Shown one piece after another: positions 1 to 64,000 of a stretch of DNA of 64,000 nucleotides; positions within the stretch are counted from its first letter, which is position 1; every line of letters begins with the position of its first letter. The stretch is taken from positions 1-64,000 of the forward strand of contig NZ_KV789178.1 of NCBI RefSeq assembly GCF_001807485.1, written 5' to 3'. The stretch comes from Corynebacterium sp. HMSC08A12 (GTDB taxonomy: Bacteria; Actinomycetota; Actinomycetes; Mycobacteriales; Mycobacteriaceae). Both the position numbers and the translations under genes were made by a program. The notes under the pieces were generated by a model. That model was not told where the DNA came from and did not search any database. It saw only the letters and a program-made list of their open reading frames with translations.

Positions 1-81
1 CTGGAGCAGCCGGCTGGTTACACCGAGCCGATTCTGCACGCCCGTCGTTTGGAGTTCAAGGCTAAAAACGGCATCGCCTAA
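1..81 (+). CDS. C-terminal end of an unidentified protein (partial)
   Basis: An open frame runs in from the left edge and ends at the TAA at 79-81. The last 26 residues begin LEQPAGYTEPI and end in LEFKAKNGIA. A strong hairpin terminator follows about 45 bases later, which supports this being the true end of a gene. I do not recognise the family from so short a tail, and nothing about its function can be claimed. Confidence 0.6.
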   Translation: MEQPAGYTEPILHARRLEFKAKNGIA

Positions 82-124
82 AGCCTCGCGCGAGGCCAAC
101 GCTGCCTAAAGCGTTAAGGACCTA

Positions 125-160
125 ACCGCCGGTGTGAGCCCGCCTCACCCGGCGGTTTTC
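125..160 (+). terminator. Rho-independent terminator after the left-edge gene
   Basis: ACCGCCGG pairs with CCGGCGGT, and GTGAG/CTCAC extends the stem inward past a one-base bulge. A TTTT run follows at 156-159. It separates the left-edge gene from the phosphoglucomutase gene. Confidence 0.8.
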
Positions 161-285
161 TTATACCCATTTTCACCCAATCTCCTTGCACGGACAGTTG
201 TCCGACCCCCTGGTTAGACTGGTGGTCACGCGAACACACATGCACGACCGCACATTCACCAAGGCGCCCCGGAAGGAGCCCGACT

Positions 286-1044
286 TTGTCCGTCACCACC
301 TTTGGCACCCCGCCCGCCCGATCTCTCTTTGATTTTGACGCCGTACTTTTCGACCTCGACGGTGTGATCACCCCGACCGCAGAGCTCCACCGCCAGGCGT
401 GGGCACGGATGTTCAGTGCGTTCCTGGAGGCCAAGGGCGCCGAGCCCTACACCGAACAGGACTACTTCGACTACCTGGACGGCCGCCGTCGCGACGAGGG
501 CGTGGCCGCCCTGCTAGCTAGCCGTGACATTGAAGTTCCAGAGGGCAAGGTGGACGACAGTGCGGATCAGGACACGATCCACGGCCTGGGAGCCCGCAAG
601 AACGAGGATTTCCTGAAGCTGGTGGAAGAAGGCGTGCAGGCCTACGAGGGGTCCGTGCAGCTGCTGGATGCCATCCGGGATCGTGCCGCGGCGGGAGAGA
701 AGGCCCCGCAGATCGCGATTGTCTCCTCCTCGAAGAACGCCCGCCCGGTGCTTAAGGCGGCGGGGCTGCTCGATCGGTTTGAGGTTGTTGTGGATGGGAA
801 GGTGGCGTCCGAAAAGAACCTGCCAGGTAAGCCCGCACCAGATACGTACCTGTATGGCGCAAAGAAGCTCGGCGCCAGTGCGGAAAACGCAGTGGTGGTG
901 GAGGATGCCACTAGTGGCGTGGCCAGCGGTAAGGCGGGCAAGTTCGGGCTGGTCATCGGCGTGGATCGTGGGGCGGGTGCGGAGGCGTTGCACGAACACG
1001 GTGCGGACATCGTGGTCAACGACCTGGCGGACCTGCTGGGTTAG
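286..1044 (+). CDS. pgmB: Beta-phosphoglucomutase-type HAD hydrolase
   Basis: 252 residues from a TTG start at 286, chosen because AAGGAG lies at 273-278 with good spacing and the N-terminus then fits the HAD fold. The nucleophile motif FDLDGVI puts the catalytic pair at Asp23/Asp25. A cap domain follows. The core motifs IVSSSKNA (motif II), the lysine region around GKPAPDTYL and the acidic loop VVEDATSGV (motif IV) are all present. Enzymes of this type convert beta-glucose 1-phosphate to glucose 6-phosphate. The GH65 phosphorylase gene follows 144 bases downstream, and phosphorylase/beta-phosphoglucomutase pairs are a known disaccharide-breakdown module. That partnership is the main reason for preferring this over a generic HAD phosphatase. 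Confidence 0.85.
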   Translation: MSVTTFGTPPARSLFDFDAVLFDLDGVITPTAELHRQAWARMFSAFLEAKGAEPYTEQDYFDYLDGRRRDEGVAALLASRDIEVPEGKVDDSADQDTIHGLGARKNEDFLKLVEEGVQAYEGSVQLLDAIRDRAAAGEKAPQIAIVSSSKNARPVLKAAGLLDRFEVVVDGKVASEKNLPGKPAPDTYLYGAKKLGASAENAVVVEDATSGVASGKAGKFGLVIGVDRGAGAEALHEHGADIVVNDLADLLG

Positions 1045-1188
1045 AGCACGTGGTCGGGGGCTAGCGCGCAGAACTTTTACACGCTGAGCCTTTAGACGAA
1101 CAACCGGCACAGAACTGCAAAGACTTACGCAGGCCTATAAAGAAGTAGACGGAACTAGACAGAACTAGACGGAGAAACCAGAAGCACT

Positions 1189-3867
1189 ATGGGAATCAAC
1201 GCGCAACGACAGACCAAGCGCAGCCCGGAAGACCAGCGGCTGAAGGACTTCCTCGCAACCCGCCGCGAGGGAGCGGAGCCGGGGTACAAGCGCCCGGTTG
1301 ACGGCGGTGACTTGCGTGCGGAGGGATTCCGTGCCGACATGAAGCACACCGCGGTGAATCCGCTGGAGTCCGTGGATCGTGACAACAACCCGGTCGACGA
1401 GTGGGCGTTGATCGAGACCCGCCCGAACTCCATGGATCTTGGTGTTTCCGAAACCCTCTTTGCGCTGTCCAACGGCTACCTGGGCCTGCGTGGCAACCCG
1501 GAAGAGGGCCGAGATTCCCACACCCACGGCACGTTCATCAACGGCGTGCATGAGACCTGGGACATCGAGCACGCAGAGGATGCCTACGGCCTGGCGCGCA
1601 CAGGGCAGAGCATCGTCTCGGTTCCAGATGCCAAGGCCATGCGACTGTACATCGACGACGAGCCGCTGCGCCTGGGCAACGCGGAGGTGATGGAATATAA
1701 CCGCAGCCTGGACTTCCGCGAGGGCGTGCTGCGCCGCAGCCTGGTCTGGCGCACTCCAGGCGGCAAGCACGTGCGCGTGACCTCCGAGCGTATGGTGAGC
1801 TTCCAGGAGCGCCACCTGGCGCTGCAGTCCCTAGAGGTCGAGCTGCTGGACGCACCGGCTGCCGTCGTGGTCTCCTCCCAGCTACTGAACCGCGAGGACG
1901 GCCAGGGCGAGTTCCCGGATAACAACGCCCGCGTGGCCGGCGAGGAGGGTTTCGACCCGCGCAAGGGCGAGCAGTTCCAGGATCGCGTGTTCATCCCGAA
2001 GTATCAGTCCAGCACGGAGCCGGAGCGCGCCACGCTGGGCTATCAGATCAACCACTCGGGCATGACCGTGACAGTCTCCATGGACCACATCCTGGATATC
2101 GACAACCCCTCGGACGAGACGGACACGGGCGTGGACACCGGCGTGGAGGTCTCCACGGAGGTGGAGGAGGACGTCGCCCGCGTGACGTACCACCTGAACG
2201 GTAAGAAGGGGATGAAGATGCGCCTGGAGAAGTTCACGGCGTACCACTCCTCCCGTCACGTGGCTCCGCAGGAGCTCGCATTCCGCTGCGCCCGCACCAT
2301 CAACCGCGCGAAGTCGGTGGGCTTTAGCAACCTGATGGATAACCAGGCCGAGTGGCTGGCCCGCTTCTGGGAGCGCTCCGACGTACGCATCGCCGGCCAG
2401 CCCGCGCTGCAGCAGGCGGTGCGCTGGAACATCTTCCAGCTGATCCAGGCCTCCGCCCGTGCGGAGACCAACGGTGTGCCGGCAAAGGGCATGACCGGCT
2501 CCGGCTACGGCGGCCATTACTTCTGGGACACGGAAATCTACGTGATGCCGTTCCTCTGCTACACCAACCCCAACCTGGCCAGGAACGCCCTGCGCTTCCG
2601 CTACGACATGCTGCCAGCGGCCAAGAAGCGCGCACTGGAGCTATCCCACGATGGCGCCCTGTTCCCGTGGCGCACCATCAACGGCCAGGAATCCTCGGCC
2701 TACTACGCGGCGGGTACCGCGCAGTATCACATCGATGCCGACATCGCGTTTGCGCTGATGAAGTACGTTTACGCGACCGGCGATACAGAGTTCCTACTGC
2801 AGCAGGGCATCAGCCTTCTGGTGGAGACCGCGCGGTTCTGGATGTCCATCGGCTTCTTCAACAGCAAGCAAGACAAGTTCGAGATCCACTCTGTGACCGG
2901 CCCGGACGAGTACACGACCGTGGTGAACAACAACCTGTACACAAACGTGATGGCCCAGTACAACTTGGAGGTCGCGGCGGCAGTCGTACGCCAGACGGAA
3001 AAGGAGCGCCCGGAGGAATACCGCAACCTGCAGAACCTGAAGCACATTACGCAGGCCGAGGTGGACCTCTGGCGCAAGGCTGCCGAGTGCATGTACATCC
3101 CGTACAACGAGGAGCTGAAGGTCAACCCCCAGGACGACCAGTTCCTGCATCGCCGCATCTGGGATCTGGACGATCCGGAGGTTGGCCCGAAGCGCCCGCT
3201 TCTGCTGCACTACCACCCGCTGACGATCTACCGCTATCAGATTTTGAAGCAGGCCGACGTGGTGCTGGCACTGTTCCTGCAGGGCCAGCGCTTCTCCACC
3301 GAGGTCAAGCGCGCGGACTACGACTACTACGACATCCTGACCACGGGAGACTCCACCCTGTCGGCCGTCGTGCAGTCCATCATCGCCGCGGAGCTGGGCT
3401 ACAAGGAGAAGGCAGAGGAGTTCTTCTACCGCGGTCTGTTCGTGGACATGGGCGACCTGCACCACAACGCCTCAGATGGCGTGCACATCGCCTCGTGCGG
3501 TGGCGCGTGGACGGCGCTGACCAATGGCTTCGGCGGTTTCCGCGATTTCTACGGGCAGTTCACCATCGATCCGCGGCTGCCGGACGAGTGGGAGTCCCTG
3601 ACCTACCACATCACCCTGCACGGCGAGCGCCTGCGTGTGGAGGTTCGCCCCGGCGAGGTCGAGCTGGTGCTAGAGGAGGGCGACCGCAAGGTCGGTCCGA
3701 TCTGGGTTATGGGCGAGGAGGTTGTTGTCGGCCACGAGCCCGTCGTTGTGAAGGGTGCGACGCTGCTCAGCGAACACCGTGCCGACGGGGCCGACGGGGG
3801 CGAAGCTGCCCGGGACGCAGACGGCGGTTCTAAGCATGGTTCCCCGGATCACTGGGTAAAGCTATAA
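1189..3867 (+). CDS. Glycoside hydrolase family 65 disaccharide phosphorylase
   Basis: 892 residues. GH65 enzymes cleave alpha-linked glucose disaccharides (maltose, trehalose or kojibiose) with phosphate to give beta-glucose 1-phosphate, which suits the phosphoglucomutase upstream. The N-terminal beta-sandwich domain (SNGYLGLRGN near residue 95) is followed by an alpha/alpha barrel with the motifs HYFWDTEIYV and VTGPDEYT. The latter carries the expected catalytic acid, Glu574. A phosphate-site-like stretch HIASCGGAW and a small C-terminal beta-domain follow. The length is somewhat above the roughly 750-790 of typical members because of N-terminal (about 60 residues) and C-terminal extensions. 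Substrate specificity cannot be read from sequence; trehalose and maltose are the leading candidates. No transporter is adjacent, so an intracellular substrate is plausible (inference). Confidence 0.85.
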   Translation: MGINAQRQTKRSPEDQRLKDFLATRREGAEPGYKRPVDGGDLRAEGFRADMKHTAVNPLESVDRDNNPVDEWALIETRPNSMDLGVSETLFALSNGYLGLRGNPEEGRDSHTHGTFINGVHETWDIEHAEDAYGLARTGQSIVSVPDAKAMRLYIDDEPLRLGNAEVMEYNRSLDFREGVLRRSLVWRTPGGKHVRVTSERMVSFQERHLALQSLEVELLDAPAAVVVSSQLLNREDGQGEFPDNNARVAGEEGFDPRKGEQFQDRVFIPKYQSSTEPERATLGYQINHSGMTVTVSMDHILDIDNPSDETDTGVDTGVEVSTEVEEDVARVTYHLNGKKGMKMRLEKFTAYHSSRHVAPQELAFRCARTINRAKSVGFSNLMDNQAEWLARFWERSDVRIAGQPALQQAVRWNIFQLIQASARAETNGVPAKGMTGSGYGGHYFWDTEIYVMPFLCYTNPNLARNALRFRYDMLPAAKKRALELSHDGALFPWRTINGQESSAYYAAGTAQYHIDADIAFALMKYVYATGDTEFLLQQGISLLVETARFWMSIGFFNSKQDKFEIHSVTGPDEYTTVVNNNLYTNVMAQYNLEVAAAVVRQTEKERPEEYRNLQNLKHITQAEVDLWRKAAECMYIPYNEELKVNPQDDQFLHRRIWDLDDPEVGPKRPLLLHYHPLTIYRYQILKQADVVLALFLQGQRFSTEVKRADYDYYDILTTGDSTLSAVVQSIIAAELGYKEKAEEFFYRGLFVDMGDLHHNASDGVHIASCGGAWTALTNGFGGFRDFYGQFTIDPRLPDEWESLTYHITLHGERLRVEVRPGEVELVLEEGDRKVGPIWVMGEEVVVGHEPVVVKGATLLSEHRADGADGGEAARDADGGSKHGSPDHWVKL

Positions 3868-4060
3868 AAATATATATTTTCTGACGCCTACCGCCAGCGC
3901 GCGCCGTCACCCCCGCATTCTCTGTGAGGTGGGTGGTGGGCGTGAAGAAGTTGGGGCGTGGCGTCAATAAGAAAGAAACAGGGTAACCCCCGAAAGCCGT
4001 GTGACCAGTGTGACGCTGAGCGACGACGGTCTCTTAGGGGGAATCTAACAGTACGGTCGT

Positions 4061-4120
4061 ACCGTTATGGGTATTTTTGCAAGGCTTGTATTGCGGAAAT
4101 GTTATACCCCATAACGGGGT
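4061..4120 (+). promoter_or_regulatory. Inverted repeat with RamA-like half sites upstream of sdhC
   Basis: ACCGTTATGGGTAT at 4061-4074 is repeated in inverted form, with slight slippage, as ATACCCCATAACGGGGT at 4104-4120, separated by about 29 bases. The right arm contains the symmetric unit ACCCC-N5-GGGGT (4106-4120). In Corynebacterium glutamicum the regulator RamA binds pairs of short G4-6/C4-5 runs of this kind, and sdhCAB is a reported target of carbon-source regulators. Assignment to RamA is inference. Confidence 0.4.
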
Positions 4121-4175
4121 GTAAGAGCGGGAATATGCAGGTACACGAGTAGTCCGAGGGGGGCTAAAGCACATA

Positions 4176-4192
4176 CAGTGTCTATGACACTG
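4176..4192 (+). promoter_or_regulatory. Hairpin/operator abutting the sdhC ribosome binding site
   Basis: CAGTGTC-TAT-GACACTG is a perfect 7-bp inverted repeat whose right arm runs into the Shine-Dalgarno GGAGG at 4192-4196. As RNA it would form a small hairpin next to the sdhC start. As DNA it resembles a TetR-type operator. Either reading would place control at the sdhC translation start. Confidence 0.4.
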
Positions 4193-4200
4193 GAGGTGCC

Positions 4201-4986
4201 ATGACTGTTAAATATGACGACCGTGAGGCAATCGCTCACGGAAAACTGAGAACTTCGAGCCTGCGCGAGAAGCCAGGCTTCCCTTCGTGGGCGATGAAGC
4301 TGACGATGGCCATCACGGGCATCATCTTCGCGCTGTTCGTCCTGGTTCACATGGTTGGAAACCTGAAGGTTTACATGGGGGCCGAATCCTTCAACACCTA
4401 CGCCGACTTCCTGCGTGAATTCGGCTACCCGCTGCTGCCGCACGAGTCCTTCCTGTGGGTTGCACGTATCGTGCTGCTGGTGTGCCTGATCCTGCACGTA
4501 TGGTGCGCATTCGCACTGACCAGCCGTGCTCACCAGTCCCGTGGCCGCTACCGCCGCAAGGGCATGGTTAGCAGCTGGAACACCTTTACCGCCCGCAGCA
4601 TGATCGTTACCGGCATCGTGCTGCTGCTGTTCATCATCTTCCACATCCTGGACCTGACGATGGGCGTAAAGCCGGTCGCTTCCGAGGACTTCCAGGGCCC
4701 GACCGACGGCGCACACGCTGCCTACCAGAACCTGATTGCATCCTTCGACCGCCCGGCTGTAGCCATCTTCTACATCCTGGCGATGCTGATCCTGTTCATG
4801 CACCTGTCCCACGGCATCTGGACTGCCACCTCGGACCTGGGCATCACCGGCCACCGCACCCGCAAGGTCATGCTGTGGATCGCTTACCTGCTGCCCGCGA
4901 TCGTGATGATCGGCAACATCTCCATCCCGCTGGCTGTGATGTTTGGGCTGGTTGATCAGGTCCCGTTCGTCCCGGCTGGGCAATAA
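4201..4986 (+). CDS. sdhC: Succinate dehydrogenase cytochrome b subunit
   Basis: 261 residues from an ATG behind GGAGG. This is the membrane anchor of complex II, which carries heme b and passes electrons from succinate to menaquinone. Five membrane segments are visible, starting near residues 30, 87, 134, 188 and 228. Histidines in or near these helices (LVHMVGN, LILHVWC, IIFHILDL, LFMHLSHG) are candidate axial heme ligands. It is of the single large-anchor type seen in actinobacteria and Bacillus, so no sdhD is expected. It is the first gene of sdhCAB; sdhA follows after 33 bases. Confidence 0.95.
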   Translation: MTVKYDDREAIAHGKLRTSSLREKPGFPSWAMKLTMAITGIIFALFVLVHMVGNLKVYMGAESFNTYADFLREFGYPLLPHESFLWVARIVLLVCLILHVWCAFALTSRAHQSRGRYRRKGMVSSWNTFTARSMIVTGIVLLLFIIFHILDLTMGVKPVASEDFQGPTDGAHAAYQNLIASFDRPAVAIFYILAMLILFMHLSHGIWTATSDLGITGHRTRKVMLWIAYLLPAIVMIGNISIPLAVMFGLVDQVPFVPAGQ

Positions 4987-5019
4987 CGGCGAGTCTGGTT
5001 ACAAGGAGAAGAGAGTTAA

Positions 5020-7053
5020 ATGAGCGAAGTAACTAACCACCCGCACAATCAGACCGCGGACTTCGACTACGACAAGGCCGTCGCTGCTTTTACTGCGCCG
5101 GAATCCGTCGTCGAGGGCGTGACCGTCGGAAAGGTTCTGAAGGACAACGCACCCCACGTAGTCGGCCAGGACAAGCAGTGGCAGTACGCCAAGGAGCACT
5201 TCGGAATGGTGTCTCCGCTGAACCGCAACAAGTTCCGCATCCTCATCGTCGGCACCGGCCTGGCCGGTGGCGCTGCAGCCGCCGCACTTGGCGAGCTGGG
5301 ATACGACGTCAAGGTGTTCACGTACCACGACTCCCCGCGCCGCGCGCACTCCATTGCTGCGCAGGGTGGTGTGAACTCCTCCCGCGGTAAGAAGCTGGAT
5401 AACGACTCCACCTACCTGCACGCCAAGGACACGGTCAAGGGTGGCGACTACCGCTGCCGCGAGAACGACTGCTGGCGCCTGGCTATGGAGTCCCCGAAGG
5501 TCATCGACCACATGAACGCTGTCGGCGCACCGTTCTCCCGCGAGTACGGTGGCACCCTGGCAACCCGTTCCTTCGGTGGCGTTCAGGTCTCCCGTACCTA
5601 CTACACCCGTGGTCAAACGGGCCAGCAGCTGCAGCTGGCCACCACCTCTGCGCTGTACCGCCAGATCGGTGCCGGCCACGTGGAGATCTTCACCCACAAC
5701 GACCTAGTTGACCTGATCGTCAACGACGGTCGCTGTGAGGGCGTGATCATGCGCAACCTGCTGACCGGCGAGCTAAAGGCTCACACCGGCCACGCAACCG
5801 TGCTGGCCACCGGCGGTTACGGCAACGTGTACCACATGTCCACGCTGGCCAAGAACTCCAACGCCTCGGCCATCATGCGTGCCTACGAGCTGGGTGCATA
5901 CATGGCGTCCCCGTCCTTCGTGCAGTTCCACCCGACGGGCCTGCCGGTGAACTCCACCTGGCAGTCCAAGACGATCCTGATGTCCGAGTCGCTGCGTAAC
6001 GACGGCCGCATCTGGACCCCGAAGAAGAAGGGCGACGACCGCAAGCCGAACGACATCCCGGAGGACGAGCGCGACTACTTCCTGGAGCGCCGCTACCCGG
6101 CCTTCGGCAACCTGGTTCCGCGTGATATCGCTTCCCGTGCCAACGCTCAGCAGATTAACGCTGGCTACGGCGTGGGCCCGATGAAGAACTCCGTGTACCT
6201 GGATCTGGGCGACGCTATCCAGCGCCTGGGCAAGGACACGATCCGCGAGCGCTACTCCAACCTGATCCAGATGTACGAAGAGGCCATCGGCGAGTCCGCC
6301 TACGAGACCCCGATGCGCATCGCCCCGACCTGCCACTACACCATGGGTGGCCTGTGGACCGACTTCAACGAGATGACGTCCATTGACGGTCTGTTCTGCT
6401 CCGGTGAGTCCTCCTGGATGTACCACGGCGCGAACCGCCTGGGTGCTAACTCCCTGCTGTCCTCCTCCGTGGAGGGCTGGTTCACCCTGCCGTTCACCAT
6501 CCCGAACTACCTGGCACCGCACCTGGGCGAGGAGATCCCGGCCGCCGATTCCCCGGCAGCTCAGGAAGCCCTGCAGCGCGCCAAGGACCGCATCGAACGT
6601 CTGACCACCATCAAGGGCGACAACCCGCACGGCCCGGAGTACTACCACCGCCAGCTGGGCGAGATCCTGTACTTCTCCTGTGGCGTGTCCCGCAACGTGA
6701 AGGATATGAAGGACGGCATCGAGAAGATCCGCGCCCTGCGCAAGGACTTCTGGGCCAACGTCCACATCCCGGGCGGTACCGAGGAAATGAACCAGACCCT
6801 GGAGTACGCAACCCGCGTTGCCGACTACCTGGATCTGGGCGAGCTGATGTGCGTGGACGCACTGGACCGCGACGAGTCCTGTGGTGCCCACTACCGCGAT
6901 GACCACCTGTCCGAAGACGGCGAGGCAGAGCGTGACGATGACAACTGGTGCTTCGTCTCCGCCTGGGAGCCGAATGGCGAGAACAAGTTCATCCGCCACT
7001 CTGAGCCCCTGTACTTCGACCGTATCCCGCTGATGACAAGGAATTACAAGTAA
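5020..7053 (+). CDS. sdhA: Succinate dehydrogenase flavoprotein subunit
   Basis: 677 residues. It oxidises succinate to fumarate with covalently bound FAD. An N-terminal dinucleotide fold (LIVGTGLAGGAAAAALGELG near residue 75) is followed by HSIAAQGGVNS, in which His110 is the expected FAD-linkage residue. Substrate-site motifs QFHPTGLP, RPHG-region equivalents and HYTMGGLW are present. AAGGAG at 5003-5008 supports the ATG at 5020. The stop codon overlaps the sdhB start in a TAATG arrangement, consistent with translational coupling. Confidence 0.97.
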   Translation: MSEVTNHPHNQTADFDYDKAVAAFTAPESVVEGVTVGKVLKDNAPHVVGQDKQWQYAKEHFGMVSPLNRNKFRILIVGTGLAGGAAAAALGELGYDVKVFTYHDSPRRAHSIAAQGGVNSSRGKKLDNDSTYLHAKDTVKGGDYRCRENDCWRLAMESPKVIDHMNAVGAPFSREYGGTLATRSFGGVQVSRTYYTRGQTGQQLQLATTSALYRQIGAGHVEIFTHNDLVDLIVNDGRCEGVIMRNLLTGELKAHTGHATVLATGGYGNVYHMSTLAKNSNASAIMRAYELGAYMASPSFVQFHPTGLPVNSTWQSKTILMSESLRNDGRIWTPKKKGDDRKPNDIPEDERDYFLERRYPAFGNLVPRDIASRANAQQINAGYGVGPMKNSVYLDLGDAIQRLGKDTIRERYSNLIQMYEEAIGESAYETPMRIAPTCHYTMGGLWTDFNEMTSIDGLFCSGESSWMYHGANRLGANSLLSSSVEGWFTLPFTIPNYLAPHLGEEIPAADSPAAQEALQRAKDRIERLTTIKGDNPHGPEYYHRQLGEILYFSCGVSRNVKDMKDGIEKIRALRKDFWANVHIPGGTEEMNQTLEYATRVADYLDLGELMCVDALDRDESCGAHYRDDHLSEDGEAERDDDNWCFVSAWEPNGENKFIRHSEPLYFDRIPLMTRNYK

Positions 7054-7802
7054 TGAAACTGCATCTTGAAATCTGGCGTCAGGCGGGCCCGAATGCCGAA
7101 GGCCACTTCGAGTCTGTTGACGTTGACGACGCTGCAGAGCAGATGTCCATCTTGGAGCTGCTCGACCACGTAAACAACAAGTTCGTTGAAGAGGGCAAGG
7201 AGCCCTTTGCCTTCGCCTCGGACTGCCGCGAGGGTATTTGCGGTACCTGTGGCCTGATGGTTAACGACCGTCCCCACGGCCCGGATCAGAACAAGCCGGC
7301 CTGCCAGCAGCGCTTGGTCTCCTTCAACGATGGCGACACCATCAAGCTGGAGCCGCTGCGTTCCGCTGCTTACCCGGTTATCAAGGACATGGTCGTCGAC
7401 CGTTCCGCACTGGACCGCGTGATGGAAAAGGGTGGCTTCGTGTCCGTCATGGCCGGCACCGCCCCGGATGCCGACTCCCTGCTGGTGAACCACTCCGACG
7501 CGGAGAAGGCCCTGGATCACGCAGCCTGCATCGGCTGTGGCGCCTGTGTCGCGGCTTGCCCGAACGGTGCAGCTCACCTGTTCACCGGCGCAAAGCTGGT
7601 GCACCTGACGCTGTCCCCGCTGGGGCGTGAGGAGCGCGGCAAGCGCGCCCGCAAGATGGTTGATGAGGTCGAGGGTACTTTCGGTCCTTGCTCGCTGTAC
7701 GGCGAGTGTGCTGACGTTTGCCCGGCGGGTATCCCGCTGACGGCTGTGGCAGCTATCACAAAGGAACGCACCCGTGCCGCTTTCCGCGGCAAGGATGACT
7801 AA
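7053..7802 (+). CDS. sdhB: Succinate dehydrogenase iron-sulfur subunit
   Basis: 249 residues. It carries electrons from FAD in SdhA to the SdhC anchor. The plant-ferredoxin-type [2Fe-2S] motif CREGICGTCG with a later Cys (KPACQQ) lies in the N-terminal half. The ligands for the other two clusters are CIGCGACVAACP and CSLYGECADVCP in the C-terminal half. The start overlaps the sdhA stop by one base. All three cluster-binding regions are intact. Confidence 0.97.
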   Translation: MKLHLEIWRQAGPNAEGHFESVDVDDAAEQMSILELLDHVNNKFVEEGKEPFAFASDCREGICGTCGLMVNDRPHGPDQNKPACQQRLVSFNDGDTIKLEPLRSAAYPVIKDMVVDRSALDRVMEKGGFVSVMAGTAPDADSLLVNHSDAEKALDHAACIGCGACVAACPNGAAHLFTGAKLVHLTLSPLGREERGKRARKMVDEVEGTFGPCSLYGECADVCPAGIPLTAVAAITKERTRAAFRGKDD

Positions 7803-7842
7803 GATCAACTCCAAGACAAGTATCAGAAAGTAGGAGAGAACC

Positions 7843-8163
7843 ATGGCACTCAGTGAGAACCTGCACATGGAGCGTTACTACGTTGATGGCTACCAGCCGT
7901 CCAGCTTTGATGCGCCGCACTCTTCGCTGCAGCGCTCCCTCACTTGGATCGGCATGGGCTTTTGGCTGCTGCTGATGCCGGGTCTGGGTACCATCGTGTT
8001 CGGTCTGGCTACCAACATGTCCGGCACTCAGGAAAACGGCATGACGTACCTGATTATCGGCGTTGTAATGTCCGTTGTTGCTGTGATTGCTGGCTCTGCG
8101 TGCATCCACGCAGGTCGCAAGAACTACCGCGACTACAAGAGTCGTTCCGGCCGCATCATCTAG
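7843..8163 (+). CDS. Small two-helix membrane protein downstream of sdhB
   Basis: 106 residues from an ATG with GTAGGAG about 9 bases upstream. Two hydrophobic segments (about residues 38-59 and 67-88) separate a soluble N-terminus from a basic C-terminus rich in Arg, Lys and Tyr. It lies 40 bases after sdhB on the same strand and before a strong terminator, so it is probably the fourth gene of the sdh operon. A small membrane protein at this position is known in other corynebacteria. A role in complex II assembly or stability is conceivable but unproven. Confidence 0.8.
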   Translation: MALSENLHMERYYVDGYQPSSFDAPHSSLQRSLTWIGMGFWLLLMPGLGTIVFGLATNMSGTQENGMTYLIIGVVMSVVAVIAGSACIHAGRKNYRDYKSRSGRII

Positions 8164-8194
8164 CTAGCGGTTAGCTAGGGCTTGGGCTTGAACC

Positions 8195-8242
8195 AAAGCT
8201 GAAGCCAGAGCTAACGGCAGCGCTTGAGCTAAAGCTGAAGCC
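8195..8242 (+). repeat. Short direct repeats of AAAGCTGAAGCC
   Basis: AAAGCTGAAGCC occurs at 8195-8206 and 8231-8242, 36 bases apart, inside a stretch built from variants of AGCTAAAGC and GGCTTG (8165-8255). It lies between the sdh operon and its terminator. It may be part of the transcript's 3' end. Confidence 0.5.
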
Positions 8243-8269
8243 GCAGCTAAAGCACCTCCAATTGCGCAG

Positions 8270-8300
8270 ACCGCGCCACCACTTCCGGTGGCGCGGTTTT
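8270..8300 (+). terminator. Terminator of the sdh operon
   Basis: ACCGCGCCACC pairs perfectly with GGTGGCGCGGT across a 6-base loop, followed by TTTT. This is a classical intrinsic terminator. Confidence 0.9.
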
Positions 8301-8354
8301 GCTTTGCCCGCACGGTATTGCGTCGGGGAGTGTTTCCGAAGGGTGGGATAGGAG

Positions 8355-8484
8355 CTAAATGTCGGAAAAGTTGCAATTCTTTTTGCTCGACTGTTTACGG
8401 CTGGGGCAGAAAACCGTCTGACCAGCGCTTTTGTATTAGTGAAAAGCGTCACTAATAACGATTTGCAACTTTTCCGACATTTAG
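8355..8484. repeat. 130-bp inverted-repeat element (copy 1)
   Basis: Two perfect 22-base arms, 8355-8376 (starting CTAAATGTCGG) and 8463-8484 (ending CCGACATTTAG), enclose an 86-base AT-richer core. Inside the core, TATTAGTGA-AAAGCG-TCACTAATA (8434-8457) forms a second perfect 9-bp hairpin. No open frame is present. The ends resemble those of a second element at 17200-17323. It could be a MITE-like element, a structured RNA or a bidirectional transcription barrier. No clear target-site duplication was found. Confidence 0.75.
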
Positions 8485-8630
8485 GTTCTTGAATAGGTTG
8501 TTGGACTTAGCGGAACACTTGCTCAGCCCTCCCTGGAGCCCCAATGCACCCTCACAGGAGCCCCACCGAACCCACATCGCAGCCCCCAGCGAACCCCTCT
8601 TAATGCCCCTAGCGGTGCCATAATTGAATA

Positions 8631-9956
8631 ATGACTGCTACTGACACACCGCTGTCCCAGGCCCCGGCACCGCTGTCCCAGGTCCCGGGGCCCGACCCGG
8701 CCACCGAGGCCACCCGCCGGGCGGAACTGCGCAAACACAAGGCCATAGCCACCGGCCTGCTGGTCATCGCGACTCTCATCTACGTGGCCATGCGCTGGCT
8801 CGAGTACCAGGGCAACCCCGGCGCCTGGATCGGCTACGTCCGCGCGGCCAGCGAAGCGGGCATGGTCGGCGCCCTCGCCGACTGGTTCGCCGTCACTGCC
8901 CTGTTTCGCCACCCGTTGCACATCCCCATCCCGCACACGGCCATCATCAAGCGGAAGAAGGATCAGGTCGGCCACGCGCTCAGCGAGTTCGTGGGGGAGA
9001 ACTTCCTCAATGCCGCCCTCATCAGCGATAAGCTCCGCAAGGCGCGAATCCCGGAGCGCGCCAGCGATTGGGTCGTCAACGACGGTGGCGCCAACCGAGT
9101 CTCGCAAGAGGTCGGCAAGATCATCGACCTCACAGTCAATGGCATCAACCCTCAGGAAGCAGAGCAAGTCCTCCGCGCCCTGGTCATCGACAAGCTCAGC
9201 GAACCCACCTGGGGCCCGCCGCTGGGCCGCGGCCTGGAGCAACTTATCGAGGAAGGCCGCACTGAACCCGCAGTCGACGCAATCGTCATCTGGATGGACG
9301 ACAAGGCCCGTACTTCCGAAGACTTCGTTGTTCGCCTCATCGACGAGCGCACCCCGGCCTGGGCGCCCCGCTTCGTCCGTGAACTCGTGGGCTCCCGCGT
9401 GTACCGCGAGCTGGTGGAATTCACCGGCGATGTTCGCCGCGACCCCAACCACGATGCCCGCCGCCAGCTGCGCTCGTTCATCTACCAGCTTTCGCAGGAC
9501 CTCCAGCACGATGAAAAGATGATCGCCCGGGTGGAGGGCTTCAAGAATGACGTGATGACCTCCGGGCCTGTCACCGCGATGCCCGGCCGCTTGTGGGAGT
9601 CCACCCGCGCAACACTCACCTCCTGGTCCCGTGACCCAGATTCCCTGCTGCGCCGACAGATTGCGCAATGGGTGGAGGCGTATGGGCGTCGTATCCAAGA
9701 AGAGCCAGAGCTGCGCGAAGAGCTTGAACGGCGCATCGTCGGGGCGGCCAGCTACCTTGCCGATAACTATGCGGGCGAGGTCACCGGCATCATCGGCGAG
9801 ACAGTCGAGCGGTGGGACGCGCAGGAGGCTTCCGACAAGATCGAGCTGATGGTGGGCAAGGACCTGCAGTTCATCCGCGTGAATGGCACGATTGTGGGCG
9901 CGTTGGCTGGCCTGGCGATTTACTCCCTGACTGAGCTGATCTTTGCGTTAGGCTGA
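8631..9956 (+). CDS. DUF445 family membrane protein
   Basis: 441 residues. DUF445 proteins are membrane-anchored and of poorly known function (YjiN-like). One hydrophobic helix lies near residues 38-58, followed by a conserved segment GMVGALADWFAVTALFRHP that is typical of the family. A long, mostly helical soluble region follows, and the protein ends in a C-terminal helix (VGALAGLAIYSLTELIFAL). A Pro-rich N-terminal extension repeats APLSQ. The ATG at 8631 follows a low-GC leader. It is transcribed separately from sdh, given the terminator and repeat element upstream. Confidence 0.8.
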   Translation: MTATDTPLSQAPAPLSQVPGPDPATEATRRAELRKHKAIATGLLVIATLIYVAMRWLEYQGNPGAWIGYVRAASEAGMVGALADWFAVTALFRHPLHIPIPHTAIIKRKKDQVGHALSEFVGENFLNAALISDKLRKARIPERASDWVVNDGGANRVSQEVGKIIDLTVNGINPQEAEQVLRALVIDKLSEPTWGPPLGRGLEQLIEEGRTEPAVDAIVIWMDDKARTSEDFVVRLIDERTPAWAPRFVRELVGSRVYRELVEFTGDVRRDPNHDARRQLRSFIYQLSQDLQHDEKMIARVEGFKNDVMTSGPVTAMPGRLWESTRATLTSWSRDPDSLLRRQIAQWVEAYGRRIQEEPELREELERRIVGAASYLADNYAGEVTGIIGETVERWDAQEASDKIELMVGKDLQFIRVNGTIVGALAGLAIYSLTELIFALG

Positions 9957-9961
9957 GTGGC

Positions 9962-10276
9962 ATGTACATGGTCTTTACGACGTTGGCTAACGTATATATG
10001 GGTATCAATTTGGCGCTGGCGGTCGCTATTTTCGTGCTGGCGGCCGTCGGCCTGGCACAGCTGGCTAGTACGCGCGACGACGCTTTTATGGTGATCGATC
10101 GTGAAAAGCAGAATTGGTTGATGCTGATGGGCGGTGCGGTGGCGCTGTCCATCCTGAGTTTCTTCATCGCCATCGAGCTGCTGTGGATCATCGCGGCGGT
10201 CATCGTCGGTATTTACTGGCAGGACGTGCGCCCCGCGATCCGCGACGTGCTGGATAACTCGGGTGGTTCCTGGTGA
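9962..10276 (+). CDS. DUF2516 family small membrane protein
   Basis: 104 residues with three hydrophobic stretches (about 5-38, 58-75 and 78-90). The compact three-helix pattern and position next to deoC fit the actinobacterial DUF2516 family, whose function is unknown. The start lies five bases after the DUF445 stop, and its own stop overlaps the deoC GTG by three bases, so the three genes form an operon. Confidence 0.7.
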   Translation: MYMVFTTLANVYMGINLALAVAIFVLAAVGLAQLASTRDDAFMVIDREKQNWLMLMGGAVALSILSFFIAIELLWIIAAVIVGIYWQDVRPAIRDVLDNSGGSW

Positions 10277-11022
10277 CTTCCTTCGACCGTTCTAAGGTCT
10301 CCCGCGAGGCCGTTGCCGCCATCCTGGATGCCACACTGCTGAAGCCCGAAGCGTCGCGCGATGACGTGGCGGCTCTGGTTCGCGAGGCCACCCAGTTGGG
10401 GTGCGGCGCGGTGTGCGTGTCGCCCTCGATGCTGCCTTTGGGTTCGGTGCCGCCTTCGGGTTCTTTGGGTACTGACGCCACGCTGCGCATCGCCACCGTC
10501 GCCGGGTTCCCTAGCGGCAAGCACGCCTCCTTGGTGAAGGCCACCGAGGCGCGTTATGCCGCGCAGTTGGGCGCCGAAGAGATCGATGTGGTGATCGACG
10601 TGGCGGCGGCCCTGGCGAAGGATCAGAATGCGCTTCTGGCGGAGCTGATCACCGTGCGGGAGGCCGTGCCGCACCCGCTGGTGCTGAAGGTGATCGTGGA
10701 GTCCGCACTGCTGGACGAGGAGCAGCTGCGCACTGCCGTGCGCGCATGTGTGCAGGCGGGGGCCGACTACGTAAAAACCTCCACGGGCTTCCACCCGGCG
10801 GGTGGGGCGAGCGTGGAGGCTGTGAGCATCATGGCCGACGAGCTGCGCAAGCTGGGGAAGCTGGCGCCGTTCGGCATGGGGGAGGATGAGCGCATTGCCG
10901 CGGGCCTGGTGGGGATCAAGGCCTCGGGTGGCATCCGCGATTGGGAGGCGGCCCTGGCGATGATTGAGGCGGGAGCTACCCGCCTGGGGGTTTCCGCGGC
11001 AGCGAAGGTGCTGGGCGCCTAG
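10273..11022 (+). CDS. deoC: Deoxyribose-phosphate aldolase
   Basis: 249 residues from a GTG overlapping the preceding stop. It cleaves 2-deoxyribose 5-phosphate into acetaldehyde and glyceraldehyde 3-phosphate in deoxynucleoside salvage. The Schiff-base lysine lies in YVKTSTGF (Lys168), the proton-relay Lys in GIKASGGIRD, and the N-terminal LDATLLKPEA matches the substrate loop. A Gly/Ser/Pro-rich stretch near residues 55-70 slightly lengthens it compared with typical members of about 220 residues. No other deo genes are adjacent. Confidence 0.93.
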   Translation: MTSFDRSKVSREAVAAILDATLLKPEASRDDVAALVREATQLGCGAVCVSPSMLPLGSVPPSGSLGTDATLRIATVAGFPSGKHASLVKATEARYAAQLGAEEIDVVIDVAAALAKDQNALLAELITVREAVPHPLVLKVIVESALLDEEQLRTAVRACVQAGADYVKTSTGFHPAGGASVEAVSIMADELRKLGKLAPFGMGEDERIAAGLVGIKASGGIRDWEAALAMIEAGATRLGVSAAAKVLGA

Positions 11023-11105
11023 AGCCGGTTTGCGGCCTGCGCCCTGCGGCCCGCGTCGAGCCGCCGTACTGGCGGGCTAGGTGGCCGGAGCCGGGGGGGG
11101 AGCGG

Positions 11106-12302
11106 CTAGGCGGCCATGTTGGAGGAACCGACCGGGCCGTCCTCCTTCCAGGGGCGGGTGAGGTCCGCGTCTTCGGTATTGCCCGCCCCACTACCGCCGG
11201 AACCACCGGATCCGCTGCCACCGTCAGAGCCACTGCCGGAGCCGCCGGTGGCGGAGCCCGTGTCCAGCTCGGCGAAGTTAACGTCCGTGCCGTGCATGTT
11301 TACTTCCAGCCCCTCGTCGGTGACGTTGATGGATTCGAAGTCCATGCCGCCCTGAACATCAGCGGGGATGGAATCCTCCAACTGCGACTCCATCTCCTGG
11401 GTGAAGGACTCCGGAAGATCCATACCCAGCAGGGAGACGTTCTCCATCTCCATCTTCATTTGCCCGTCCTGGATAACTGGCTTGACCTCGAAGGTCGCCA
11501 GACCGCCAGTGAGGTCGAAGCTTAGGGTCTGCTTGTCCGGGTTGGGGCGGACGTCAGTAATCTGCAGTAACCCAGCCAGCGGGTTGTCCTCATCCCCACC
11601 GCCGTCGCTGGCGCTTTCGGAGGCCTGAGCCAGCAGCATCTCCTTGGTAATGACCGTCCGTAGTCGCAGGTCGCCCACCACTGAGTCATCAGGATTGTCG
11701 GTATCCATCTTCATGTCACGAAGCTCCAGGTGAACTGCGGGCTCGCCGGAGATTTTGGGCTTGGACTTATCCTGCCCCTCGTAGGTGATGTCCAACGTGG
11801 AGGGAATATCGACGGTCATTTGGGGGATCTTGCCTTGCACAATTCCCAGCAGCACTGGGGAAGCGCCCAGGGAAATATCCGGATCCACGGGTTCGGACAC
11901 GCCGGATTCCTGCTGTTGCTCCCTAAACGCGCTCTGAATCTGGTCCTTCATGAACCAGCGGAGGCCGAACTCGGCGAGGAGCAGCAGCAAAACAATGACA
12001 AGCAAGAATCCGATAAGGACCTTCAGCCAAAGCTTGCTCTTCTTTGGCTGCTGCTGGTACATGTTCTGCGGTGGTTGGCCGTACGCGCCTGCCTGGCCAT
12101 AGGCGCTCTGTTGCCCCGGCTGGCCGAACTGCAGCTGCTGGTTCGGCTGGCCGTATCCACCCGGCTGCCCCTGCGGGGCACCGTAGCCAGAGCCGTACTG
12201 GTTGGGGTTGCTGTTGCCGCTGGTGTTCCAGACAGCCGTCTGATCCTCGTTGCCGCCGGCATTCGAGGACGGGTTCTGTGATGGGTTTTGTGGGTTAGTC
12301 AC
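11106..12302 (-). CDS. LmeA/DUF2993 family membrane-anchored lipid-binding protein
   Basis: 398 residues. The N-terminal 80 residues are rich in Gln, Gly, Pro and Tyr. A single membrane helix (about 85-110) follows, then an extracytoplasmic domain typical of DUF2993. The mycobacterial member LmeA binds phospholipids and helps lipomannan maturation. The C-terminus is an unusual Gly/Ser tract ending ADLTRPWKEDGPVGSSNMAA. The Gln/Gly-rich head and the tail are low complexity and probably disordered. It is convergent with deoC. Assignment rests on overall architecture, so function in lipoglycan synthesis is inference. Confidence 0.7.
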   Translation of the reverse strand: MTNPQNPSQNPSSNAGGNEDQTAVWNTSGNSNPNQYGSGYGAPQGQPGGYGQPNQQLQFGQPGQQSAYGQAGAYGQPPQNMYQQQPKKSKLWLKVLIGFLLVIVLLLLLAEFGLRWFMKDQIQSAFREQQQESGVSEPVDPDISLGASPVLLGIVQGKIPQMTVDIPSTLDITYEGQDKSKPKISGEPAVHLELRDMKMDTDNPDDSVVGDLRLRTVITKEMLLAQASESASDGGGDEDNPLAGLLQITDVRPNPDKQTLSFDLTGGLATFEVKPVIQDGQMKMEMENVSLLGMDLPESFTQEMESQLEDSIPADVQGGMDFESINVTDEGLEVNMHGTDVNFAELDTGSATGGSGSGSDGGSGSGGSGGSGAGNTEDADLTRPWKEDGPVGSSNMAA

Positions 12303-12405
12303 CCGTATCAGTGTTCCTTATCGTCGGAGCTGTGCCAACCCGTATCTTAGCCCCAGCCCACTTTAGAGCCCATAGTTGAGCCAAGACTTGGCAGCGAACA
12401 GATAG

Positions 12406-13257
12406 CTAATACACAGGCTCGCACACCAATGACCATGGCAAGGTGATTGAATTATCCGCCAAGCGGCGGCGCGGGTTGAGCCGCGCCGCGGGAGAGTGGG
12501 CGTCACCAAGAGAACCCAAGAATTCCTGCTTCGCCGAGCGCCACCGTACCCGTGGCCCAAAGACGGCCAGGGGTGCGGCGCGTTCCCAGCAGCGGTCGAG
12601 CTCCGCGAGGACGTCGTAGATGAGGTGGCCGGGGGTGTTGCGGTGAATCAGGATCTTCGGCAGCCGTTCGGCCAGGTCGGAGGGTTTTTCGATGTCCTGC
12701 GGGTCCCACGCGAGCGTCAGTGACTGCGGGCCGGCCTCATCCAGGAGTACCCAGCAGGAGCGGCGGCCGACCTCGTCGCAGGTGCCTTCGATGATCACGC
12801 CACCGGGGCGCAGGTTCGCACGCATCGTGTCCCACGCGGCCTGCACCTGATCCACGTCGTATTGGCGCAGCACGTTAAAAGCACGCACAACGTCCGCCTG
12901 CAGCCCCGCCAACTCGAAGCCGCCGAGGGCGAAGTGCACACCCTCGCGGTCGGGGAGCACGCGGGAAGGCTCGATCTCCAGGCCGGTGACCTCCACCGTG
13001 GGAGCAATAGTTCGCAGCCACCGGGCCCATTCGCAGGTGGTGGTGTGGGAGGCCCCGTAGCCGACGTCGACGGCCACGGGGTTGCGGTGTTCGTGCAGCA
13101 CGGCTCCTCGTAGCTGCGCTTGCACCCGCGGCTGCGCCACCAGCCAGCGGTCGGACTTGCGCAGACGGTTGTAGCCAGTCGTTCCGCGGGTAGGGACGCC
13201 AACAGGCCCGTCCGTATTCCACGAACGGGCCTTGAGATTGTGGGCGTGGTCAGCCAC
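12406..13257 (-). CDS. Class I SAM-dependent methyltransferase
   Basis: 283 residues. The SAM-binding motif I is VAVDVGYGASHTTT (about residues 61-74), followed by an acidic strand end (VTGLEIEPSR). The post-motif NLRPGGVIIEGTCDE matches the usual motif III/IV region. It lacks the DPPY or NPPY motif of base methyltransferases. The substrate is unknown. It lies between the LmeA-like gene and the DUF2505 gene on the same strand, with short gaps. Confidence 0.7.
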   Translation of the reverse strand: MADHAHNLKARSWNTDGPVGVPTRGTTGYNRLRKSDRWLVAQPRVQAQLRGAVLHEHRNPVAVDVGYGASHTTTCEWARWLRTIAPTVEVTGLEIEPSRVLPDREGVHFALGGFELAGLQADVVRAFNVLRQYDVDQVQAAWDTMRANLRPGGVIIEGTCDEVGRRSCWVLLDEAGPQSLTLAWDPQDIEKPSDLAERLPKILIHRNTPGHLIYDVLAELDRCWERAAPLAVFGPRVRWRSAKQEFLGSLGDAHSPAARLNPRRRLADNSITLPWSLVCEPVY

Positions 13258-13329
13258 GCGGGTTAACCGAGCCTTTCAGGTGAGTGAGTTTGTTTTCGTT
13301 AAAGGTCCAGGCGGAGCCTATGCCGGGCT

Positions 13330-13827
13330 TTAGGCGTTGTCGCTGATCCACTTCTGGATCAGGGCGGCCTCGCGGGTCAGGAACTCCTCCACCCACTCGG
13401 CAACCTTCGGCTCCAGGACGGCGCCCATCATCGGGATCTTCACGTCCACGGCGCAGTCGGCCTTCAGCTCGGTGGAGTCACCGGAGCCGGTCAGGGTGAC
13501 ATCCGCGGAGAAGGAAACCGGTGCGCCCTTGACCTCTGCGTTGACCTTACCGGTGGTGGTGCCGTCAGCCAGCGGGCCGAACTCGACGACACGCTTGAGC
13601 TTCAGGTCCTGGGAAACCATGCCACGCACGGCCTCCGGCAGAGCGGACTTCGGCAGCAGCTCGAATAGGACGGCCTCGATGGGCTCGGGGGTGAAAGAGT
13701 TTACCTCGCCAGGCTCGTCGCCGATGTTCTCGACCTCGTAGGCCCAGTAATTTGCGGAGGAGAGTGCCTCGTAGACCTTTTCAATGGGGAAGTTAATCGT
13801 TGCAGTGTTCTCGCTGTGAGTAGTCAT
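13330..13827 (-). CDS. DUF2505 family (START/SRPBCC-like) protein
   Basis: 165 residues. The pattern of an N-terminal helix and strand (INFPIEKVYEALSSANYW), a curved sheet and a long C-terminal helix (VAEWVEEFLTREAALIQKW) fits the SRPBCC/Bet v 1 fold and the actinobacterial DUF2505 family. These are presumed small hydrophobic-ligand binders of unknown role. It is divergent from murB with only 23 bases between the two starts, so both promoters overlap coding or leader sequence. Confidence 0.7.
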   Translation of the reverse strand: MTTHSENTATINFPIEKVYEALSSANYWAYEVENIGDEPGEVNSFTPEPIEAVLFELLPKSALPEAVRGMVSQDLKLKRVVEFGPLADGTTTGKVNAEVKGAPVSFSADVTLTGSGDSTELKADCAVDVKIPMMGAVLEPKVAEWVEEFLTREAALIQKWISDNA

Positions 13828-13850
13828 GCCAACAGACTACCTTTAGTGAT

Positions 13851-15167
13851 GTGACTGATTCGACTAATAACGCACATTTCACGTCCGAGGAACGCGCACA
13901 CCACCTTCTGGAGCGCCTCAGCGGCACTGGCGCCGACCCAGTTTCTATCCCCGACACCCGTGTGACCAGCCGTTCCTTCGCCGAAATGACCACCCTGCGC
14001 ATCGGCGCCGCACCCGCCGGGGTTGTCGAATGCTCTTCGGCGGAGGCTGTTGCCCAGGTCGTTTCTTTTTTGGACGCCCACACGCAGCCACTGCTTGTCG
14101 TCGGCGGCGGATCGAACCTCGTGGTGGGCGAAGGGGATGCAGTATCCCAGTTGGTTGTGGTGCTGTTGAGCGCGGGTGACGGTGACGTAGGCGATAGCGA
14201 AGACGCTGACGGTGACGCGACGGGCGAGACAGGAGTGACGATCGACCGCGAGACTGGTGTGGTGCGAGCCTTTGCGGGAGTTGAATGGGATCAGCTGGTG
14301 GCCGCGACTGTCGAGGCTGGGCTCGGCGGGTTGGAGTGCCTGAGCGGGATCCCCGGCTCCGTGGGTGCCACGCCTGTGCAGAACGTCGGCGCATATGGCG
14401 CGGAGGTTGCGCAGGTGCTGCGGCGCGTGCAGTTGTATGACCGTACGAGCGGGGAGCTCGAGTGGGTGGAACCTTCCGCCCTGGACCTGGGGTATCGCTA
14501 CTCGAATCTGAAGTTCACCTCGCGGGCCGTGGTGACGTCCGTGGAGTTCCAGCTGACCACCGATGGCCTGAGTGTGCCGCTGCGCTTCGGCGAGCTGGCG
14601 CGGCGCTTGGGCGTGGATGCGGATGAGGCTGCCGCCGGGGAGATCCGTCGGCCCGCTGCCGATGTGCGCCAGGCCGTGCTGGAACTGCGCGCGGGCAAGG
14701 GCATGGTTTTGGATTCGGCTGACCACGATACGTGGTCGGCTGGGTCCTTCTTCACGAACCCGATTGTCACCGGCGAGGAGGCGCGCGACGCGGTAGTGGC
14801 CGCTGTGCGGGAGAAGTGCGGCGACGATGGGGTGGAGTCGATGCCCCTGTACCCGGTGAAGGCCAATGGTGGCGCCGCTGCGGGCGCGGCTGCTGGCACG
14901 GATGCCGGTACGGGCGTGGGCGAGCCACAGTTCAAGTTCTCTGCAGCGTGGCTGATCGAGCGCGCCGGGTTTGCAAAGGGCTGGCACGTACCGGGGAACG
15001 ACCGCGCCTCCCTGTCCACCAAGCACACCCTGGCCCTCACCAATCGCGGTTCCGCGACCAGTGCGGATGTGGTGGAACTGGCACGCGCCGTGCGGGCCGG
15101 CGTGCAGGAAGCGTTCGGAGTAGTGCTGGAGCCGGAGCCGATCTGGGTCGGCGTGAGCATCGACTAG
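13851..15167 (+). CDS. murB: UDP-N-acetylmuramate dehydrogenase
   Basis: 438 residues from GTG 13851. It reduces UDP-N-acetylenolpyruvylglucosamine to UDP-MurNAc in peptidoglycan synthesis, using FAD and NADPH. The FAD-binding motif is VVGGGSNLVVGEGD, and GIPGSVGATPVQNVGAYG is the diagnostic second motif. SAGSFFTNPIV and the C-terminal ending EPEPIWVGVSID fit the C-terminal domain. It is longer than usual (about 340-370) because of two low-complexity insertions: an Asp/Gly/Glu-rich one near 108-125 and an Ala/Gly/Thr-rich one near 342-358. The core is intact. Confidence 0.93.
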   Translation: MTDSTNNAHFTSEERAHHLLERLSGTGADPVSIPDTRVTSRSFAEMTTLRIGAAPAGVVECSSAEAVAQVVSFLDAHTQPLLVVGGGSNLVVGEGDAVSQLVVVLLSAGDGDVGDSEDADGDATGETGVTIDRETGVVRAFAGVEWDQLVAATVEAGLGGLECLSGIPGSVGATPVQNVGAYGAEVAQVLRRVQLYDRTSGELEWVEPSALDLGYRYSNLKFTSRAVVTSVEFQLTTDGLSVPLRFGELARRLGVDADEAAAGEIRRPAADVRQAVLELRAGKGMVLDSADHDTWSAGSFFTNPIVTGEEARDAVVAAVREKCGDDGVESMPLYPVKANGGAAAGAAAGTDAGTGVGEPQFKFSAAWLIERAGFAKGWHVPGNDRASLSTKHTLALTNRGSATSADVVELARAVRAGVQEAFGVVLEPEPIWVGVSID

Positions 15168-15201
15168 CTCGAGGTAGTTGAGACCAGCCGACCGGCTGAG
15201 G

Positions 15202-15366
15202 CTAGGCGACCGGCTCGAAATCCACTTTGTCGCGGACGCCGCAGTCCGGGCAGAACCAGTCATCCGGCACCTCGGACCACGGGGTGCCGGGGTTGAAGCC
15301 CTCGGCGGGATCGCCTACGGCCTCATCGAATCGATAGTCACAGACAGGGCATTGGAAAACGGACAT
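15202..15366 (-). CDS. rubA: Rubredoxin
   Basis: 54 residues. The start is set at the ATG at 15366 because AAGGAG lies 7 bases upstream and MSVFQCPVCDY then matches rubredoxin N-termini exactly. The iron site is CPVCDY and CPDCG, with the PxDWxCPxCG signature intact. Rubredoxins pass electrons to AlkB-type alkane monooxygenases. This gene is the last in an alkB - small membrane protein - rubredoxin cluster, which supports that role. No rubredoxin reductase is seen nearby. Confidence 0.92.
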   Translation of the reverse strand: MSVFQCPVCDYRFDEAVGDPAEGFNPGTPWSEVPDDWFCPDCGVRDKVDFEPVA

Positions 15367-15416
15367 GGGGGACTCCTTCGCTTGGACTGAAGTGGTTGGG
15401 GTTGGGGCTAGGGGCG

Positions 15417-15722
15417 TCACTTAGAAGCAGCCTTGGCCGCGCGGTTCTTGTCGGTGAACTTGCGCTGCTTCGGACGGGGGATCTCATACGTCGAGGGCTG
15501 GCCGGGGCCGCGCCACAAGCCGGCGATCCCGGGGATCAGGAAGAAAAGGCTGATCAACAGAGGCCATGGAACGACGTTGCTCAAAGCGGGAACGCCGAAC
15601 AAGCCCAAGACCGCGAGCAGTAGGAAGAAAGCACCGACCGCCGTGCCAGCGCCACTGAGCAGGTAGTGAGTGGTTGGGTTGGGTGGGTTGATGGTGCTTC
15701 CGGTTGGGGCGGTCGTGCTCAT
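15417..15722 (-). CDS. Small two-helix membrane protein between alkB and rubredoxin
   Basis: 101 residues. The start at 15722 is chosen because its ATG overlaps the alkB stop in an ATGA arrangement; a longer frame starting at 15731 is less likely. Two hydrophobic segments (about 21-45 and 51-68) are followed by a basic tail rich in Lys and Arg. I do not recognise a named family. Translational coupling to alkB and position before rubredoxin suggest a role with the hydroxylase, for example in membrane assembly or electron transfer (inference). Confidence 0.75.
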   Translation of the reverse strand: MSTTAPTGSTINPPNPTTHYLLSGAGTAVGAFFLLLAVLGLFGVPALSNVVPWPLLISLFFLIPGIAGLWRGPGQPSTYEIPRPKQRKFTDKNRAAKAASK

Positions 15723-16951
15723 CGCTGCCACCTCGCAGCCAGCTTCTCTTCCTTGCCAGGCAGGACGTTCGCCTTGGAGACGTCGTAGTTGTAGTGCTTC
15801 ATCAGGCGGCTATCCATGACCTTGAACCACAGCGGCGGAATCGAAGCCATGGCGATCATCGTCGCGTAGCCGGCTGGCAGCTCCGGAGCTTTCACGTCCG
15901 AGCGCAGCGACTGGTAGCGGCGCGTCGGATTCGCGTGGTGATCCGAGTGGCGCTGAAGCTGGTAGAGGAAAATATTGGTGGTCAGATTGTCGGAGTTCCA
16001 GGAGTGCTCCGGGGTGCAGCGCTCGTAGCGGCCATCCGGCTGCATCTGCCGCAACAGGCCGTAGTGCTCTAGGTAGTTCACGAACTCCAGCAAGGCGATG
16101 CCCAGCACGGCCTGGATTAGCATCCACGGCAGAATGTAGATGCCGAAGGCGATGAACAGCCCGCCCCAGACCAGCACGGTGACCAGCCAAGCGTTCAGCA
16201 CCTCATTGCTGAGGTGGAATTGGGACTTGCCCTTGCGCGCCAGACGCTTCTTCTCGATGTTCCAGGCGCGTGGGATCTGGTGAGGGATGGATCGGACCAG
16301 GTAGGTGTAGACGTTCTCGCCCATGCGGGAGCTCACCGGATCCTCCGGGGTGGCGACCTTAACGTGGTGACCCTTGTTGTGCTCGATGTAGAAGTGCCCG
16401 TAGGCGGGGACAGCCAGGGTGATCTTGCCCATCCAACGCTCGAAGCTGCCCTTCTTGTGGCCTAGTTCGTGGGCAGCGACGATACCGATGCCGGAGCTCA
16501 TGCCCATAGACCAGGCAAGGCCCAGGCGGTCGATCATCAACAGGTCCGAGCTGGTCCATAGGTAGCAGCAGGCAATGAGGCTGGCCAGCATGATGGGGAA
16601 GTAGAGGTACGTCACCACTCGGTAGTACTTGGTTTCTTCCAGCCAGGGGACGAACTCTTCCGGCACGTTCTCGCCATCGCGGCCGAGGATCACGTCCGCC
16701 AGTGGGATCAGGATAAACACGGCAATGGGGCCGGCCCACCAGGTGACATGGATCAGCAGGTCGGGGCCGTTGATGGCTTTGAGCCAGGAGGCAACGCCCC
16801 ACACGATCAGTGGAATGGCCGCCGGAACGAGGCTGAAAGTCCAGGCGTACTTCTTGGAGTCTTTCCAACCGGGTGGGCGCTTGGCTGGAGCCGTACCGGG
16901 AGAGGTGCTAGCGCCGTTGGCTGTGTGCGCTGGGTTTTGCGTGGTTGTCAT
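15719..16951 (-). CDS. alkB: Alkane 1-monooxygenase (AlkB family)
   Basis: 410 residues from an ATG at 16951; AGGTGAG lies 8 bases upstream, making it preferable to the ATG nine codons earlier. Integral-membrane diiron hydroxylases of this family oxidise medium or long-chain alkanes to 1-alcohols. All diiron histidine boxes are present: HELGHK (161-166), EHNKGHH (190-196) and LQRHSDHHA (332-340), plus the family motif NYLEHYG (292-298). Six or so hydrophobic helices surround them. It leads a cluster with a small membrane protein and rubredoxin. A fatty acyl-CoA ligase gene lies upstream on the same strand, giving a plausible alkane-to-acyl-CoA route. The alcohol and aldehyde dehydrogenases are not in the window. 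Confidence 0.93.
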   Translation of the reverse strand: MTTTQNPAHTANGASTSPGTAPAKRPPGWKDSKKYAWTFSLVPAAIPLIVWGVASWLKAINGPDLLIHVTWWAGPIAVFILIPLADVILGRDGENVPEEFVPWLEETKYYRVVTYLYFPIMLASLIACCYLWTSSDLLMIDRLGLAWSMGMSSGIGIVAAHELGHKKGSFERWMGKITLAVPAYGHFYIEHNKGHHVKVATPEDPVSSRMGENVYTYLVRSIPHQIPRAWNIEKKRLARKGKSQFHLSNEVLNAWLVTVLVWGGLFIAFGIYILPWMLIQAVLGIALLEFVNYLEHYGLLRQMQPDGRYERCTPEHSWNSDNLTTNIFLYQLQRHSDHHANPTRRYQSLRSDVKAPELPAGYATMIAMASIPPLWFKVMDSRLMKHYNYDVSKANVLPGKEEKLAARWQR

Positions 16952-17199
16952 CGTCGACTCACCTGCATTCCTGTGCATATCGATGGTGTGGGGTTGGTAT
17001 TCAGTTGGTATCTAGTTGGCGTGCGAGTCGTGCACGTATGGCCCACGAATGGTGCGTGGATGGGCCCGGATGGCGCCCGGATGGCGGAGCGCTCTGCCTC
17101 GCACATGTGACACAGAATACCATATGGTTTTCACAACAATATGAAATTAGGGCTTTGGAGGTAGTTGGAGGAGGGGTTCCGGGAGGGGTGGAATGTGGA
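16952..17199 (-). promoter_or_regulatory. Upstream region of alkB
   Basis: No credible gene. The stretch nearest alkB is rich in repeats of ATGGTG and GGTATTC; the distal part (17110-17160) is AT-rich and contains CATATGG and the palindrome CACATGTG (17101-17108). The alkB promoter should lie here, but no convincing -35/-10 pair or known operator could be fixed. Confidence 0.4.
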
Positions 17200-17323
17200 A
17201 ATGTCGTTAGAACGGGAATCTGTAAATGGAAACGCAAGGTTCCAAAACAGCGCAACGCTCTAACCTGCGACTTTATGCAGGTGAAAATAGTTTCCTTTAA
17301 CGCATTCCCGTTCTAGCGACATT
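17200..17323. repeat. 124-bp inverted-repeat element (copy 2)
   Basis: Arms of 20 bases at 17200-17219 (starting AATGTCGTTAG) and 17304-17323 (ending CTAGCGACATT) match with one mismatch. The core is AT-richer and contains a second hairpin ACCTGC-GACTTTAT-GCAGGT (17263-17282). The outer AATGTCG/CGACATT ends, the overall length and the nested hairpin in the right half match the element at 8355-8484. Part of the right-hand core (CTTT...GTGAAAA...TAACG) can also be aligned with it. It lies between alkB and the fadD terminator. Confidence 0.7.
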
Positions 17324-17341
17324 CGGCGCTTAGGGAGCCAA

Positions 17342-17382
17342 GAAAGCAGAAACCCGAGCCCGGCGTATTCGCCGAACTCGGG
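17342..17382 (-). terminator. Terminator of fadD
   Basis: Read on the minus strand, CCCGAG...CGGCG-AATA-CGCCG...CTCGGG forms a stem with a small internal loop, followed by TTTCTGCTTTCTT. It lies 27 bases beyond the fadD stop. Confidence 0.75.
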
Positions 17383-17409
17383 AAGAGCTAGAAGAGGGGA
17401 AGCGTCCGC

Positions 17410-19143
17410 CTACAGCATCGTCATGATCAGGTCCTTAACCTCACGGCGGCGGATCTTGCCGATCAGATCAGCCGGCATCTCGTCGACGACGAAGAAGCGG
17501 CGGGGAACCTTGTAGCGGGTCAGACCTTCGCGAGCCCACTCCCGGATGGCTTCCTTGTCGAAGTCAGCCTCGCTCACGCCGTCCGCCAGAACAACTGCGG
17601 CGACAACCTCTTCAGAGCCGTCGTCCTGCGGCAGGCCGACCACGCCGGCCTTCTGGATCTGCTCGTGCTCCTCCAGGAACTCCTCGACCTCGGCGGGGTA
17701 AACGTTAAACCCGCCGGTGATGATCATTTCCTTAATGCGGGAGACGATCTTGATGAAGCCGTCCGGCTCCATCACAGCCATGTCACCAGTGCAGAACCAG
17801 TCTTCGTAGAACGGCTGATCCTCGTCCGGGATGTTGATGTAGCCGTGGAACACCTGGCGGCCGCGGGCCAGCAGCTCGCCCGGTTCGCCGTCCGGCATGG
17901 TCTTGCTGAAGTCGTCCGGGTCGGCCACGCGAAGTTCGGTATCCGGGAACGGGATGCCGATGTAGCCCGCGCGGCGCTCCGGGGTGACGGGGTTGGCCGT
18001 GAGGATCGGGCCGGACTCGGTTAGGCCGTAGCCCTCCACGATCTTGCCGCCGGTCTTCTTCTCCCACTCCAGGGTGGTGTGTACCGGCAGCGGTGCTGCG
18101 CCGGATAGGGCGTTGGCAATTCCGCGCAGGTCAAGGTTGTGCTCATCCGCGGCAGCCAGAATCTTGTCGTACAGGGTCGGCACGCCCGGCATGTAGGTGG
18201 GGGTCTCGCGCTTCAGCTGATCCACAATCAGCGGAATCTCCGGCTTCGGCAGTAGCAGCAGCTTGCCGCCGGTGGATACGGCTAGTGCGGCGGTCAGTGT
18301 CAGGCCGTAGATGTGGAACAAGGGGAGGGCAGCGAGGAACTTCTCCTGGCCACGCTCGCCGATGCCACTGATCCAGGACTGGCCCTGGGCAACGTTGGAC
18401 ATGACGTTGCCGTGCGTTAGCTGCGCGCCCTTCGGCTTGCCGGTGGTGCCGGAGGTGAACAGGATGAACGCAGGGGAGTCCTGGTTCGTCTCCGGGCAGT
18501 TTTCGATGTCGGATCCATCGCCGCCGAACTTGGCGCTCTGCAGCTGGGAGAACGGGATGGTGCCCGGCGCCTCGCCGTGTAGCTGGTCGCGCTTCTCCTT
18601 GATGGACTTGATCGGCAGCTTCAGAGCCAGGCGCTTCACCAGCGGCATCGCGTCGATCATGTTCACGCTCACGATCTTCTCCAGCGGCGTGGTGCGCGAA
18701 AGCTCCTGGAACATGGGGGCGATCTTGTCCCAGACCACCGCCACCTTCGCGCCGTGGTCCTTGCAGGGGCCTTGCAGCTCGCGGGCGGTGTACAGCGGGT
18801 TGTGCTCGGCTACCACGCCGCCCAGCTTGTGGACTGCGAAAATCGTGATCAGGTGCTGCGGGCAGTTCGGTAGGGTTACGGCCACGCGGTCGCCCGGGCG
18901 CACGCCCAGCTCGCGCAAGCCGGCGGCCACGCTCTTGACCTGCTTGAGGAAATCTCCGTAGGTCATCGTCTGACCAAAGAAGTCCAGGATGTCGGCGCTC
19001 GAGTGTTCGGCGACAGTACGGTCGAGAAGCTTAGCCATGGTGTCGTCTTGGTACTCCAGGCTGTGCGGGGTCCACTCCGCGTAGTACTTCAGGTAAGGCT
19101 TGTCCTTCCAGGCCGTTCCCTCTGGGCGCTCGGTGTCAGTCAT
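17410..19143 (-). CDS. fadD: Long-chain fatty acid-CoA ligase
   Basis: 577 residues. It activates fatty acids to acyl-CoA through an acyl-adenylate. The AMP-binding P-loop motif FILFTSGTTGKPKGAQLTH, the YGLTESGP motif and the hinge/C-terminal GFNVYPAEVEE and GKIRRREV (with the catalytic Lys) are intact. Length matches FadD-type enzymes. It is upstream of alkB on the same strand but separated from it by a terminator and the repeat element, so transcription is probably independent. It is divergent from mshA. Confidence 0.9.
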   Translation of the reverse strand: MTDTERPEGTAWKDKPYLKYYAEWTPHSLEYQDDTMAKLLDRTVAEHSSADILDFFGQTMTYGDFLKQVKSVAAGLRELGVRPGDRVAVTLPNCPQHLITIFAVHKLGGVVAEHNPLYTARELQGPCKDHGAKVAVVWDKIAPMFQELSRTTPLEKIVSVNMIDAMPLVKRLALKLPIKSIKEKRDQLHGEAPGTIPFSQLQSAKFGGDGSDIENCPETNQDSPAFILFTSGTTGKPKGAQLTHGNVMSNVAQGQSWISGIGERGQEKFLAALPLFHIYGLTLTAALAVSTGGKLLLLPKPEIPLIVDQLKRETPTYMPGVPTLYDKILAAADEHNLDLRGIANALSGAAPLPVHTTLEWEKKTGGKIVEGYGLTESGPILTANPVTPERRAGYIGIPFPDTELRVADPDDFSKTMPDGEPGELLARGRQVFHGYINIPDEDQPFYEDWFCTGDMAVMEPDGFIKIVSRIKEMIITGGFNVYPAEVEEFLEEHEQIQKAGVVGLPQDDGSEEVVAAVVLADGVSEADFDKEAIREWAREGLTRYKVPRRFFVVDEMPADLIGKIRRREVKDLIMTML

Positions 19144-19300
19144 GTAGATCCCTTAGGTCTTTAGAAACAGTCTTCAAAACGTGATGCACGTTACTTTGGC
19201 ACCCTATCTAATTTTTTCGTTTTCTTTGGTGGAATTAAGCAAATTTCTGTGGACGCCACCTACCCCCAGCCCCGCTCTAATCTGGCTAAGCTTGGGCGGT
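19144..19300. promoter_or_regulatory. Divergent promoter region fadD/mshA
   Basis: 157 bases, AT-richer in the middle (TAATTTTTTCGTTTTC around 19208-19223). It must hold promoters for both genes. AACGTGATGCACGTT (19178-19192) is an inverted repeat with arms AACGTG and CACGTT near the fadD start and could be an operator. No regulator can be named. Confidence 0.4.
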
Positions 19301-20560
19301 ATGCGCGTCGCTATGATCTCCATGCACACTTCTCCCCTCGAGCAACCCGGCACGGGGGATGCCGGCGGGATGAACGTGTACGTGAAAAACATTGCTGAGC
19401 AGCTGGAACGTAGGGGCGTCACCGTCGATGTATTTACTCGAGCGACCCGGCCTCTGCAGGGCGAGGTAGTCAACGTTCGCCCGGGGTTAAGGGTGATCAA
19501 CTGCGTGGCTGGGCCGTACGAGGGGCTGTCGAAGGAGGAGCTGCCCACGCAGCTGGCGGCGTTTACGGGATCGATCCTGGCTTTTTGCCGCGAGGAGGGG
19601 GTGAGCTACGACCTGATTCACTCGCACTATTGGCTCTCCGGGCAGGTTGGGTGGCTGTTGCGCGACCTCTGGCAGGTTCCCTGGGTGCACACGGCGCACA
19701 CTCTGGCGGCGGTGAAGAACACCTCCCTGGCCGACGGCGATTCGCGCGAGCCGGAATCGCGCCGCATCTGCGAGCAGCAGATCGTGGACAATGCGGATCT
19801 GCTGATCGTAAACACGGACCAGGAGGTGCAGGATCTTATTGAGGGTTATGACGCCACCACGTGCGCGATCAGAGTCGTCCCACCGGGCGCAGACGTGGAT
19901 CGCTTCACGCCTGGATCGGATCGTGCGACCGAGCGTTCCCGCCGTGAACTGGGCATTCCCTTCCGCACGAAGGTCATTGGATTTGTCGGTCGACTGCAGC
20001 GGTTGAAGGGCCCGCAGGTGCTGTTGCGTGCAGTGGCTGAGCTAGTGAACCGGCACCCCCAGCAGCAGTTAGCTGTGGTGATCTGCGGTGGTTCCTCTGG
20101 GGCCGGAGGCAACGAGCTGGAGCGGCTGCAATTGCTGGCCGAGGAGCTGGAGATTAGCCGCTGCGTGCGCTTCCTGGCCCCGCGCCCACCCGAGGAACTG
20201 GTGGGCGTGTACCGGGCGGCAGACATTGTGGCCGTGCCCAGCTACAACGAGTCCTTCGGGCTGGTGGCGCTGGAGGCGCAGGCGTGCGGCACGCCCGTCG
20301 TGGCTACGCGCACGGGTGGCCTGCCGATCGCGGTGGAGGATGAGAAGTCTGGCCTGCTGGTGGACGGCCACGATGCGGGCGACTGGGCCGATGCGCTGGG
20401 CAAGCTGGTGTTGGACGACGATCTGCGCATCGCAATGGGGGAGTATGCCCCCAGCCATGCCGCAAAGTTCTCCTGGCAGGCATCTGCGGAAGCTCTGTAC
20501 AAGCTGTACGAAGAGTTGCCGCCCGCCGGCCACCGTGGGGAGCGTCAGCCCGCCGGGTAG
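19301..20560 (+). CDS. mshA: D-inositol-3-phosphate glycosyltransferase (mycothiol synthesis)
   Basis: 419 residues from the ATG at 19301; an upstream in-frame ATG would add 40 residues unlike any MshA, while [17 protein letters not shown] matches family N-termini. MshA joins GlcNAc from UDP-GlcNAc to inositol 3-phosphate, the first committed step of mycothiol synthesis. The N-terminal loop [10 protein letters not shown], the GT-B hinge [14 protein letters not shown] and the EX7E motif ESFGLVALE are visible. It is followed by the YbjN-like gene and gpmA, the same order as in mycobacteria. Confidence 0.95.
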
Positions 20561-20618
20561 AACCGGGGAAAATCCAAGGTGACTGCGCCGGGGCAGGCGG
20601 AAATGTAGTTTGGGGCTT

Positions 20619-21254
20619 ATGGATCGCACACGGATTTGTGAGCTTCTGGACGAAGCGGAAGTCGAATACACCCTCCCCGAGGGGCCAGCCGGGAAGGACG
20701 GCAACGTAGTAGTCGTGCTGCCGGGCGAGAAGCGCCTGAAGACAAACTGCATTTTCATCCCGCAGGACGGCATGTTCCGCGTGGAGGCCTTTGTCTGCCG
20801 CGCGGTGGAGGAGGGCCAGGAAGAGGTCTACAAGCTGCTGCTGCACGCCAACCGCCGTAGCTTTGGAGTGCACTACACGCTGGACCGGAACAACGACATC
20901 TACCTGGTGGGCCAGTTCTCGGACAACACCAGCAGCGAGGACATTCAACGGATCCTGGGGCAGGTCTTGGAGCGGGCGGATGCGGACTTCAACCGCATCC
21001 TGGAGCGCGGCTTTGCCTCCTCCATCCGCCACGAGTGGGCATGGCGCCTGTCTCGTGGCGAGCCGACTATGAACCTCGCGGCCTTCGCACACCTCAAGCC
21101 CTCCGAGCAGGAGGTCCAGTTGCTGGCGCCGCCACCGGGATCCAAGTTGGCGTCCGAAGCAAAGAGCCCGAGCACCCCCGACCTAGACGGCAACAGCGAC
21201 GGCACGGAGCGCGGTGGTGCTGACGACAGTGAGCAAGGCGAAGCGGCAGAATAG
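20619..21254 (+). CDS. YbjN domain-containing protein
   Basis: 211 residues from ATG 20619; a TTG three codons earlier is possible. The first 150 residues alternate strands and helices as in YbjN/T3SS-chaperone-like domains ([27 protein letters not shown]). The C-terminal 50 residues are charged and probably disordered. A gene of this type sits between mshA and the phosphoglycerate mutase gene throughout Corynebacteriales. Its biochemical role is unknown. Confidence 0.8.
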
Positions 21255-21309
21255 GCAGCGCCACCGAATCCTGGGGCACGCGGGCGCACATCATGGCAGA
21301 ATTGGGAGT

Positions 21310-22074
21310 ATGAGCGAGCAAAACAACACCCACGGAAATCTGATCCTGCTGCGTCACGGCCAGAGTGAATGGAATGCCTCCAACCAGTTCACCGGCTGGG
21401 TAGACGTGCGCCTGACCGACAAGGGCCGCGAGGAGGCAGTTCGCGGCGGTGAGATGATCAAGGAGGCCGGTCTGGAGCCGACCATCCTGTACACCTCCCT
21501 GCTGCGCCGCGCCATCACCACCGCCAACATCGCCCTCGACGCGGCGGACCGTCACTGGATCCCCGTTGTGCGCGACTGGCGCCTGAACGAGCGGCACTAC
21601 GGCGCGCTGCAGGGCCTGAACAAGGCGGAGACTAAGGACAAGTACGGCGAAGAGCAGTTCATGGCATGGCGCCGCTCCTACGACACCCCGCCGCCGGCCA
21701 TCGACGCTGACAACGAGTACGCGCAGACCAACGACCCGCGCTACGCCGACCTGCCCGAGATCCCGGCCACCGAGTGCCTGCTGGACGTCGTCAAGCGCTT
21801 CATCCCGTACTACGAGGAAGAGATCGAGCCGCGCGTGAAGAACGGCGAGACCGTACTGGTTGCCGCACACGGCAACTCCCTGCGTGCGCTGGTTAAGCAC
21901 CTGGACCAGATCTCCGACGAGGACATTGCGGGCCTGAACATCCCGACTGGCATCCCGCTGGTCTACCGCATCGACGCGGACGGCAAGGTTCTGAACCCGG
22001 GTGGCGACTACCTGGACCCGGAGGCAGCCGCTGCGGGGGCTGCAGCAGTCGCTGCACAGGGCCAGGCTAAGTAA
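21310..22074 (+). CDS. gpmA: 2,3-bisphosphoglycerate-dependent phosphoglycerate mutase
   Basis: 254 residues from ATG 21310; a longer frame exists upstream but only this start gives the usual N-terminus before [12 protein letters not shown]. It interconverts 3- and 2-phosphoglycerate in glycolysis. The phospho-histidine is in RHGQSEWN, and the second active-site His is in [12 protein letters not shown]. Also typical are [12 protein letters not shown] and the size. It precedes senX3, a linkage conserved with mycobacteria. Confidence 0.96.
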
Positions 22075-22103
22075 GAGCCGGGCTAAGTTATAGCCTTGGA
22101 TTT

Positions 22104-23390
22104 TTGGCCTTGGGATTTCTAACCTCAGGGGTTGCCCTTGGGCTGCTCTTTGGGCTGATCGTCGGCGTGTGCCTGGGCGCACTCGGCATGTGGGGTTACC
22201 GCAAGCGAGTGAAGGCTCAGCGCAATACCCACACCCAAAGGGAGCTCGAGGGCAATCGCGTTTCCACGGTGGCGCAGGTTCTGCACTTCGCTATCCAATC
22301 TTCGCCCGACGCGGTGGCGGTGGTGGATCGCAAGCGCAACGTTGTGCTTTCCAACCCGCGTGCCCACGAGCTGGGCCTGGTGCACGAGCGGAACCTGAAC
22401 GCCGAAGCGTGGAAGATGGTGGAGCGGGTCTTCGCCGACCAGGAGCCCCGCGAGCTAAACTTCCTACCCCCACCGCGCCGCAGCAACCGACCCGTCATTG
22501 CCGTGGCCGGGCAGGTTCAGCTGCTTTCCCTCGTGGATGACCGCTTCGCGGTGGTGTACGCCACCGACGATTCCGAATCCGTGCGCATGGAATCCGCCCG
22601 CCGCGACTTCGTGGCCAACGTCTCCCACGAGCTCAAGACTCCGGTGGGGGCGATCTCGCTGTTGGTGGAGACCCTCATGTCGGTGCGCGACGACGAAGAG
22701 GCCGTGGAGTACTTCGGCTCAAAGCTGATCGTCGAAGTGCGCCGCATGAACCAGATGATCACCGAGCTGATCAGCCTGTCGAAGCTGCAGGGTGCGGAAT
22801 CGCTGCCGGACCTGGAGGTCTTAAGCATCGACAAGATCGTCGAGGACGCGATTGATCGCTGCCGCCTGGCAGCCGAAGCACGCAACATCGACCTGGTGAA
22901 GGACGAACGTTCCGGGACGATGGTGAAGGGCGACAAGGGGCTCCTCGTTACGAGCGTCGCCAACCTACTGACCAACGCCATTAACTATTCGCCGGAGGGC
23001 TCGCCCGTTTCTATTTCCCGCGAAGCACAGGGCGATACCGTGACCATCCGCGTGACGGACCGGGGCATCGGCATTTCCCAGGACGACCAGAAGCGAGTGT
23101 TCGAGAGGTTCTTCCGCGTGGACAAGGCGCGCTCGCGCGACACGGGCGGCACGGGGCTGGGGTTGGCCATCGTAAAGCACGTGATGGCCAACCACGGCGG
23201 CAGCGTTTCCCTGTGGTCCCGGCTGGGGACGGGCTCGACGTTCACCTTGGAGCTCCCGCGTTTCCAGGAGGGCAAGGCCAAGGAGCTGCCGAGCGGAGAG
23301 ATTCCGGTCATTCCGGACGCGCGGCGCCTGGACGATGCGAAGGGCACGGGCGCGGATCCAGAAACACCAGAAACAGAGGACAAAGAATGA
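22104..23390 (+). CDS. senX3: Sensor histidine kinase SenX3
   Basis: 428 residues from TTG 22104. It is the membrane sensor of the phosphate-responsive SenX3/RegX3 system. One N-terminal membrane segment (residues 2-26) is followed by a PAS-like domain (about 50-150). The dimerisation/phospho-acceptor box FVANVSHELKTPVG has His175. The ATPase domain shows NLLTNAINYSPEG (N box), DRGIGIS (G1), FERFFRVD (F box) and GGTGLGLAIVKH (G2). A charged, Thr/Glu-rich tail ends the protein. regX3 starts 143 bases downstream. Confidence 0.93.
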   Translation: MALGFLTSGVALGLLFGLIVGVCLGALGMWGYRKRVKAQRNTHTQRELEGNRVSTVAQVLHFAIQSSPDAVAVVDRKRNVVLSNPRAHELGLVHERNLNAEAWKMVERVFADQEPRELNFLPPPRRSNRPVIAVAGQVQLLSLVDDRFAVVYATDDSESVRMESARRDFVANVSHELKTPVGAISLLVETLMSVRDDEEAVEYFGSKLIVEVRRMNQMITELISLSKLQGAESLPDLEVLSIDKIVEDAIDRCRLAAEARNIDLVKDERSGTMVKGDKGLLVTSVANLLTNAINYSPEGSPVSISREAQGDTVTIRVTDRGIGISQDDQKRVFERFFRVDKARSRDTGGTGLGLAIVKHVMANHGGSVSLWSRLGTGSTFTLELPRFQEGKAKELPSGEIPVIPDARRLDDAKGTGADPETPETEDKE

Positions 23391-23533
23391 CCTTCGGGTT
23401 ATCTTTTGGTGATCCCTTAGTGAACTGGGTGTCTTGAGGGTTGCTACTCCCTAAAGCCTGTGGGCACGTTACGATAGTTATGGATAGTTTCTGTAGCTTT
23501 AAAAATTTTTCTTTGAAAGGTTATTGAGCGGCT

Positions 23534-24226
23534 GTGACGAGCGTTTTGATTGTCGAAGACGAGGAGTCTTTGGCGGAACCTCTTGCGTTTTTGCTGAAAA
23601 AGGAAGGTTTCGAGGTCTTCATGGCCCCGGACGGTCCCACTGCGCTGGATACCTTCGCTGCGGAAGACATCGACATCATTCTGTTGGATCTGATGCTGCC
23701 CGGCATGTCCGGCACCGAGGTGTGCCGCCAGCTGCGCCAGACCTCCAGCGTGCCGGTGATTATGGTGACGGCTCGCGACAGTGAGATCGATAAGGTCGTA
23801 GGCCTCGAGCTCGGCGCCGACGATTACGTGACCAAGCCCTACTTCGCCCGCGAGCTGATCGCCCGCATCCGCGCTGTTCTGCGCCGCGGCGGCGAGGTCG
23901 AGGTCGAGGCTCCCGCCGACGACGGCCTGGTACTGCAGGAGGATCGCGTGATGATGGACGTGGAGCGCCACATCGTCACCGTCGACGGGCAGAAGGTTCC
24001 TATGCCGCTCAAGGAATTCGATCTGCTTGAGTACCTTATGCGTAACAGCGGCCGCGTGCTGACCCGTGGCCAGCTGATCGACCGCGTATGGGGTGCCGAT
24101 TACGTCGGCGATACCAAGACCCTGGACGTGCACATCAAGCGCCTGCGCTCCAAGATCGAGCGCAACCCCTCCCGCCCGGAGATTCTGGTGACCGTCCGCG
24201 GCCTGGGCTACAAGTTCGAGGCCTAA
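23534..24226 (+). CDS. regX3: Response regulator RegX3 (OmpR/PhoB type)
   Basis: 230 residues from GTG 23534. The receiver domain has acidic residues VEDEE at 7-11, the phosphorylation site Asp52 in LLDLMLPG and the conserved Lys in YVTKPYFARE. A winged-helix DNA-binding domain follows (HIKRLRSKIE ... VTVRGLGYKFEA). Partner of the SenX3 kinase; in relatives the pair controls phosphate-starvation genes. The ppx-like gene nearby fits a phosphate/polyphosphate theme. The 143-base gap before it is AT-rich and may carry its own promoter, but I cannot place it. Confidence 0.94.
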   Translation: MTSVLIVEDEESLAEPLAFLLKKEGFEVFMAPDGPTALDTFAAEDIDIILLDLMLPGMSGTEVCRQLRQTSSVPVIMVTARDSEIDKVVGLELGADDYVTKPYFARELIARIRAVLRRGGEVEVEAPADDGLVLQEDRVMMDVERHIVTVDGQKVPMPLKEFDLLEYLMRNSGRVLTRGQLIDRVWGADYVGDTKTLDVHIKRLRSKIERNPSRPEILVTVRGLGYKFEA

Positions 24227-24253
24227 CCCCGCCTAGGGTGTGCTTAACCCCGT

Positions 24254-25219
24254 TTAAATCCCGCGCCGCCGTGCTTCGGCCGTCGCCGGGTGAATCGACA
24301 GCAACGGAAAGCCGCTAGGCGATACCTGCGCCAGCTTTTCCCGCTCCTCGCAGTGCGCAGCCAGCACCTCGTAGGCCTCCTCGCCGATCAGCTCGGTCAG
24401 CTCTTCACGCCCGGTGCGCCACAATGCCTCGCCACCTGCGTGGCAGTTCGGGTCTGAGGAGCAGTACCAGTCAAAGTCCTCGCCGCCGTCGCCCCATCCG
24501 CGGCGGTTGTATTCGGTGACGGTCGTCCGCAGCATCTCTACCCCGTCGGGGCGGGTTTCCCAGTCCTCAAGTCGCCGCAGCGGCACCTGCCAGCACACTT
24601 CGGGCTTCGCTGCGGTCAGCTCGACGTCGTTGCGCAACGCCCAGGCGTGCAGCGCGCAGCCGCGGCCTCCGGGGAACCCTTCGCGGTTGGCGAAGATGCA
24701 CGCTCCGTTGCTGGTCACGGTCTTCAACGCGGGTTCCATCTCGCCCTCGTCGTTTTCTAGCTCGTCCCATTCGAGCCATGGTTCGATGTCGTCGCCGCTT
24801 TTTTCTTGTGGACGCCCCTTCGCCTCCCATTCATCCATCTCCGCGGGGCGGTTCTGCCACTCTTCCGCTGTGAGCTTTTCCGCGACATTCCGCAGGGTCG
24901 CGCGGTCGTCTTCGTCGGTGAGAAATGCACCGTGGGTGCAACAGCCGACGTCCGGATTTTCGGCGTCAATACCTAAACAGGCTTCGGTACCAAACCGGCA
25001 ACGGTACGTGGACAGCAACCACGTGAGATCCACCTGGATGATGTGCTCGGAATCGGCGGGGTCAATGAACTCCAACCATTCGCGAGGGGGGTCAGCGGGC
25101 ATTTCGTGGCCCGCGCGGATGGATAGGTCAGCGGGTGTGCCCTCCGGATAGCCGGTGGCTAGTTCGTTGTTCGAGGTTCCCGATTCGATCTCCGCAGACG
25201 TTTCATTCACGCGTTCCAC
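24254..25219 (-). CDS. Conserved cysteine-rich protein of unknown function
   Basis: 321 residues, probable GTG start at 25219. Cysteines are clustered: [49 protein letters not shown] and [10 protein letters not shown]. The CC plus spaced Cys/His pattern suggests metal or iron-sulfur binding, loosely like YkgJ-type chelate domains. A homologous gene sits on the opposite strand just before ppx in Mycobacterium (Rv0495c position). The N-terminal 40 residues look disordered. It overlaps no other gene and is divergent from ppx. Function unknown. Confidence 0.75.
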
Positions 25220-25243
25220 CGTAGACCCATTAGGCTAGGTTGC

Positions 25244-26179
25244 GTGCGATTAGGTGTGCTTGACGTAGGAAGCAATACGGTTCATCTGGTGGTTGTCGAC
25301 GCACAGCGCGGTGGGCCGCCGACTCCAATGAGCAATTGGAAGACTCCCATGCGCTTGGTGGAATACCTAGATAAGAAGGGGGCCATCAACGAAAAGGGGC
25401 AGGAGAAGCTGCTCAACGGGGTGGCGCTGGCCAAGGAGATGTCGGACCAGTTCCGCTGCGAGGGAATGCTGCCTTTTGCTACCTCCGCGATCCGCTCGGC
25501 TGAGAATGCCGAGGAAGTGCTGGACAGGGTAGAGAATGAAACCGGCGTGCGCCTGCGGATTCTGTCGGGGGACGAGGAAGCGCGGCTGACGTTCCTGGCG
25601 GTGCGGCGCTGGTACGGCTGGTCTGCAGGGCGTATCTGCGACCTGGACATCGGTGGCGGCTCCCTGGAGATGTCCATTGGCATGGACGAGGACCCGGACG
25701 TCGCCTGCAGTGTGAATCTGGGTGCGGGGCGCTTGACCCGCGAATGGTTCGACACCGACCCGCCATCTAAAAAGAGAGTCGCGGAGCTGGGGGAGTTCAT
25801 CGATGAAGAGTTGAATGATCCGGTGGAAAAGCTGCTGGATTCCGGCGATATTGACCTGGCGGTGGGTACTTCCAAGACCTTTAGGATGCTGGCGCGCCTG
25901 ACGGGTGCGGCGCCATCTTCGGCAGGTCCGCGAGTCAAGCGCACCTTGACCCAGGCCGGCCTGCGCCAGCTGATCGCCTTTATTTCCCGCATGACCGCCG
26001 CCGACCGAGCGGAATTGGAAGGCGTGAGCGCGGAGCGTTCGCACCAGGTCGTTGCCGGTGCGCTGGTGGCCGAGGCGGCGATGCGCAAGCTGGACATCGA
26101 GGTTTTGCACATGTGTCCGTGGGCGCTGCGCGAGGGCGTGATCTTCCGTCAGCTCGACCATAATCCGGATCTGACGTAA
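25244..26179 (+). CDS. ppx: Ppx/GppA family exopolyphosphatase-like protein
   Basis: 311 residues from GTG 25244. The actin-like ATPase fold gives LGVLDVGSNTVHLVVVDA at the N-terminus (phosphate 1 loop) and CDLDIGGGSLEMSIG in the middle (phosphate 2 loop). FATSAIRSAENAEEVL and ILSGDEEARL match the family. Enzymes of this short actinobacterial type hydrolyse polyphosphate ends or (p)ppGpp-like nucleotides. It lies two genes from senX3/regX3, the same context as in mycobacteria. Confidence 0.9.
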   Translation: MRLGVLDVGSNTVHLVVVDAQRGGPPTPMSNWKTPMRLVEYLDKKGAINEKGQEKLLNGVALAKEMSDQFRCEGMLPFATSAIRSAENAEEVLDRVENETGVRLRILSGDEEARLTFLAVRRWYGWSAGRICDLDIGGGSLEMSIGMDEDPDVACSVNLGAGRLTREWFDTDPPSKKRVAELGEFIDEELNDPVEKLLDSGDIDLAVGTSKTFRMLARLTGAAPSSAGPRVKRTLTQAGLRQLIAFISRMTAADRAELEGVSAERSHQVVAGALVAEAAMRKLDIEVLHMCPWALREGVIFRQLDHNPDLT

Positions 26180-26304
26180 ATAACGCCAGTTGCTTCCGCC
26201 TATATGTAGGCGAGTAAAGTAGTGTGTTTGAAGACATATGTTTAAAGTGACGCTTGAGGGCAGTTGAGACTGCGCTGTAAGTGATCAAGTGATGGGATCA
26301 ATGG

Positions 26305-27465
26305 ATGAGTGAGAAGCTGACAGTCGCCGAACTTCTCGCCCGTAACGGGCGCGAACCAAGTTCTGCTGACACTGGCCGGCGTCGACGCCGTCACCGCAAC
26401 TTGGAGAAGGGCGGCGTTTCCGTTGCCGAGCTGACGGGTTCCATTCCAGTAGTCCAGACCGAGGACGATGCCGCTGCGGATAAGTCTGCAGTCAAGCCTG
26501 CTGATAAGGCCGCTCCGAAGGATGCCGCTAAGGACGCTGCGACGGCGCAGCCCGAGAAGCAGGAGAAGCAGGACCAGAAGTCCCAGCCGGATCAGCGTTC
26601 CGTAAGTCGTACCCCGGAGCGCCCGGAGGAGAAGACTGGCCAGCTTGCAGCTGCCAAGGACGCAAAGGAAGGCAAGGACTCCAAGGATGCCCAGGGCACC
26701 CAGGGCTCCCAGAGTGTAGAGGCTGAAAAGCCGACCTTCGGCGAGGTCGCGCGTGGCAAGGTGGCCGAAAAGCCGGAGGCTGAGAAACCCGAGGTCGAGA
26801 AGCCTGAAGTAAAGAAGCCGGAGGCCAAGAAGGCAACCAAGGAAGTTAAGCCGATCAAGCCTGCCGAAACGGGCAAGGCTGACAAGCCCGGCGCCGCCGA
26901 CAAACCTGGTGACGCCGACAAGTCTGGTAAGACTGACAAGTCTCACAAGTCTGACAAGCCCGGCAAGTCTGACAAGCCCGGCAAGTCTGGCAAGGCCGGC
27001 AAGTCTGGCAAGGCCGGAGTCGCAGCGGCAGCGGCAGCGGGCGGAGCTGGAGCAGTCGGCGCCGCTGGGGTTGCTAAGTCGACTGAGGCGGACGCTGCTG
27101 ACAAGGTGGGCGTCAAGTCGGGGGTGCAGGCCACCAGTGACGAGCAGGCACAGTTCGCGCAGCTCGAAGAATCCCTCGAGGACGGCGAGGTCGTCGAGTA
27201 CGAAGACGACACGATCTCCTGGCCCATGATGATCCTGCAGGCGATCCTGGCGATCGCCGTGGGCGTGGGCGTGTTCTTCGGCTTTAGCCTGATCTGGGCC
27301 AAGGCTCCGGCGGTTCTGGCGTTGGTGCTGGCCATCGCCGTGACGCTGCTGTTGGTCGGGTTGGTGCACGCGCTGCTGCGCCACCGCGACAAGCTGCTGA
27401 TGATTCTCGCCGCCGTCGTCGGTTTGGTGCTGACGATCGGGCCGCGACTGATCCAGGGGCTGTAA
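26305..27465 (+). CDS. Lys/Pro/Ala-rich membrane protein with histone-like repeats
   Basis: 386 residues. A short conserved N-terminus (MSEKLTVAELLARNGR) with a basic patch RRRRRHR comes first. Next is a roughly 200-residue disordered region made of KPE.EKPEVKKPE repeats and then K-S-D-K-P-G-K-S-type units (about 190-235). Two or three hydrophobic helices end the protein (about 308-385). It corresponds in position to the conserved membrane protein after ppx in mycobacteria (Rv0497). The repeat resembles histone H1-like tails, so cell-wall or nucleic-acid contact is possible, but its side of the membrane is not known. Repeat length probably varies between strains. Confidence 0.8.
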   Translation: MSEKLTVAELLARNGREPSSADTGRRRRRHRNLEKGGVSVAELTGSIPVVQTEDDAAADKSAVKPADKAAPKDAAKDAATAQPEKQEKQDQKSQPDQRSVSRTPERPEEKTGQLAAAKDAKEGKDSKDAQGTQGSQSVEAEKPTFGEVARGKVAEKPEAEKPEVEKPEVKKPEAKKATKEVKPIKPAETGKADKPGAADKPGDADKSGKTDKSHKSDKPGKSDKPGKSGKAGKSGKAGVAAAAAAGGAGAVGAAGVAKSTEADAADKVGVKSGVQATSDEQAQFAQLEESLEDGEVVEYEDDTISWPMMILQAILAIAVGVGVFFGFSLIWAKAPAVLALVLAIAVTLLLVGLVHALLRHRDKLLMILAAVVGLVLTIGPRLIQGL

Positions 27466-27487
27466 GAAGTCTCCTGTGATGTGAGCG

Positions 27488-27518
27488 GGGCGCTGGTTGG
27501 GGAACCAGCGCCCTTTTT
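27488..27518 (+). terminator. Intrinsic terminator before proC
   Basis: GGGCGCTGGTT pairs perfectly with AACCAGCGCCC across a 4-base loop and is followed by TTTTT. Confidence 0.92.
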
Positions 27519-27617
27519 GGGTTTTGTGGGGAACTAGCGAACATTGGGGGAACTAGAACCTGGGGGCTAAGAATGGGCGGGTAGCAGGAAGCCGCCAATC
27601 CTGGCACGCTGGTTTAT

Positions 27618-28484
27618 ATGACTCAAATTGGAATTATTGGCGGAGGAAACATCGGCGAAGCCCTGCTCGCCGGAATCGTTGCGGACACCGAAGGTGCCGC
27701 AGACGCAAAGAAGATTATCGTCGCGGATCCGTCGCAGGAGCGGCTGGACGAGCTGAAGGATAAGTACGGCATGGTCACCGCCCGCGAGGGACGCGAGGCC
27801 GCCGAAGGCACCGACATCCTGTTCATCTGCGTGAAGCCCAACATCGTCCCCATCGTGCTGGACGAGGTGGCCGAGGTGCTGGACAGCAACTCTCAGGACA
27901 CGATCGTGGTTTCCCTGGCGGCGGGCGTGACCATCAACACCATGGAGTCCGCGCTGCCCGCAGGCACCACCGTCGTCCGCACCATGCCGAACACCCCGAT
28001 GCTGGTTGGCAAGGGTGCAATCGGCATCGCTGGTGGCCGCTTTGCCGAAGAGGATCAGCTGAACACGGTGCAGGACATCATGTCCAAGGTCGGCGAGGCC
28101 GTCATCGTTAAGGAAAAGGAGCTGGACGCAGTCACGGCCGTTTCCGGTTCCGGCCCGGCATACATCTTCCTGGTCGTGGAAGCCATGATCGAGTCTGCCG
28201 TACAGCTGGGGCTCGCCCGTCCGCTGGCGGAGAAGCTGGCCATCGCCAACGTGCAAGGCGCGGCCACCATGATGTCCCGAAACCTAGCAGAGGGCGGGGA
28301 TACGCCGTCCGTTCTGCGTACCAAGGTGACCAGCCCCGGAGGAACCACTGCGGCGGCTCTGCGCGAACTGGAGGAGTCCGGCATTCGCGGAGCGTTCTTC
28401 CGTGCCATGGAGGCATGTAAGGACCGCTCCGAGGAACTGGGTGCGCCGAAGCCTGGTGCGAACGGAGCTAACGGCGATAACTAA
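27618..28484 (+). CDS. proC: Pyrroline-5-carboxylate reductase
   Basis: 288 residues. It reduces pyrroline-5-carboxylate to proline with NAD(P)H. The Rossmann motif IGIIGGGNIGEALLAG is at the N-terminus. VRTMPNTPMLVGKGA and the C-terminal catalytic region VTAVSGSGPAYIFLVVEAM and KVTSPGGTTAAAL are fully conserved. It stands alone after a terminator. A Gly/Asn-rich tail is the only extra. Confidence 0.96.
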   Translation: MTQIGIIGGGNIGEALLAGIVADTEGAADAKKIIVADPSQERLDELKDKYGMVTAREGREAAEGTDILFICVKPNIVPIVLDEVAEVLDSNSQDTIVVSLAAGVTINTMESALPAGTTVVRTMPNTPMLVGKGAIGIAGGRFAEEDQLNTVQDIMSKVGEAVIVKEKELDAVTAVSGSGPAYIFLVVEAMIESAVQLGLARPLAEKLAIANVQGAATMMSRNLAEGGDTPSVLRTKVTSPGGTTAAALRELEESGIRGAFFRAMEACKDRSEELGAPKPGANGANGDN

Positions 28485-28807
28485 GCGCGCCTGCGTCTGG
28501 TGCGTGGGCGCGAGCCCCGCCCAAATGGGGTTAATTTCTTCCCCTCTCCGAGCGGCCTCAGTGATCTTTTTAGACACAACGGTTTAACACAAATCACGCC
28601 TGTTCAATCCAGTCACGCTCGGTAACAGGCGTGGGCTTGTGGCACCTCGAGTTGCGTAGGCCACAAGTAGCAATCTGCCCTCAATGGTCACCCTTGTTGC
28701 ACATTATTCACATGGTTCACGTTATGATGGTTCGCGAGCGATCACGTGTGAAGTCCTGCAGGAGGGGAAGCCTGCAGCGCATGAGAGCGCAAAGAAAGTG
28801 ATGATCT
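28485..28807 (+). ncRNA. Structured intergenic region upstream of the HTH gene
   Basis: 323 bases without a gene. Three perfect stems lie in order: CACGCCTGTT/AACAGGCGTG (28595-28604 with 28624-28633), CTTGTGGC/GCCACAAG (28636-28643 with 28660-28667) and CTGCAGG/CCTGCAG around 28757-28778. A likely -10 element TATGAT lies at 28733-28738, between the second and third stems, so the third would be in the leader of the HTH gene. The first two adjacent stems could be a small RNA or a terminator-like structure after proC, though no T-run follows. RNA status is inference. Confidence 0.35.
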
Positions 28808-29008
28808 ATGGCTAACACCGAAAATGGAACATTTCTGACCGTCGCAGAGGTCGCCGATCTGATGCGCGTGTCGAAGATGACTGTTTACCGTCTCATCCAC
28901 TCGGAGGAGCTGCCCGCCGTACAGGTCGGCCGCAACTTCCGCGTTCGTGGATCCGCTGTTGAGGCGTACCTCGGAGCTTCCGAGTACAACCCCGGCCAGA
29001 CCGGCTAA
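28808..29008 (+). CDS. Excisionase-family helix-turn-helix DNA-binding protein
   Basis: 66 residues. FLTVAEVADLMRVSKMTVYRLIHSEELPAVQVGRNFRVRGSAVEAYL is a complete MerR/Xis-type winged HTH with the usual W-less wing. Despite the excisionase label there are no phage genes around it; a gene of this type is fixed at this location in Corynebacteriales (Rv0500A position). It is probably a small chromosomal transcription regulator, comparable in scale with BldC. Target unknown. Confidence 0.88.
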   Translation: MANTENGTFLTVAEVADLMRVSKMTVYRLIHSEELPAVQVGRNFRVRGSAVEAYLGASEYNPGQTG

Positions 29009-29025
29009 TCAGCGAGACGCAACAG

Positions 29026-29083
29026 TCCCCCATTTTCGGAGTCAGGTGGCCTGAGCCACCCGCCCGGTGATGGGGGATTTTTG
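29026..29083 (+). terminator. Terminator after the HTH gene
   Basis: TCCCCCAT and ATGGGGGA close a long stem with a nested GGTGGC-CTGA-GCCACC hairpin, followed by TTTTTG. Confidence 0.8.
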
Positions 29084-29212
29084 TTTCTGCAGGGTGCTGG
29101 GGGCTAAACTGTGGAACATTCGTGTCTACGGATGTGAAGCAACTCTTGCGCGGCAGCCCATTGTGGCAGCCCCTTGTAGCAGGCAGCGTGCATCCGAGGG
29201 CACATCTTCTCT

Positions 29213-29235
29213 ACCGCCGTAAAAGGTCCGGCGGT
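29213..29235 (+). promoter_or_regulatory. Leader hairpin upstream of bS22
   Basis: ACCGCCG-N9-CGGCGGT lies 58 bases before the bS22 start. The roughly 285-base gap between the HTH gene and bS22 has no other gene. CGGATG (29127 region) and CATCCG (29190 region) could close a larger fold. A regulatory leader for a ribosomal protein gene is possible but unproven. Confidence 0.35.
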
Positions 29236-29293
29236 GGGGGAGCAGACCTTTAACCTGAAGAGATAACTAACCGAGAGAAACGAGGCTTACCCC

Positions 29294-29395
29294 ATGGGTT
29301 CTGTCATCAAGAAGCGCCGCAAGCGCATGTCCAAGAAGAAGCACCGCAAGATGCTGCGCCGGACCCGCGTTCAGCGTAGGAAGCTCGGTAAGTAG
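29294..29395 (+). CDS. 30S ribosomal protein bS22 (AURKAIP1/COX24 domain)
   Basis: 33 residues, easily missed because of size. The sequence starts [19 protein letters not shown] and ends [11 protein letters not shown], almost identical to the mycobacterial small-subunit protein bS22, which has the AURKAIP1/COX24 domain. Fourteen or more Lys/Arg residues are expected for an rRNA-binding peptide. It sits right after the HTH gene, as in Mycobacterium (Rv0500A - Rv0500B). A perfect stem terminator follows. Confidence 0.95.
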
Positions 29396-29420
29396 CCTTC
29401 CGCTGCCGCATATAGAAAGA

Positions 29421-29471
29421 AACCCACCGCAGGCGCCCTTCAAAAAGGGGCGTGGCCACGGTGGGTTTTTG
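29421..29471 (+). terminator. Terminator after bS22
   Basis: AACCCACCG pairs with CGGTGGGTT, with an inner GCGCCCTT/AAGGGGCG stem, followed by a T-run. It is symmetric enough to serve the convergent HAD gene too. Confidence 0.85.
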
Positions 29472-29487
29472 CGTTCCCGGGTGAGCT

Positions 29488-30744
29488 TTAGCGCCGCTTC
29501 CGCGCCCACATGCCCGCTCCGCCGACCAGTCCCAGCAGGCCAGCCCCCGCCGCCAGTCGCGCCCCGCCGATGCGCCGGAGCGCGCGGCGCACCCGCCGGT
29601 AGTCGCGGATCTCCCAGCCGCGTTCCAGTGCCGCCTTGCGCAGCTTGGAATCCGGGTTGATCGCCACGGCCGTGCCCACGGTGGAAAGCATCGGCAGGTC
29701 GTTCACGGAATCCGAATACGCGGTGCAGCGCTGCAGATCCAGCCCCTCGTAGTTGGCCAGGGCGATAACGGCGTGCTTCTTCTCCTCGCCGTGCAGCATG
29801 TGGCCGACCATCCGCCCGGTGAAGCGCCCATCCTTCACCTCCGCCACGGTGCCGAGCGCGCCGGTGAAACCCAGCTCCTTGGCGATGATCTGCGCCAGCT
29901 GCACCGGCGAGGCAGTCACCAGCCACACCTGCTGGCCCGCCTGAATGTGCATGTCGGCCAGCTCCTTGGTGTCCGGGAAGATGCGCTCCGCGATCGTCGC
30001 CGCCCAGATCTCCTGGGCCATGTCGATAACCTCGGATTCCTTGCGGCCCTTCACCAGCGCCAGCGCCTGCTCCCGGCCGCTGGAAATGTCGTCCGCGCTT
30101 TCTTTGCCCAGCACCCGGAACTTCATCTGCACCCAAATGAAGCCCAGCAGCTGTCGGGCTGTGAAGAAGCGCCGCTTCGCTAGCCCGCGGGCGAAGAGCA
30201 GGATCGAGGCGCCCTTGATCAGCGTGTTGTCCACGTCGAAGAACGCGCCGACTCCGGCATCCTGCGGGATCGATGGGTCGGGGTGGTCCAGATGCCGCGG
30301 CTTTTCCGCCGACAGCCCCGCGCCCTCCAGGTTGGCCAGCCCGGTGCGCAGCTGGTCGCCCTCGATCTCGTAGCTGTGCGCCAGCTGATCCAGCTGCGCC
30401 TCGCTGAGCTCCCAGAGCGCCAGTGGGGCGCCGGTGCCGTACCCGACCTGCAGGTTCTGTGTCGTTGGGGTGGAGTGTTCGTGTTTCTTGGGTTGGGACG
30501 CCACCTTCTCCGGCGTCACACGCTCAGCATCGCTTGAGCGCTTCTCGCGGCGGGATTCTCCTAAACGTTCCTCCCGGAACTCGCGGAGGAATGACTGCGC
30601 AGTCAGGGACAGCGCGCGCAGGTATCCCCGCCATTCGCTGCCAATGTCGCGCAATTGCGCCAACAGGCCCGCGCGCTCACCCGCATTCCGGCCTGGGGCC
30701 GGGGTGGGGCGGTTCGACGGTTCTAGATCAGGCGCTGCATTCAC
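29488..30744 (-). CDS. HAD-IB family phosphatase (SerB-like)
   Basis: About 418 residues; the start is uncertain (GTG at 30744 or TTG at 30750). The HAD nucleophile motif is AFFDVDNTLIKG, motif II is VTASPVQL, and motif IV is YSDSVNDLPML. This gives the HAD-IB subgroup that includes SerB and 1-acyl-glycerol-phosphate-type fusions, and the gene corresponds in position to serB1 of mycobacteria. The N-terminal 140 residues are extra, charged and partly disordered. A C-terminal hydrophobic segment rich in Gly and Ala (AAGAGLLGLVGGAG) with ARKRR may anchor it in the membrane. Substrate uncertain; phosphoserine is only one option. Confidence 0.75.
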   Translation of the reverse strand: MNAAPDLEPSNRPTPAPGRNAGERAGLLAQLRDIGSEWRGYLRALSLTAQSFLREFREERLGESRREKRSSDAERVTPEKVASQPKKHEHSTPTTQNLQVGYGTGAPLALWELSEAQLDQLAHSYEIEGDQLRTGLANLEGAGLSAEKPRHLDHPDPSIPQDAGVGAFFDVDNTLIKGASILLFARGLAKRRFFTARQLLGFIWVQMKFRVLGKESADDISSGREQALALVKGRKESEVIDMAQEIWAATIAERIFPDTKELADMHIQAGQQVWLVTASPVQLAQIIAKELGFTGALGTVAEVKDGRFTGRMVGHMLHGEEKKHAVIALANYEGLDLQRCTAYSDSVNDLPMLSTVGTAVAINPDSKLRKAALERGWEIRDYRRVRRALRRIGGARLAAGAGLLGLVGGAGMWARKRR

Positions 30745-30829
30745 ACACAATAAGTTACCCCGAAAGTGCGACCAGGGCGCTGCCGAGAGCTATTAGTCCG
30801 AAGTTGTGCGGCGGGTAGCATGGAAGGCC

Positions 30830-31117
30830 GTGAACTCTGACAATAATTCCCCAGCCCAGCCCGCACGAGTGCAGCTGATCAGTCGCTCGACGTGCGGCTC
30901 CTGTGCCCGCGTGCACCAGCAAATCCTGCCCATCGCACACCGCTTCGGCACGACGGTGGAAGTGATTGAGCTGGACCGTGGTGGCGTCACCAAAGAAAAA
31001 GAGGAATTGGCACAAGAGTTCGGCGACCGCGTGCCCGTAGTGCTCGTCGACGACGAGGAGGTCGCGTGCTGGGAAATCGACGATGACGAGCTGATCGCGG
31101 TGCTGGAGCAGGGCTAG
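30830..31117 (+). CDS. Glutaredoxin-like thiol-disulfide protein
   Basis: 95 residues from GTG 30830; an earlier in-frame start at 30806 is possible. The redox motif is STCGSCARV (CxxC), and the cis-Pro loop is RVPVVLVDDEEV, giving a short thioredoxin fold of the DUF836/glutaredoxin-like type. Its position immediately before hemA is shared with mycobacteria (Rv0508). Physiological partner unknown. Confidence 0.82.
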   Translation: MNSDNNSPAQPARVQLISRSTCGSCARVHQQILPIAHRFGTTVEVIELDRGGVTKEKEELAQEFGDRVPVVLVDDEEVACWEIDDDELIAVLEQG

Positions 31118-31158
31118 GGCGCTGTTTTGCCGCTATATAGCAGCCTCGCGAACTCGTT

Positions 31159-31188
31159 TTGGCAACGGGGTGGGTTAAGGGCTACCGT
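31159..31188 (+). promoter_or_regulatory. Candidate hemA promoter
   Basis: TTGGCA (31159-31164) and TACCGT (31183-31188) are spaced by 18 bases. This is a reasonable vegetative-type promoter for an actinobacterium, about 80 bases before the hemA start. A palindrome GCTATATAGC lies upstream near 31132. Confidence 0.4.
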
Positions 31189-31202
31189 AGACACTCGTAA
31201 CT

Positions 31203-31241
31203 ACTTGGGGGTTTAGCCCCGCGCGCGGCCGTCCCCCAAGT
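31203..31241 (+). promoter_or_regulatory. Hairpin in the hemA leader
   Basis: ACTTGGGGG (31203-31211) and CCCCCAAGT (31233-31241) form a perfect 9-bp stem just downstream of the candidate promoter and ten bases before the Shine-Dalgarno AGGAGG at 31251-31256. With that spacing it could affect translation initiation of hemA, the entry step of heme synthesis. Confidence 0.45.
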
Positions 31242-31267
31242 GATCCCCGCAGGAGGCATGAAGACAT

Positions 31268-32731
31268 ATGAGTAGTAGCACCCGGACTGGTTCCGCGTCG
31301 GTGTTGCTGGTCGGACTGTCTTTTCGTTCGGCTCCGGTGACCATGCTGGAGCAGGCGACGGGCGCCGATGCGGACCTGCCGAAGATGCAGCTATCGCTGG
31401 TGGATAACGACGTGATCTCCGAATCGCTGGTGCTTTCCACCTGCAACCGCATGGAGTTCTACACGGTCGCCAACGCTTTCCACTCCGGGCTAGATCACGT
31501 GGTGGACACGATCGCGCAGTTCTCTGGGCTGGAGACCACCGAGCTGGAGCCGCACTTGTACGTTCATTACGCGGACTCCGCGGCCGAGCACATGCTGAAG
31601 GTCGCCTCCGGGCTGGATTCGATGGTCATCGGCGAACAGCAGATCATCGGCCAGATGCGCAGCGCCTACCAGTCTGCCAACGAGACCGGCACGGTCGGGC
31701 GCACCCTCCACGACCTGACGCAGCGCGCACTGCGGACGGGCAAGCGCGTGCACTCCGAGACCGCCATCGATTCGGCGGGTGCCTCCATGGTGTCTTTCGC
31801 CGTGGACCAGGCGCTGCGCTTCATCGAACCCGCACGTGCTCTTTCTTCTGTTGTGGATGACGCCCCCTCGTCCCAACCCCTCGCCGGCCACCGCGCGCTG
31901 ATTATCGGTGCGGGGGCTATGGCATCCCTGGCTTCCACCCACCTGGGCAGGCTGGGTATCGACCACGTGACCGTGGCCAACCGCACGCTGTCGCGCGCGG
32001 AGAACCTGGTGAACCACGCGCGTGAGGCGGGGGTGGATGCCTCCGCCGTGCCGCTGGACGGGGTGGCAGACTGCCTGAGTGCCGTGGACATTGTGGTTTC
32101 CGCAACCGGTGCGGTGGGCAATGTGGTCACCGAGCGGGACGTGCGCGCGGCCATGGGGGCGGCTGGCACGAAGGTGCTGATTGATCTGTCCATGCCTGCG
32201 GACATCGAGCGTTCCGTGGCGGACATCGACGGCGTGAAGCTGCTGAACATCGAGGAGCTTACAACGATGGCCGGCGACCGGGCGCAGGACGAGGATCCGG
32301 CGCGCGAAATCGTGGCCGACGAGCTGCAGAGCTTCCTGGAGCAACAGCGTGCGCAGTCCGTGGTGCCCACCGTGAAGGCCCTGCGGCAGAAGGCCGGGGA
32401 GGTCATGGCCGAAGAGCTGATGACGCTGGAGCGGCTGACCCCCGACATGTCAGAGGCCGACCGCGCGGCTGTGGTCAAGTCGATGAAGCGCGTGGTGGAT
32501 AAGCTGCTGCACACCCCAACGGTGCAGGCCAAGAAGCTTTCCGCCGGTGGCCAGCAGGTCAGCTACCCGGATGCATTGGCTGCCTTGTTCAACCTGCCCA
32601 ACGGGATGGTGGATTCGGTGACCCAGCCGGGGCAGACCGACACCAGGCCGGCCCAGACCGCGGGAACCTCTGCCCGTGCCGATCAAATTCCAAGCGCTGC
32701 CCGCATTAGCCAGGTAGCGAAGGAGGCTTAA
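31268..32731 (+). CDS. hemA: Glutamyl-tRNA reductase
   Basis: 487 residues from ATG 31268 behind a strong AGGAGG. It reduces glutamyl-tRNA to glutamate-1-semialdehyde, the first committed step of the C5 heme pathway. The catalytic Cys59 is in [11 protein letters not shown]. The NADPH fold has [18 protein letters not shown], and a C-terminal dimerisation helix region follows. A Ser/Pro-rich insert near 195-205 and a disordered Gln/Thr/Ala-rich tail lengthen it. hemC follows after eight bases. Confidence 0.95.
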
Positions 32732-32739
32732 GACTTTCC

Positions 32740-33834
32740 ATGTCCGCAACGTCGAATAGCGCTAATCCCGCTAACGCCACCAACGCCGCTAACTCAGCTA
32801 AGTCAGTGGCCGGTGGCGACCGCACTTTCCTGATCGGCACCCGCAGGTCCGCACTGGCTACAACGCAGACCAGCCACGTCCGCGCCGGGATGCAATCCGC
32901 TGGCTACGCCGCAGAGCTGCACTTGGTGCAGACCCCGGGCGATGCCTCCCAGGCGGCGCAGACCCCGGTCGCGCAGATTGGCGTGGGAGTGTTCACCGAG
33001 ACGCTGCGCAAGGCCTTGGAAGCCGGTGAGTGCGACGTGGCCGTGCATTCCTTCAAGGATCTGCCGACTGCTCCGGACCCGCGTTTCCGCACAGTCGTCC
33101 CGCGTCGGGTGGACCCGCGCGAGGTGCTGGTCAGCCGAAGCAACCAGCCCCTGCTGGAGCTGCCCCAGGGCGCCAAGGTGGGCACGTCCGCCCCGCGCCG
33201 CGTTTCCCAGATCCGCGCGGTGCGCCCGGACCTGGAGCTTATGCCGCTGCGCGGAAACATTGATACCCGCATGGGGCGGACGGAAAAGGATCTGGACGCG
33301 GTGGTTCTGGCACGCGCGGGCCTGGAGCGCGTCGGCCAGCTGGACCGCGCCGCCGAGTCGATCGACCCGTCCACGATTATGCCCGCGCCCGCCCAGGGTG
33401 CGCTGAGCGTGGAGGTCCGCGCGGATGACGAGGCCGCCTGGCAGGCCGTTCGCCACCTGGATCACCTGCCCAGCCACATGGCTGCCGTGGCCGAGCGCGC
33501 CGTGCTGTCCACCCTGGAGGCCGGCTGCACCGCGCCGGTTGCCGCATACTCTGAGTGGGTGGAGCAGGAAGGCACAGAAGGCACAGGAGGCACAGACAAG
33601 GGCTACGTCCTGCGCGTATTTGGTGGCGTGTTCGCCATGGATGGTTCCCGCAAGCTGGTGCGCAGCGGCGAGGCTGCCTTCGACATTCCGGATCCGACCG
33701 CGGACGAGGGATTCCCAGCAGCCCAGGAGCCCCGCTGGCGCGAGTGCATAGACGCCGCCAGGGCTATAGGCACCGACATAGGTAGAGCGTTACTCGAGGA
33801 CGGTGCCGCCGAGTTAGTGGCCGAGGCTGAATAG
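32740..33834 (+). CDS. hemC: Hydroxymethylbilane synthase
   Basis: 364 residues. It polymerises four porphobilinogens to hydroxymethylbilane using a dipyrromethane cofactor attached to Cys263 in [26 protein letters not shown] starts the catalytic core, and [11 protein letters not shown] contains the active-site Asp-loop region. Longer than the usual 310 because of an N-terminal Asn/Ala-rich extension of about 25 residues and a Glu/Gly/Thr-rich insert near 275-285. Confidence 0.95.
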
Positions 33835-33890
33835 CTTTTTCTTCGGCGCGGCCCCCTGCGGCGCCCCGCCCCCTCAAACTTCACCGGCAC

Positions 33891-33922
33891 CGTGCACGTA
33901 GCCACCGGGCTACATGCGCACG
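33891..33922 (+). promoter_or_regulatory. Hairpin between hemC and hemD
   Basis: GTAGCC-ACCG-GGCTAC with an outer CGTGC/GCGCACG partial extension lies in the 149-base gap between hemC and hemD. No T-run follows, so it is more likely an mRNA processing or stability element than a terminator. Confidence 0.3.
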
Positions 33923-33983
33923 GCTGCCCCAAGCAGATTTTTCAAGACACAATTACAGACCCGACAAATTAGAAAGTTCCACT

Positions 33984-35870
33984 ATGACCGATTCCGGAAA
34001 TGCCCAGGTAGGAGGCGCTGATTCCGCCGCAGTGGCGGCAGTCGCCGACCTGGCACCCACTGGATGCGGCCGGATCCTCTTCGTGGGCGCGGGCCCCGGA
34101 AACCCGGAGCTGCTGACCATCCGCGCGCGCGACATTCTGGAGACCACCGCCCATGCGTGGGTGGATCCGTCGGTATTGGAATCCGTGCAGAACATCATCG
34201 CCACCCGCCTGCCGGTGCCGCAGGAGAAGCTGGATGCCGCCGAGGCAGAGTGGGAGGCGAAGGTAAAGGCCGCCAAGGAGGCCGGCGCGCGTCGCCGACC
34301 GCCGCGCCCCGCCCCGCCGACCGCTGCGGAGATCGTGCTGGCCGCCCCGGCGGACACCGACCCTGAGATCGACGCAGAGGCAAGTGCAGGGGCCAACGCA
34401 GGTGCCGGCACAGATACTGGTGCAGATGCCGGCGCAGAGACCTACGGCGAGCCGGTGCCGGATGCCGTCGCCCCGGACGTTCTGGCCGAGCAGATGGTCG
34501 CCTGCGCCGAGGCAGGCAACGACGTTGTCCGCCTCGTCGCCGGTAACCCACTGAGCAACCCGGCGGTCATGCACGAGCTGCAGCACGTCGCGGCAAGCCC
34601 CGTGGAATTCCAGGTCATCCCCGGCATGACCGGATCCGTGGCCGTTCCCGCCTTCACCGGTATTGGCCTTGGCCCGGACGTCACCGAGGCTGATGTTCGC
34701 GGTGGGGCCGACTGGGATCAGCTGGCTGCCTCCGGGCTGCCGTTGATCCTCACCGCCGCCCCGGGTGACCTGGCGACCATCGCGCAGGAGCTGAAGGCCC
34801 GCGGCATCGCCGGGACCACTCCAGCGACCGTTACGCTACATGGCACCACCCGCCGCCAGCGCAGCTACGATGCGACTCTGGATACGCTGAAATCCATCAC
34901 CACCCAGTCCGGCCCCGCCGCCAAGGATGGCGAGCTGCCCGCCGAGCTGATCGTCACGCTGGGTTCCCAGGTGGGCAACCGCTCCAAGTACTCCTGGTGG
35001 GAAAACCGCGCCCTGTATGGCTGGACCGTGCTGGTGCCGCGCGCCAAGAACCAGGCCGGCCCCATGAGCGCCCGCCTGGCCTCGCACGGCGCTATCCCCG
35101 TGGAGGTGCCCACCATCTCCGTCGAGCCACCTCGTAGCCCCGTGCAGATGGAGCGCGCCATCAAGGGGCTGGTCGATGGCCGCTACCACTGGATCGTCTT
35201 CACCAGCGTCAACGCAGTGAAGGCCGTGTGGGAGAAGCTGCGCGAGTTCGGACTCGACGCCCGCGCCCTGGCGGGCGTGCGCGTGGCCGCAGTGGGGCCG
35301 AAGACCTCCCAGGCAGTGAAGGACCTGGGAATCACCCCGGAACTGCTGCCGAAGGACGATGCGCGCAACGCAGCCGGCCTGGTGGATGTCTTCCCGCCGC
35401 ACGACCCAGACCTGGACCTGGTGGATCGCGTGCTGCTGCCGCGCGCCGACATTGCCACCGACGTGCTGGTCGACGGCCTGATCGACCTGGGCTGGGACGT
35501 AGAGGACGTCGTGGCCTACCGCACCGTCCGCGCCGCCCCGCCCAGCCCGGAGATCCGCGACATGATCAAGACCGGCGGCTTCGACGCAGTCTGCTTCACC
35601 AGCTCCTCGACCGTGAAGAACCTGGTAGGCATCGCGGGCAAGCCGCACACGCGCACCATCATCGCCTGCATCGGGCCGATGGCTGCACAGACCGCTCGCG
35701 AGCACGGCCTGCGCGTCGACGTCATGCCGGAGGCCGCTGGCGTGCCGGAGCTTGTGGACGCCCTCGCTGACCACGTGGCTGACCTGCGCGCTAAGGGACA
35801 GCTTCCGCCTCCGCGGAAGCGGAGGCGGCGTCGTAAAAAGACGAGCGAGAAGAAGGACACCGGGGCCTAA
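33984..35870 (+). CDS. hemD: Fused uroporphyrinogen-III methyltransferase/uroporphyrinogen-III synthase
   Basis: 628 residues with two domains. Residues about 25-330 resemble SAM-dependent uroporphyrinogen methyltransferases ([19 protein letters not shown]), interrupted near 85-160 by a low-complexity insertion rich in Ala, Gly, Asp and Pro. Residues about 340-610 are HemD ([44 protein letters not shown]). A Lys/Arg-rich tail ends the protein. The first domain could feed siroheme or cobalamin and the second heme. This fusion at the hem locus is the usual arrangement in mycobacteria and corynebacteria. Confidence 0.9.
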
Positions 35871-35905
35871 CAAGCCTGTCCGGGCGCGGGAGTAGCATCG
35901 TTGGC

Positions 35906-36910
35906 ATGACTTCGAACTACACCCCGTTCCGCCGCCCCCGCCGACTCCGCACGACCCCGCAGATGCGCAACTTCACTGCGGAGACGGACCTGAACCCCAA
36001 CCGGCTGGTGCTTCCGATGTTCATCGCCGATGGGCTGGACGCCCCACGGGACATCACCAGCCTGCCCGGCGTGCAGCAGCACACCGAGGATTCGCTGCTG
36101 CGCGCGGTGGAAGAAGCCGCGAACGCGGGCGTGGGATCCATCGACCTGTTCGGAGTGCCGCTGGATGAGGACAAGGATGCGACCGGCAGCCAGTCAGTAG
36201 CCGAGGACGGCATTCTCAACCGCGGCCTGCGCGCCGTCCGCGAGCGCTTCGGCGACGACATCCTGGTGATGGCCGATACGTGCCTGGACGAGTTCACCGA
36301 CCACGGCCACTGTGGCGTGCTCTCCACCGACCGCTACGGCCACCAGATCGTGGACAATGACGCAACCCTGCCGCAGTACGCGAAGATGGCAGTTGCACAG
36401 GCCGAGGCCGGTGCGCACATCGTGAGCCCCTCCGGAATGATGGACGGGCAGATCCGCCACATCCGCGAGGCGCTGGACGCGGCCGGCCACCAGGACGTAT
36501 CGATCATGGCCTACTCCGCGAAGTACGCCTCCGCGTTCTTCGGCCCCTTCCGCGAGGCCGTGGGCTCCTCCCTGCAGGGCGACCGCCGCACCTACCAGCA
36601 GGACCCCCGCAACCTGAGGGAATCCATCCTGGAAACCCAGCTGGACATCGACGAGGGGGCGGACATGGTGATGGTCAAGCCCGCGATGCCCTACCTGGAC
36701 GTGCTGCGCGAAGTCGCGAACATGTCCCCGGTGCCAGTGGCTGCCTACCAGGTCTCCGGCGAGTACGCGATGATCTCCGCAGCCGCCCAGAACGGCTGGA
36801 TCGACGAGGAAGCGGCGATCATGGAATCCATCTATGGCATCCGCCGCGCCGGGGCGGACATCATCCTCACCTACTGGGCAACCCGCGTGGCGCAGATGCT
36901 GCAGGGCTAA
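35906..36910 (+). CDS. hemB: Porphobilinogen synthase (delta-aminolevulinate dehydratase)
   Basis: 334 residues. It condenses two 5-aminolevulinates to porphobilinogen. The two Schiff-base lysines lie in [13 protein letters not shown] and [10 protein letters not shown]. The metal loop reads [14 protein letters not shown]: the first and third positions are Cys but the middle one is Asp, unlike the three-Cys zinc enzymes, so metal use may differ. It starts 35 bases after hemD. Confidence 0.95.
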
Positions 36911-36951
36911 GATGCTTAACCACCAGTAATCACAGTAGGCTAGATGGCTGT

Positions 36952-37845
36952 ATGAACAGCACCGACAGCAGCGCACATATGAGCACACAGCAACACGACC
37001 CCCGCCTCCAGGGTGGTTCCCAGGGCGGCCCCCAGCCGGGCTCGCACGGCCAGCAGCCGGGGCCACAGCGGGGCCAGCAGAACCTGCAGGGGCAGCCGGG
37101 GCCGCACGGCCCGCAGGGGCCGTATGGTTCACACGGCCCGCAGCAACCCCCGAAGCCGCCGAAGCCTCCGAAGGTGGGGCGGAAGGACGGCCTCGCGCCG
37201 AACCTCAAGGAGGCGCCGGAAGACGTCCGCTACGGCGTATGGGCCTGGCTGGCGGTAGCCGTGCTGCAGCTGCTGGCAAGTGTGGTGCAGTTCGTGGCTA
37301 ACATTGTCGACCCGCGTGCACTGACCCAGAGCAGCCAGGGCATCCTCGATAGCCAAAGCGGCATGTTCGCCAGCGTTCTTGCAGATCAGGATGCCTCCGA
37401 GATCGCCACGCAGGTAAACATCAGCTCACTGATGTGGGGCATTATCGCCTCGGCAGCCTGTGCCTACTTGGCCTGGCGCGCAGGCCGCGGAGCTCCGTAC
37501 TCCCGCCTGTTCTTGAACGTCGCCTCCGTGTTCATGATCTTCAACGCGGTGCTCATCACGTTCGCTAGCGGGCCGGACTTCATGTCCGTAGGCTTCGTGC
37601 TGCTCATCGGCATCCTGACCATTCTGTCAGGCGTATGCGCTGCGCTGGGCCTGTGGTTTATGTCTCGCCCGGAGAACCACGACTGGCTGGGTATGCCCAG
37701 CGTCAAGGAGATGGAGAAGTACTCCAAGGAGATGGAGGAGTACAAGGCGGAAACGCGGCGTCAAAAAGAAGAGCGAAAAGAACAAAAGAACAGCGACGAT
37801 AAAGACCGCACCGATCACACCGACCACACCTGGGGAGGGCGCTGA
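36952..37845 (+). CDS. Membrane protein with Gly/Pro/Gln-rich N-terminus
   Basis: 297 residues. The first 80 are rich in GPQG, QPG and PPKPP units, followed by KVGRKDGLAPNL, four hydrophobic helices (about 97-117, 159-177, 189-204 and 210-238) and a highly charged Lys/Glu/Arg tail. Placed 41 bases after hemB and 2 bases before the next membrane gene, it is part of the heme operon. Family not recognised; position suggests the Rv0513-like slot of mycobacteria. Confidence 0.7.
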   Translation: MNSTDSSAHMSTQQHDPRLQGGSQGGPQPGSHGQQPGPQRGQQNLQGQPGPHGPQGPYGSHGPQQPPKPPKPPKVGRKDGLAPNLKEAPEDVRYGVWAWLAVAVLQLLASVVQFVANIVDPRALTQSSQGILDSQSGMFASVLADQDASEIATQVNISSLMWGIIASAACAYLAWRAGRGAPYSRLFLNVASVFMIFNAVLITFASGPDFMSVGFVLLIGILTILSGVCAALGLWFMSRPENHDWLGMPSVKEMEKYSKEMEEYKAETRRQKEERKEQKNSDDKDRTDHTDHTWGGR

Positions 37846-37847
37846 CC

Positions 37848-38393
37848 ATGCCCGCGATGTTTCCTTCGATGGTTCCGGGTGGCCAGGATCCTAACCGCGA
37901 CGTTAAGTACTGGCAGCCCGGGGACCCCACGCCGCGCCTTGTGATCGTCAGCTTCGCCATGCTGGTGGTTGTGGGGCTACTGATGATCTTCTTCGGCGTG
38001 CTGGCTCTGACGGCCTCCTGGGACCGTGAGCCGATGAACGCAGAGGAAGCCGAGCACATGAACTTTGTGCGCAACAACGTGAGGATCCTCGGCGGCATCA
38101 ACGTTGTGGTCGGCGCGGTGCTGGTCTACTTCTCCCGCGGCGTGCGCGACGGCTACCGCGGCAAACGCCGCCTGGTGCTGTGGTTCGGCGCACTGGGCAT
38201 CCTGTTCATGCTGGCGGGCTGGGTTTTCGGCTTCACCGGCCCCGGCCAGGCCATCATGGCCTTGCTGTTGGCAGTCGCGCTGCTGCTGGCCTACCGCCCT
38301 GCGGTTAACCCGTTTTTTGACGCCGGGCATCGGCTCGACGAGCCGCCCATCGAAGGCGACGGCACCCTACCGGGCGACAGCCTGCGGAGTTAA
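37848..38393 (+). CDS. Four-helix membrane protein in the heme cluster
   Basis: 181 residues. Four hydrophobic helices (about 32-56, 82-98, 111-127 and 131-146) are separated by short loops; RNNVRILGGINVVVGAVLVYF is typical of the middle. Two bases after the preceding gene and five before the ATPase-like gene, so certainly co-transcribed. Family not recognised. Together with its neighbours it may form a membrane complex (inference). Confidence 0.7.
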   Translation: MPAMFPSMVPGGQDPNRDVKYWQPGDPTPRLVIVSFAMLVVVGLLMIFFGVLALTASWDREPMNAEEAEHMNFVRNNVRILGGINVVVGAVLVYFSRGVRDGYRGKRRLVLWFGALGILFMLAGWVFGFTGPGQAIMALLLAVALLLAYRPAVNPFFDAGHRLDEPPIEGDGTLPGDSLRS

Positions 38394-38398
38394 CAGGA

Positions 38399-41170
38399 AT
38401 GGCTGAAAACGACTCAAGGATCGTCCCGGCCAGCAGCCGGGCGGCGCGAAAAGCTGCCGTGGGTGTCGACGACGTCGACGAGGCGATCCTGCAGGCCCGC
38501 GAGGCGGCGGCGAAGGCTGGCTTCGACATGGACCGCACGCCGTCCACCGAAGAAGAGGCCGACCGGGCGGCACGCGAACACTGGGGGCTTGCCAGTTTCG
38601 CCTACCGCCTGGAAGGGCTGGAATCCGCGGTGGCAGCCACCACCGTGGAGGAGGAACTCAACGACATTCCGGGCGTGCAGGCCGCGGTGGTGTACTCCAC
38701 CGGCATGGCGTGGATCTCCGCTGAAGATCACGTGCTGCCCGCCCAGATCCAGGAGGTGCTGGAAAAGCACAACCTGGATAGCTGGCTGACGGATTCCTCC
38801 CTGCGCCGCCGCGCCTCGCGGCTGGAGATCGAGGAAACGCGCCGGCGCATGCGGCGCCATGCCAGCGACCACAGAAGGGCATGGGCTGCGGCGGAGAGCC
38901 GCAAACGGCGCGACCGGAACAAGGTGGAGATGGATAGGTTCCGCCGCCAGAACCCCTTCGACTCCACCGAGGGTCTGCACACCGCCCGGCAGCTGATTAC
39001 GCGCATGCGGTTGATCGTCGCCGTGGTGCTGGGGCTGCCGGTGGTGGTTCTGCAGCTGGTTTCCGCCTGGCAGTTCGACTATTGGCAGTGGGTCTGCTTG
39101 GCGCTGGCCACCCCAGTGGCGACGTGGTGCGCGTGGCCCTTCCACCGGGCCTTTTTCGGCGGTTTAAGGCGGGGGCAATCCGCCCTGGATGGCGCCAGCT
39201 CCGTGGCGATCCTTCTGGCCTACTTGTACTCGGCGTGCACCCTGATTTTCACTTCCGCCGGCAACGTGGGTTGGCACAGCCATCAGGTGCTGTTCGCCGG
39301 AGTGTGGTCTGCGCAGGACATTAAGGGAGCAGTTTTCTTCGACGTCGCCTGTGGCGGCACTATCCTGCTGCTTTTCGGCAGGCTACTTTCCCGGCGCACG
39401 GCGCTGCGCTCGAAGTCGATCCTATCCGTGCTGACTGTGCCCGCCGCCAAGGAAGTCACGGTGGTGCGCAAGACTCGTAAGTCGAAGACGGAAAAGAAGG
39501 ACATTCCGATCGCGGAGATCCGCACGGGCGATGACATCATCATTCATACCGGCATGATGGTGCCCAGCGACGGCGAGATCATCAGTGGTAAGTCCCTTGT
39601 GGACATGGGGCCCGTCGGCGGTATGCACCGTACTTTCGAGGTCTCAGTCGGCGACCGCATCTTTGCCGGTGCCCGCAATCACGGCGGCACGTTGAAGATG
39701 CGCGTGCACGCCACGGGTTCCTCTACGCGCCTGGCCGCCATGCACCGTTGGGTGCGCGGGTCCGCGTTGGACGAGACTCGTCTTACCCAGCTGACAAACC
39801 GTACCGCCAGCCTGCTTGTGCCGTGGGCTTTCGTGCTGGCTGCAGTGGACTTCATCGCCTGGCTGGCCATTACTAAGTCCGTCGATGCGGCGATGGCTAC
39901 CGCCCTCTCCCTGTTGGCAGTCGTCGCGCCGGTTGCCCTGGCTCTGTCTGCGCCGTTGGCGCTGCGTTTGGGGCTGTGGCGTGCTGCCACTGCGGGTGCT
40001 CTACTGCGCGATACGAGTACCATTCACAAGCTCGCTGAGGTGGACGCCATCGTCTTCAACCGCGTGGGCACCCTCACCGATGGGCCGATGCATGTCATCG
40101 GCGTGACGCCTGTCAAGGGGGAGAACCCGGACCTGATCCTCCGTGTGGCTGGCGCTCTGTCCCTGGAGTCGAATCACGCGGTCTCTCAGGCGCTGGTGCG
40201 CGCCGACCGCGAGGCACGCGACAGCGGTGCTGGCGGGGAAGGGATTCCCCACTGGCTGGATGTGGGCGAGGTGAAGATCACCAAGGACGGCACCTTCGAG
40301 GGAATGGCGGAGTTGCCGATTGAAGGGGAAATGCGCCACGTCAAGGCACGCCTGTGGCGCCCGCACGACCTGGGCGAGATCCGTGATCCGCGCCTGGCGA
40401 CGGCAGCTTTGAACGGCGGCTCGCCCGTGATCGTCAGCTGGAAGGGCAAGGACCGCGGCGTCATTAACCTGGCAGATAGTTTCAAGGACGATGCCCCGGC
40501 TGCGATCGACCAGCTGGAGGATATGCAGATGGAGACGTACATGCTCTCCCGAGACATCTATCCTGTGGCACGCCGGACGGCGAACGCACTCGGCATCTCC
40601 ACCGTGTTGGCCGGCATCGCACCGAATCGCAAGGCGGCCACTGTGCGCGGTGTCCACGCCATGGGCGTGCGCGTGGCGATGGTGGGCGATAGTGACGTGC
40701 TGGGTGCGCTGCGAGTTGCGGATGTGGGCATCCTCATGACTTCTTCCAACCGCATCGATCCCTCTGCCGCCGAGGTGGCGGACGTGGTGATGCAGCGCGA
40801 GGATGTTTCCGCGTTGCCGGAGCTGGTGAACCTGGTTCGACACATCCGCAACACCACCGACTGGAACGTGTGGTTGTCCTGGACCTATAACGCGGTCGGC
40901 GCGACTCTAGCAGTCGTCGGCGTGCTCAACCCTCTGCTGGCCACGGTGTTTATGCTGCTCAGTTCCACTTTGATCGAGAGCCGGAGCGCCCGCATTTTGC
41001 ACCGCAACTACGCGCGCGGCACGCTCCGCCAGACCCACTCGTGGCAGGGCTGGGTGGAGCGCCGGCGGGAGATCCGCGAGTTGCGCAAGCAGGAGAAGCA
41101 GCGCGCCGAGGCGATTTCCCTGGCCCGTGCGGAGGCTGCGGACGAGGAGTATGAGCAGTCCCAGCGTTAG
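38399..41170 (+). CDS. P-type ATPase homologue lacking catalytic motifs (pseudo-ATPase)
   Basis: 923 residues with the full P1B-type layout. A degenerate HMA-like domain (about 70-125) has no CxxC. Two pairs of N-terminal helices, an actuator domain, helices with the ion-site motif, a P domain and a C-terminal helix pair follow. The key residues are gone. The phosphorylation site DKTGT is replaced by NRVGT (Asn554), the TGE loop by GGM (407-409), the CPC ion motif by APV (510-512), the GDGxND hinge by GDSDVL (763-768), and the HP motif region reads NHAVSQ. The frame is unbroken and codon use matches its neighbours. It probably cannot couple ATP to ion transport, so a structural or sensing role with the heme genes is more likely. 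Confidence 0.85.
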   Translation: MAENDSRIVPASSRAARKAAVGVDDVDEAILQAREAAAKAGFDMDRTPSTEEEADRAAREHWGLASFAYRLEGLESAVAATTVEEELNDIPGVQAAVVYSTGMAWISAEDHVLPAQIQEVLEKHNLDSWLTDSSLRRRASRLEIEETRRRMRRHASDHRRAWAAAESRKRRDRNKVEMDRFRRQNPFDSTEGLHTARQLITRMRLIVAVVLGLPVVVLQLVSAWQFDYWQWVCLALATPVATWCAWPFHRAFFGGLRRGQSALDGASSVAILLAYLYSACTLIFTSAGNVGWHSHQVLFAGVWSAQDIKGAVFFDVACGGTILLLFGRLLSRRTALRSKSILSVLTVPAAKEVTVVRKTRKSKTEKKDIPIAEIRTGDDIIIHTGMMVPSDGEIISGKSLVDMGPVGGMHRTFEVSVGDRIFAGARNHGGTLKMRVHATGSSTRLAAMHRWVRGSALDETRLTQLTNRTASLLVPWAFVLAAVDFIAWLAITKSVDAAMATALSLLAVVAPVALALSAPLALRLGLWRAATAGALLRDTSTIHKLAEVDAIVFNRVGTLTDGPMHVIGVTPVKGENPDLILRVAGALSLESNHAVSQALVRADREARDSGAGGEGIPHWLDVGEVKITKDGTFEGMAELPIEGEMRHVKARLWRPHDLGEIRDPRLATAALNGGSPVIVSWKGKDRGVINLADSFKDDAPAAIDQLEDMQMETYMLSRDIYPVARRTANALGISTVLAGIAPNRKAATVRGVHAMGVRVAMVGDSDVLGALRVADVGILMTSSNRIDPSAAEVADVVMQREDVSALPELVNLVRHIRNTTDWNVWLSWTYNAVGATLAVVGVLNPLLATVFMLLSSTLIESRSARILHRNYARGTLRQTHSWQGWVERRREIRELRKQEKQRAEAISLARAEAADEEYEQSQR

Positions 41171-41233
41171 CCGCGCTAGGCTGGTGGGGATTGCAAGCTA
41201 ACCACTAGTGAAGTGGCAGGAAGGATCCTTTTC

Positions 41234-42565
41234 GTGTCTGTTAATGCCGACCCTCAGCACTCGAATAACTCCCAGAGCCAGGCCAGCGAGAAGGCCTTCG
41301 ACCGGGCTCGCACGCTGATCCCGGGCGGGGTGAACTCCCCGGTTCGCGCGTTCGGATCTGTGGGCGGCACCCCGCCGTTTATCACCTCCGCGCAGGGCTC
41401 CACGCTGCACGACGTTGACGGCAACTCCTATGTGGACCTGTTTTGCTCCTGGGGGCCGATGATCCACGGGCACGCCCACCCGCAGATCGTGGAGGCAGTT
41501 CGGGAGGCCGCCGGCCACGGTCTTTCCTTCGGTGCGCCGACCACGATGGAGGTCGACCTGGTGGAGGAAATCGTCCGCCGCACTTCCGTGGAGAAGGCCC
41601 GCCTGGTGAACTCCGGCACCGAGGCCACGATGTCCGCCATCCGCCTGGCCCGCGGCTACACGGGCCGCGACAAAATCCTGAAGTTCGAGGGCTGCTACCA
41701 CGGTCACGTCGATTCGTTGCTGGTGGCGGCCGGTTCCGGCGTAGCTACTTTCGGTCTGCCGGATTCCCCGGGCATCACCAAGGCCGCTGCGGGCGATACC
41801 GTCGTGGTGCCTTACCGCGACGTGCAGGCCGTGGAAGATGCGTTTGCCTCCCACACGGGTGAGATCGCCGCGATCATCGTGGAGGGTGCCGCTGGAAACA
41901 TGGGCACCGTTAACCCGCAGGGCTTCAACGCGGAGCTGCAGCGCATTGCCCACGAAAACGGCGCCCTGTTGATCGTCGATGAGGTCATGACGGGCTTCCG
42001 CGTCAGCGAGTCCGGCTGGTACGGCAAGGACGGCGTGGCCGGCGACCTGACGACGTTCGGCAAGGTCGTCTCCGGTGGCCTGCCCGCTGCCGCTTTCGGT
42101 GGCAAGGCGGAGATCATGGATCACCTCGCGCCGGTGGGGCCGGTCTATCAGGCCGGTACTCTGTCGGGCAATCCGGTTGCCGTCGCCTCGGGCTTGGCCT
42201 CTTTGAAGTTGGCTGACGCCGCCGCGTACCAGAAGCTCGACGCGAATGCTGACGCGCTGGCAGGCATCCTGTCCGACGCTTTGACGAAGGCCTCCGTGGC
42301 CCACCACATCCAGCGTGCGGGCAGCATGGTGAGCGTGCGCTTCGCCGAGGGGGAGGGCGCGAACTTCGCGGACATGAAGGCCGCGGATACTTTCCGCTAC
42401 CCGGCCTTCTTCCACGCTTTCTTGGACCACGGCGTGTTCGCCCCGCCGAGCGTCTTCGAGACCTGGTTCGTCTCCACGGCACTGACCGATGCCGACTTCG
42501 AGAAGATCGCGGCGGCCGCCACCCCGGCTGCAGAGGCTGCTGCGGCGGCCACCCCTGCTGCTTAG
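41234..42565 (+). CDS. hemL: Glutamate-1-semialdehyde 2,1-aminomutase
   Basis: 443 residues from GTG 41234, with AGGAAGG at 41218-41224; a longer frame from 41213 has no better signal. It converts glutamate-1-semialdehyde to 5-aminolevulinate using PLP. The PLP lysine is Lys277 in [17 protein letters not shown]. Also conserved are [37 protein letters not shown] and the substrate loop [13 protein letters not shown]. An Ala/Pro-rich tail is extra. It follows the ATPase-like gene directly; hemE and hemY, found between in related genomes, are absent here. Confidence 0.95.
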
Positions 42566-42598
42566 ATTTCACGCTGGGTTCTAATTCAAAGAATCTAA

Positions 42599-42644
42599 AA
42601 CCCCAGTAAGAAGCACTTAAAGCAGGGTTTGCCTTACTTGGGTT
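42599..42644 (+). terminator. Stem-loop after hemL
   Basis: AACCCCAGTAAG (42599-42610) pairs with CTTACTTGGGTT (42633-42644) with one mismatch across a 22-base loop. No T-run follows, so termination is weak or factor-assisted. Confidence 0.4.
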
Positions 42645-42674
42645 GGGGTGCCGGGCACGCTAAGCTAGGTGACC

Positions 42675-43280
42675 ATGGCAACGATCGTTCACCTTGTACG
42701 GCACGGAGAAGTGCATAACCCGGATCGCATTCTCTATGGCCGTTTGCCCGGCTATCACCTCTCCGAGCGGGGGCGGAACATGGCGCATGCCACCGCAGCC
42801 GACCTCGCTGACCACGACGTGGTGTACCTGGCTGCCTCCCCGCTGCAGCGGGCGCAGGAAACCGCCCGGCCGTTCTCCGAAAAACTGGGCCTGGAGGTCC
42901 ACACGGACGAGCGCATTATCGAGGCAGGTAACGATCTGCAAGGTCTGCACATCAAGGGTGTGCGCAGCGCGCTCTGGAACCCGAAGCGTTGGCCCATGCT
43001 GAAGAATCCCACCATCCCCAGCTGGGGCGAGCCCTACCAGGAGATCGCCGACCGGATGTGGGAGGCTGTCGACGCCGCGCGCGAGAAGGCCCGCGGACAC
43101 GAGGCAGTGCTTGTGACCCACCAGCTGCCGATCGTGATGATCCAGCGCGACGTGCAGGGCCTGCCCCTGGCGCACAACCCGGCGGATCGCCAGTGCGAGT
43201 TGGCCTCCGTGACCTCGCTGGTATTCGATGGTGGGCAACTGACGGACATCTTCTATTCTGAGCCGGCACAGGAGATTTAA
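42675..43280 (+). CDS. Histidine phosphatase (phosphoglycerate mutase-like)
   Basis: 201 residues from ATG 42675 (a GTG two codons earlier is possible). The phosphohistidine motif is HLVRHGEVHNP, and the second catalytic His is VLVTHQLPI. Branch-1 histidine phosphatases act on many phosphoesters; the exact substrate is unknown. The gene sits between hemL and the cytochrome c maturation genes, the same slot as in mycobacteria (Rv0525), and may be co-transcribed with resA since it ends one base before it. Confidence 0.85.
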   Translation: MATIVHLVRHGEVHNPDRILYGRLPGYHLSERGRNMAHATAADLADHDVVYLAASPLQRAQETARPFSEKLGLEVHTDERIIEAGNDLQGLHIKGVRSALWNPKRWPMLKNPTIPSWGEPYQEIADRMWEAVDAAREKARGHEAVLVTHQLPIVMIQRDVQGLPLAHNPADRQCELASVTSLVFDGGQLTDIFYSEPAQEI

Positions 43281-43281
43281 G

Positions 43282-43890
43282 GTGCGTAAGAAGCTAACGG
43301 CAGCGCTCGCGGCAACTCTGCTCGCCAGTGGGGCGGCGCTTACCGCCTGCGGTGAGGAAAGCACCGCGGGCAAGGATGCTGTGGCCAGCGGCGGAACTTT
43401 TGAGTTCGTCGCCCCCGGCGGGCAGACCAGCATCCACTACGAACCAGAGGAGCGCAAGGAGGTCGCCGACTTCACCGGCACCAACCTGGACGGCGGCGAT
43501 GACATTAATCTCTCCGACTTCGAGGGCCAGGTAGTCGTGCTGAACGCCTGGGGCCAGTGGTGCGGACCGTGCCGTAGCGAATCCGACGACCTGCAGCGCG
43601 TCCAGGACAAGCTGGAGAAGCATGGCGGCGGCACCATCCTGGGCATCAACGTGCGCGACAACGTTAAGGAAAAGCCGCAGGACTTCGTCAAGGACAACGG
43701 GATCACCTACCCGTCTATTTACGACCCGCCGTTCAAGACCGCCCTGGCGCTGGGTGGCGTGCCGGCCTCCGTTATTCCCACCACCATCGTGTTGGATAAG
43801 CAGCACCGTCCGGCCCACATCTTCCTGAAGGAGATCACGGACAAGGAACTCTGGGAACAGGTCGAGCCGCTGCTGGATGAGGAAGCGTAG
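43282..43890 (+). CDS. resA: TlpA/ResA-type thioredoxin-like lipoprotein
   Basis: 202 residues from GTG 43282. The signal peptide ends in a lipobox ALTAC (Cys23). The redox motif is WGQWCGPCRSE, and a cis-Pro loop lies at GGVPASVIPTTIVLD. ResA reduces the apocytochrome c CxxCH disulfide outside the membrane before heme is attached. Electrons come from CcdA, whose gene starts immediately after the stop. Confidence 0.9.
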   Translation: MRKKLTAALAATLLASGAALTACGEESTAGKDAVASGGTFEFVAPGGQTSIHYEPEERKEVADFTGTNLDGGDDINLSDFEGQVVVLNAWGQWCGPCRSESDDLQRVQDKLEKHGGGTILGINVRDNVKEKPQDFVKDNGITYPSIYDPPFKTALALGGVPASVIPTTIVLDKQHRPAHIFLKEITDKELWEQVEPLLDEEA

Positions 43891-44688
43891 ATGATCCTCG
43901 CGGAGTCCATCGGAGAGACCTTCGCGGATACGGCCGCCGCCGGTCCGTTACTGCTCGCGTTGCTGGTATCCGCCGCCGCGGGGCTGGTTTCCTTTGCCTC
44001 ACCGTGCGTGATTCCGCTGGTGCCAGGGTATATTTCCTACCTCGCCGGAGTTGTTGGCGCGGAGACCGAGTACACGGAGCAAGGCACGGTGGTCAAAGCC
44101 AAGCGCGGCCGGGTGGCCACCGCAGCGCTGCTGTTCGTGCTGGGCTTCACGGTGGTGTTCGTGCTGGCCACGGTCACGGTCTTCGGGGTGATCAGCGCGC
44201 TGAGGCTGAACCAGGACCTGCTGATGCGCATCGGCGGCGTGGTCACCATCGCCATGGGTGTGGTGTTCATGGGCTTCATTTCCCCTCTGCAGCGCGACAC
44301 GCGCCTCAGTCCGAAGCGCTGGACCACCATCGCCGGGGCACCGCTGCTGGGCGGAGTGTTCGCCCTGGGCTGGACACCCTGCCTGGGTCCCACGTTGGCC
44401 TCCATCATTTCGGTATCCGCCGGCACCCAGGGGATGACCGCCGCCCGCGGTGTGATCTTGATCGTCGCTTATTGTCTGGGCCTCGGGCTACCATTCATTG
44501 TCGTGGCGCTGGGGTCCTCGAAGGCGCTGACGGGTATCGGTTGGCTGCGCAAGCACTCCCGCACCATCCAGATGATCGGCGGCGCGCTGCTGATCATTGT
44601 CGGCTTGCTGCTGGTCACCGGCCAGTGGGCGACGTTCGTGGACTATATCCGGGAGGTATTCATCTCGGATAAGACCCTGCCGATCTAA
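43891..44688 (+). CDS. ccdA: Cytochrome c biogenesis protein CcdA
   Basis: 265 residues with six hydrophobic helices. The two redox cysteines are in SFASPCVIPLVPGYISYL and LGWTPCLGPTLASI, the signature of CcdA/short DsbD. It moves reducing power across the membrane to ResA. The ATG follows the resA stop with no gap. A 92-base gap precedes resB. Confidence 0.94.
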   Translation: MILAESIGETFADTAAAGPLLLALLVSAAAGLVSFASPCVIPLVPGYISYLAGVVGAETEYTEQGTVVKAKRGRVATAALLFVLGFTVVFVLATVTVFGVISALRLNQDLLMRIGGVVTIAMGVVFMGFISPLQRDTRLSPKRWTTIAGAPLLGGVFALGWTPCLGPTLASIISVSAGTQGMTAARGVILIVAYCLGLGLPFIVVALGSSKALTGIGWLRKHSRTIQMIGGALLIIVGLLLVTGQWATFVDYIREVFISDKTLPI

Positions 44689-44780
44689 GCCGATTCGCTG
44701 CCGTCGGCTTAAGGGAAAAGGTCGCGGCCGAGAAGTGGGCGTCAATAATAACGAGAGAGCGAAAGTACGAAAGAGCAACC

Positions 44781-46439
44781 ATGCTGAAAACGATCCTGAG
44801 CTTGCCGAAGAAGGGCTGGCAGTGGCTCACGAAGATGAAGACCGCCCTGGTGCTGCTTTTCTTGCTGGCGCTGGCTGCGATCCCGGGTGCGCTGCTGCCA
44901 CAACGGTCGCTCAACGAGGGCAAGGTTGCCGAATATATTGACGCCAACGGCAAGACTGCCGAGGTCTTCGACAAGCTGCAGCTTTTCGATGTCTTCGGGT
45001 CCACCTGGTTTGTAGCAATCTACGTACTGCTGTTTATTTCCCTGGTCGGCTGTATCCTGCCGCGCAGTATCGACCACTACAAGGCCTTGCGTTCCTCCCC
45101 GCCGCCGGCGCCGAAGCGCCTGGACCGCATGCCCTACCACTACTCCGGAACCGTCGGTGAATCGGTGGAGGACGTGCAGAAATCCCTGCGCGAGGAGTTT
45201 AAGGGCTGGAACGTCAACGAGGTCGATAAGGACAGCGACCGCGCCGGGGCATGGTCCATGTCCGCTGAGAAGGGCTACCTGCGCGAGGCCGCGAACCTGG
45301 TATTCCACCTGTCTCTGGTGGGCATTCTCATCGCGGTGGCGACGGGCAAGATGCTGTACTACGAGGGCCAGGTCATCGTGGTGGCCGGCACGGATACCGA
45401 GCAGTCGCAGTTCTGCAACTCCGCAGTTTCCAACTTCGATTCCTTCCGCAACGGCCCGGTGTTCGACGGCACTGGGCTGACTCCTTTCTGTGTAAACGTC
45501 AAGGACTTCAAGGCCGACTACCTGCAAAACGGCCAGGCAGTGGGCTTCGAATCCAACATCGACTACGCCGGCAAGGAGGATGCCTTCAAGCCGACCGAGG
45601 AGTGGGAGCACGAGACGCTGAAGGTGAACCACCCGCTGCGTATCGAGGGCAACCGCGTGTACCTGCAGGGCCACGGCTATGCCCCGACGTTCACGATTAA
45701 GTGGCCGAACGGGGAGAAGCGCACCGAGACCGTGCAGTTCCGCCCGGACGACATGACGTACTTCCTGTCCTCCGGTGCAGTGCGCTGGGATCCGCCCGCG
45801 GGCATGTACCCGGATCTGCAGGAGCGCCGCCAAAACCAGATCTCCCTGCAGGGACTGTTCGCGCCATCGGCGGAGTGGACGGGGCCGAATGGAAAGGTGC
45901 TTTCCTCCAACTTCCCGGCGATGCGCGATCCCGCGGTGGCCATCGACATCTACCGTGGCGATACCGGCCTGGATGGCGGGCGCAGCCAGAACATCTTTGC
46001 GCTGGATTCGGAGGCCCTGCACTCCGGCCAGATGCAGATGCTGGACCGGGTGAACCTGGAGAAGGGCGAGTCCGTCGCCCTGGACGATGGCACAGAGATC
46101 ACCTTCGACGGTGCCAAGGAGTTTGTGAACCTGCAGGTCTCCAAGGACCCGACGACCACCTGGGTGCTGGTGTTTGCCGTGCTGATGCTGGCCTCGCTGG
46201 TCGCCTCCCTGGCAGTGAAGCGCCGCCGCTTCTGGGTGCGCATTACTCCGGAGGGCGAGGGCACGCGGATCCAGATCGCCGGCCTTTCCCGCACTGACTC
46301 CGCCGGCTGGGGCCGCGAATTCAACCGCCGTGCCGAGCGCGTGCTGGGGCTGGAGGAAGAGGCCCTGGACGAGGAGTACGACGTGGATTCCGACGACTGG
46401 GAGGACCACATCGACGATCACCTGGCGCCACGGGGTTGA
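44781..46439 (+). CDS. resB: Cytochrome c biogenesis protein ResB
   Basis: 552 residues. ResB with ResC/CcsA forms the system II heme-delivery and ligation complex on the outer face of the membrane. Helices lie near 22-38, 75-91, 172-190 and 456-474. Between the last two is the large extracytoplasmic domain. The N-terminal WLTKMKTALVLLFLLALAAIPGALLPQ is typical. An acidic C-terminal tail of about 60 residues is extra. Confidence 0.93.
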   Translation: MLKTILSLPKKGWQWLTKMKTALVLLFLLALAAIPGALLPQRSLNEGKVAEYIDANGKTAEVFDKLQLFDVFGSTWFVAIYVLLFISLVGCILPRSIDHYKALRSSPPPAPKRLDRMPYHYSGTVGESVEDVQKSLREEFKGWNVNEVDKDSDRAGAWSMSAEKGYLREAANLVFHLSLVGILIAVATGKMLYYEGQVIVVAGTDTEQSQFCNSAVSNFDSFRNGPVFDGTGLTPFCVNVKDFKADYLQNGQAVGFESNIDYAGKEDAFKPTEEWEHETLKVNHPLRIEGNRVYLQGHGYAPTFTIKWPNGEKRTETVQFRPDDMTYFLSSGAVRWDPPAGMYPDLQERRQNQISLQGLFAPSAEWTGPNGKVLSSNFPAMRDPAVAIDIYRGDTGLDGGRSQNIFALDSEALHSGQMQMLDRVNLEKGESVALDDGTEITFDGAKEFVNLQVSKDPTTTWVLVFAVLMLASLVASLAVKRRRFWVRITPEGEGTRIQIAGLSRTDSAGWGREFNRRAERVLGLEEEALDEEYDVDSDDWEDHIDDHLAPRG

Positions 46440-46530
46440 TTCACCCCGAATGGGTGATTGTGGAAGCGCGTGAACAGGCGCTAAGCTGATAATTTGTAGC
46501 GATTTAAGACTTTCTTTAGAAGGATTTTCG

Positions 46531-47643
46531 ATGCAGATCGATCCGCAGCTATCCGAATTCTCCGACTTGGCCTTCCGCTCCGCAGAGTCCCTGTACCTGC
46601 TGGCACTCGCCGTCTCCCTGGTCTTCTACGGGATGGTCCGCGTAGGTGCGGACCGTCGTCGCCAGCGCGCCGAGGAGCTGAAGAAGCTGCAGGCGGAGCA
46701 CTCCGCGCGCGCTGCCTCCACCACCAAGGTGACCGTAGGCGCAGGTGCTGCGGGCAATGCGGCCGACTCGGATGTTGCCGATGCCGGTGAGATGACGGGC
46801 GATGACATCGAGCCCGACTTCGCCTCCTTCGAGGCACAACTGCCGGAGCGTCTGCGCTCCGAGAGTATCTCCAAGACCCTGGACCGCGCCGACAAGCTCG
46901 GCGGGATCACCCAGTCCCTGGTCTGGTTGGCCATCGCAATCCATGCGGTGTTCGTGATCCTGCGTGGCCTGGCCGCCAACCGTTTCCCGTGGGGCAACCT
47001 CTTCGAGTACGTCGGCGTGGTCACCCTGTTCGCCATGGTCGTTGCCGCGCTCATGATCCGCCGCAAGGCGATGCGTGTCATGTGGCCGTGGGTTCTGACC
47101 CCGGTCGTCGGCCTGCTGTTCTACGCGGGTACCAAGTTGTACGCGGAGACCGCTCCGGTGGTACCGGCGCTGCAGTCTTACTGGTTCGTCATCCACGTAT
47201 CCGTGGTGTCTATTGGCGCCGGCATTGGCTTGATCTCCGGCGTGGCTTCCCTGATGTACCTGCTGCGCTACGCGAACCCGAAGGGTGAGGAAAAGGGCTG
47301 GTTGGGCACTGTAGCCGCCCCGTTGCCGGATGTCGCCAAGCTGGATGCGCTGGCCTACCGCACCGCCGTGTGGGCACTGCCGATCTTCGGCCTGGGCATC
47401 ATTTTCGGCGCCATCTGGGCGGATGCCGCATGGGGTCGCTTCTGGGGCTGGGACCCGAAGGAGACCGTTTCCTTCATCACCTGGATCCTCTACGCCGCCT
47501 ACCTGCACGCCCGTGCCACCCCGGGCTGGCGCGGCCCGAAGTCTGCGTGGATCAACGTCTTCGCCTTCGCCACGATGGTCTTCAACCTCTTCTTCATCAA
47601 CATGGTGGTCTCCGGCCTGCACTCCTACGCCGGCCTGAACTAG
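46531..47643 (+). CDS. ccsA: Cytochrome c biogenesis protein CcsA/ResC
   Basis: 370 residues with about eight hydrophobic helices. The tryptophan-rich heme-presenting WWD motif is WGRFWGWDPKETVSFITW. Flanking conserved histidines appear in IAIHAVFVIL, FVIHVSVVS, YLHAR and SGLHSYAG. It works with ResB to deliver heme to apocytochrome c. Residues about 30-115 form a charged cytoplasmic loop that is longer than in Bacillus. Confidence 0.94.
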   Translation: MQIDPQLSEFSDLAFRSAESLYLLALAVSLVFYGMVRVGADRRRQRAEELKKLQAEHSARAASTTKVTVGAGAAGNAADSDVADAGEMTGDDIEPDFASFEAQLPERLRSESISKTLDRADKLGGITQSLVWLAIAIHAVFVILRGLAANRFPWGNLFEYVGVVTLFAMVVAALMIRRKAMRVMWPWVLTPVVGLLFYAGTKLYAETAPVVPALQSYWFVIHVSVVSIGAGIGLISGVASLMYLLRYANPKGEEKGWLGTVAAPLPDVAKLDALAYRTAVWALPIFGLGIIFGAIWADAAWGRFWGWDPKETVSFITWILYAAYLHARATPGWRGPKSAWINVFAFATMVFNLFFINMVVSGLHSYAGLN

Positions 47644-47691
47644 CCTGGCGTTAGATTCGCCGTTCTGCCTTTATCCAGGAAGGATGTCTCC

Positions 47692-48063
47692 GTGACCGAG
47701 CACAATGCCGCTCAGCACACCTTCATTTCGGACCTCACTGCCCCGAAGGACGTCGAAGGTGGTCGTGCTGTTCCACAGGTTAAGGTCGCAGCCAATGTCG
47801 ATGGTGCCCGCGTGGTGCGTATCTCCTTCCAGCCAGGCGACGTGTTTGCAGACCACAAGGCACCGAAGCCGATTCTGGTGATGGGGCAGCAGGGGCGCAT
47901 CGAATTCACTGTCTGGGCCGGTTCGGAAGCTGAAGGTACGCCGGAGATTGTAGAGCTAACCCCAGGTACCGCAATCCATGTACCTGCTCACCAACTGCAC
48001 GCTCTGCGTAGCCTCGGCGATGCTCCGGCAATAGCTACGCTGATCCTGCTAACGGGGGAGTAA
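47692..48063 (+). CDS. Cupin domain protein
   Basis: 123 residues from GTG 47692 behind AGGAAGG. The single beta-barrel shows ISFQPGDVFADHKAPKPILVMGQQGRIEF and TPGTAIHVPAHQLHALRSL. The metal-type residues (His in motif 1, His in motif 2) are partly kept. Small cupins of this kind bind metals or small ligands; function unknown. It ends one base before the rmlB start and so is probably co-expressed with it. Confidence 0.8.
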   Translation: MTEHNAAQHTFISDLTAPKDVEGGRAVPQVKVAANVDGARVVRISFQPGDVFADHKAPKPILVMGQQGRIEFTVWAGSEAEGTPEIVELTPGTAIHVPAHQLHALRSLGDAPAIATLILLTGE

Positions 48064-48064
48064 C

Positions 48065-49186
48065 GTGAGCAGTTTTTCCACCGTCCTCGTTACCGGCGGG
48101 GCTGGCTTTATTGGCGCGAACTTCGTTCATCGCACGCTCGAGACCAGGCCGGACGTTAAGGTTCTTATTTTTGACGCCCTCACGTATGCAGCGAACCCAC
48201 TGAATCTGCGCACTGACGACGGCACCCCGCTGGAGGATGCCTATCCGGGACGGGTGGAGTTCATCAAAGGCGACGTGGCGGATGCCTCGGCGTTTCGGAA
48301 GGCTCTCGAGCGGGCGATTACGCTTACCGAAGCCGCAGGGGATGCAGGAAACAAAGGCGCTGCCGAGTCCCAGCAGTCCGCTGCCGACCGGGTGGCGGTC
48401 GTACACTTCGCGGCGGAGAGCCACAACGATAACTCCCTGGCCACGCCGGCGATCTTCGCGCGCAGCAATGTGGAGGGCACACTGAACGTTGCCCAGGCGG
48501 CCGCGGACCTCGGGGTGCGCCTGCACCACATTTCCACCGACGAGGTCTTCGGCGATCTCGCCCTGGACGATCCGAACCGCTTCACGGTAGATACCCCGTA
48601 CAACCCCTCCTCGCCCTACTCTGCCTCCAAGGCGGCGGCGGATCACTTCGTCCGCGCATTTGTACGTTCGCGGGGGTTGAAGGCCACTATCTCCAACTGC
48701 TCGAACAACTACGGCCCGCGCCAGCACCCGGAGAAGTTCATCCCCCGGCAGATCACCGGCCTGATCGAGGGGCACCGTCCTCGCCTATACGGCACGGGGG
48801 AGAACGTCCGCGATTGGATTCACGTGGATGACCACAACGATGCGGTGTGGAGGATTCTGGATTCCGGAAAACTGGGGGAGACCTACCTCATCGGCGCAGA
48901 GGGGGAGCGCTCCAACCTGCAGGTCGTGCGCGACCTGCTGGAGCTGTTCGGCCACCCGGCGGATGACTTTGTGCACGTCACCGACCGTCCGGGACACGAC
49001 CGTCGCTATGCGATCGATCCCAGCAGCATTGCCGAGCTGGGGTGGCAGCCGCGCTTCACGGACTTCGCTTCCGGGCTTGCCGAGACGGTGGAATGGTACC
49101 GCCAGAATGAGAAGTGGTGGGTTGAGTCCAGGGCGGCGTCCGAAAAGAAATACCGCGCCACCGAACAAGAGGTCGATCCCGCGTAG
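48065..49186 (+). CDS. rmlB: dTDP-glucose 4,6-dehydratase
   Basis: 373 residues from GTG 48065. Second step of dTDP-L-rhamnose synthesis, NAD-dependent. The nucleotide fold is VLVTGGAGFIGANFVHR; the catalytic TDEVFGDL and YSASKAAAD (Tyr/Lys) motifs are intact. An insertion of about 25 residues rich in Ala, Gly and Glu (near 85-110) lies in the Rossmann part, before VAVVHFAAESHNDNS. Rhamnose links peptidoglycan to arabinogalactan in this group, so the enzyme is probably essential. Confidence 0.93.
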   Translation: MSSFSTVLVTGGAGFIGANFVHRTLETRPDVKVLIFDALTYAANPLNLRTDDGTPLEDAYPGRVEFIKGDVADASAFRKALERAITLTEAAGDAGNKGAAESQQSAADRVAVVHFAAESHNDNSLATPAIFARSNVEGTLNVAQAAADLGVRLHHISTDEVFGDLALDDPNRFTVDTPYNPSSPYSASKAAADHFVRAFVRSRGLKATISNCSNNYGPRQHPEKFIPRQITGLIEGHRPRLYGTGENVRDWIHVDDHNDAVWRILDSGKLGETYLIGAEGERSNLQVVRDLLELFGHPADDFVHVTDRPGHDRRYAIDPSSIAELGWQPRFTDFASGLAETVEWYRQNEKWWVESRAASEKKYRATEQEVDPA

Positions 49187-49225
49187 CGTCACCCGCGCGT
49201 GGGTGCCCGCCCTTTTAAGCAAGGC

Positions 49226-49280
49226 TTGACTAACTTAGCGGAGCCTATGTAAGGTTCGGCTAACCGTACACTAAGTTAGT
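49226..49280 (+). promoter_or_regulatory. Iron-box promoter of the siderophore uptake operon
   Basis: TAAGGTTCGGCTAACCGTA at 49250-49268 matches 15 of 19 positions of the DtxR/IdeR consensus TTAGGTTAGSCTAACCTAA. A candidate -35 TTGACT (49226-49231) and -10 TAAGGT (49250-49255, 18-base spacing) place the box over the -10, ideal for iron-dependent repression. A perfect 10-bp inverted repeat, ACTAACTTAG (49229-49238) and CTAAGTTAGT (49271-49280), flanks it. Confidence 0.75.
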
Positions 49281-49300
49281 TTGAATCTTTTAAGGGAAAA

Positions 49301-50296
49301 ATGGCAAAGAATCGCATCAAGCTGCTGGCCGCACTCGTGGCAGCAGGAATGTCCCTGGCTGCTTGCGGCTCCGCTGACGAGGGTGCGTCGAGCAACCAGT
49401 CCAGCAGCGACAGCACGATTTCCATCGAGGACAACAACGGCGAACTGCAGGTTCCGAAGAACCCGAAGTCCGTGGTTGCACTGGATAACCGCAGCTTCGA
49501 GATTCTCAACGAGTGGGGAGTGGAACTTTCCGCTGCTCCGAAGAAGCTGGTTCCGGCGACCGTCACCGACTACAAGGATGACGAGGAGATCAAGGATCTC
49601 GGCAACCACAAGGAGCCCGACTTCGAGGCTCTGGTGGCAGCCCAGCCGGACCTGGTGATCAGCGGCCAGCGCTTCAAGGACCGCGACGATGAGATCAAGG
49701 AACTGGTCCCGGATGCGGCCGTCGTGGAGCTGGAGCCCCGCGAGGATAAGCCGATGGACGAGGAGTTGATCCGCCAGATCACCACCCTGGGTGAAATCTT
49801 CGACAAGAAGGACGAAGCCGACAAGATGGTGCAGGACTTCAACGATGCGAAGGATCGCGCGAAGAAGGCCTACGACAAGCTGGATGGCGACAAGAAGGTC
49901 ATGGCCGTCAACGTCTCCGGCGGCGAAATCGGCTACGTTGCGCCGCACATCGGCCGCGTGTGGGGTCCCGTGTTCGACTGGCTGGGCATGGACCCGGCAC
50001 TGGAGGTCGACAACGCCTCCAGCAACCACGAGGGCGATGACATCTCCGTCGAGGCAATCGCAGATGCGAAGCCGGACTGGATGCTGGTGATGGACCGCGA
50101 CGGTGCCATCAACGCGGACAAGCCGGATTACTCCCCGGCGGCAGACGTGATCAAGCGCGCCGATGCGCTGAAGGGTGTGCCGGCGCTGAAGGAGGATCGC
50201 GTGCTCGTGGCACCGCAGGATACGTACATCAACGAGTCGATCACGACCTACACCGAGATCCTGAACTCCCTGGCAGACGCCTTCGAAGGGAAGTAA
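49301..50296 (+). CDS. Siderophore ABC transporter substrate-binding lipoprotein
   Basis: 331 residues. Lipobox SLAAC places the lipidated Cys at 22. Two lobes joined by a long helix, with VVALDNRSFEILNEWGV and AAQPDLVISGQRF, mark the FecB/CeuE/YclQ type that binds ferric catecholate or similar siderophores. It is the first gene of an uptake operon behind an iron box. The ligand cannot be inferred. No siderophore synthesis gene is in the window. Confidence 0.9.
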   Translation: MAKNRIKLLAALVAAGMSLAACGSADEGASSNQSSSDSTISIEDNNGELQVPKNPKSVVALDNRSFEILNEWGVELSAAPKKLVPATVTDYKDDEEIKDLGNHKEPDFEALVAAQPDLVISGQRFKDRDDEIKELVPDAAVVELEPREDKPMDEELIRQITTLGEIFDKKDEADKMVQDFNDAKDRAKKAYDKLDGDKKVMAVNVSGGEIGYVAPHIGRVWGPVFDWLGMDPALEVDNASSNHEGDDISVEAIADAKPDWMLVMDRDGAINADKPDYSPAADVIKRADALKGVPALKEDRVLVAPQDTYINESITTYTEILNSLADAFEGK

Positions 50297-50388
50297 AAAG
50301 CGCGAATACTGCGCACCGCCGTGCAGCACCGCGCATTGCCGCGGTACAGCACCGCACAACGCTATAGAAAGTGAATTGACCAGCTGGA
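50297..50388 (+). repeat. Short repeats between binding-protein and permease genes
   Basis: CAGCACCGCGCA and CAGCACCGCACA recur about 24 bases apart between 50322 and 50360, within runs of GCGCACCGC. It may form local stem structures that set the protein ratio of binding protein to permease, as is common in such operons. Confidence 0.35.
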
Positions 50389-51390
50389 ATGACTGCTCAG
50401 AGCACTACGTCACCCGAGGTTCGCAATGAACCTCGGGTTGCGCGTACCCGGGGAAAACTCGTCGACTGGAAGTTCCTGGTCGCCGCAGCGGTTGTAGGGG
50501 CGCTTCTCGTCGGCAGTCTGTTGATCGGCGAATACGATGTTTTCAACGCGCAAGATGGCATCGACATGTTCTCCATCACCCGCGTCCCGCGCACCATCGC
50601 ATTGGTGTTGGCGGGCGCGGCGATGGCTATGTGCGGACTGGTGATGCAGATGCTCACGCAGAACCGCTTCGTCTCACCGACCACCACCGGCACCACCGAA
50701 TGGGCGGGTTTGGGCCTGCTGTTCGTGATGGTCGTCTTCCCCGGTGCGACTGTGATGGGGCGGATGGTCGGCGCCGTCGTGTTCTCCTTTGTCGGCGCGA
50801 TGGTGTTCTTCTTCTTCCTGCAGCGCGTATCGCTGCGCTCCTCGCTGATCGTGCCGATCGTGGGAATCATGCTGGGCGCGGTCGTCTCTGCAGTCTCCAC
50901 CTTTGTGGCACTGCAGACGGACATGCTGCAGCAGCTGGGCGTGTGGTTCGCCGGTAGCTTCACCTCGGTCTACAAGGGCCAGTACGAGGTGCTGTGGGTA
51001 GTGCTGTTGGTCGTGGTGGGCGTGTTCCTGCTGGCCGACCGTCTGACCCTGGCTGGTCTAGGCGAGGACTTCGCCACGAGTGTGGGCATGAACTACCGCC
51101 GGATCGTGCTGGTAGGCACCATCATGGTCGCCATCGCCGTGGGCGTGGTGACGGTCGTGGTCGGTAACCTGCCCTTCCTGGGGCTGATCGTGCCGAACAT
51201 CGTCTCGATGATCCGCGGCGACGACCTGCGCAGTAACCTGCCGTGGGTGTGCCTGGTGGGCATCGCAACCGTCGCCGCCTGTGACCTGCTGGCCCGCACA
51301 CTGATCTCGCCTTTCGAGATCCCCGTTTCCGTGGTGCTGGGCATCGTCGGCGCTGTGGTCTTTGTCGTGCTGATTGTGAGGAACCGCTAA
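50389..51390 (+). CDS. Siderophore ABC transporter permease (FecCD family), first subunit
   Basis: 333 residues with about nine hydrophobic helices. VPRTIALVLAGAAMAMCGLVMQMLTQNRFVSP is the FecCD signature, and the conserved Gly-rich coupling loop is in NLPFLGLIVPNIV. Its stop and the second permease start overlap (TAATG). It carries an N-terminal basic/soluble stretch of about 20 residues. Confidence 0.9.
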   Translation: MTAQSTTSPEVRNEPRVARTRGKLVDWKFLVAAAVVGALLVGSLLIGEYDVFNAQDGIDMFSITRVPRTIALVLAGAAMAMCGLVMQMLTQNRFVSPTTTGTTEWAGLGLLFVMVVFPGATVMGRMVGAVVFSFVGAMVFFFFLQRVSLRSSLIVPIVGIMLGAVVSAVSTFVALQTDMLQQLGVWFAGSFTSVYKGQYEVLWVVLLVVVGVFLLADRLTLAGLGEDFATSVGMNYRRIVLVGTIMVAIAVGVVTVVVGNLPFLGLIVPNIVSMIRGDDLRSNLPWVCLVGIATVAACDLLARTLISPFEIPVSVVLGIVGAVVFVVLIVRNR

Positions 51391-52448
51391 TGACGAACCA
51401 AACCCTCGAGCGGCTGGTGCCGCAGCGTTTGCTCTCGAGCACGCCCGGCCGCTCCTCAGGCGCGTTCCCCACGCAGTCGATGGCGGCGAAGTACTGGCTA
51501 GCCCTCGGCATCATCGTTGTCCTGGGCGCGGCTTCCGCGGTGGGGCTGCTGGCCTATGGCAACCCGATGCCCTTCGGCACGCGCGGCTTCTGGCTGCTGG
51601 CGGAGCGCCGCATGAACGCGGTAATCGCCATCGCCATCGTCGCGGTTGCCCAGGCTGTGGCCACGGTGGCCTTCCAGACGGTGACGAATAATCGCATCAT
51701 CACCCCGTCAATCATGGGGTTCGAGTCGCTGTACGTGGCCATCCACACCTCCACCGTGTTCTTCCTGGGCGGCAGCGGTCTGGTGGAGGCCCGCACCATG
51801 ACCACCTACATCATCCAGCTGGTGCTCATGGTCGGCTTCGCGCTGCTGCTGTATTCCTGGCTGCTCACCGGCAAGAACGCGAACATGCACGCGATGTTGC
51901 TGGTCGGCATTGTTATCGGGGCAGGTTTGGGGTCGGTGTCTACCTTCATGCAGCGCCTATTGACGCCCAGCGATTTCGACCTGCTGACCGCCCGCCTGTT
52001 CGGGTCGGTGAATAACGCGGAGCCGGAGTACTTTCCGATTTCTATCGTGCTGGTTGCCGTGGCCGCGGGCGCGCTGCTGTTGATGTCCCGCACTCTCAAC
52101 GTGCTGGCCTTGGGGCCGGATGCGACAACGAACCTGGGTATTAACCACCGGGGCAAGTCGATCATGGTGCTCATCCTGGTCGCAGTCCTGATGGCTGTTT
52201 CTACCGCGCTGGTTGGCCCGATGGCCTTCCTGGGATTCTTGGTGGCCACGCTGGCCTACCAGTTCGCGGGCACCTCCGACCACCGCTACGTCTTCCCGAT
52301 GGCCATTGCCACGGCCTTCTGCGTGCTGGCGGGCGCGTACTTCGTGATGAATCACATCTTCTACGCGCAAGGCGTGGTCTCGATCATCATTGAGCTGGTC
52401 GGCGGTACGGTGTTCCTCTACGTCATTCTTAGAAAGGGTCGACTGTGA
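51390..52448 (+). CDS. Siderophore ABC transporter permease (FecCD family), second subunit
   Basis: 352 residues; nine or ten hydrophobic helices. ERRMNAVIAIAIVAVAQAVATVAFQTVTNNRIITP is the family signature and VGPMAFLGFLVATLAYQFAG the coupling loop. The N-terminal 35 residues are extra and hydrophilic. Overlaps both neighbours, so translation is coupled. It forms a heterodimer with the preceding subunit. Confidence 0.9.
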   Translation: MTNQTLERLVPQRLLSSTPGRSSGAFPTQSMAAKYWLALGIIVVLGAASAVGLLAYGNPMPFGTRGFWLLAERRMNAVIAIAIVAVAQAVATVAFQTVTNNRIITPSIMGFESLYVAIHTSTVFFLGGSGLVEARTMTTYIIQLVLMVGFALLLYSWLLTGKNANMHAMLLVGIVIGAGLGSVSTFMQRLLTPSDFDLLTARLFGSVNNAEPEYFPISIVLVAVAAGALLLMSRTLNVLALGPDATTNLGINHRGKSIMVLILVAVLMAVSTALVGPMAFLGFLVATLAYQFAGTSDHRYVFPMAIATAFCVLAGAYFVMNHIFYAQGVVSIIIELVGGTVFLYVILRKGRL

Positions 52449-53212
52449 TCAAGCTGTCCGAAGTCACTAAGAAATATAGTGACGCCTCCGGCTCCGGAGC
52501 CAGCATCGGTCCGGCGAACCTGGAGATCCCCGCCGGGGGAGTGACCTCCCTGGTCGGCCCCAACGGCGCGGGCAAGTCCACCCTGCTCACCATGATGGGG
52601 CGACTGCTGGATCTGGACGAGGGCACCATCGAGGTCGCGGGCTTTGATGTGAGCACCACGAAGTCCAAGGACCTGGCGAAGGTGCTGTCGATCCTGCGGC
52701 AGGAGAACCACTTCGTCACCCGCCTGACGGTCCGACAGCTGGTGGGCTTCGGCCGCTTCCCGTACTCGAAGGGAAGGTTGACGCGGAAGGACGAGGAGAT
52801 CATTTCCACCTATATCGACTTCTTCAACCTCCGCGAGCTGGAGAACCGCTATCTGGATCAGCTCTCCGGCGGGCAGCGGCAGCGCGCTTATGTGGCGATG
52901 GTGCTGTGCCAGGAGACCGACTATGTGCTGCTGGACGAGCCGCTGAACAACCTGGACATCGCCCACGCGGTGCAGATGATGAAGCACCTGCGCCGAGCGG
53001 CCTCGGAGTTTGGCCGCACCATCATTGTGGTGCTGCACGACATTAACTTCGCGGCGAAGTACTCGGACAACATCTGTGCCGTCAAGGACGGACAGATCGT
53101 GCGCTTCGGCACCCCGGAGGAGCTCATGACCGATGAGATTCTGACCGACATCTTTGACACCCCCGTGACCGTCGTCGACGGCCCCGATGGGCCGATGGCC
53201 TGCTACTTCTAA
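52445..53212 (+). CDS. Siderophore ABC transporter ATP-binding protein
   Basis: 255 residues from a GTG overlapping the permease stop. Walker A GPNGAGKST, Q-loop at ILRQENHF, signature LSGGQRQRAYVAM, Walker B YVLLDEPLNNLD and switch His in VVLHDINFA are intact. Of the FepC/FecE class. Completes a four-gene uptake system. Confidence 0.94.
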   Translation: MIKLSEVTKKYSDASGSGASIGPANLEIPAGGVTSLVGPNGAGKSTLLTMMGRLLDLDEGTIEVAGFDVSTTKSKDLAKVLSILRQENHFVTRLTVRQLVGFGRFPYSKGRLTRKDEEIISTYIDFFNLRELENRYLDQLSGGQRQRAYVAMVLCQETDYVLLDEPLNNLDIAHAVQMMKHLRRAASEFGRTIIVVLHDINFAAKYSDNICAVKDGQIVRFGTPEELMTDEILTDIFDTPVTVVDGPDGPMACYF

Positions 53213-53267
53213 GCTCGCCGCACAACCTTGCCGTTGGTTGTCCGGCAGCGCCGCTAAAGTAGAAACC

Positions 53268-53963
53268 ATGAGTGAAACCACCCCGCGCACCGACGAGCTA
53301 CTGGCAACCGCTGAACCGGGCAGCATTGTGGATCTCCCCATCCCCGGCGCCTGGGCTTATGTGCCGAAGGTGCATGGCGACGAGCGCGGCAGTTTCCACG
53401 AAAGCTTCAAGGCGGAGGCTTTCGGCGAGAAGCTGGGCTACCCCTTCGAGGTGGCCCAGGGGAACCTTTCGCGCTCCTCCCGCAACGTGGTCCGGGGCAT
53501 TCACTTGGCGGATGTGCCGCCGGGGCAGGCGAAGTTCGTCAGCTGCCTTTCCGGTGCGATTACGGATGTGTTGGTGGATGTGCGCGTGGGCTCGCCGACG
53601 TTCGGCCAGCACATCACCGTGGAGCTGTCTGCGGAGAATAACTTCAGCGTCTACGTGCCCCTGGGCGTGGGCCACGGATTCCGCGCACACACCGACCAGA
53701 CGACCGTGAACTACCTGGTCACCGAGGCATACAACCCACAGAGGGAATACGGTATCGACCCGTTTGATGCGGAACTGGCTGTAGCCTGGGGCGTCACTAA
53801 GGAACAAGCCGTACTATCCACCAAGGACGATTCGGCGCCAAGCTTGAGCGAGGTGCGCGACCGTCTGCCCGAATACCGCGAGGTGCGGGCATGGGAGGCA
53901 CAACTACGCGCCGACTGGGCCGAGGCGCTGCAGGCCGCCGACGAGTGGGAGCAGGCCGACTGA
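53268..53963 (+). CDS. rmlC: dTDP-4-dehydrorhamnose 3,5-epimerase
   Basis: 231 residues from ATG 53268 (an in-frame extension to 53187 is unlikely, as it overlaps the ATPase end). RmlC fold with [29 protein letters not shown] (catalytic His) and [15 protein letters not shown]. In some corynebacteria RmlC is fused to RmlD; here it stands alone. Separated from rmlB by the iron-uptake operon. Its stop overlaps the rmlA start (TGATG). Confidence 0.93.
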
Positions 53964-54838
53964 TGAAGGGCATCATTCTGGCCGGGGGAACCGGCTCGCG
54001 GCTGTGGCCGATTACGCAGGGCATTTCCAAGCAACTGGTGCCCGTGTACGACAAGCCGATGATCTACTACCCGCTGACGACTCTGATGCTGGCGGGCATT
54101 CGCGACATCCTGGTGATCACCACGGGAGCGGATGCGCAGCAGTTCCGCGGGCTGCTGGGCGACGGCTCGCAGTTCGGCGTGCAGATCAGCTACGCGGTGC
54201 AGGACCAACCGAATGGCCTGGCGGAAGCCTTCATTGTGGGCGAGGACTTTATCGGCGACGACGCGGTGGCCCTGGTGCTGGGCGACAACATCTTCTACGG
54301 CACTGGCCTGGGCACCCAGCTGCGGCGCTTCCACAACCCCGACGGCGGGGCGATCTTCGCCTACTGGGTGGCCGAACCCGAGGCATACGGAGTGGTGGAG
54401 TTCGACCGCGAAGGCACGGCCCTGAGCTTGGCGGAAAAGCCCGCGGAGCCGAAGTCCAACTATGCAGTTCCCGGCCTGTACTTTTACTCCAATGACGTGG
54501 TGCGGATCGCCAAGTCGCTGGAACCCAGCGAGCGCGGCGAGCTGGAGATCACGGACATCAACCGCTGCTACCTGGCGGAGGGGCGCCTGCATGTGGAGGT
54601 GCTGCCGCGCGGTACCGCCTGGCTGGACACGGGAACGGTGGACGACCTGGCCGCCGCCGGCGACTTCGTCCGCGCTGTCGAGCAACGGCAGGGCCTGAAG
54701 ATCAGCTGCCCGGAGGAAGTCGCGTGGCGCCTGGGCTACATTGACGATGTGGAGCTGGGGGAGTCCGCGCGCAAACTGGGCAAGAGCGCCTACGGTCAGT
54801 ACCTCAGCGGGCTTCTGAAGCGTGGGAAAGAGCGGTAG
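53963..54838 (+). CDS. rmlA: Glucose-1-phosphate thymidylyltransferase
   Basis: 291 residues from ATG 53963. First step of dTDP-rhamnose synthesis. The nucleotide-binding signature [16 protein letters not shown], then [16 protein letters not shown], the base-contact NGLAEAF, the metal-Asp LGDNIFYG and the sugar site EKP are intact. Co-translated with rmlC. Confidence 0.96.
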
Positions 54839-54842
54839 ACAA

Positions 54843-55904
54843 GTGGCTATTTCAATCGAGAGCATCCCAGAGATGGTGGCGCGCACCTGGCGCGACCTGG
54901 AATGGACCGGCCAGCGAGTGCCGAAGCAGGGGATCGACCACGCAGTATTGATCCTGGACGGGCTGCACTCAAAGGAGTATGAACTCAACGACATGCTTCC
55001 CGAGTCCGTCGTGGTGCGCGTGCCCTTCGAGAAGGAATACCGGGAACAGGCGATGCTGGAATCCTCGCTGATCGCGCAGCTCTTCCGCCGCACCAAGGTG
55101 CGGGTGCCGGGGACAGTACGGCAGGCTTACGCGCGGGGGACGTTCAACACCGCCGAGCCCGTGATGCTGACCATGCAGACCGAGCTGCTGGGCGAACCGC
55201 TGACCGCCGAGCTCTGGCAAACGCTGTCCACTAGCCAGCGCGCGTGGGTGGCCGAGCAGCTGGGCAGCCTGCTGGCCACGATGCACGCCTTCGACCCGGA
55301 TGTGCTGCCGATGAGCCGCGTGGATTCCTGGTGGACCGACGGAGAGGCGACCAGCGAGTTGAACCACGCCCCGCGCACCCTGCCGGGCAAGTTGGAGCTG
55401 ATGAAGTCCCGCACGGAAACGATCCTGGCCCCTCATCTGAGCGCTGCAGAGGCGGAGTTCGTGGAGCGCGTGTTTGCGCAGGTGGACGAGATGATCTCCC
55501 GTCCGGAGCAGCAGCGCGCTCTAACCCACGGGGAGCTGCACGAGGACCACATGCTGTGGAACGCCGAAGGCGGCGTGGGTGTGATCGACTTTTCCGACAT
55601 GACCGTCGGCGATCCTGCCTTGGACTATGCGCACTTCGCGGGCATCGCCCCGGAGCTGCCGAAAATGGTTTACGAACAGGCTATTATCCAGCACGAGCAG
55701 CGCCGACAAGCCCCCGTTGTGCCGGGTGTGCCGCAGCCGATGCCGGGGCCACTGTACCGTGCGCCGGATGGTGGCCGCACTTCCGAGAGCGCCGAGGATA
55801 CGGGCGTGCTGCGCCGCGCGGAGGTCTACAAGGACTGGGACAACATCTTCCTGCTTATCGACCACTACCGCACGGGCCGTTCGCCGCGCGTGGAGCTGCT
55901 CTAG
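54843..55904 (+). CDS. APH/choline-kinase-fold protein
   Basis: About 353 residues; start GTG 54843, or 54822 overlapping rmlA. Aminoglycoside-phosphotransferase-type kinase fold: the catalytic loop reads THGELHEDHMLWN and the metal motif VIDFSDMTVGDPALDYAHF. The usual HGDLH Asp is Glu here, so activity may be changed, although the loop is otherwise regular. It follows rmlA immediately. Such kinases act on small hydroxyl compounds or sugars; substrate unknown. A link to rhamnose or cell-wall sugars is only suggested by position. Confidence 0.75.
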   Translation: MAISIESIPEMVARTWRDLEWTGQRVPKQGIDHAVLILDGLHSKEYELNDMLPESVVVRVPFEKEYREQAMLESSLIAQLFRRTKVRVPGTVRQAYARGTFNTAEPVMLTMQTELLGEPLTAELWQTLSTSQRAWVAEQLGSLLATMHAFDPDVLPMSRVDSWWTDGEATSELNHAPRTLPGKLELMKSRTETILAPHLSAAEAEFVERVFAQVDEMISRPEQQRALTHGELHEDHMLWNAEGGVGVIDFSDMTVGDPALDYAHFAGIAPELPKMVYEQAIIQHEQRRQAPVVPGVPQPMPGPLYRAPDGGRTSESAEDTGVLRRAEVYKDWDNIFLLIDHYRTGRSPRVELL

Positions 55905-56315
55905 CTATTCTCCGTCTTTTGGAGCGTCCGGGCCGTCCGAGTTCTCCGGACCATTCGGCCTCTGCTCGTCGCGGGTGTTCTCGCTGCGCTTGTCGCCGCG
56001 CGCCTCGCGTTGCTGCTGTTCACGGAGCTCCTGGCGGCGCTTCCGCTCGGCCTCTTCCGCGTCTTTGGCCTCCTGCGCGCGGCGCTTCTTGAAGCGCTCT
56101 TTCTCGATGTTCCACAGGAAGTCCGGGTCGTCGTCCGGCCCCTTGTGGCTTAGCCCTTCTTGTTTACTATTGACGCCCTTTCGCCTCAACGGCGACCCAT
56201 TCCCCCAGGTCTGTGGACCGAATGCCTTCCACAGCAGCACGATGGTGACGATGATCAAGATGAGCAAAACAAGGCGACCCATGGCTTCCAGCATAGAGGA
56301 TTCACCCGCGCTCAC
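55905..56315 (-). CDS. Membrane-anchored charged coiled-coil protein
   Basis: 136 residues. One N-terminal membrane helix (about 12-30: MGRLVLLILIIVTIVLLWKAF) is followed by a long Glu/Lys/Arg/Gln-rich helix likely to form a coiled coil (70-110) and a disordered acidic tail. No domain recognised. Convergent with the APH-fold gene, with one base between the two. Confidence 0.65.
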   Translation of the reverse strand: MSAGESSMLEAMGRLVLLILIIVTIVLLWKAFGPQTWGNGSPLRRKGVNSKQEGLSHKGPDDDPDFLWNIEKERFKKRRAQEAKDAEEAERKRRQELREQQQREARGDKRSENTRDEQRPNGPENSDGPDAPKDGE

Positions 56316-56366
56316 TTCCAGCCGGTGATTACCGGTTATCCAGGGGGTGAACGTAGTGTTGGGGGC

Positions 56367-56714
56367 GTGGCTAAAGATGATGTGAAGGCAAAGGACACGA
56401 CGGAAGACAAGAACCCGTCGGTCGACAAGGGCAAGGCTGTACGCGACATTGCGCTCTACGGTTTCTTACGCCTGGTTTTGTTCCTGGTGCTGACGTTCAT
56501 CATCCACATGGTTGTGGTGTTGCTGGGAATGGCGAACTACTTCCCGCTGCTGATCAGCATGACGTTGGCGCTGATCCTGGCTCTGCCGTTGTCGATGTTC
56601 ATGTTCAAGGGCCTGCGGTTGCGGGTGACCCGGCAGGTGGCGGCGTGGGATGCCGATAGGCAGGCCCACAAGCAGGAGCTGCGTAACCAATTGCGCGAGC
56701 GCCTGGACGACTAA
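56367..56714 (+). CDS. DUF4229 family membrane protein
   Basis: 115 residues from GTG 56367; the longer frame from 56160 runs through the divergent gene and is not used. A charged N-terminal stretch is followed by two hydrophobic helices (about 33-53 and 58-78) and a basic helical tail. It fits the small actinobacterial DUF4229 family that lies near menA. Function unknown. Confidence 0.7.
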   Translation: MAKDDVKAKDTTEDKNPSVDKGKAVRDIALYGFLRLVLFLVLTFIIHMVVVLLGMANYFPLLISMTLALILALPLSMFMFKGLRLRVTRQVAAWDADRQAHKQELRNQLRERLDD

Positions 56715-56733
56715 GGCGATTAAACTGACTGCC

Positions 56734-57426
56734 ATGTATGGCAGACCCCAGGACGTTGTGGTGTGGGTAAACCCGCGAACACAGCGGGGCAAGCAGCTCG
56801 GCGGGCTGGCTATTGGCCTGCTCTTCGTTGCTCTCGTTGCGGGGTGCGTGGCCATGATGGTGGTCGAGAAGACTCTGATTCCGCTGGTAGCCCTCGCCCT
56901 GGTGGGGCTTGCGATGTTTGGCTGGTACACCAGCCAGCGACAGGTCAATGCGCGGGCTACTTCCAGTACGACGATCAACCCGGCGCTTGTCGTGGACGAT
57001 TCGGGGGTGGGGGATGCAGCCATAAGAATCCCATGGAGCGACATTGCGCGGGTGAACGTGATCAGCACTCGTTACCAAAGTGCGGGGCCGGAGTCGGTGG
57101 GGCTCGGCCCCGAGCTTGCCGATCAGTGGACGCGCAGTGCCGGGGTCTTGGATGGGGAGTTTGCACTTCAGGTGGTGCTCCGCCCCGGTAGCCCCGGTCG
57201 CCCTGGCGTACCGACGCAGTCTGCGTTGGATGTGTACCGCATCCAATCGGTGCAGGTGGAGGCAGCAGTGCCGAGCTTGCCGCGAGGAATCTACGAGGTC
57301 GATGCGATCGGGGTGACCTTCAAGTTGGGCTCCGCCGTTCCCATGGCTTGGCGGGACGGCCTGACCCAGCAGATCGCGGACAATGTCCGATTCCACGGGG
57401 TGGACTTCGGCCCGGCTCCCGCGTAG
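56734..57426 (+). CDS. PH-like domain membrane protein
   Basis: 230 residues from ATG 56734. Two adjacent helices (about 24-66, hairpin-like) are followed by a beta-rich domain with VDDSGVGDAAIRIPWSDIARVNVIST, the pattern of bacterial PH domains. It is commonly found near menA in this group. Function unknown. Confidence 0.65.
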   Translation: MYGRPQDVVVWVNPRTQRGKQLGGLAIGLLFVALVAGCVAMMVVEKTLIPLVALALVGLAMFGWYTSQRQVNARATSSTTINPALVVDDSGVGDAAIRIPWSDIARVNVISTRYQSAGPESVGLGPELADQWTRSAGVLDGEFALQVVLRPGSPGRPGVPTQSALDVYRIQSVQVEAAVPSLPRGIYEVDAIGVTFKLGSAVPMAWRDGLTQQIADNVRFHGVDFGPAPA

Positions 57427-57468
57427 CCCAAAGCTAGCTCTGCCTGGATCAGCAGGGGACTACCCAGC

Positions 57469-58365
57469 TTAGGCCAGCAGGGCGGCGGCAAACTCCAGTA
57501 CCGACCACAGCAGCATTCCGCGGCCCAGCATGCCCAGCACGGGAATCAGCGCCCGGCCCTCCGCGCCGCCGGTCACCGGGCGGGCTGCCACCACGAATAG
57601 TGGAACCGCCAGCAGGGCGATAAGCCCCCACCAGTGGCCGATGCTGATGGCGATAGTGACGATTACCGCCAGGGAAACAAGCCCCACCCACAGGCGGCGG
57701 GTGTTTGCGTCCCCCAGGCGAACGGCCAGGGTGATCTTACCGGTGGCGGCGTCAGTAGGAATGTCCCGCAAGTTGTTGGCTAGGTTCACGGCGCTGGATA
57801 GGCTGCCGACGGCGATGGCCAGCAGCAGGCCGAGCCAGCTCACGCTGCCGGTCTGGGTGAATTCCGTTCCCAGCACCGCGACCAGGCCGAAGAACACGAA
57901 CACCGCAACCTCGCCCAGACCTCGGTAGCCGTAGGGGTTCTTGCCGCCGGTGTAGAACCATGCGCCCGCGATGCAGGCTGCGCCGACGAGGACCAGCCAC
58001 CAGGCGCTCAGCAAGCTTAATGCGATGCCGGCGACCGCTCCCACGCCGAAGGAGGCGAATGCCGCGTGCTTGACCCTCTTCGGCTCCACGAGTCCACTGC
58101 CGGTTAGGCGCAGTGGGCCGGAGCGGTCATCGTCCGTCCCCTTGATGCCATCGGAGTAGTCGTTGGCGTAGTTCACGCCGACGATCATCGCCAGGGCTAC
58201 AACCCCGGCCAGTACGGCCCGCAGGGGGTTTGCCTCGCCCGCCAGGGTGGCCGCCGCGGTGCCAGCCAGCACCGGGGCAACGGCGTTTGCCCAGGTGTGC
58301 GGGCGCGCTCCCTCCAGCCACTGGGCCGGGGTCGCGCCGGGATACTGCCTGGGGGTGGAAGTCAT
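57469..58365 (-). CDS. menA: 1,4-dihydroxy-2-naphthoate polyprenyltransferase
   Basis: 298 residues from ATG 58365; the upstream extension in the frame lacks a ribosome site. UbiA-superfamily membrane enzyme that adds the isoprenoid tail to make demethylmenaquinone. The two Asp motifs are NYANDYSDGIKGTD and NLANNLRDIPTDAATGK. About eight helices. It feeds the quinone used by complex II encoded earlier in the window. menE lies upstream on the same strand. Confidence 0.94.
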   Translation of the reverse strand: MTSTPRQYPGATPAQWLEGARPHTWANAVAPVLAGTAAATLAGEANPLRAVLAGVVALAMIVGVNYANDYSDGIKGTDDDRSGPLRLTGSGLVEPKRVKHAAFASFGVGAVAGIALSLLSAWWLVLVGAACIAGAWFYTGGKNPYGYRGLGEVAVFVFFGLVAVLGTEFTQTGSVSWLGLLLAIAVGSLSSAVNLANNLRDIPTDAATGKITLAVRLGDANTRRLWVGLVSLAVIVTIAISIGHWWGLIALLAVPLFVVAARPVTGGAEGRALIPVLGMLGRGMLLWSVLEFAAALLA

Positions 58366-58443
58366 GGTCCGCCTTTCTTGGGGCTCGCACTGGGGAGCGG
58401 CGCCCGCGAGTATGGGGTGCCGCAAACCTCTTCAGTCTAGTCC

Positions 58444-58495
58444 GTAGGCGCCGGGACCCAAGCTCGTAGGTGCTGGGGTGTGTAGGTGCCGGGGC
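58444..58495. repeat. Three degenerate 14-base direct repeats
   Basis: GTAGGCGCCGGGAC (58444), GTAGGTGCTGGGGT (58466) and GTAGGTGCCGGGGC (58482) lie between menE and menA. Short, imperfect and of unknown meaning. Confidence 0.5.
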
Positions 58496-58497
58496 GT

Positions 58498-59814
58498 TTA
58501 CGAGTGCGGCTGCCCGTAGAGCTCGTCCAGCATCGCGGCGGCTTGCTGCCGGTCGGTCTTGCCCGGCCCAGTGGTCGGCATCTCGCGGATAGCCCAGGCA
58601 CGCCTGGGAATCAGACTTGGCCCCGCCTGCCCGCGCATTGCCTCGCGCACCAGGTCGGTCACTTCGCGGGGGTGCTCGGCCGCGCCGTTGCCAGCCTCTC
58701 GCAGTACTACCAGCGCCCCGATTGACTCGCCGAACTCCGCGTACTTGGGATCCTCCACGCCTGCCGTAAAGGCAGCCTCGACTCCTGGAACCTGCTGGCA
58801 GATGGCCTTTTCCACCTCTTCTGGGAGCACCTTGTAGCCGCCGGTGTTGATGGCCCCGTCGGCGCGCCCGAGAATCCGCAGCGTGCCGCCTGACTCTTCG
58901 CCGCCGTCCACAACTCCGATGTCGGAAGTCACGAACTCACCTGCCACCGGAAACGCCTCCGCCGAATCCACGTTGCGATACCCGTCCGCCACCATCGGCC
59001 CGCTGATCCGCACGCGCCCGGCCCCGCGCTCGTCCGCGCCGTCGATCCGCACCTGCGCGCCCGGCAGGGGTTGGCCGTTGTACACCATCCCGCCCGCCGT
59101 CTCGCTGGAGCCGTAGGTCAGCGCGATCTGTGCTCCTTCCTCGGCCATCTTTTTTATGACGCCCTCACGCGCCGCCGCGCCACCCACCAGCACGCAGGCG
59201 TAGCGTTTCAGTGCTTTAACGGCGGCGGGGTCTTCAGCGATTCTTTCCAGCTGTGCGGGTACGAGGGAGGTGTAGAGGTCCACGTCCGGGTAGGTTTCCG
59301 CCAATGCTTCTGTGTCTGCGATGAAGCCCGCTGCGGTGAAGCGCGCGCCGGCGTGCGGGCGCTGAGCTTGCAGGTGCGCGGCGGCCAGGGGAGTGTAGCC
59401 CGCCCGCAGACTGCGTAGCATCACTTGCAGTCCTGCGATGTGATGGGCCGGAAGTGTGAGTAGCCACGCCCCCGGCTGCGCTTGATAATGGCGCTCAATG
59501 AAGGAGGCTGTGGCGTCCGCACTAGTGGCGAGCTGCTGCGACCCGAGCACCGCACCCTTCGGTGTGCCCGTGGAACCAGAGGTGCAGGCGATGAGTGTGC
59601 CGGGCGCCACCAGGTCTTTCTCCAAAGAACTCCCCGCGCGCATTTGTTCCGGCAGGTCGGGGCAAGTTTGTTGCCAATCTGCGGGGAGGGGAAGGATGGA
59701 GGTTTCCCCCGCGAGCAGCCGCTCTAGAGCCTCCAGGGAGGTGGCGAAAAGCTCGGGCGAGGCCGCGCTGATGACGGTCGGTTGAAGGGGGACGAGGGAA
59801 GAGTTTCCGGTCAT
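58498..59814 (-). CDS. menE: o-Succinylbenzoate-CoA ligase
   Basis: 438 residues from ATG 59814 (a TTG three codons upstream is possible). Adenylate-forming enzyme of menaquinone synthesis: IACTSGSTGTPKGAVLG (P-loop), TYGSSETAGGMVYNG, GRADGAINTGGYKVLPEEVE and TGPGKTDRQQ (catalytic Lys). Shorter than most acyl-CoA ligases, as expected of MenE. Other men genes (menB, C, D, F) are not in the window. Confidence 0.9.
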   Translation of the reverse strand: MTGNSSLVPLQPTVISAASPELFATSLEALERLLAGETSILPLPADWQQTCPDLPEQMRAGSSLEKDLVAPGTLIACTSGSTGTPKGAVLGSQQLATSADATASFIERHYQAQPGAWLLTLPAHHIAGLQVMLRSLRAGYTPLAAAHLQAQRPHAGARFTAAGFIADTEALAETYPDVDLYTSLVPAQLERIAEDPAAVKALKRYACVLVGGAAAREGVIKKMAEEGAQIALTYGSSETAGGMVYNGQPLPGAQVRIDGADERGAGRVRISGPMVADGYRNVDSAEAFPVAGEFVTSDIGVVDGGEESGGTLRILGRADGAINTGGYKVLPEEVEKAICQQVPGVEAAFTAGVEDPKYAEFGESIGALVVLREAGNGAAEHPREVTDLVREAMRGQAGPSLIPRRAWAIREMPTTGPGKTDRQQAAAMLDELYGQPHS

Positions 59815-59886
59815 GCTGACCAATGTACAAGCCGGCTCGGGCAGTCTGATCCGGTCATCTCCGGTTCGGGTAGCGAGAGTCTGAGG

Positions 59887-60252
59887 CTAGCTGGCCTCTA
59901 GGCCAAACTCCTGGACTCGTTTCACGGTGGATTCCAGCTCCGCCGGGCCGGGAAGACGCTTGTGTACGGCGAGGAAGCTGGCCTGCACGTCCTGGCGCGT
60001 AGCGGGAGTCTTTCCGGTGTCGATGAGGTAGGCGATGATGTCGAGGTAAGAGGGGCTGCGAGTATCCAAAGCGTTCAAAAAGGGGGTAGGGAGGTCACGG
60101 TTGGCTTCGAGGTAGATGCGGTACTCCTCGGGGAGGGGGAGCGCATCGGCGACATCGGGGGCATTGGTCGCGTCGGGGGCTGCCGGGTCGGGCCCCTCGG
60201 TGGTGTCGGTCGTCCAGAGCTTTGCTCGGAGCTGACTAAATGGGTTGAACAT
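59887..60252 (-). CDS. Hypothetical soluble protein
   Basis: 121 residues from ATG 60252 with GGAGAG upstream. The first 40 residues are Pro/Ala/Asp-rich. The rest is mostly helical (YRIYLEANRDLPTPFLNAL, YLDIIAYLIDTG, AELESTVKRVQEFGLEAS). No domain recognised. It lies 72 bases upstream of menE on the same strand, so co-transcription is possible. Confidence 0.6.
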   Translation of the reverse strand: MFNPFSQLRAKLWTTDTTEGPDPAAPDATNAPDVADALPLPEEYRIYLEANRDLPTPFLNALDTRSPSYLDIIAYLIDTGKTPATRQDVQASFLAVHKRLPGPAELESTVKRVQEFGLEAS

Positions 60253-60369
60253 GATGCGCTCTCTCCTTCCTCAATATCCGTGGATTTGCAATATTAAAAC
60301 ATAGGGTAATCAACAATTGTTGGAAAAGTCAAGCATTTTTTCTACCCACCTTATTTGGGTTTAGAGAAC

Positions 60370-60416
60370 TTAAAAACAAAACCCCGCGGAGGAGGGTTTC
60401 TGCCCTCCTGCGGGGT
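60370..60416 (-). terminator. Terminator of the DoxX gene
   Basis: On the minus strand CCCCGC.AGGAGGG and CCCTCCT..GCGGGG pair with a small bulge, followed by TTTTGTTTTT. It lies 44 bases beyond the stop. The rest of the 60253-60459 gap is AT-rich (ACAATTGTT near 60314) and would hold the promoter of the hypothetical gene. Confidence 0.85.
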
Positions 60417-60459
60417 AGTGTGTGCTGCTCAGATGCAGGGCGTGGGTGGCCTGTGGCTT

Positions 60460-61434
60460 TTAGTCGCCACCGCCGCCATCTCCGCCGCCGTCTCCACCGC
60501 TGGAGCCGCTGTCCGAGCCGGAATCTGAACCGGAGCTGGAGAAGCCGCCAAAACTGTTGTTGTTGGAGGGGCCACCGCTCTGGTCGCTGTTCCACTGGGT
60601 GGTAGGGGCATCAGCGTCGCTGCCGTTCGTCATGCCCGCCGCACCGGCGCCACCGGCAACGCCAGCGGCGCCAGCACTGCCAGCGTTGTCCGTGCCACCG
60701 ATGGTGTAGCCAGCGTAGCCGTCGTTTCCTCGATTGTTCCAGGGTTTACTGTTCTGGGACTTATTGCCCTGGTTGTTGCCCCAGAAGTTGGAACTCTGGT
60801 TGTTGGGGGCCTGCGCGGGCGAGCCCTGGAAATTAGAACCCTGGTAATTGGAGCCCTGGAAGTTAGAGCCCTGGTTGGCGGACCCATAGCTGCCGTACGG
60901 GCTCTGGCCAGTATTCGGAGCTGCATTCGGAGTTGCGTTCGGGGCTCCAGCCGCTCCGGCAGGCGCGGCTGCGGGAGTATAGCTATCGTTGGCCTCCTGC
61001 GCTGCCTTCTCCTTACGTTCCTTGCGGGCACGTACGGGCGTCATAAAGAGATAGTCCAAGCTAAAGCGACCCGAGCCGGATGCGGCCAGGGCGAGGCCCG
61101 CCGCGCCCAGAACCCCGACGAGCTCCCAGCCGCCATCGGCGACGAAGACACCCTTGCCCCAGTGAGCGAAGCCAAAAGCGAAGGCCATTTGGATAAACAG
61201 CAGTGGGCCGACGATCCGGACCAGCAGGCCGAGGATCAGCAGCACGCCCGCGGCGAGCTCGAAGTAGGTGGCGATCTGCGCGGAAGCGTTTGGCCACGGC
61301 ACGCTCATGGACTCGAAGGATTGTGCCGTGCCGTCGATAGTCCAGGAATCGTACTTCTGCCAACCGTGGGCGATCAGCACGATGCCCACGAGGATGCGGG
61401 AAATCGTGATGCAAACATCTTTAAAAATATTCAT
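60460..61434 (-). CDS. DoxX family membrane protein with long disordered tail
   Basis: 324 residues. The first 135 form a four-helix DoxX domain (ISRILVGIVLIAHGWQKY, FELAAGVLLILGLLVRI, LLFIQMAFAFGFAHWGKG, WELVGVLGAAGLALAASG). The remaining 190 residues are low complexity. Ala/Pro-rich sequence is followed by repeats NQGSN-FQGSN-YQGSN-FQGS, then Asn/Gly and Ser/Gly-Asp tracts. DoxX proteins have been tied to thiol and oxidative stress complexes in mycobacteria. The tail is unusual and probably faces the cytoplasm or is a variable surface region (inference). Confidence 0.8.
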   Translation of the reverse strand: MNIFKDVCITISRILVGIVLIAHGWQKYDSWTIDGTAQSFESMSVPWPNASAQIATYFELAAGVLLILGLLVRIVGPLLFIQMAFAFGFAHWGKGVFVADGGWELVGVLGAAGLALAASGSGRFSLDYLFMTPVRARKERKEKAAQEANDSYTPAAAPAGAAGAPNATPNAAPNTGQSPYGSYGSANQGSNFQGSNYQGSNFQGSPAQAPNNQSSNFWGNNQGNKSQNSKPWNNRGNDGYAGYTIGGTDNAGSAGAAGVAGGAGAAGMTNGSDADAPTTQWNSDQSGGPSNNNSFGGFSSSGSDSGSDSGSSGGDGGGDGGGGD

Positions 61435-61515
61435 GTCGCTAACGCTACCAACTTAGCGGTGGCATGGCCGGGCTTGTGGCAGGTCAATCTGCTACAGATA
61501 GAGGCCAGAGCCACC

Positions 61516-62457
61516 ATGAATCATTCCGAACCTCAGACCCTGATCGTGAGCGACTCACAGGCGGATCGTCGCCTGGATAAGTACATCCGCTCGCAGGTCA
61601 AGGGCGTACCCGCCACGGTGCTGTTCCGCCTGATGCGCACCAAGCAGATCACCGTCAACGGCGCCAAGTGCAAACCCGACCAGCGCACCGTTGCCGGCGA
61701 CAAGGTTCGCTTGCCCGCCCTGGAAGTCGCCGCGGAGAAACCGACGCCAACGGGGGATCGCAAGGCGGCGGAACAATTGGCCCGCAGGCTGTCCCGGCAT
61801 ATCGTTTTTGAAGACGGCGACCTGCTCGTTGTGAATAAGCCCGCCAACATCGCCGTGCACGTGGGCAGCGGGGTCAAGGCTGGGGTGATCGAGGCGCTGC
61901 GCGTGTTACGGCCGAAGGAAAAGGAACTAGAGCTGGCGCACCGGCTTGATAAGGAAACCTCCGGGCTACTGATAGTAGCCAAGAACTCGAAGATGCTGCG
62001 GCACCTGCAGGAGCTCCTGCGTACCGGCGGGGAGGACATCCAGCGCTACTACCTGGCGGTGGTTGCCGGTGGGGTGAAAGGGACCGGCAGGCAGCCGCAA
62101 CGGATAGAGGTGCCACTGCGCAAAACCGGGGCGGCCACGGTAGTGGACCGTCGCGCCGGGCAGCGGGCGGAAACGAAGATGTGGGTGAAGAAACCGTGGG
62201 GAACTGCGGGCACCCTTGTGGAGGTGCAGCTGCTGACAGGGCGCAAGCACCAGATCCGCGTTCACCTGCAGCACCTGGGCCACCCGATCATCGGGGACTC
62301 TCGCTACGGGAACCCCGCCGCTAACCGGGCGGCCGGGGAGAAGGGGGTGCGGATGCTGATGCTGCACGCCTGCAGGCTGGTGGTGCCGCTGCCGGATGGC
62401 GAGGTGCTGGATGTGCACGCCCCGATGCCCCCGGCGTGGAATAAGCTGCGCGGCTAG
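61516..62457 (+). CDS. RluA-family pseudouridine synthase (RluC-like)
   Basis: 313 residues from ATG 61516; the longer frame to 61162 is antisense to the DoxX gene. An N-terminal S4 RNA-binding domain (QADRRLDKYIRSQVKG ... ITVNGAKC) precedes the catalytic domain, whose Asp145 is in AHRLDKETSGLLIVAKN. LLTGRKHQIRVHLQHLGHPIIGDSRYG is the family signature. It modifies uridines in 23S rRNA. Last gene before the low-GC segment. Confidence 0.92.
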   Translation: MNHSEPQTLIVSDSQADRRLDKYIRSQVKGVPATVLFRLMRTKQITVNGAKCKPDQRTVAGDKVRLPALEVAAEKPTPTGDRKAAEQLARRLSRHIVFEDGDLLVVNKPANIAVHVGSGVKAGVIEALRVLRPKEKELELAHRLDKETSGLLIVAKNSKMLRHLQELLRTGGEDIQRYYLAVVAGGVKGTGRQPQRIEVPLRKTGAATVVDRRAGQRAETKMWVKKPWGTAGTLVEVQLLTGRKHQIRVHLQHLGHPIIGDSRYGNPAANRAAGEKGVRMLMLHACRLVVPLPDGEVLDVHAPMPPAWNKLRG

Positions 62458-62496
62458 TGGAGGGGTGTTCATACCCAATCAATTTTGCCCCCAAAA

Positions 62497-62646
62497 GTGG
62501 CTAGGTTTACTTATCTTATTGATGCCTCAGCCTTGTTGGGATTTAATGCCTTTGAGGGTGGAGTTGCTGCCCCGATGTTGATAAGAGGCAAGGAGATCGC
62601 GGTGTGCGTTGCTAACTTTCCTATGAGGTTGAGTTCCGACGCATGA
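62497..62646 (+). CDS. Possible 49-residue peptide upstream of an ABC transporter
   Basis: A frame from GTG 62497 (or TTG 62485) runs 49 codons to a TGA that overlaps the ABC ATPase ATG in an ATGA junction. The peptide starts MARFTYLIDASALLGF, contains FNAFEGGVAAPMLIRG and ends in NFPMRLSSDA. The Gly-Gly after a hydrophobic half recalls export leader sites, but the EGGVAAP.LIRG stretch also recalls a sulfatase motif, so it may be a fragment of a lost gene. No clear ribosome site is seen for the GTG. Treated as a candidate only. Confidence 0.35.
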   Translation: MARFTYLIDASALLGFNAFEGGVAAPMLIRGKEIAVCVANFPMRLSSDA

Positions 62647-63434
62647 AACTGTCAATAGAAGAACTGAGCTTCTCGTATAGGAAGATCTTTGGTAAGAAGC
62701 CAGTGTTGCGCTCCATTACTGGAACTTTTAATGAAGGTGTTACGGGTATCTTGGGGCCGAATGGTTCCGGTAAGAGTACCTTGCTGAATATTGTCACTGG
62801 TCGGTTGAAATCCCCGAAGGGTTCGGTCTACCTGGTGACAGAGCATGGGCGGAAAACGATGGATGAGTATCAGAGAAACTCTTCCATTGGCTACTTACCG
62901 CAGCGTTTCACGTTTGTTCCCGGGATGTGTGTCAAAGACACTGTTGAATATGTTGGATGGGTTAATGGTCTAACGGGGAAGCAACTTAATCGTGCCGTGG
63001 AAAATTCGCTTGATGTTGTTCGTCTGAATGAGCAGCAAGTGCTGAAGGCTGGTGCGCTCTCGGGTGGACAACGGCAACGGCTTGGACTCGCGTGCGTTCT
63101 TGTACACGAGCCGGAGGTAATGATTCTCGACGAGCCCACTACGGGGTTGGATCCGGAATCGAGAATGCTAATGCGGAAATGCATTGCCGACGCTGCTAGC
63201 GATGACAGGCTTGTCCTTATTTCTACCCACCATATGGAAGATCTTCGGTATCTGGCTGATGATGTATGGGTCATAGCAGAGGGGCAGCTCCTGTACTCCG
63301 GGTCGCTCGAGGGTATGGGAGAGGGTCTTGCTACCAGCGATGACCTTCGATATGGAACTGAGTTTGAAGCTGGATACTCGGACTTGGTTCAGAGCCTGCG
63401 ATCCCAGAATGGGGAGGGTCCGAAGCATGATTAG
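62643..63434 (+). CDS. ABC transporter ATP-binding protein
   Basis: 263 residues. Walker A GPNGSGKST, Q-loop GYLPQRF, signature LSGGQRQRLGLA, Walker B VMILDEPTTGLDPE and switch His ISTHHMED are intact. It resembles ATPases of ABC-2 type exporters that pair with a separate multi-helix permease (bacteriocin immunity, Na+ or lipid export). Base composition is lower in GC than the rest of the window and codons end more often in A or T, suggesting transfer. Overlaps the permease gene by eight bases. Confidence 0.88.
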   Translation: MKLSIEELSFSYRKIFGKKPVLRSITGTFNEGVTGILGPNGSGKSTLLNIVTGRLKSPKGSVYLVTEHGRKTMDEYQRNSSIGYLPQRFTFVPGMCVKDTVEYVGWVNGLTGKQLNRAVENSLDVVRLNEQQVLKAGALSGGQRQRLGLACVLVHEPEVMILDEPTTGLDPESRMLMRKCIADAASDDRLVLISTHHMEDLRYLADDVWVIAEGQLLYSGSLEGMGEGLATSDDLRYGTEFEAGYSDLVQSLRSQNGEGPKHD

Positions 63435-64000
63435 ATTGTATGCTCGGTCTTCCCTCGGTTGGATCATGCTTGCGGGTGCCGTTGTAATTACCTTAACGGA
63501 AGTCCTCTTTCAACTTGAGTTGTTGAAGGCTCCCTATCAGCAGTGGGGTCTTATTGAGTCGAACTTGTCGAACTCACTTGTCGTTGTGATGCCACTCGTA
63601 GGCGGGATAGCTGCGGTGCTGCAAGTCCTCGGGCACTCTCCGGGGCGGATAAGCACTATGGCAGGAACTCGAGTTAGCCCTTACGGGCAGTCTATCTGGA
63701 CAACATTAACGTGGTTAGCGGTGTCTATAGTTAGCGTTGTTGCCGTACTGCTTATCTGCTTCGGATTTGCTATTGCAACAGCTGGGGGTGGAACACCGGA
63801 GTTTAAACTGTACCTGGCCATCTTAGGGTCGATTGTTTTTTCGGTGTTTGTTGGTCATGTCATTGGCTACCTTTCTGCTGATCTGAAAGTATCCCTGATT
63901 GTGGTTGCCCTTCTCGCAGTGCTTCCCATGTCTGCAGTTAATGGATTTTCGACCTTGCGGTTTATTCCGATACTTCCGGCTGAGAAGCTACCTAGTTTCA
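63427..64000 (+). CDS. ABC transporter permease (partial, runs off the right edge)
   Basis: 191 residues are visible from ATG 63427. Hydrophobic helices lie near 11-30, 48-67, 90-118, 131-150 and 155-170, a pattern typical of ABC-2 permeases, with a soluble loop near HSPGRISTMAGTRVSPYGQSIW. It overlaps the ATPase stop and so is co-translated with it. The substrate is unknown and the C-terminal part is missing. Confidence 0.75.
   Translation, partial: MIRLYARSSLGWIMLAGAVVITLTEVLFQLELLKAPYQQWGLIESNLSNSLVVVMPLVGGIAAVLQVLGHSPGRISTMAGTRVSPYGQSIWTTLTWLAVSIVSVVAVLLICFGFAIATAGGGTPEFKLYLAILGSIVFSVFVGHVIGYLSADLKVSLIVVALLAVLPMSAVNGFSTLRFIPILPAEKLPSF

Follow-up and report, generated by a model that had tools for sequence, protein, structure and literature searches.

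A full-size relative of the P-type ATPases whose phosphorylation site is replaced is encoded in the heme operon of Corynebacterium sp. HMSC08A12. This pseudo-pump is real and genus-wide. It is probably best explained as a pseudo-P1B-type ATPase with the fold of a copper pump, kept by purifying selection in the heme operon as a membrane protein that does not pump. The window, i.e. the whole stretch of DNA that was analysed, comprises 64,000 nucleotides, and the following genes in it are relevant here:

35906..36910, + strand, hemB (delta-aminolevulinic acid dehydratase), upstream neighbour; Pfam ALAD, 457.8 bits
36952..37845, + strand, orf1, membrane protein; separated from orf2 by 2 bp, older at this place than the ATPase-like gene
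37848..38393, + strand, orf2, membrane protein; four hydrophobic stretches by hydropathy, its end 5 bp upstream of the ATPase-like gene
38399..41170, + strand, pseudo-P1B-type ATPase, 923 aa, intact frame; assigned by Pfam, NCBIfam and an AF2 model
41213..42565, + strand, hemL-like class III aminotransferase, downstream in this lineage; Pfam Aminotran_3 (hemL by presumed similarity)

Family assignment

The open reading frame starts with ATG at position 38399, ends with its stop codon at 41170 and contains no internal stop, so that the intact frame of 923 codons claimed by the first-pass annotation was confirmed. The Pfam families E1-E2_ATPase (PF00122; 111.8 bits, cut-off 28.1) and HAD hydrolase (36.0 bits, cut-off 26.4) were both found. 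The protein also passed the general P-type ATPase model of NCBIfam, TIGR01494 (124.3 versus 62.3), and scored below the cut-off of the heavy-metal P1B model TIGR01525 (302.4 versus 346.25 bits). A phmmer search of the PDB returned 3rfu (2.1e-49), and P1B-1 copper ATPases were the best PDB matches in both sequence and fold. By descent the protein belongs to the P-type ATPase superfamily, with homologous A, P, N and membrane domains. Its cysteines are restricted to positions 233, 244, 280 and 318. Four further P-type ATPases were found in the genome with PF00122, all four carrying DKTGT; the loss of pumping at this locus would therefore be affordable. A P-type ATPase label assigned automatically at this locus would be misleading as to function.

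Replaced and retained motifs

Residues were counted over 180 distinct aligned orthologs, down to 39% identity to the window protein. For comparison with canonical pumps, 114 ortholog rows were set against 41 canonical relatives, leaving out the distant genomic ATPases L002 and L003. The sites concerned, all on the + strand, are:

38585..38791, HMA-like domain (residues 63-131); lacking CxxC and any Cys, modelled with a strand-helix pattern
39341..39352, DVAC (315-318); Asp at the canonical Glu position, C318 fixed in the clade
39617..39625, GGM (407-409) at the TGE site; loop drifting and often deleted among orthologs
39926..39934, APV (510-512) at the CPC site; P511 in 180/180
40058..40072, NRVGT (554-558) at the DKTGT site; N554, R555 and G557 in 180/180
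40166..40177, nucleotide-site motif ESNH (590-593), largely kept
40547..40555, SRD (717-719) at the TGD site; Gly to Arg fixed, Asp kept
40631..40633, K745, the Lys of HAD motif III, kept in 180/180
40685..40702, GDSDVL (763-768) at the GDGxND site; only GD largely kept
40886..40891, YN (830-831), transmembrane metal-site motif, kept; Y in 180/180, N in 176/180

A single aspartate that becomes phosphorylated is the defining feature of P-type pumps. In the window protein the phosphorylatable Asp-Lys is Asn-Arg, so the aspartate of a working enzyme is missing, and NRxG was present in all 180 distinct orthologs as well as in the four remaining genomes carrying the gene. Together with N554, R555 and G557, the residues R718, D719, K745, C318, L263, P511 and Y830 were invariant (180/180); position 718 is Gly in 41/41 canonical relatives. 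The dephosphorylation motif TGE is absent, GGM standing in its place in the window; position 409 is a gap in 90 of the 180 rows, and the mean top-residue frequency over residues 404-412 is 0.35. The CPC typical of P1B-1 pumps is likewise lacking (position 510: A 153, G 24, C 2, S 1; n=180), as is their CxxC, since the canonical C76 and C79 of the HMA-like region are both replaced. Within GDGxND, G763 (177/180) and D764 (163/180) persist and the N and D are lost.

Other residues were retained on the nucleotide side and in the membrane. The E-S-x-H motif was found as E590 in 162/180 (D in 16), S591 in 178/180 and H593 in 169/180; the Pro of the HP motif is present in 72/114 orthologs and absent from the window protein. 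In the membrane, YN is accompanied by M852 (175/180), S855 (95/114) and S856 (97/114), so that the YN and MxxS of P1B-1 ATPases are represented. The entry-site Met is gone, being replaced by L263. Position 318 is Ala in 38/41 canonical relatives, and position 315 is Asp in 163/180 and Glu in 17; the canonical Glu at this position is the copper entry residue of LpCopA. Forty positions reached at least 97% in orthologs and at most 10% in canonical relatives, some of them lying in stretches that the canonical rows lack; clear clade-specific positions (114 versus 41 rows) include N554, R555, R718, C318, R258, L263 and W451. The histidine H249 (PFHRA), considered as a new heme ligand, was dropped, as the same conserved His occurs in canonical copper ATPases.

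NRVGT, GGM, APV, GDSDVL and the HMA-like domain without CxxC were thus all located at the residues given by the first-pass annotation. Its wording that every catalytic motif is replaced holds for Asp, TGE, CPC, ND and CxxC, but overstates the case, because K745, D719, GD and E-S-x-H, plus the membrane YN and Met, are largely kept.

Conservation within Corynebacterium

The gene was detected in 184 of 242 Corynebacterium genomes (match at E <= 1e-110). All 184 proteins, i.e. the 180 distinct rows and four more, were read and carry Asn-Arg, and DKTGT was found at this locus in none of the 184 gene-bearing genomes of the genus; the substitutions that the annotation had proposed to follow in other Corynebacterium are fixed. 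The 180 open frames measure 804-1096 codons from stop to stop, each spanning at least 95% of residues 200-860. Pairwise dN/dS of close pairs had a median of 0.076, far below 1, with a range of 0.027-0.259 (62 of 66 pairs, finite dS). Fixed replacements, low dN/dS and intact frames together argue against local decay, which the annotation, like a dN/dS near 1, had named as an outcome that would overturn its reading. With its fold kept, its catalytic residues lost and its sequence under purifying selection, the protein is a putative pseudoenzyme. The altered phosphorylation site is itself under selection while the TGE loop drifts, and a frozen former phosphorylation site beside a drifting loop fits a new structural or ligand role rather than decay. 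In one genome (G422, 77% complete) the gene is split over frames (locus L331), which could be an assembly error or a fresh loss.

No ortholog was recognised with one query in 185 genomes of 30 other genera, where the best match scored 324.5 bits; in the same search 12 orthologs of the genus besides the window reached at least 640.5 bits, counting the first piece of G087.

Heme-operon setting and the two upstream membrane proteins

Pfam identified glutamyl-tRNA reductase, porphobilinogen deaminase, HemD and ALAD upstream, and the class III aminotransferase, ResB and cytochrome c assembly proteins downstream. A further neighbour, which had no Pfam match, is presumably ccdA. By gene order, we expect the C. 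glutamicum name of the pseudo-ATPase gene to be cg0515. The gaps between hemB, orf1, orf2 and the ATPase gene are 41, 2 and 5 bp; one promoter-like match was found in the stretch (0.9 expected) and six terminator-like matches (4.5 expected). Judged from this arrangement, the four genes are likely to be co-transcribed. At the 80 fetched ortholog loci, which had been chosen because each had a pseudo-ATPase match, hemB was always located upstream on the same strand (80/80), with 425-2376 bp between the open frames, and hemB was also present on 6/6 ortholog loci fetched later. The placement of the gene inside the heme operon, claimed from the window, therefore holds beyond it. In genome G259 the order is hemB, a 199-codon ORF, orf2, the pseudo-ATPase gene, hemE-like, hemY-like and hemL. 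The hemE-like and hemY-like genes of G259 are absent from the window gap 41170-41213; the one URO-D gene of the window's genome is located at G000:C9:226806-227873, placing hemE elsewhere in this lineage.

The annotation had also proposed that the two small proteins encoded upstream act together with the pseudo-ATPase. This was not supported. Beside hemB, orf1 was found at 80/80 gene-bearing loci, at 37/37 loci lacking the pseudo-ATPase gene and at 16/19 loci in other genera; the corresponding numbers for orf2 were 57/80, 30/37 and 11/19 (in other genera, profile matches at E <= 1e-3 and at most 4.5 kb from hemB). Since both pre-date the pseudo-ATPase gene and usually outlive it, they are not obligate partners, and an obligate trio was ruled out. 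Neither orf1 nor orf2 matched a Pfam or NCBIfam family above cut-off. They represent (36952-38393) two unnamed membrane protein families adjoining hemB in several genera.

Gain and loss across the genus

All 58 Corynebacterium genomes without a pseudo-ATPase match contained hemB. From 39 of these genomes, 40 hemB loci were fetched, the short contig L254 being set aside; 37 loci lacked the gene and two (G379 and G357) had a partial copy at the contig end. At 25 of the 37 gene-less loci hemL was visible within the stretch. A presence tree was calculated with FastTree from five neighbouring genes in 118 rows (81 with and 37 without the gene), 23 of which were under half filled; the midpoint root served for drawing only. 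Five changes were needed on this tree, and one of these accounts for a clade of 30 sampled rows, none of which has the gene. With the gene present at the midpoint root, we read the five changes as losses, the ancestor of the genus having carried it; several losses would make it dispensable in evolution. No substitute ATPase-like gene stood in place at the six gene-less loci that were read ORF by ORF. At three of these six loci (L236, L221 and L225), other ORFs are found on the opposite strand between the hemY-like gene and hemL. At L223, hemB and hemL have neither a hemE-like nor a hemY-like nor an ATPase-like gene between them.

A copper pump beside hemB in other genera

Of 76 genomes from other genera, 12 (8/14 of genus g9, 3/6 of g21, 1/3 of g29 and 0/53 of the rest) carry a CopA gene in the same orientation as hemB and 2.3-3.8 kb downstream of it; this is not an unbiased rate, since all 14 g9 genomes had been added because the first case, L340, belonged to g9. 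Before this enrichment, CopA was linked to hemB at one of 19 other-genus loci (L340). A thirteenth CopA (L032, g21) lies 17.8 kb from hemB. The link in three other genera pre-dates or parallels the Corynebacterium case.

The CopA of L340 (L340:6500-8647; stretch L340:6245-8648), the one linked CopA that was read, is of the same family as the pseudo-ATPase and has the same place downstream of hemB, orf1 and orf2. It differs in that its own catalytic motifs are intact (DKTGT, TGE, CPC, GDGVND and CASC), whereas those of the pseudo-ATPase are replaced. Phylogenetically the pseudo-ATPases formed a monophyletic clade (support 100/100). When two distant ATPases were left out, this clade joined the CopA proteins of L340 and L032 with weak support (74/82); when they were included, it fell outside all CopA, possibly an effect of long branches. 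HMM ranking placed L032 seventh and L340 twelfth of 87, and so did not single out the linked CopA as nearest. Given the CopA genes downstream of hemB in other genera, the origin we prefer is a possible descent of the pseudo-pump, in place, from a copper pump linked to hemB.

Predicted structure and comparison with known systems

The AF2 model of the pseudo-ATPase (pLDDT 82.1, pTM 0.70) contains the strand-helix pattern of the HMA-like domain. Its best structural match was CopA 7r0g (Z 30.6, 3.4 A over 626 residues), which we take to be an E1 structure. Superposition with 7xun, an ATP7B mutant lacking CPC and Asp, gave Z 26.4 and 3.7 A. P1B structures labelled E2P or E2.Pi deviated by 12-14 A, the E1 apo structure 8q73 by 9.0 A and some E2-labelled structures of other families by 7-9 A. 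The genome's own copper ATPase, used as a control, yielded a poorer model (pLDDT 72.6, pTM 0.53) that fitted E1 and E2 about equally. The model would agree with a protein that stays E1-like and does not cycle, but the E1 preference is soft and was given little weight.

With the P1B-1 copper ATPases (CopA, LpCopA, ATP7B) the protein shares the fold, the HMA-like domain, the helices, YN, Met and the HAD Lys; it differs from them in having no Asp, TGE, CPC, CxxC or ND, and in its fixed R555, R718 and C318. Human TMEM94 (ERMA) likewise has P-type ATPase architecture without TGES. For TMEM94, the sections consulted of one study report that ATPase activity and a pump cycle are absent and that AMPPCP is bound (PMC12134183); its status is contested, as it is defined as a Mg ATPase in the consulted part of another (PMC13322241). 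TMEM94 differs in being eukaryotic and of another subfamily, and the residue proposed to be phosphorylated in it, D417, is an Asp.

Proposed function and alternative explanations

Replacement of Asp by Asn in DKTGT abolishes the phosphoenzyme in known P-type ATPases. Without Asp, TGE or ND the Post-Albers cycle as known is impossible, and from its residues the pseudo-ATPase should be unable to form a phosphoenzyme or to run a pump cycle. The kept nucleotide-side residues suggest, by analogy with TMEM94, binding without turnover, which would involve E-S-x-H and the P-domain Lys. A non-cycling protein of this kind could act as a sensor or scaffold for a membrane ligand (metal or heme) or for the energy state, and such sensing might be coupled to heme synthesis or cytochrome assembly.

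In the copper-table rows consulted of PMC3140484, cg0518 (hemL), cg0519, cg0520, cg0522 and cg0524 of C. glutamicum are copper-induced; cg0512-cg0517 are absent from these rows, so that copper induction of the pseudo-ATPase gene is not reported there. Together, this copper response of cg0518-cg0524 and the occurrence of HemX in other hem operons point to regulating the production of heme or cytochromes as the most economical role. The best reading appears to be a membrane protein that does not pump but serves as a regulator or scaffold linked to heme and respiration. The earlier proposal of a repurposed, non-hydrolysing protein is thus retained in so far as the protein is conserved, tied to the heme operon and devoid of the known hydrolytic site, but not with regard to its two upstream partners. 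A more far-reaching version, which we hold only tentatively, is that a copper pump located next to hemB underwent a single exaptation at the base of Corynebacterium and became a non-cycling, E1-locked receptor that senses nucleotide and metal or heme and regulates the production of heme and cytochromes. Such a receptor would use an altered nucleotide pocket (N554, R555, R718, K745) and a new membrane site made up of D315, C318, YN and Met.

A specific form of the regulator reading is that the protein resembles HemX and adjusts how much glutamyl-tRNA reductase (HemA) is present according to heme. HemX of Bacillus and Staphylococcus is an integral membrane protein in a heme operon and reduces the amount of GtrR/HemA in both B. 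subtilis and S. aureus, according to the consulted part of PMC10991733, and the pseudo-ATPase occupies a similar place, as a membrane protein within the hemA-C-D-B-L gene run. This likeness is one of position; heme control in Corynebacterium is, however, reported to operate via HrrSA, ChrSA and DtxR, and the gene-less genomes keep hemB (58/58), with hemL seen at 25/37 loci. We therefore regard a HemX-like regulator as unlikely.

A similarly low probability is given to a passive carrier or chaperone that, independently of ATP, would deliver copper or another metal, held at Y830, N831, M852, D315 and C318, to a heme-copper oxidase or a cytochrome factor. The kept YN and Met, the gained and fixed C318, the kinship with CopA, the hemB-linked copA of other genera and the copper induction of nearby downstream genes (PMC3140484, rows consulted) are consistent with such a carrier, but both Cys of CPC are lost (one Cys is left in 2/180), as are the entry-site Met (L263 in 180/180) and CxxC.

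An unconventional activity, i.e. ATP hydrolysis without an aspartyl phosphate, could still be accommodated by the K, D, GD and E-S-x-H that are largely kept; such an active enzyme is nevertheless very improbable, as neither the nucleophile nor TGE nor the ND of GDGxND is present, the Gly of TGD has become a fixed Arg, and the change of Asp to Asn has the known effect on the phosphoenzyme. A decaying pseudogene or sequencing artefact, to which the absence of the gene from several lineages and the split copy at L331 might point, is hardly conceivable, local decay being refuted by 180/180 open frames, identical fixed replacements and the low median dN/dS.

Significance

No paper on this pseudo-pump was found among the literature matches listed, and a search for cg0515 gave methylation-probe and other human or mouse papers among the matches listed. 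The searched-for locus names are absent from the sections consulted of PMC6160403 and PMC9491836, and no such pseudo-pump is described in those of PMC10654040. The preferred reading, a non-pumping membrane protein tied to the heme operon, concerns a basic pathway in a genus that includes the industrial C. glutamicum and opportunistic pathogens, and is thus directly testable. With its full-size pump body, no phosphorylated Asp and replacing residues that vary no more than a catalytic site would, the protein offers a natural test of the capacities of the fold apart from pumping. If the receptor proposed above were real, it would represent a bacterial class of signalling pseudo-pumps.
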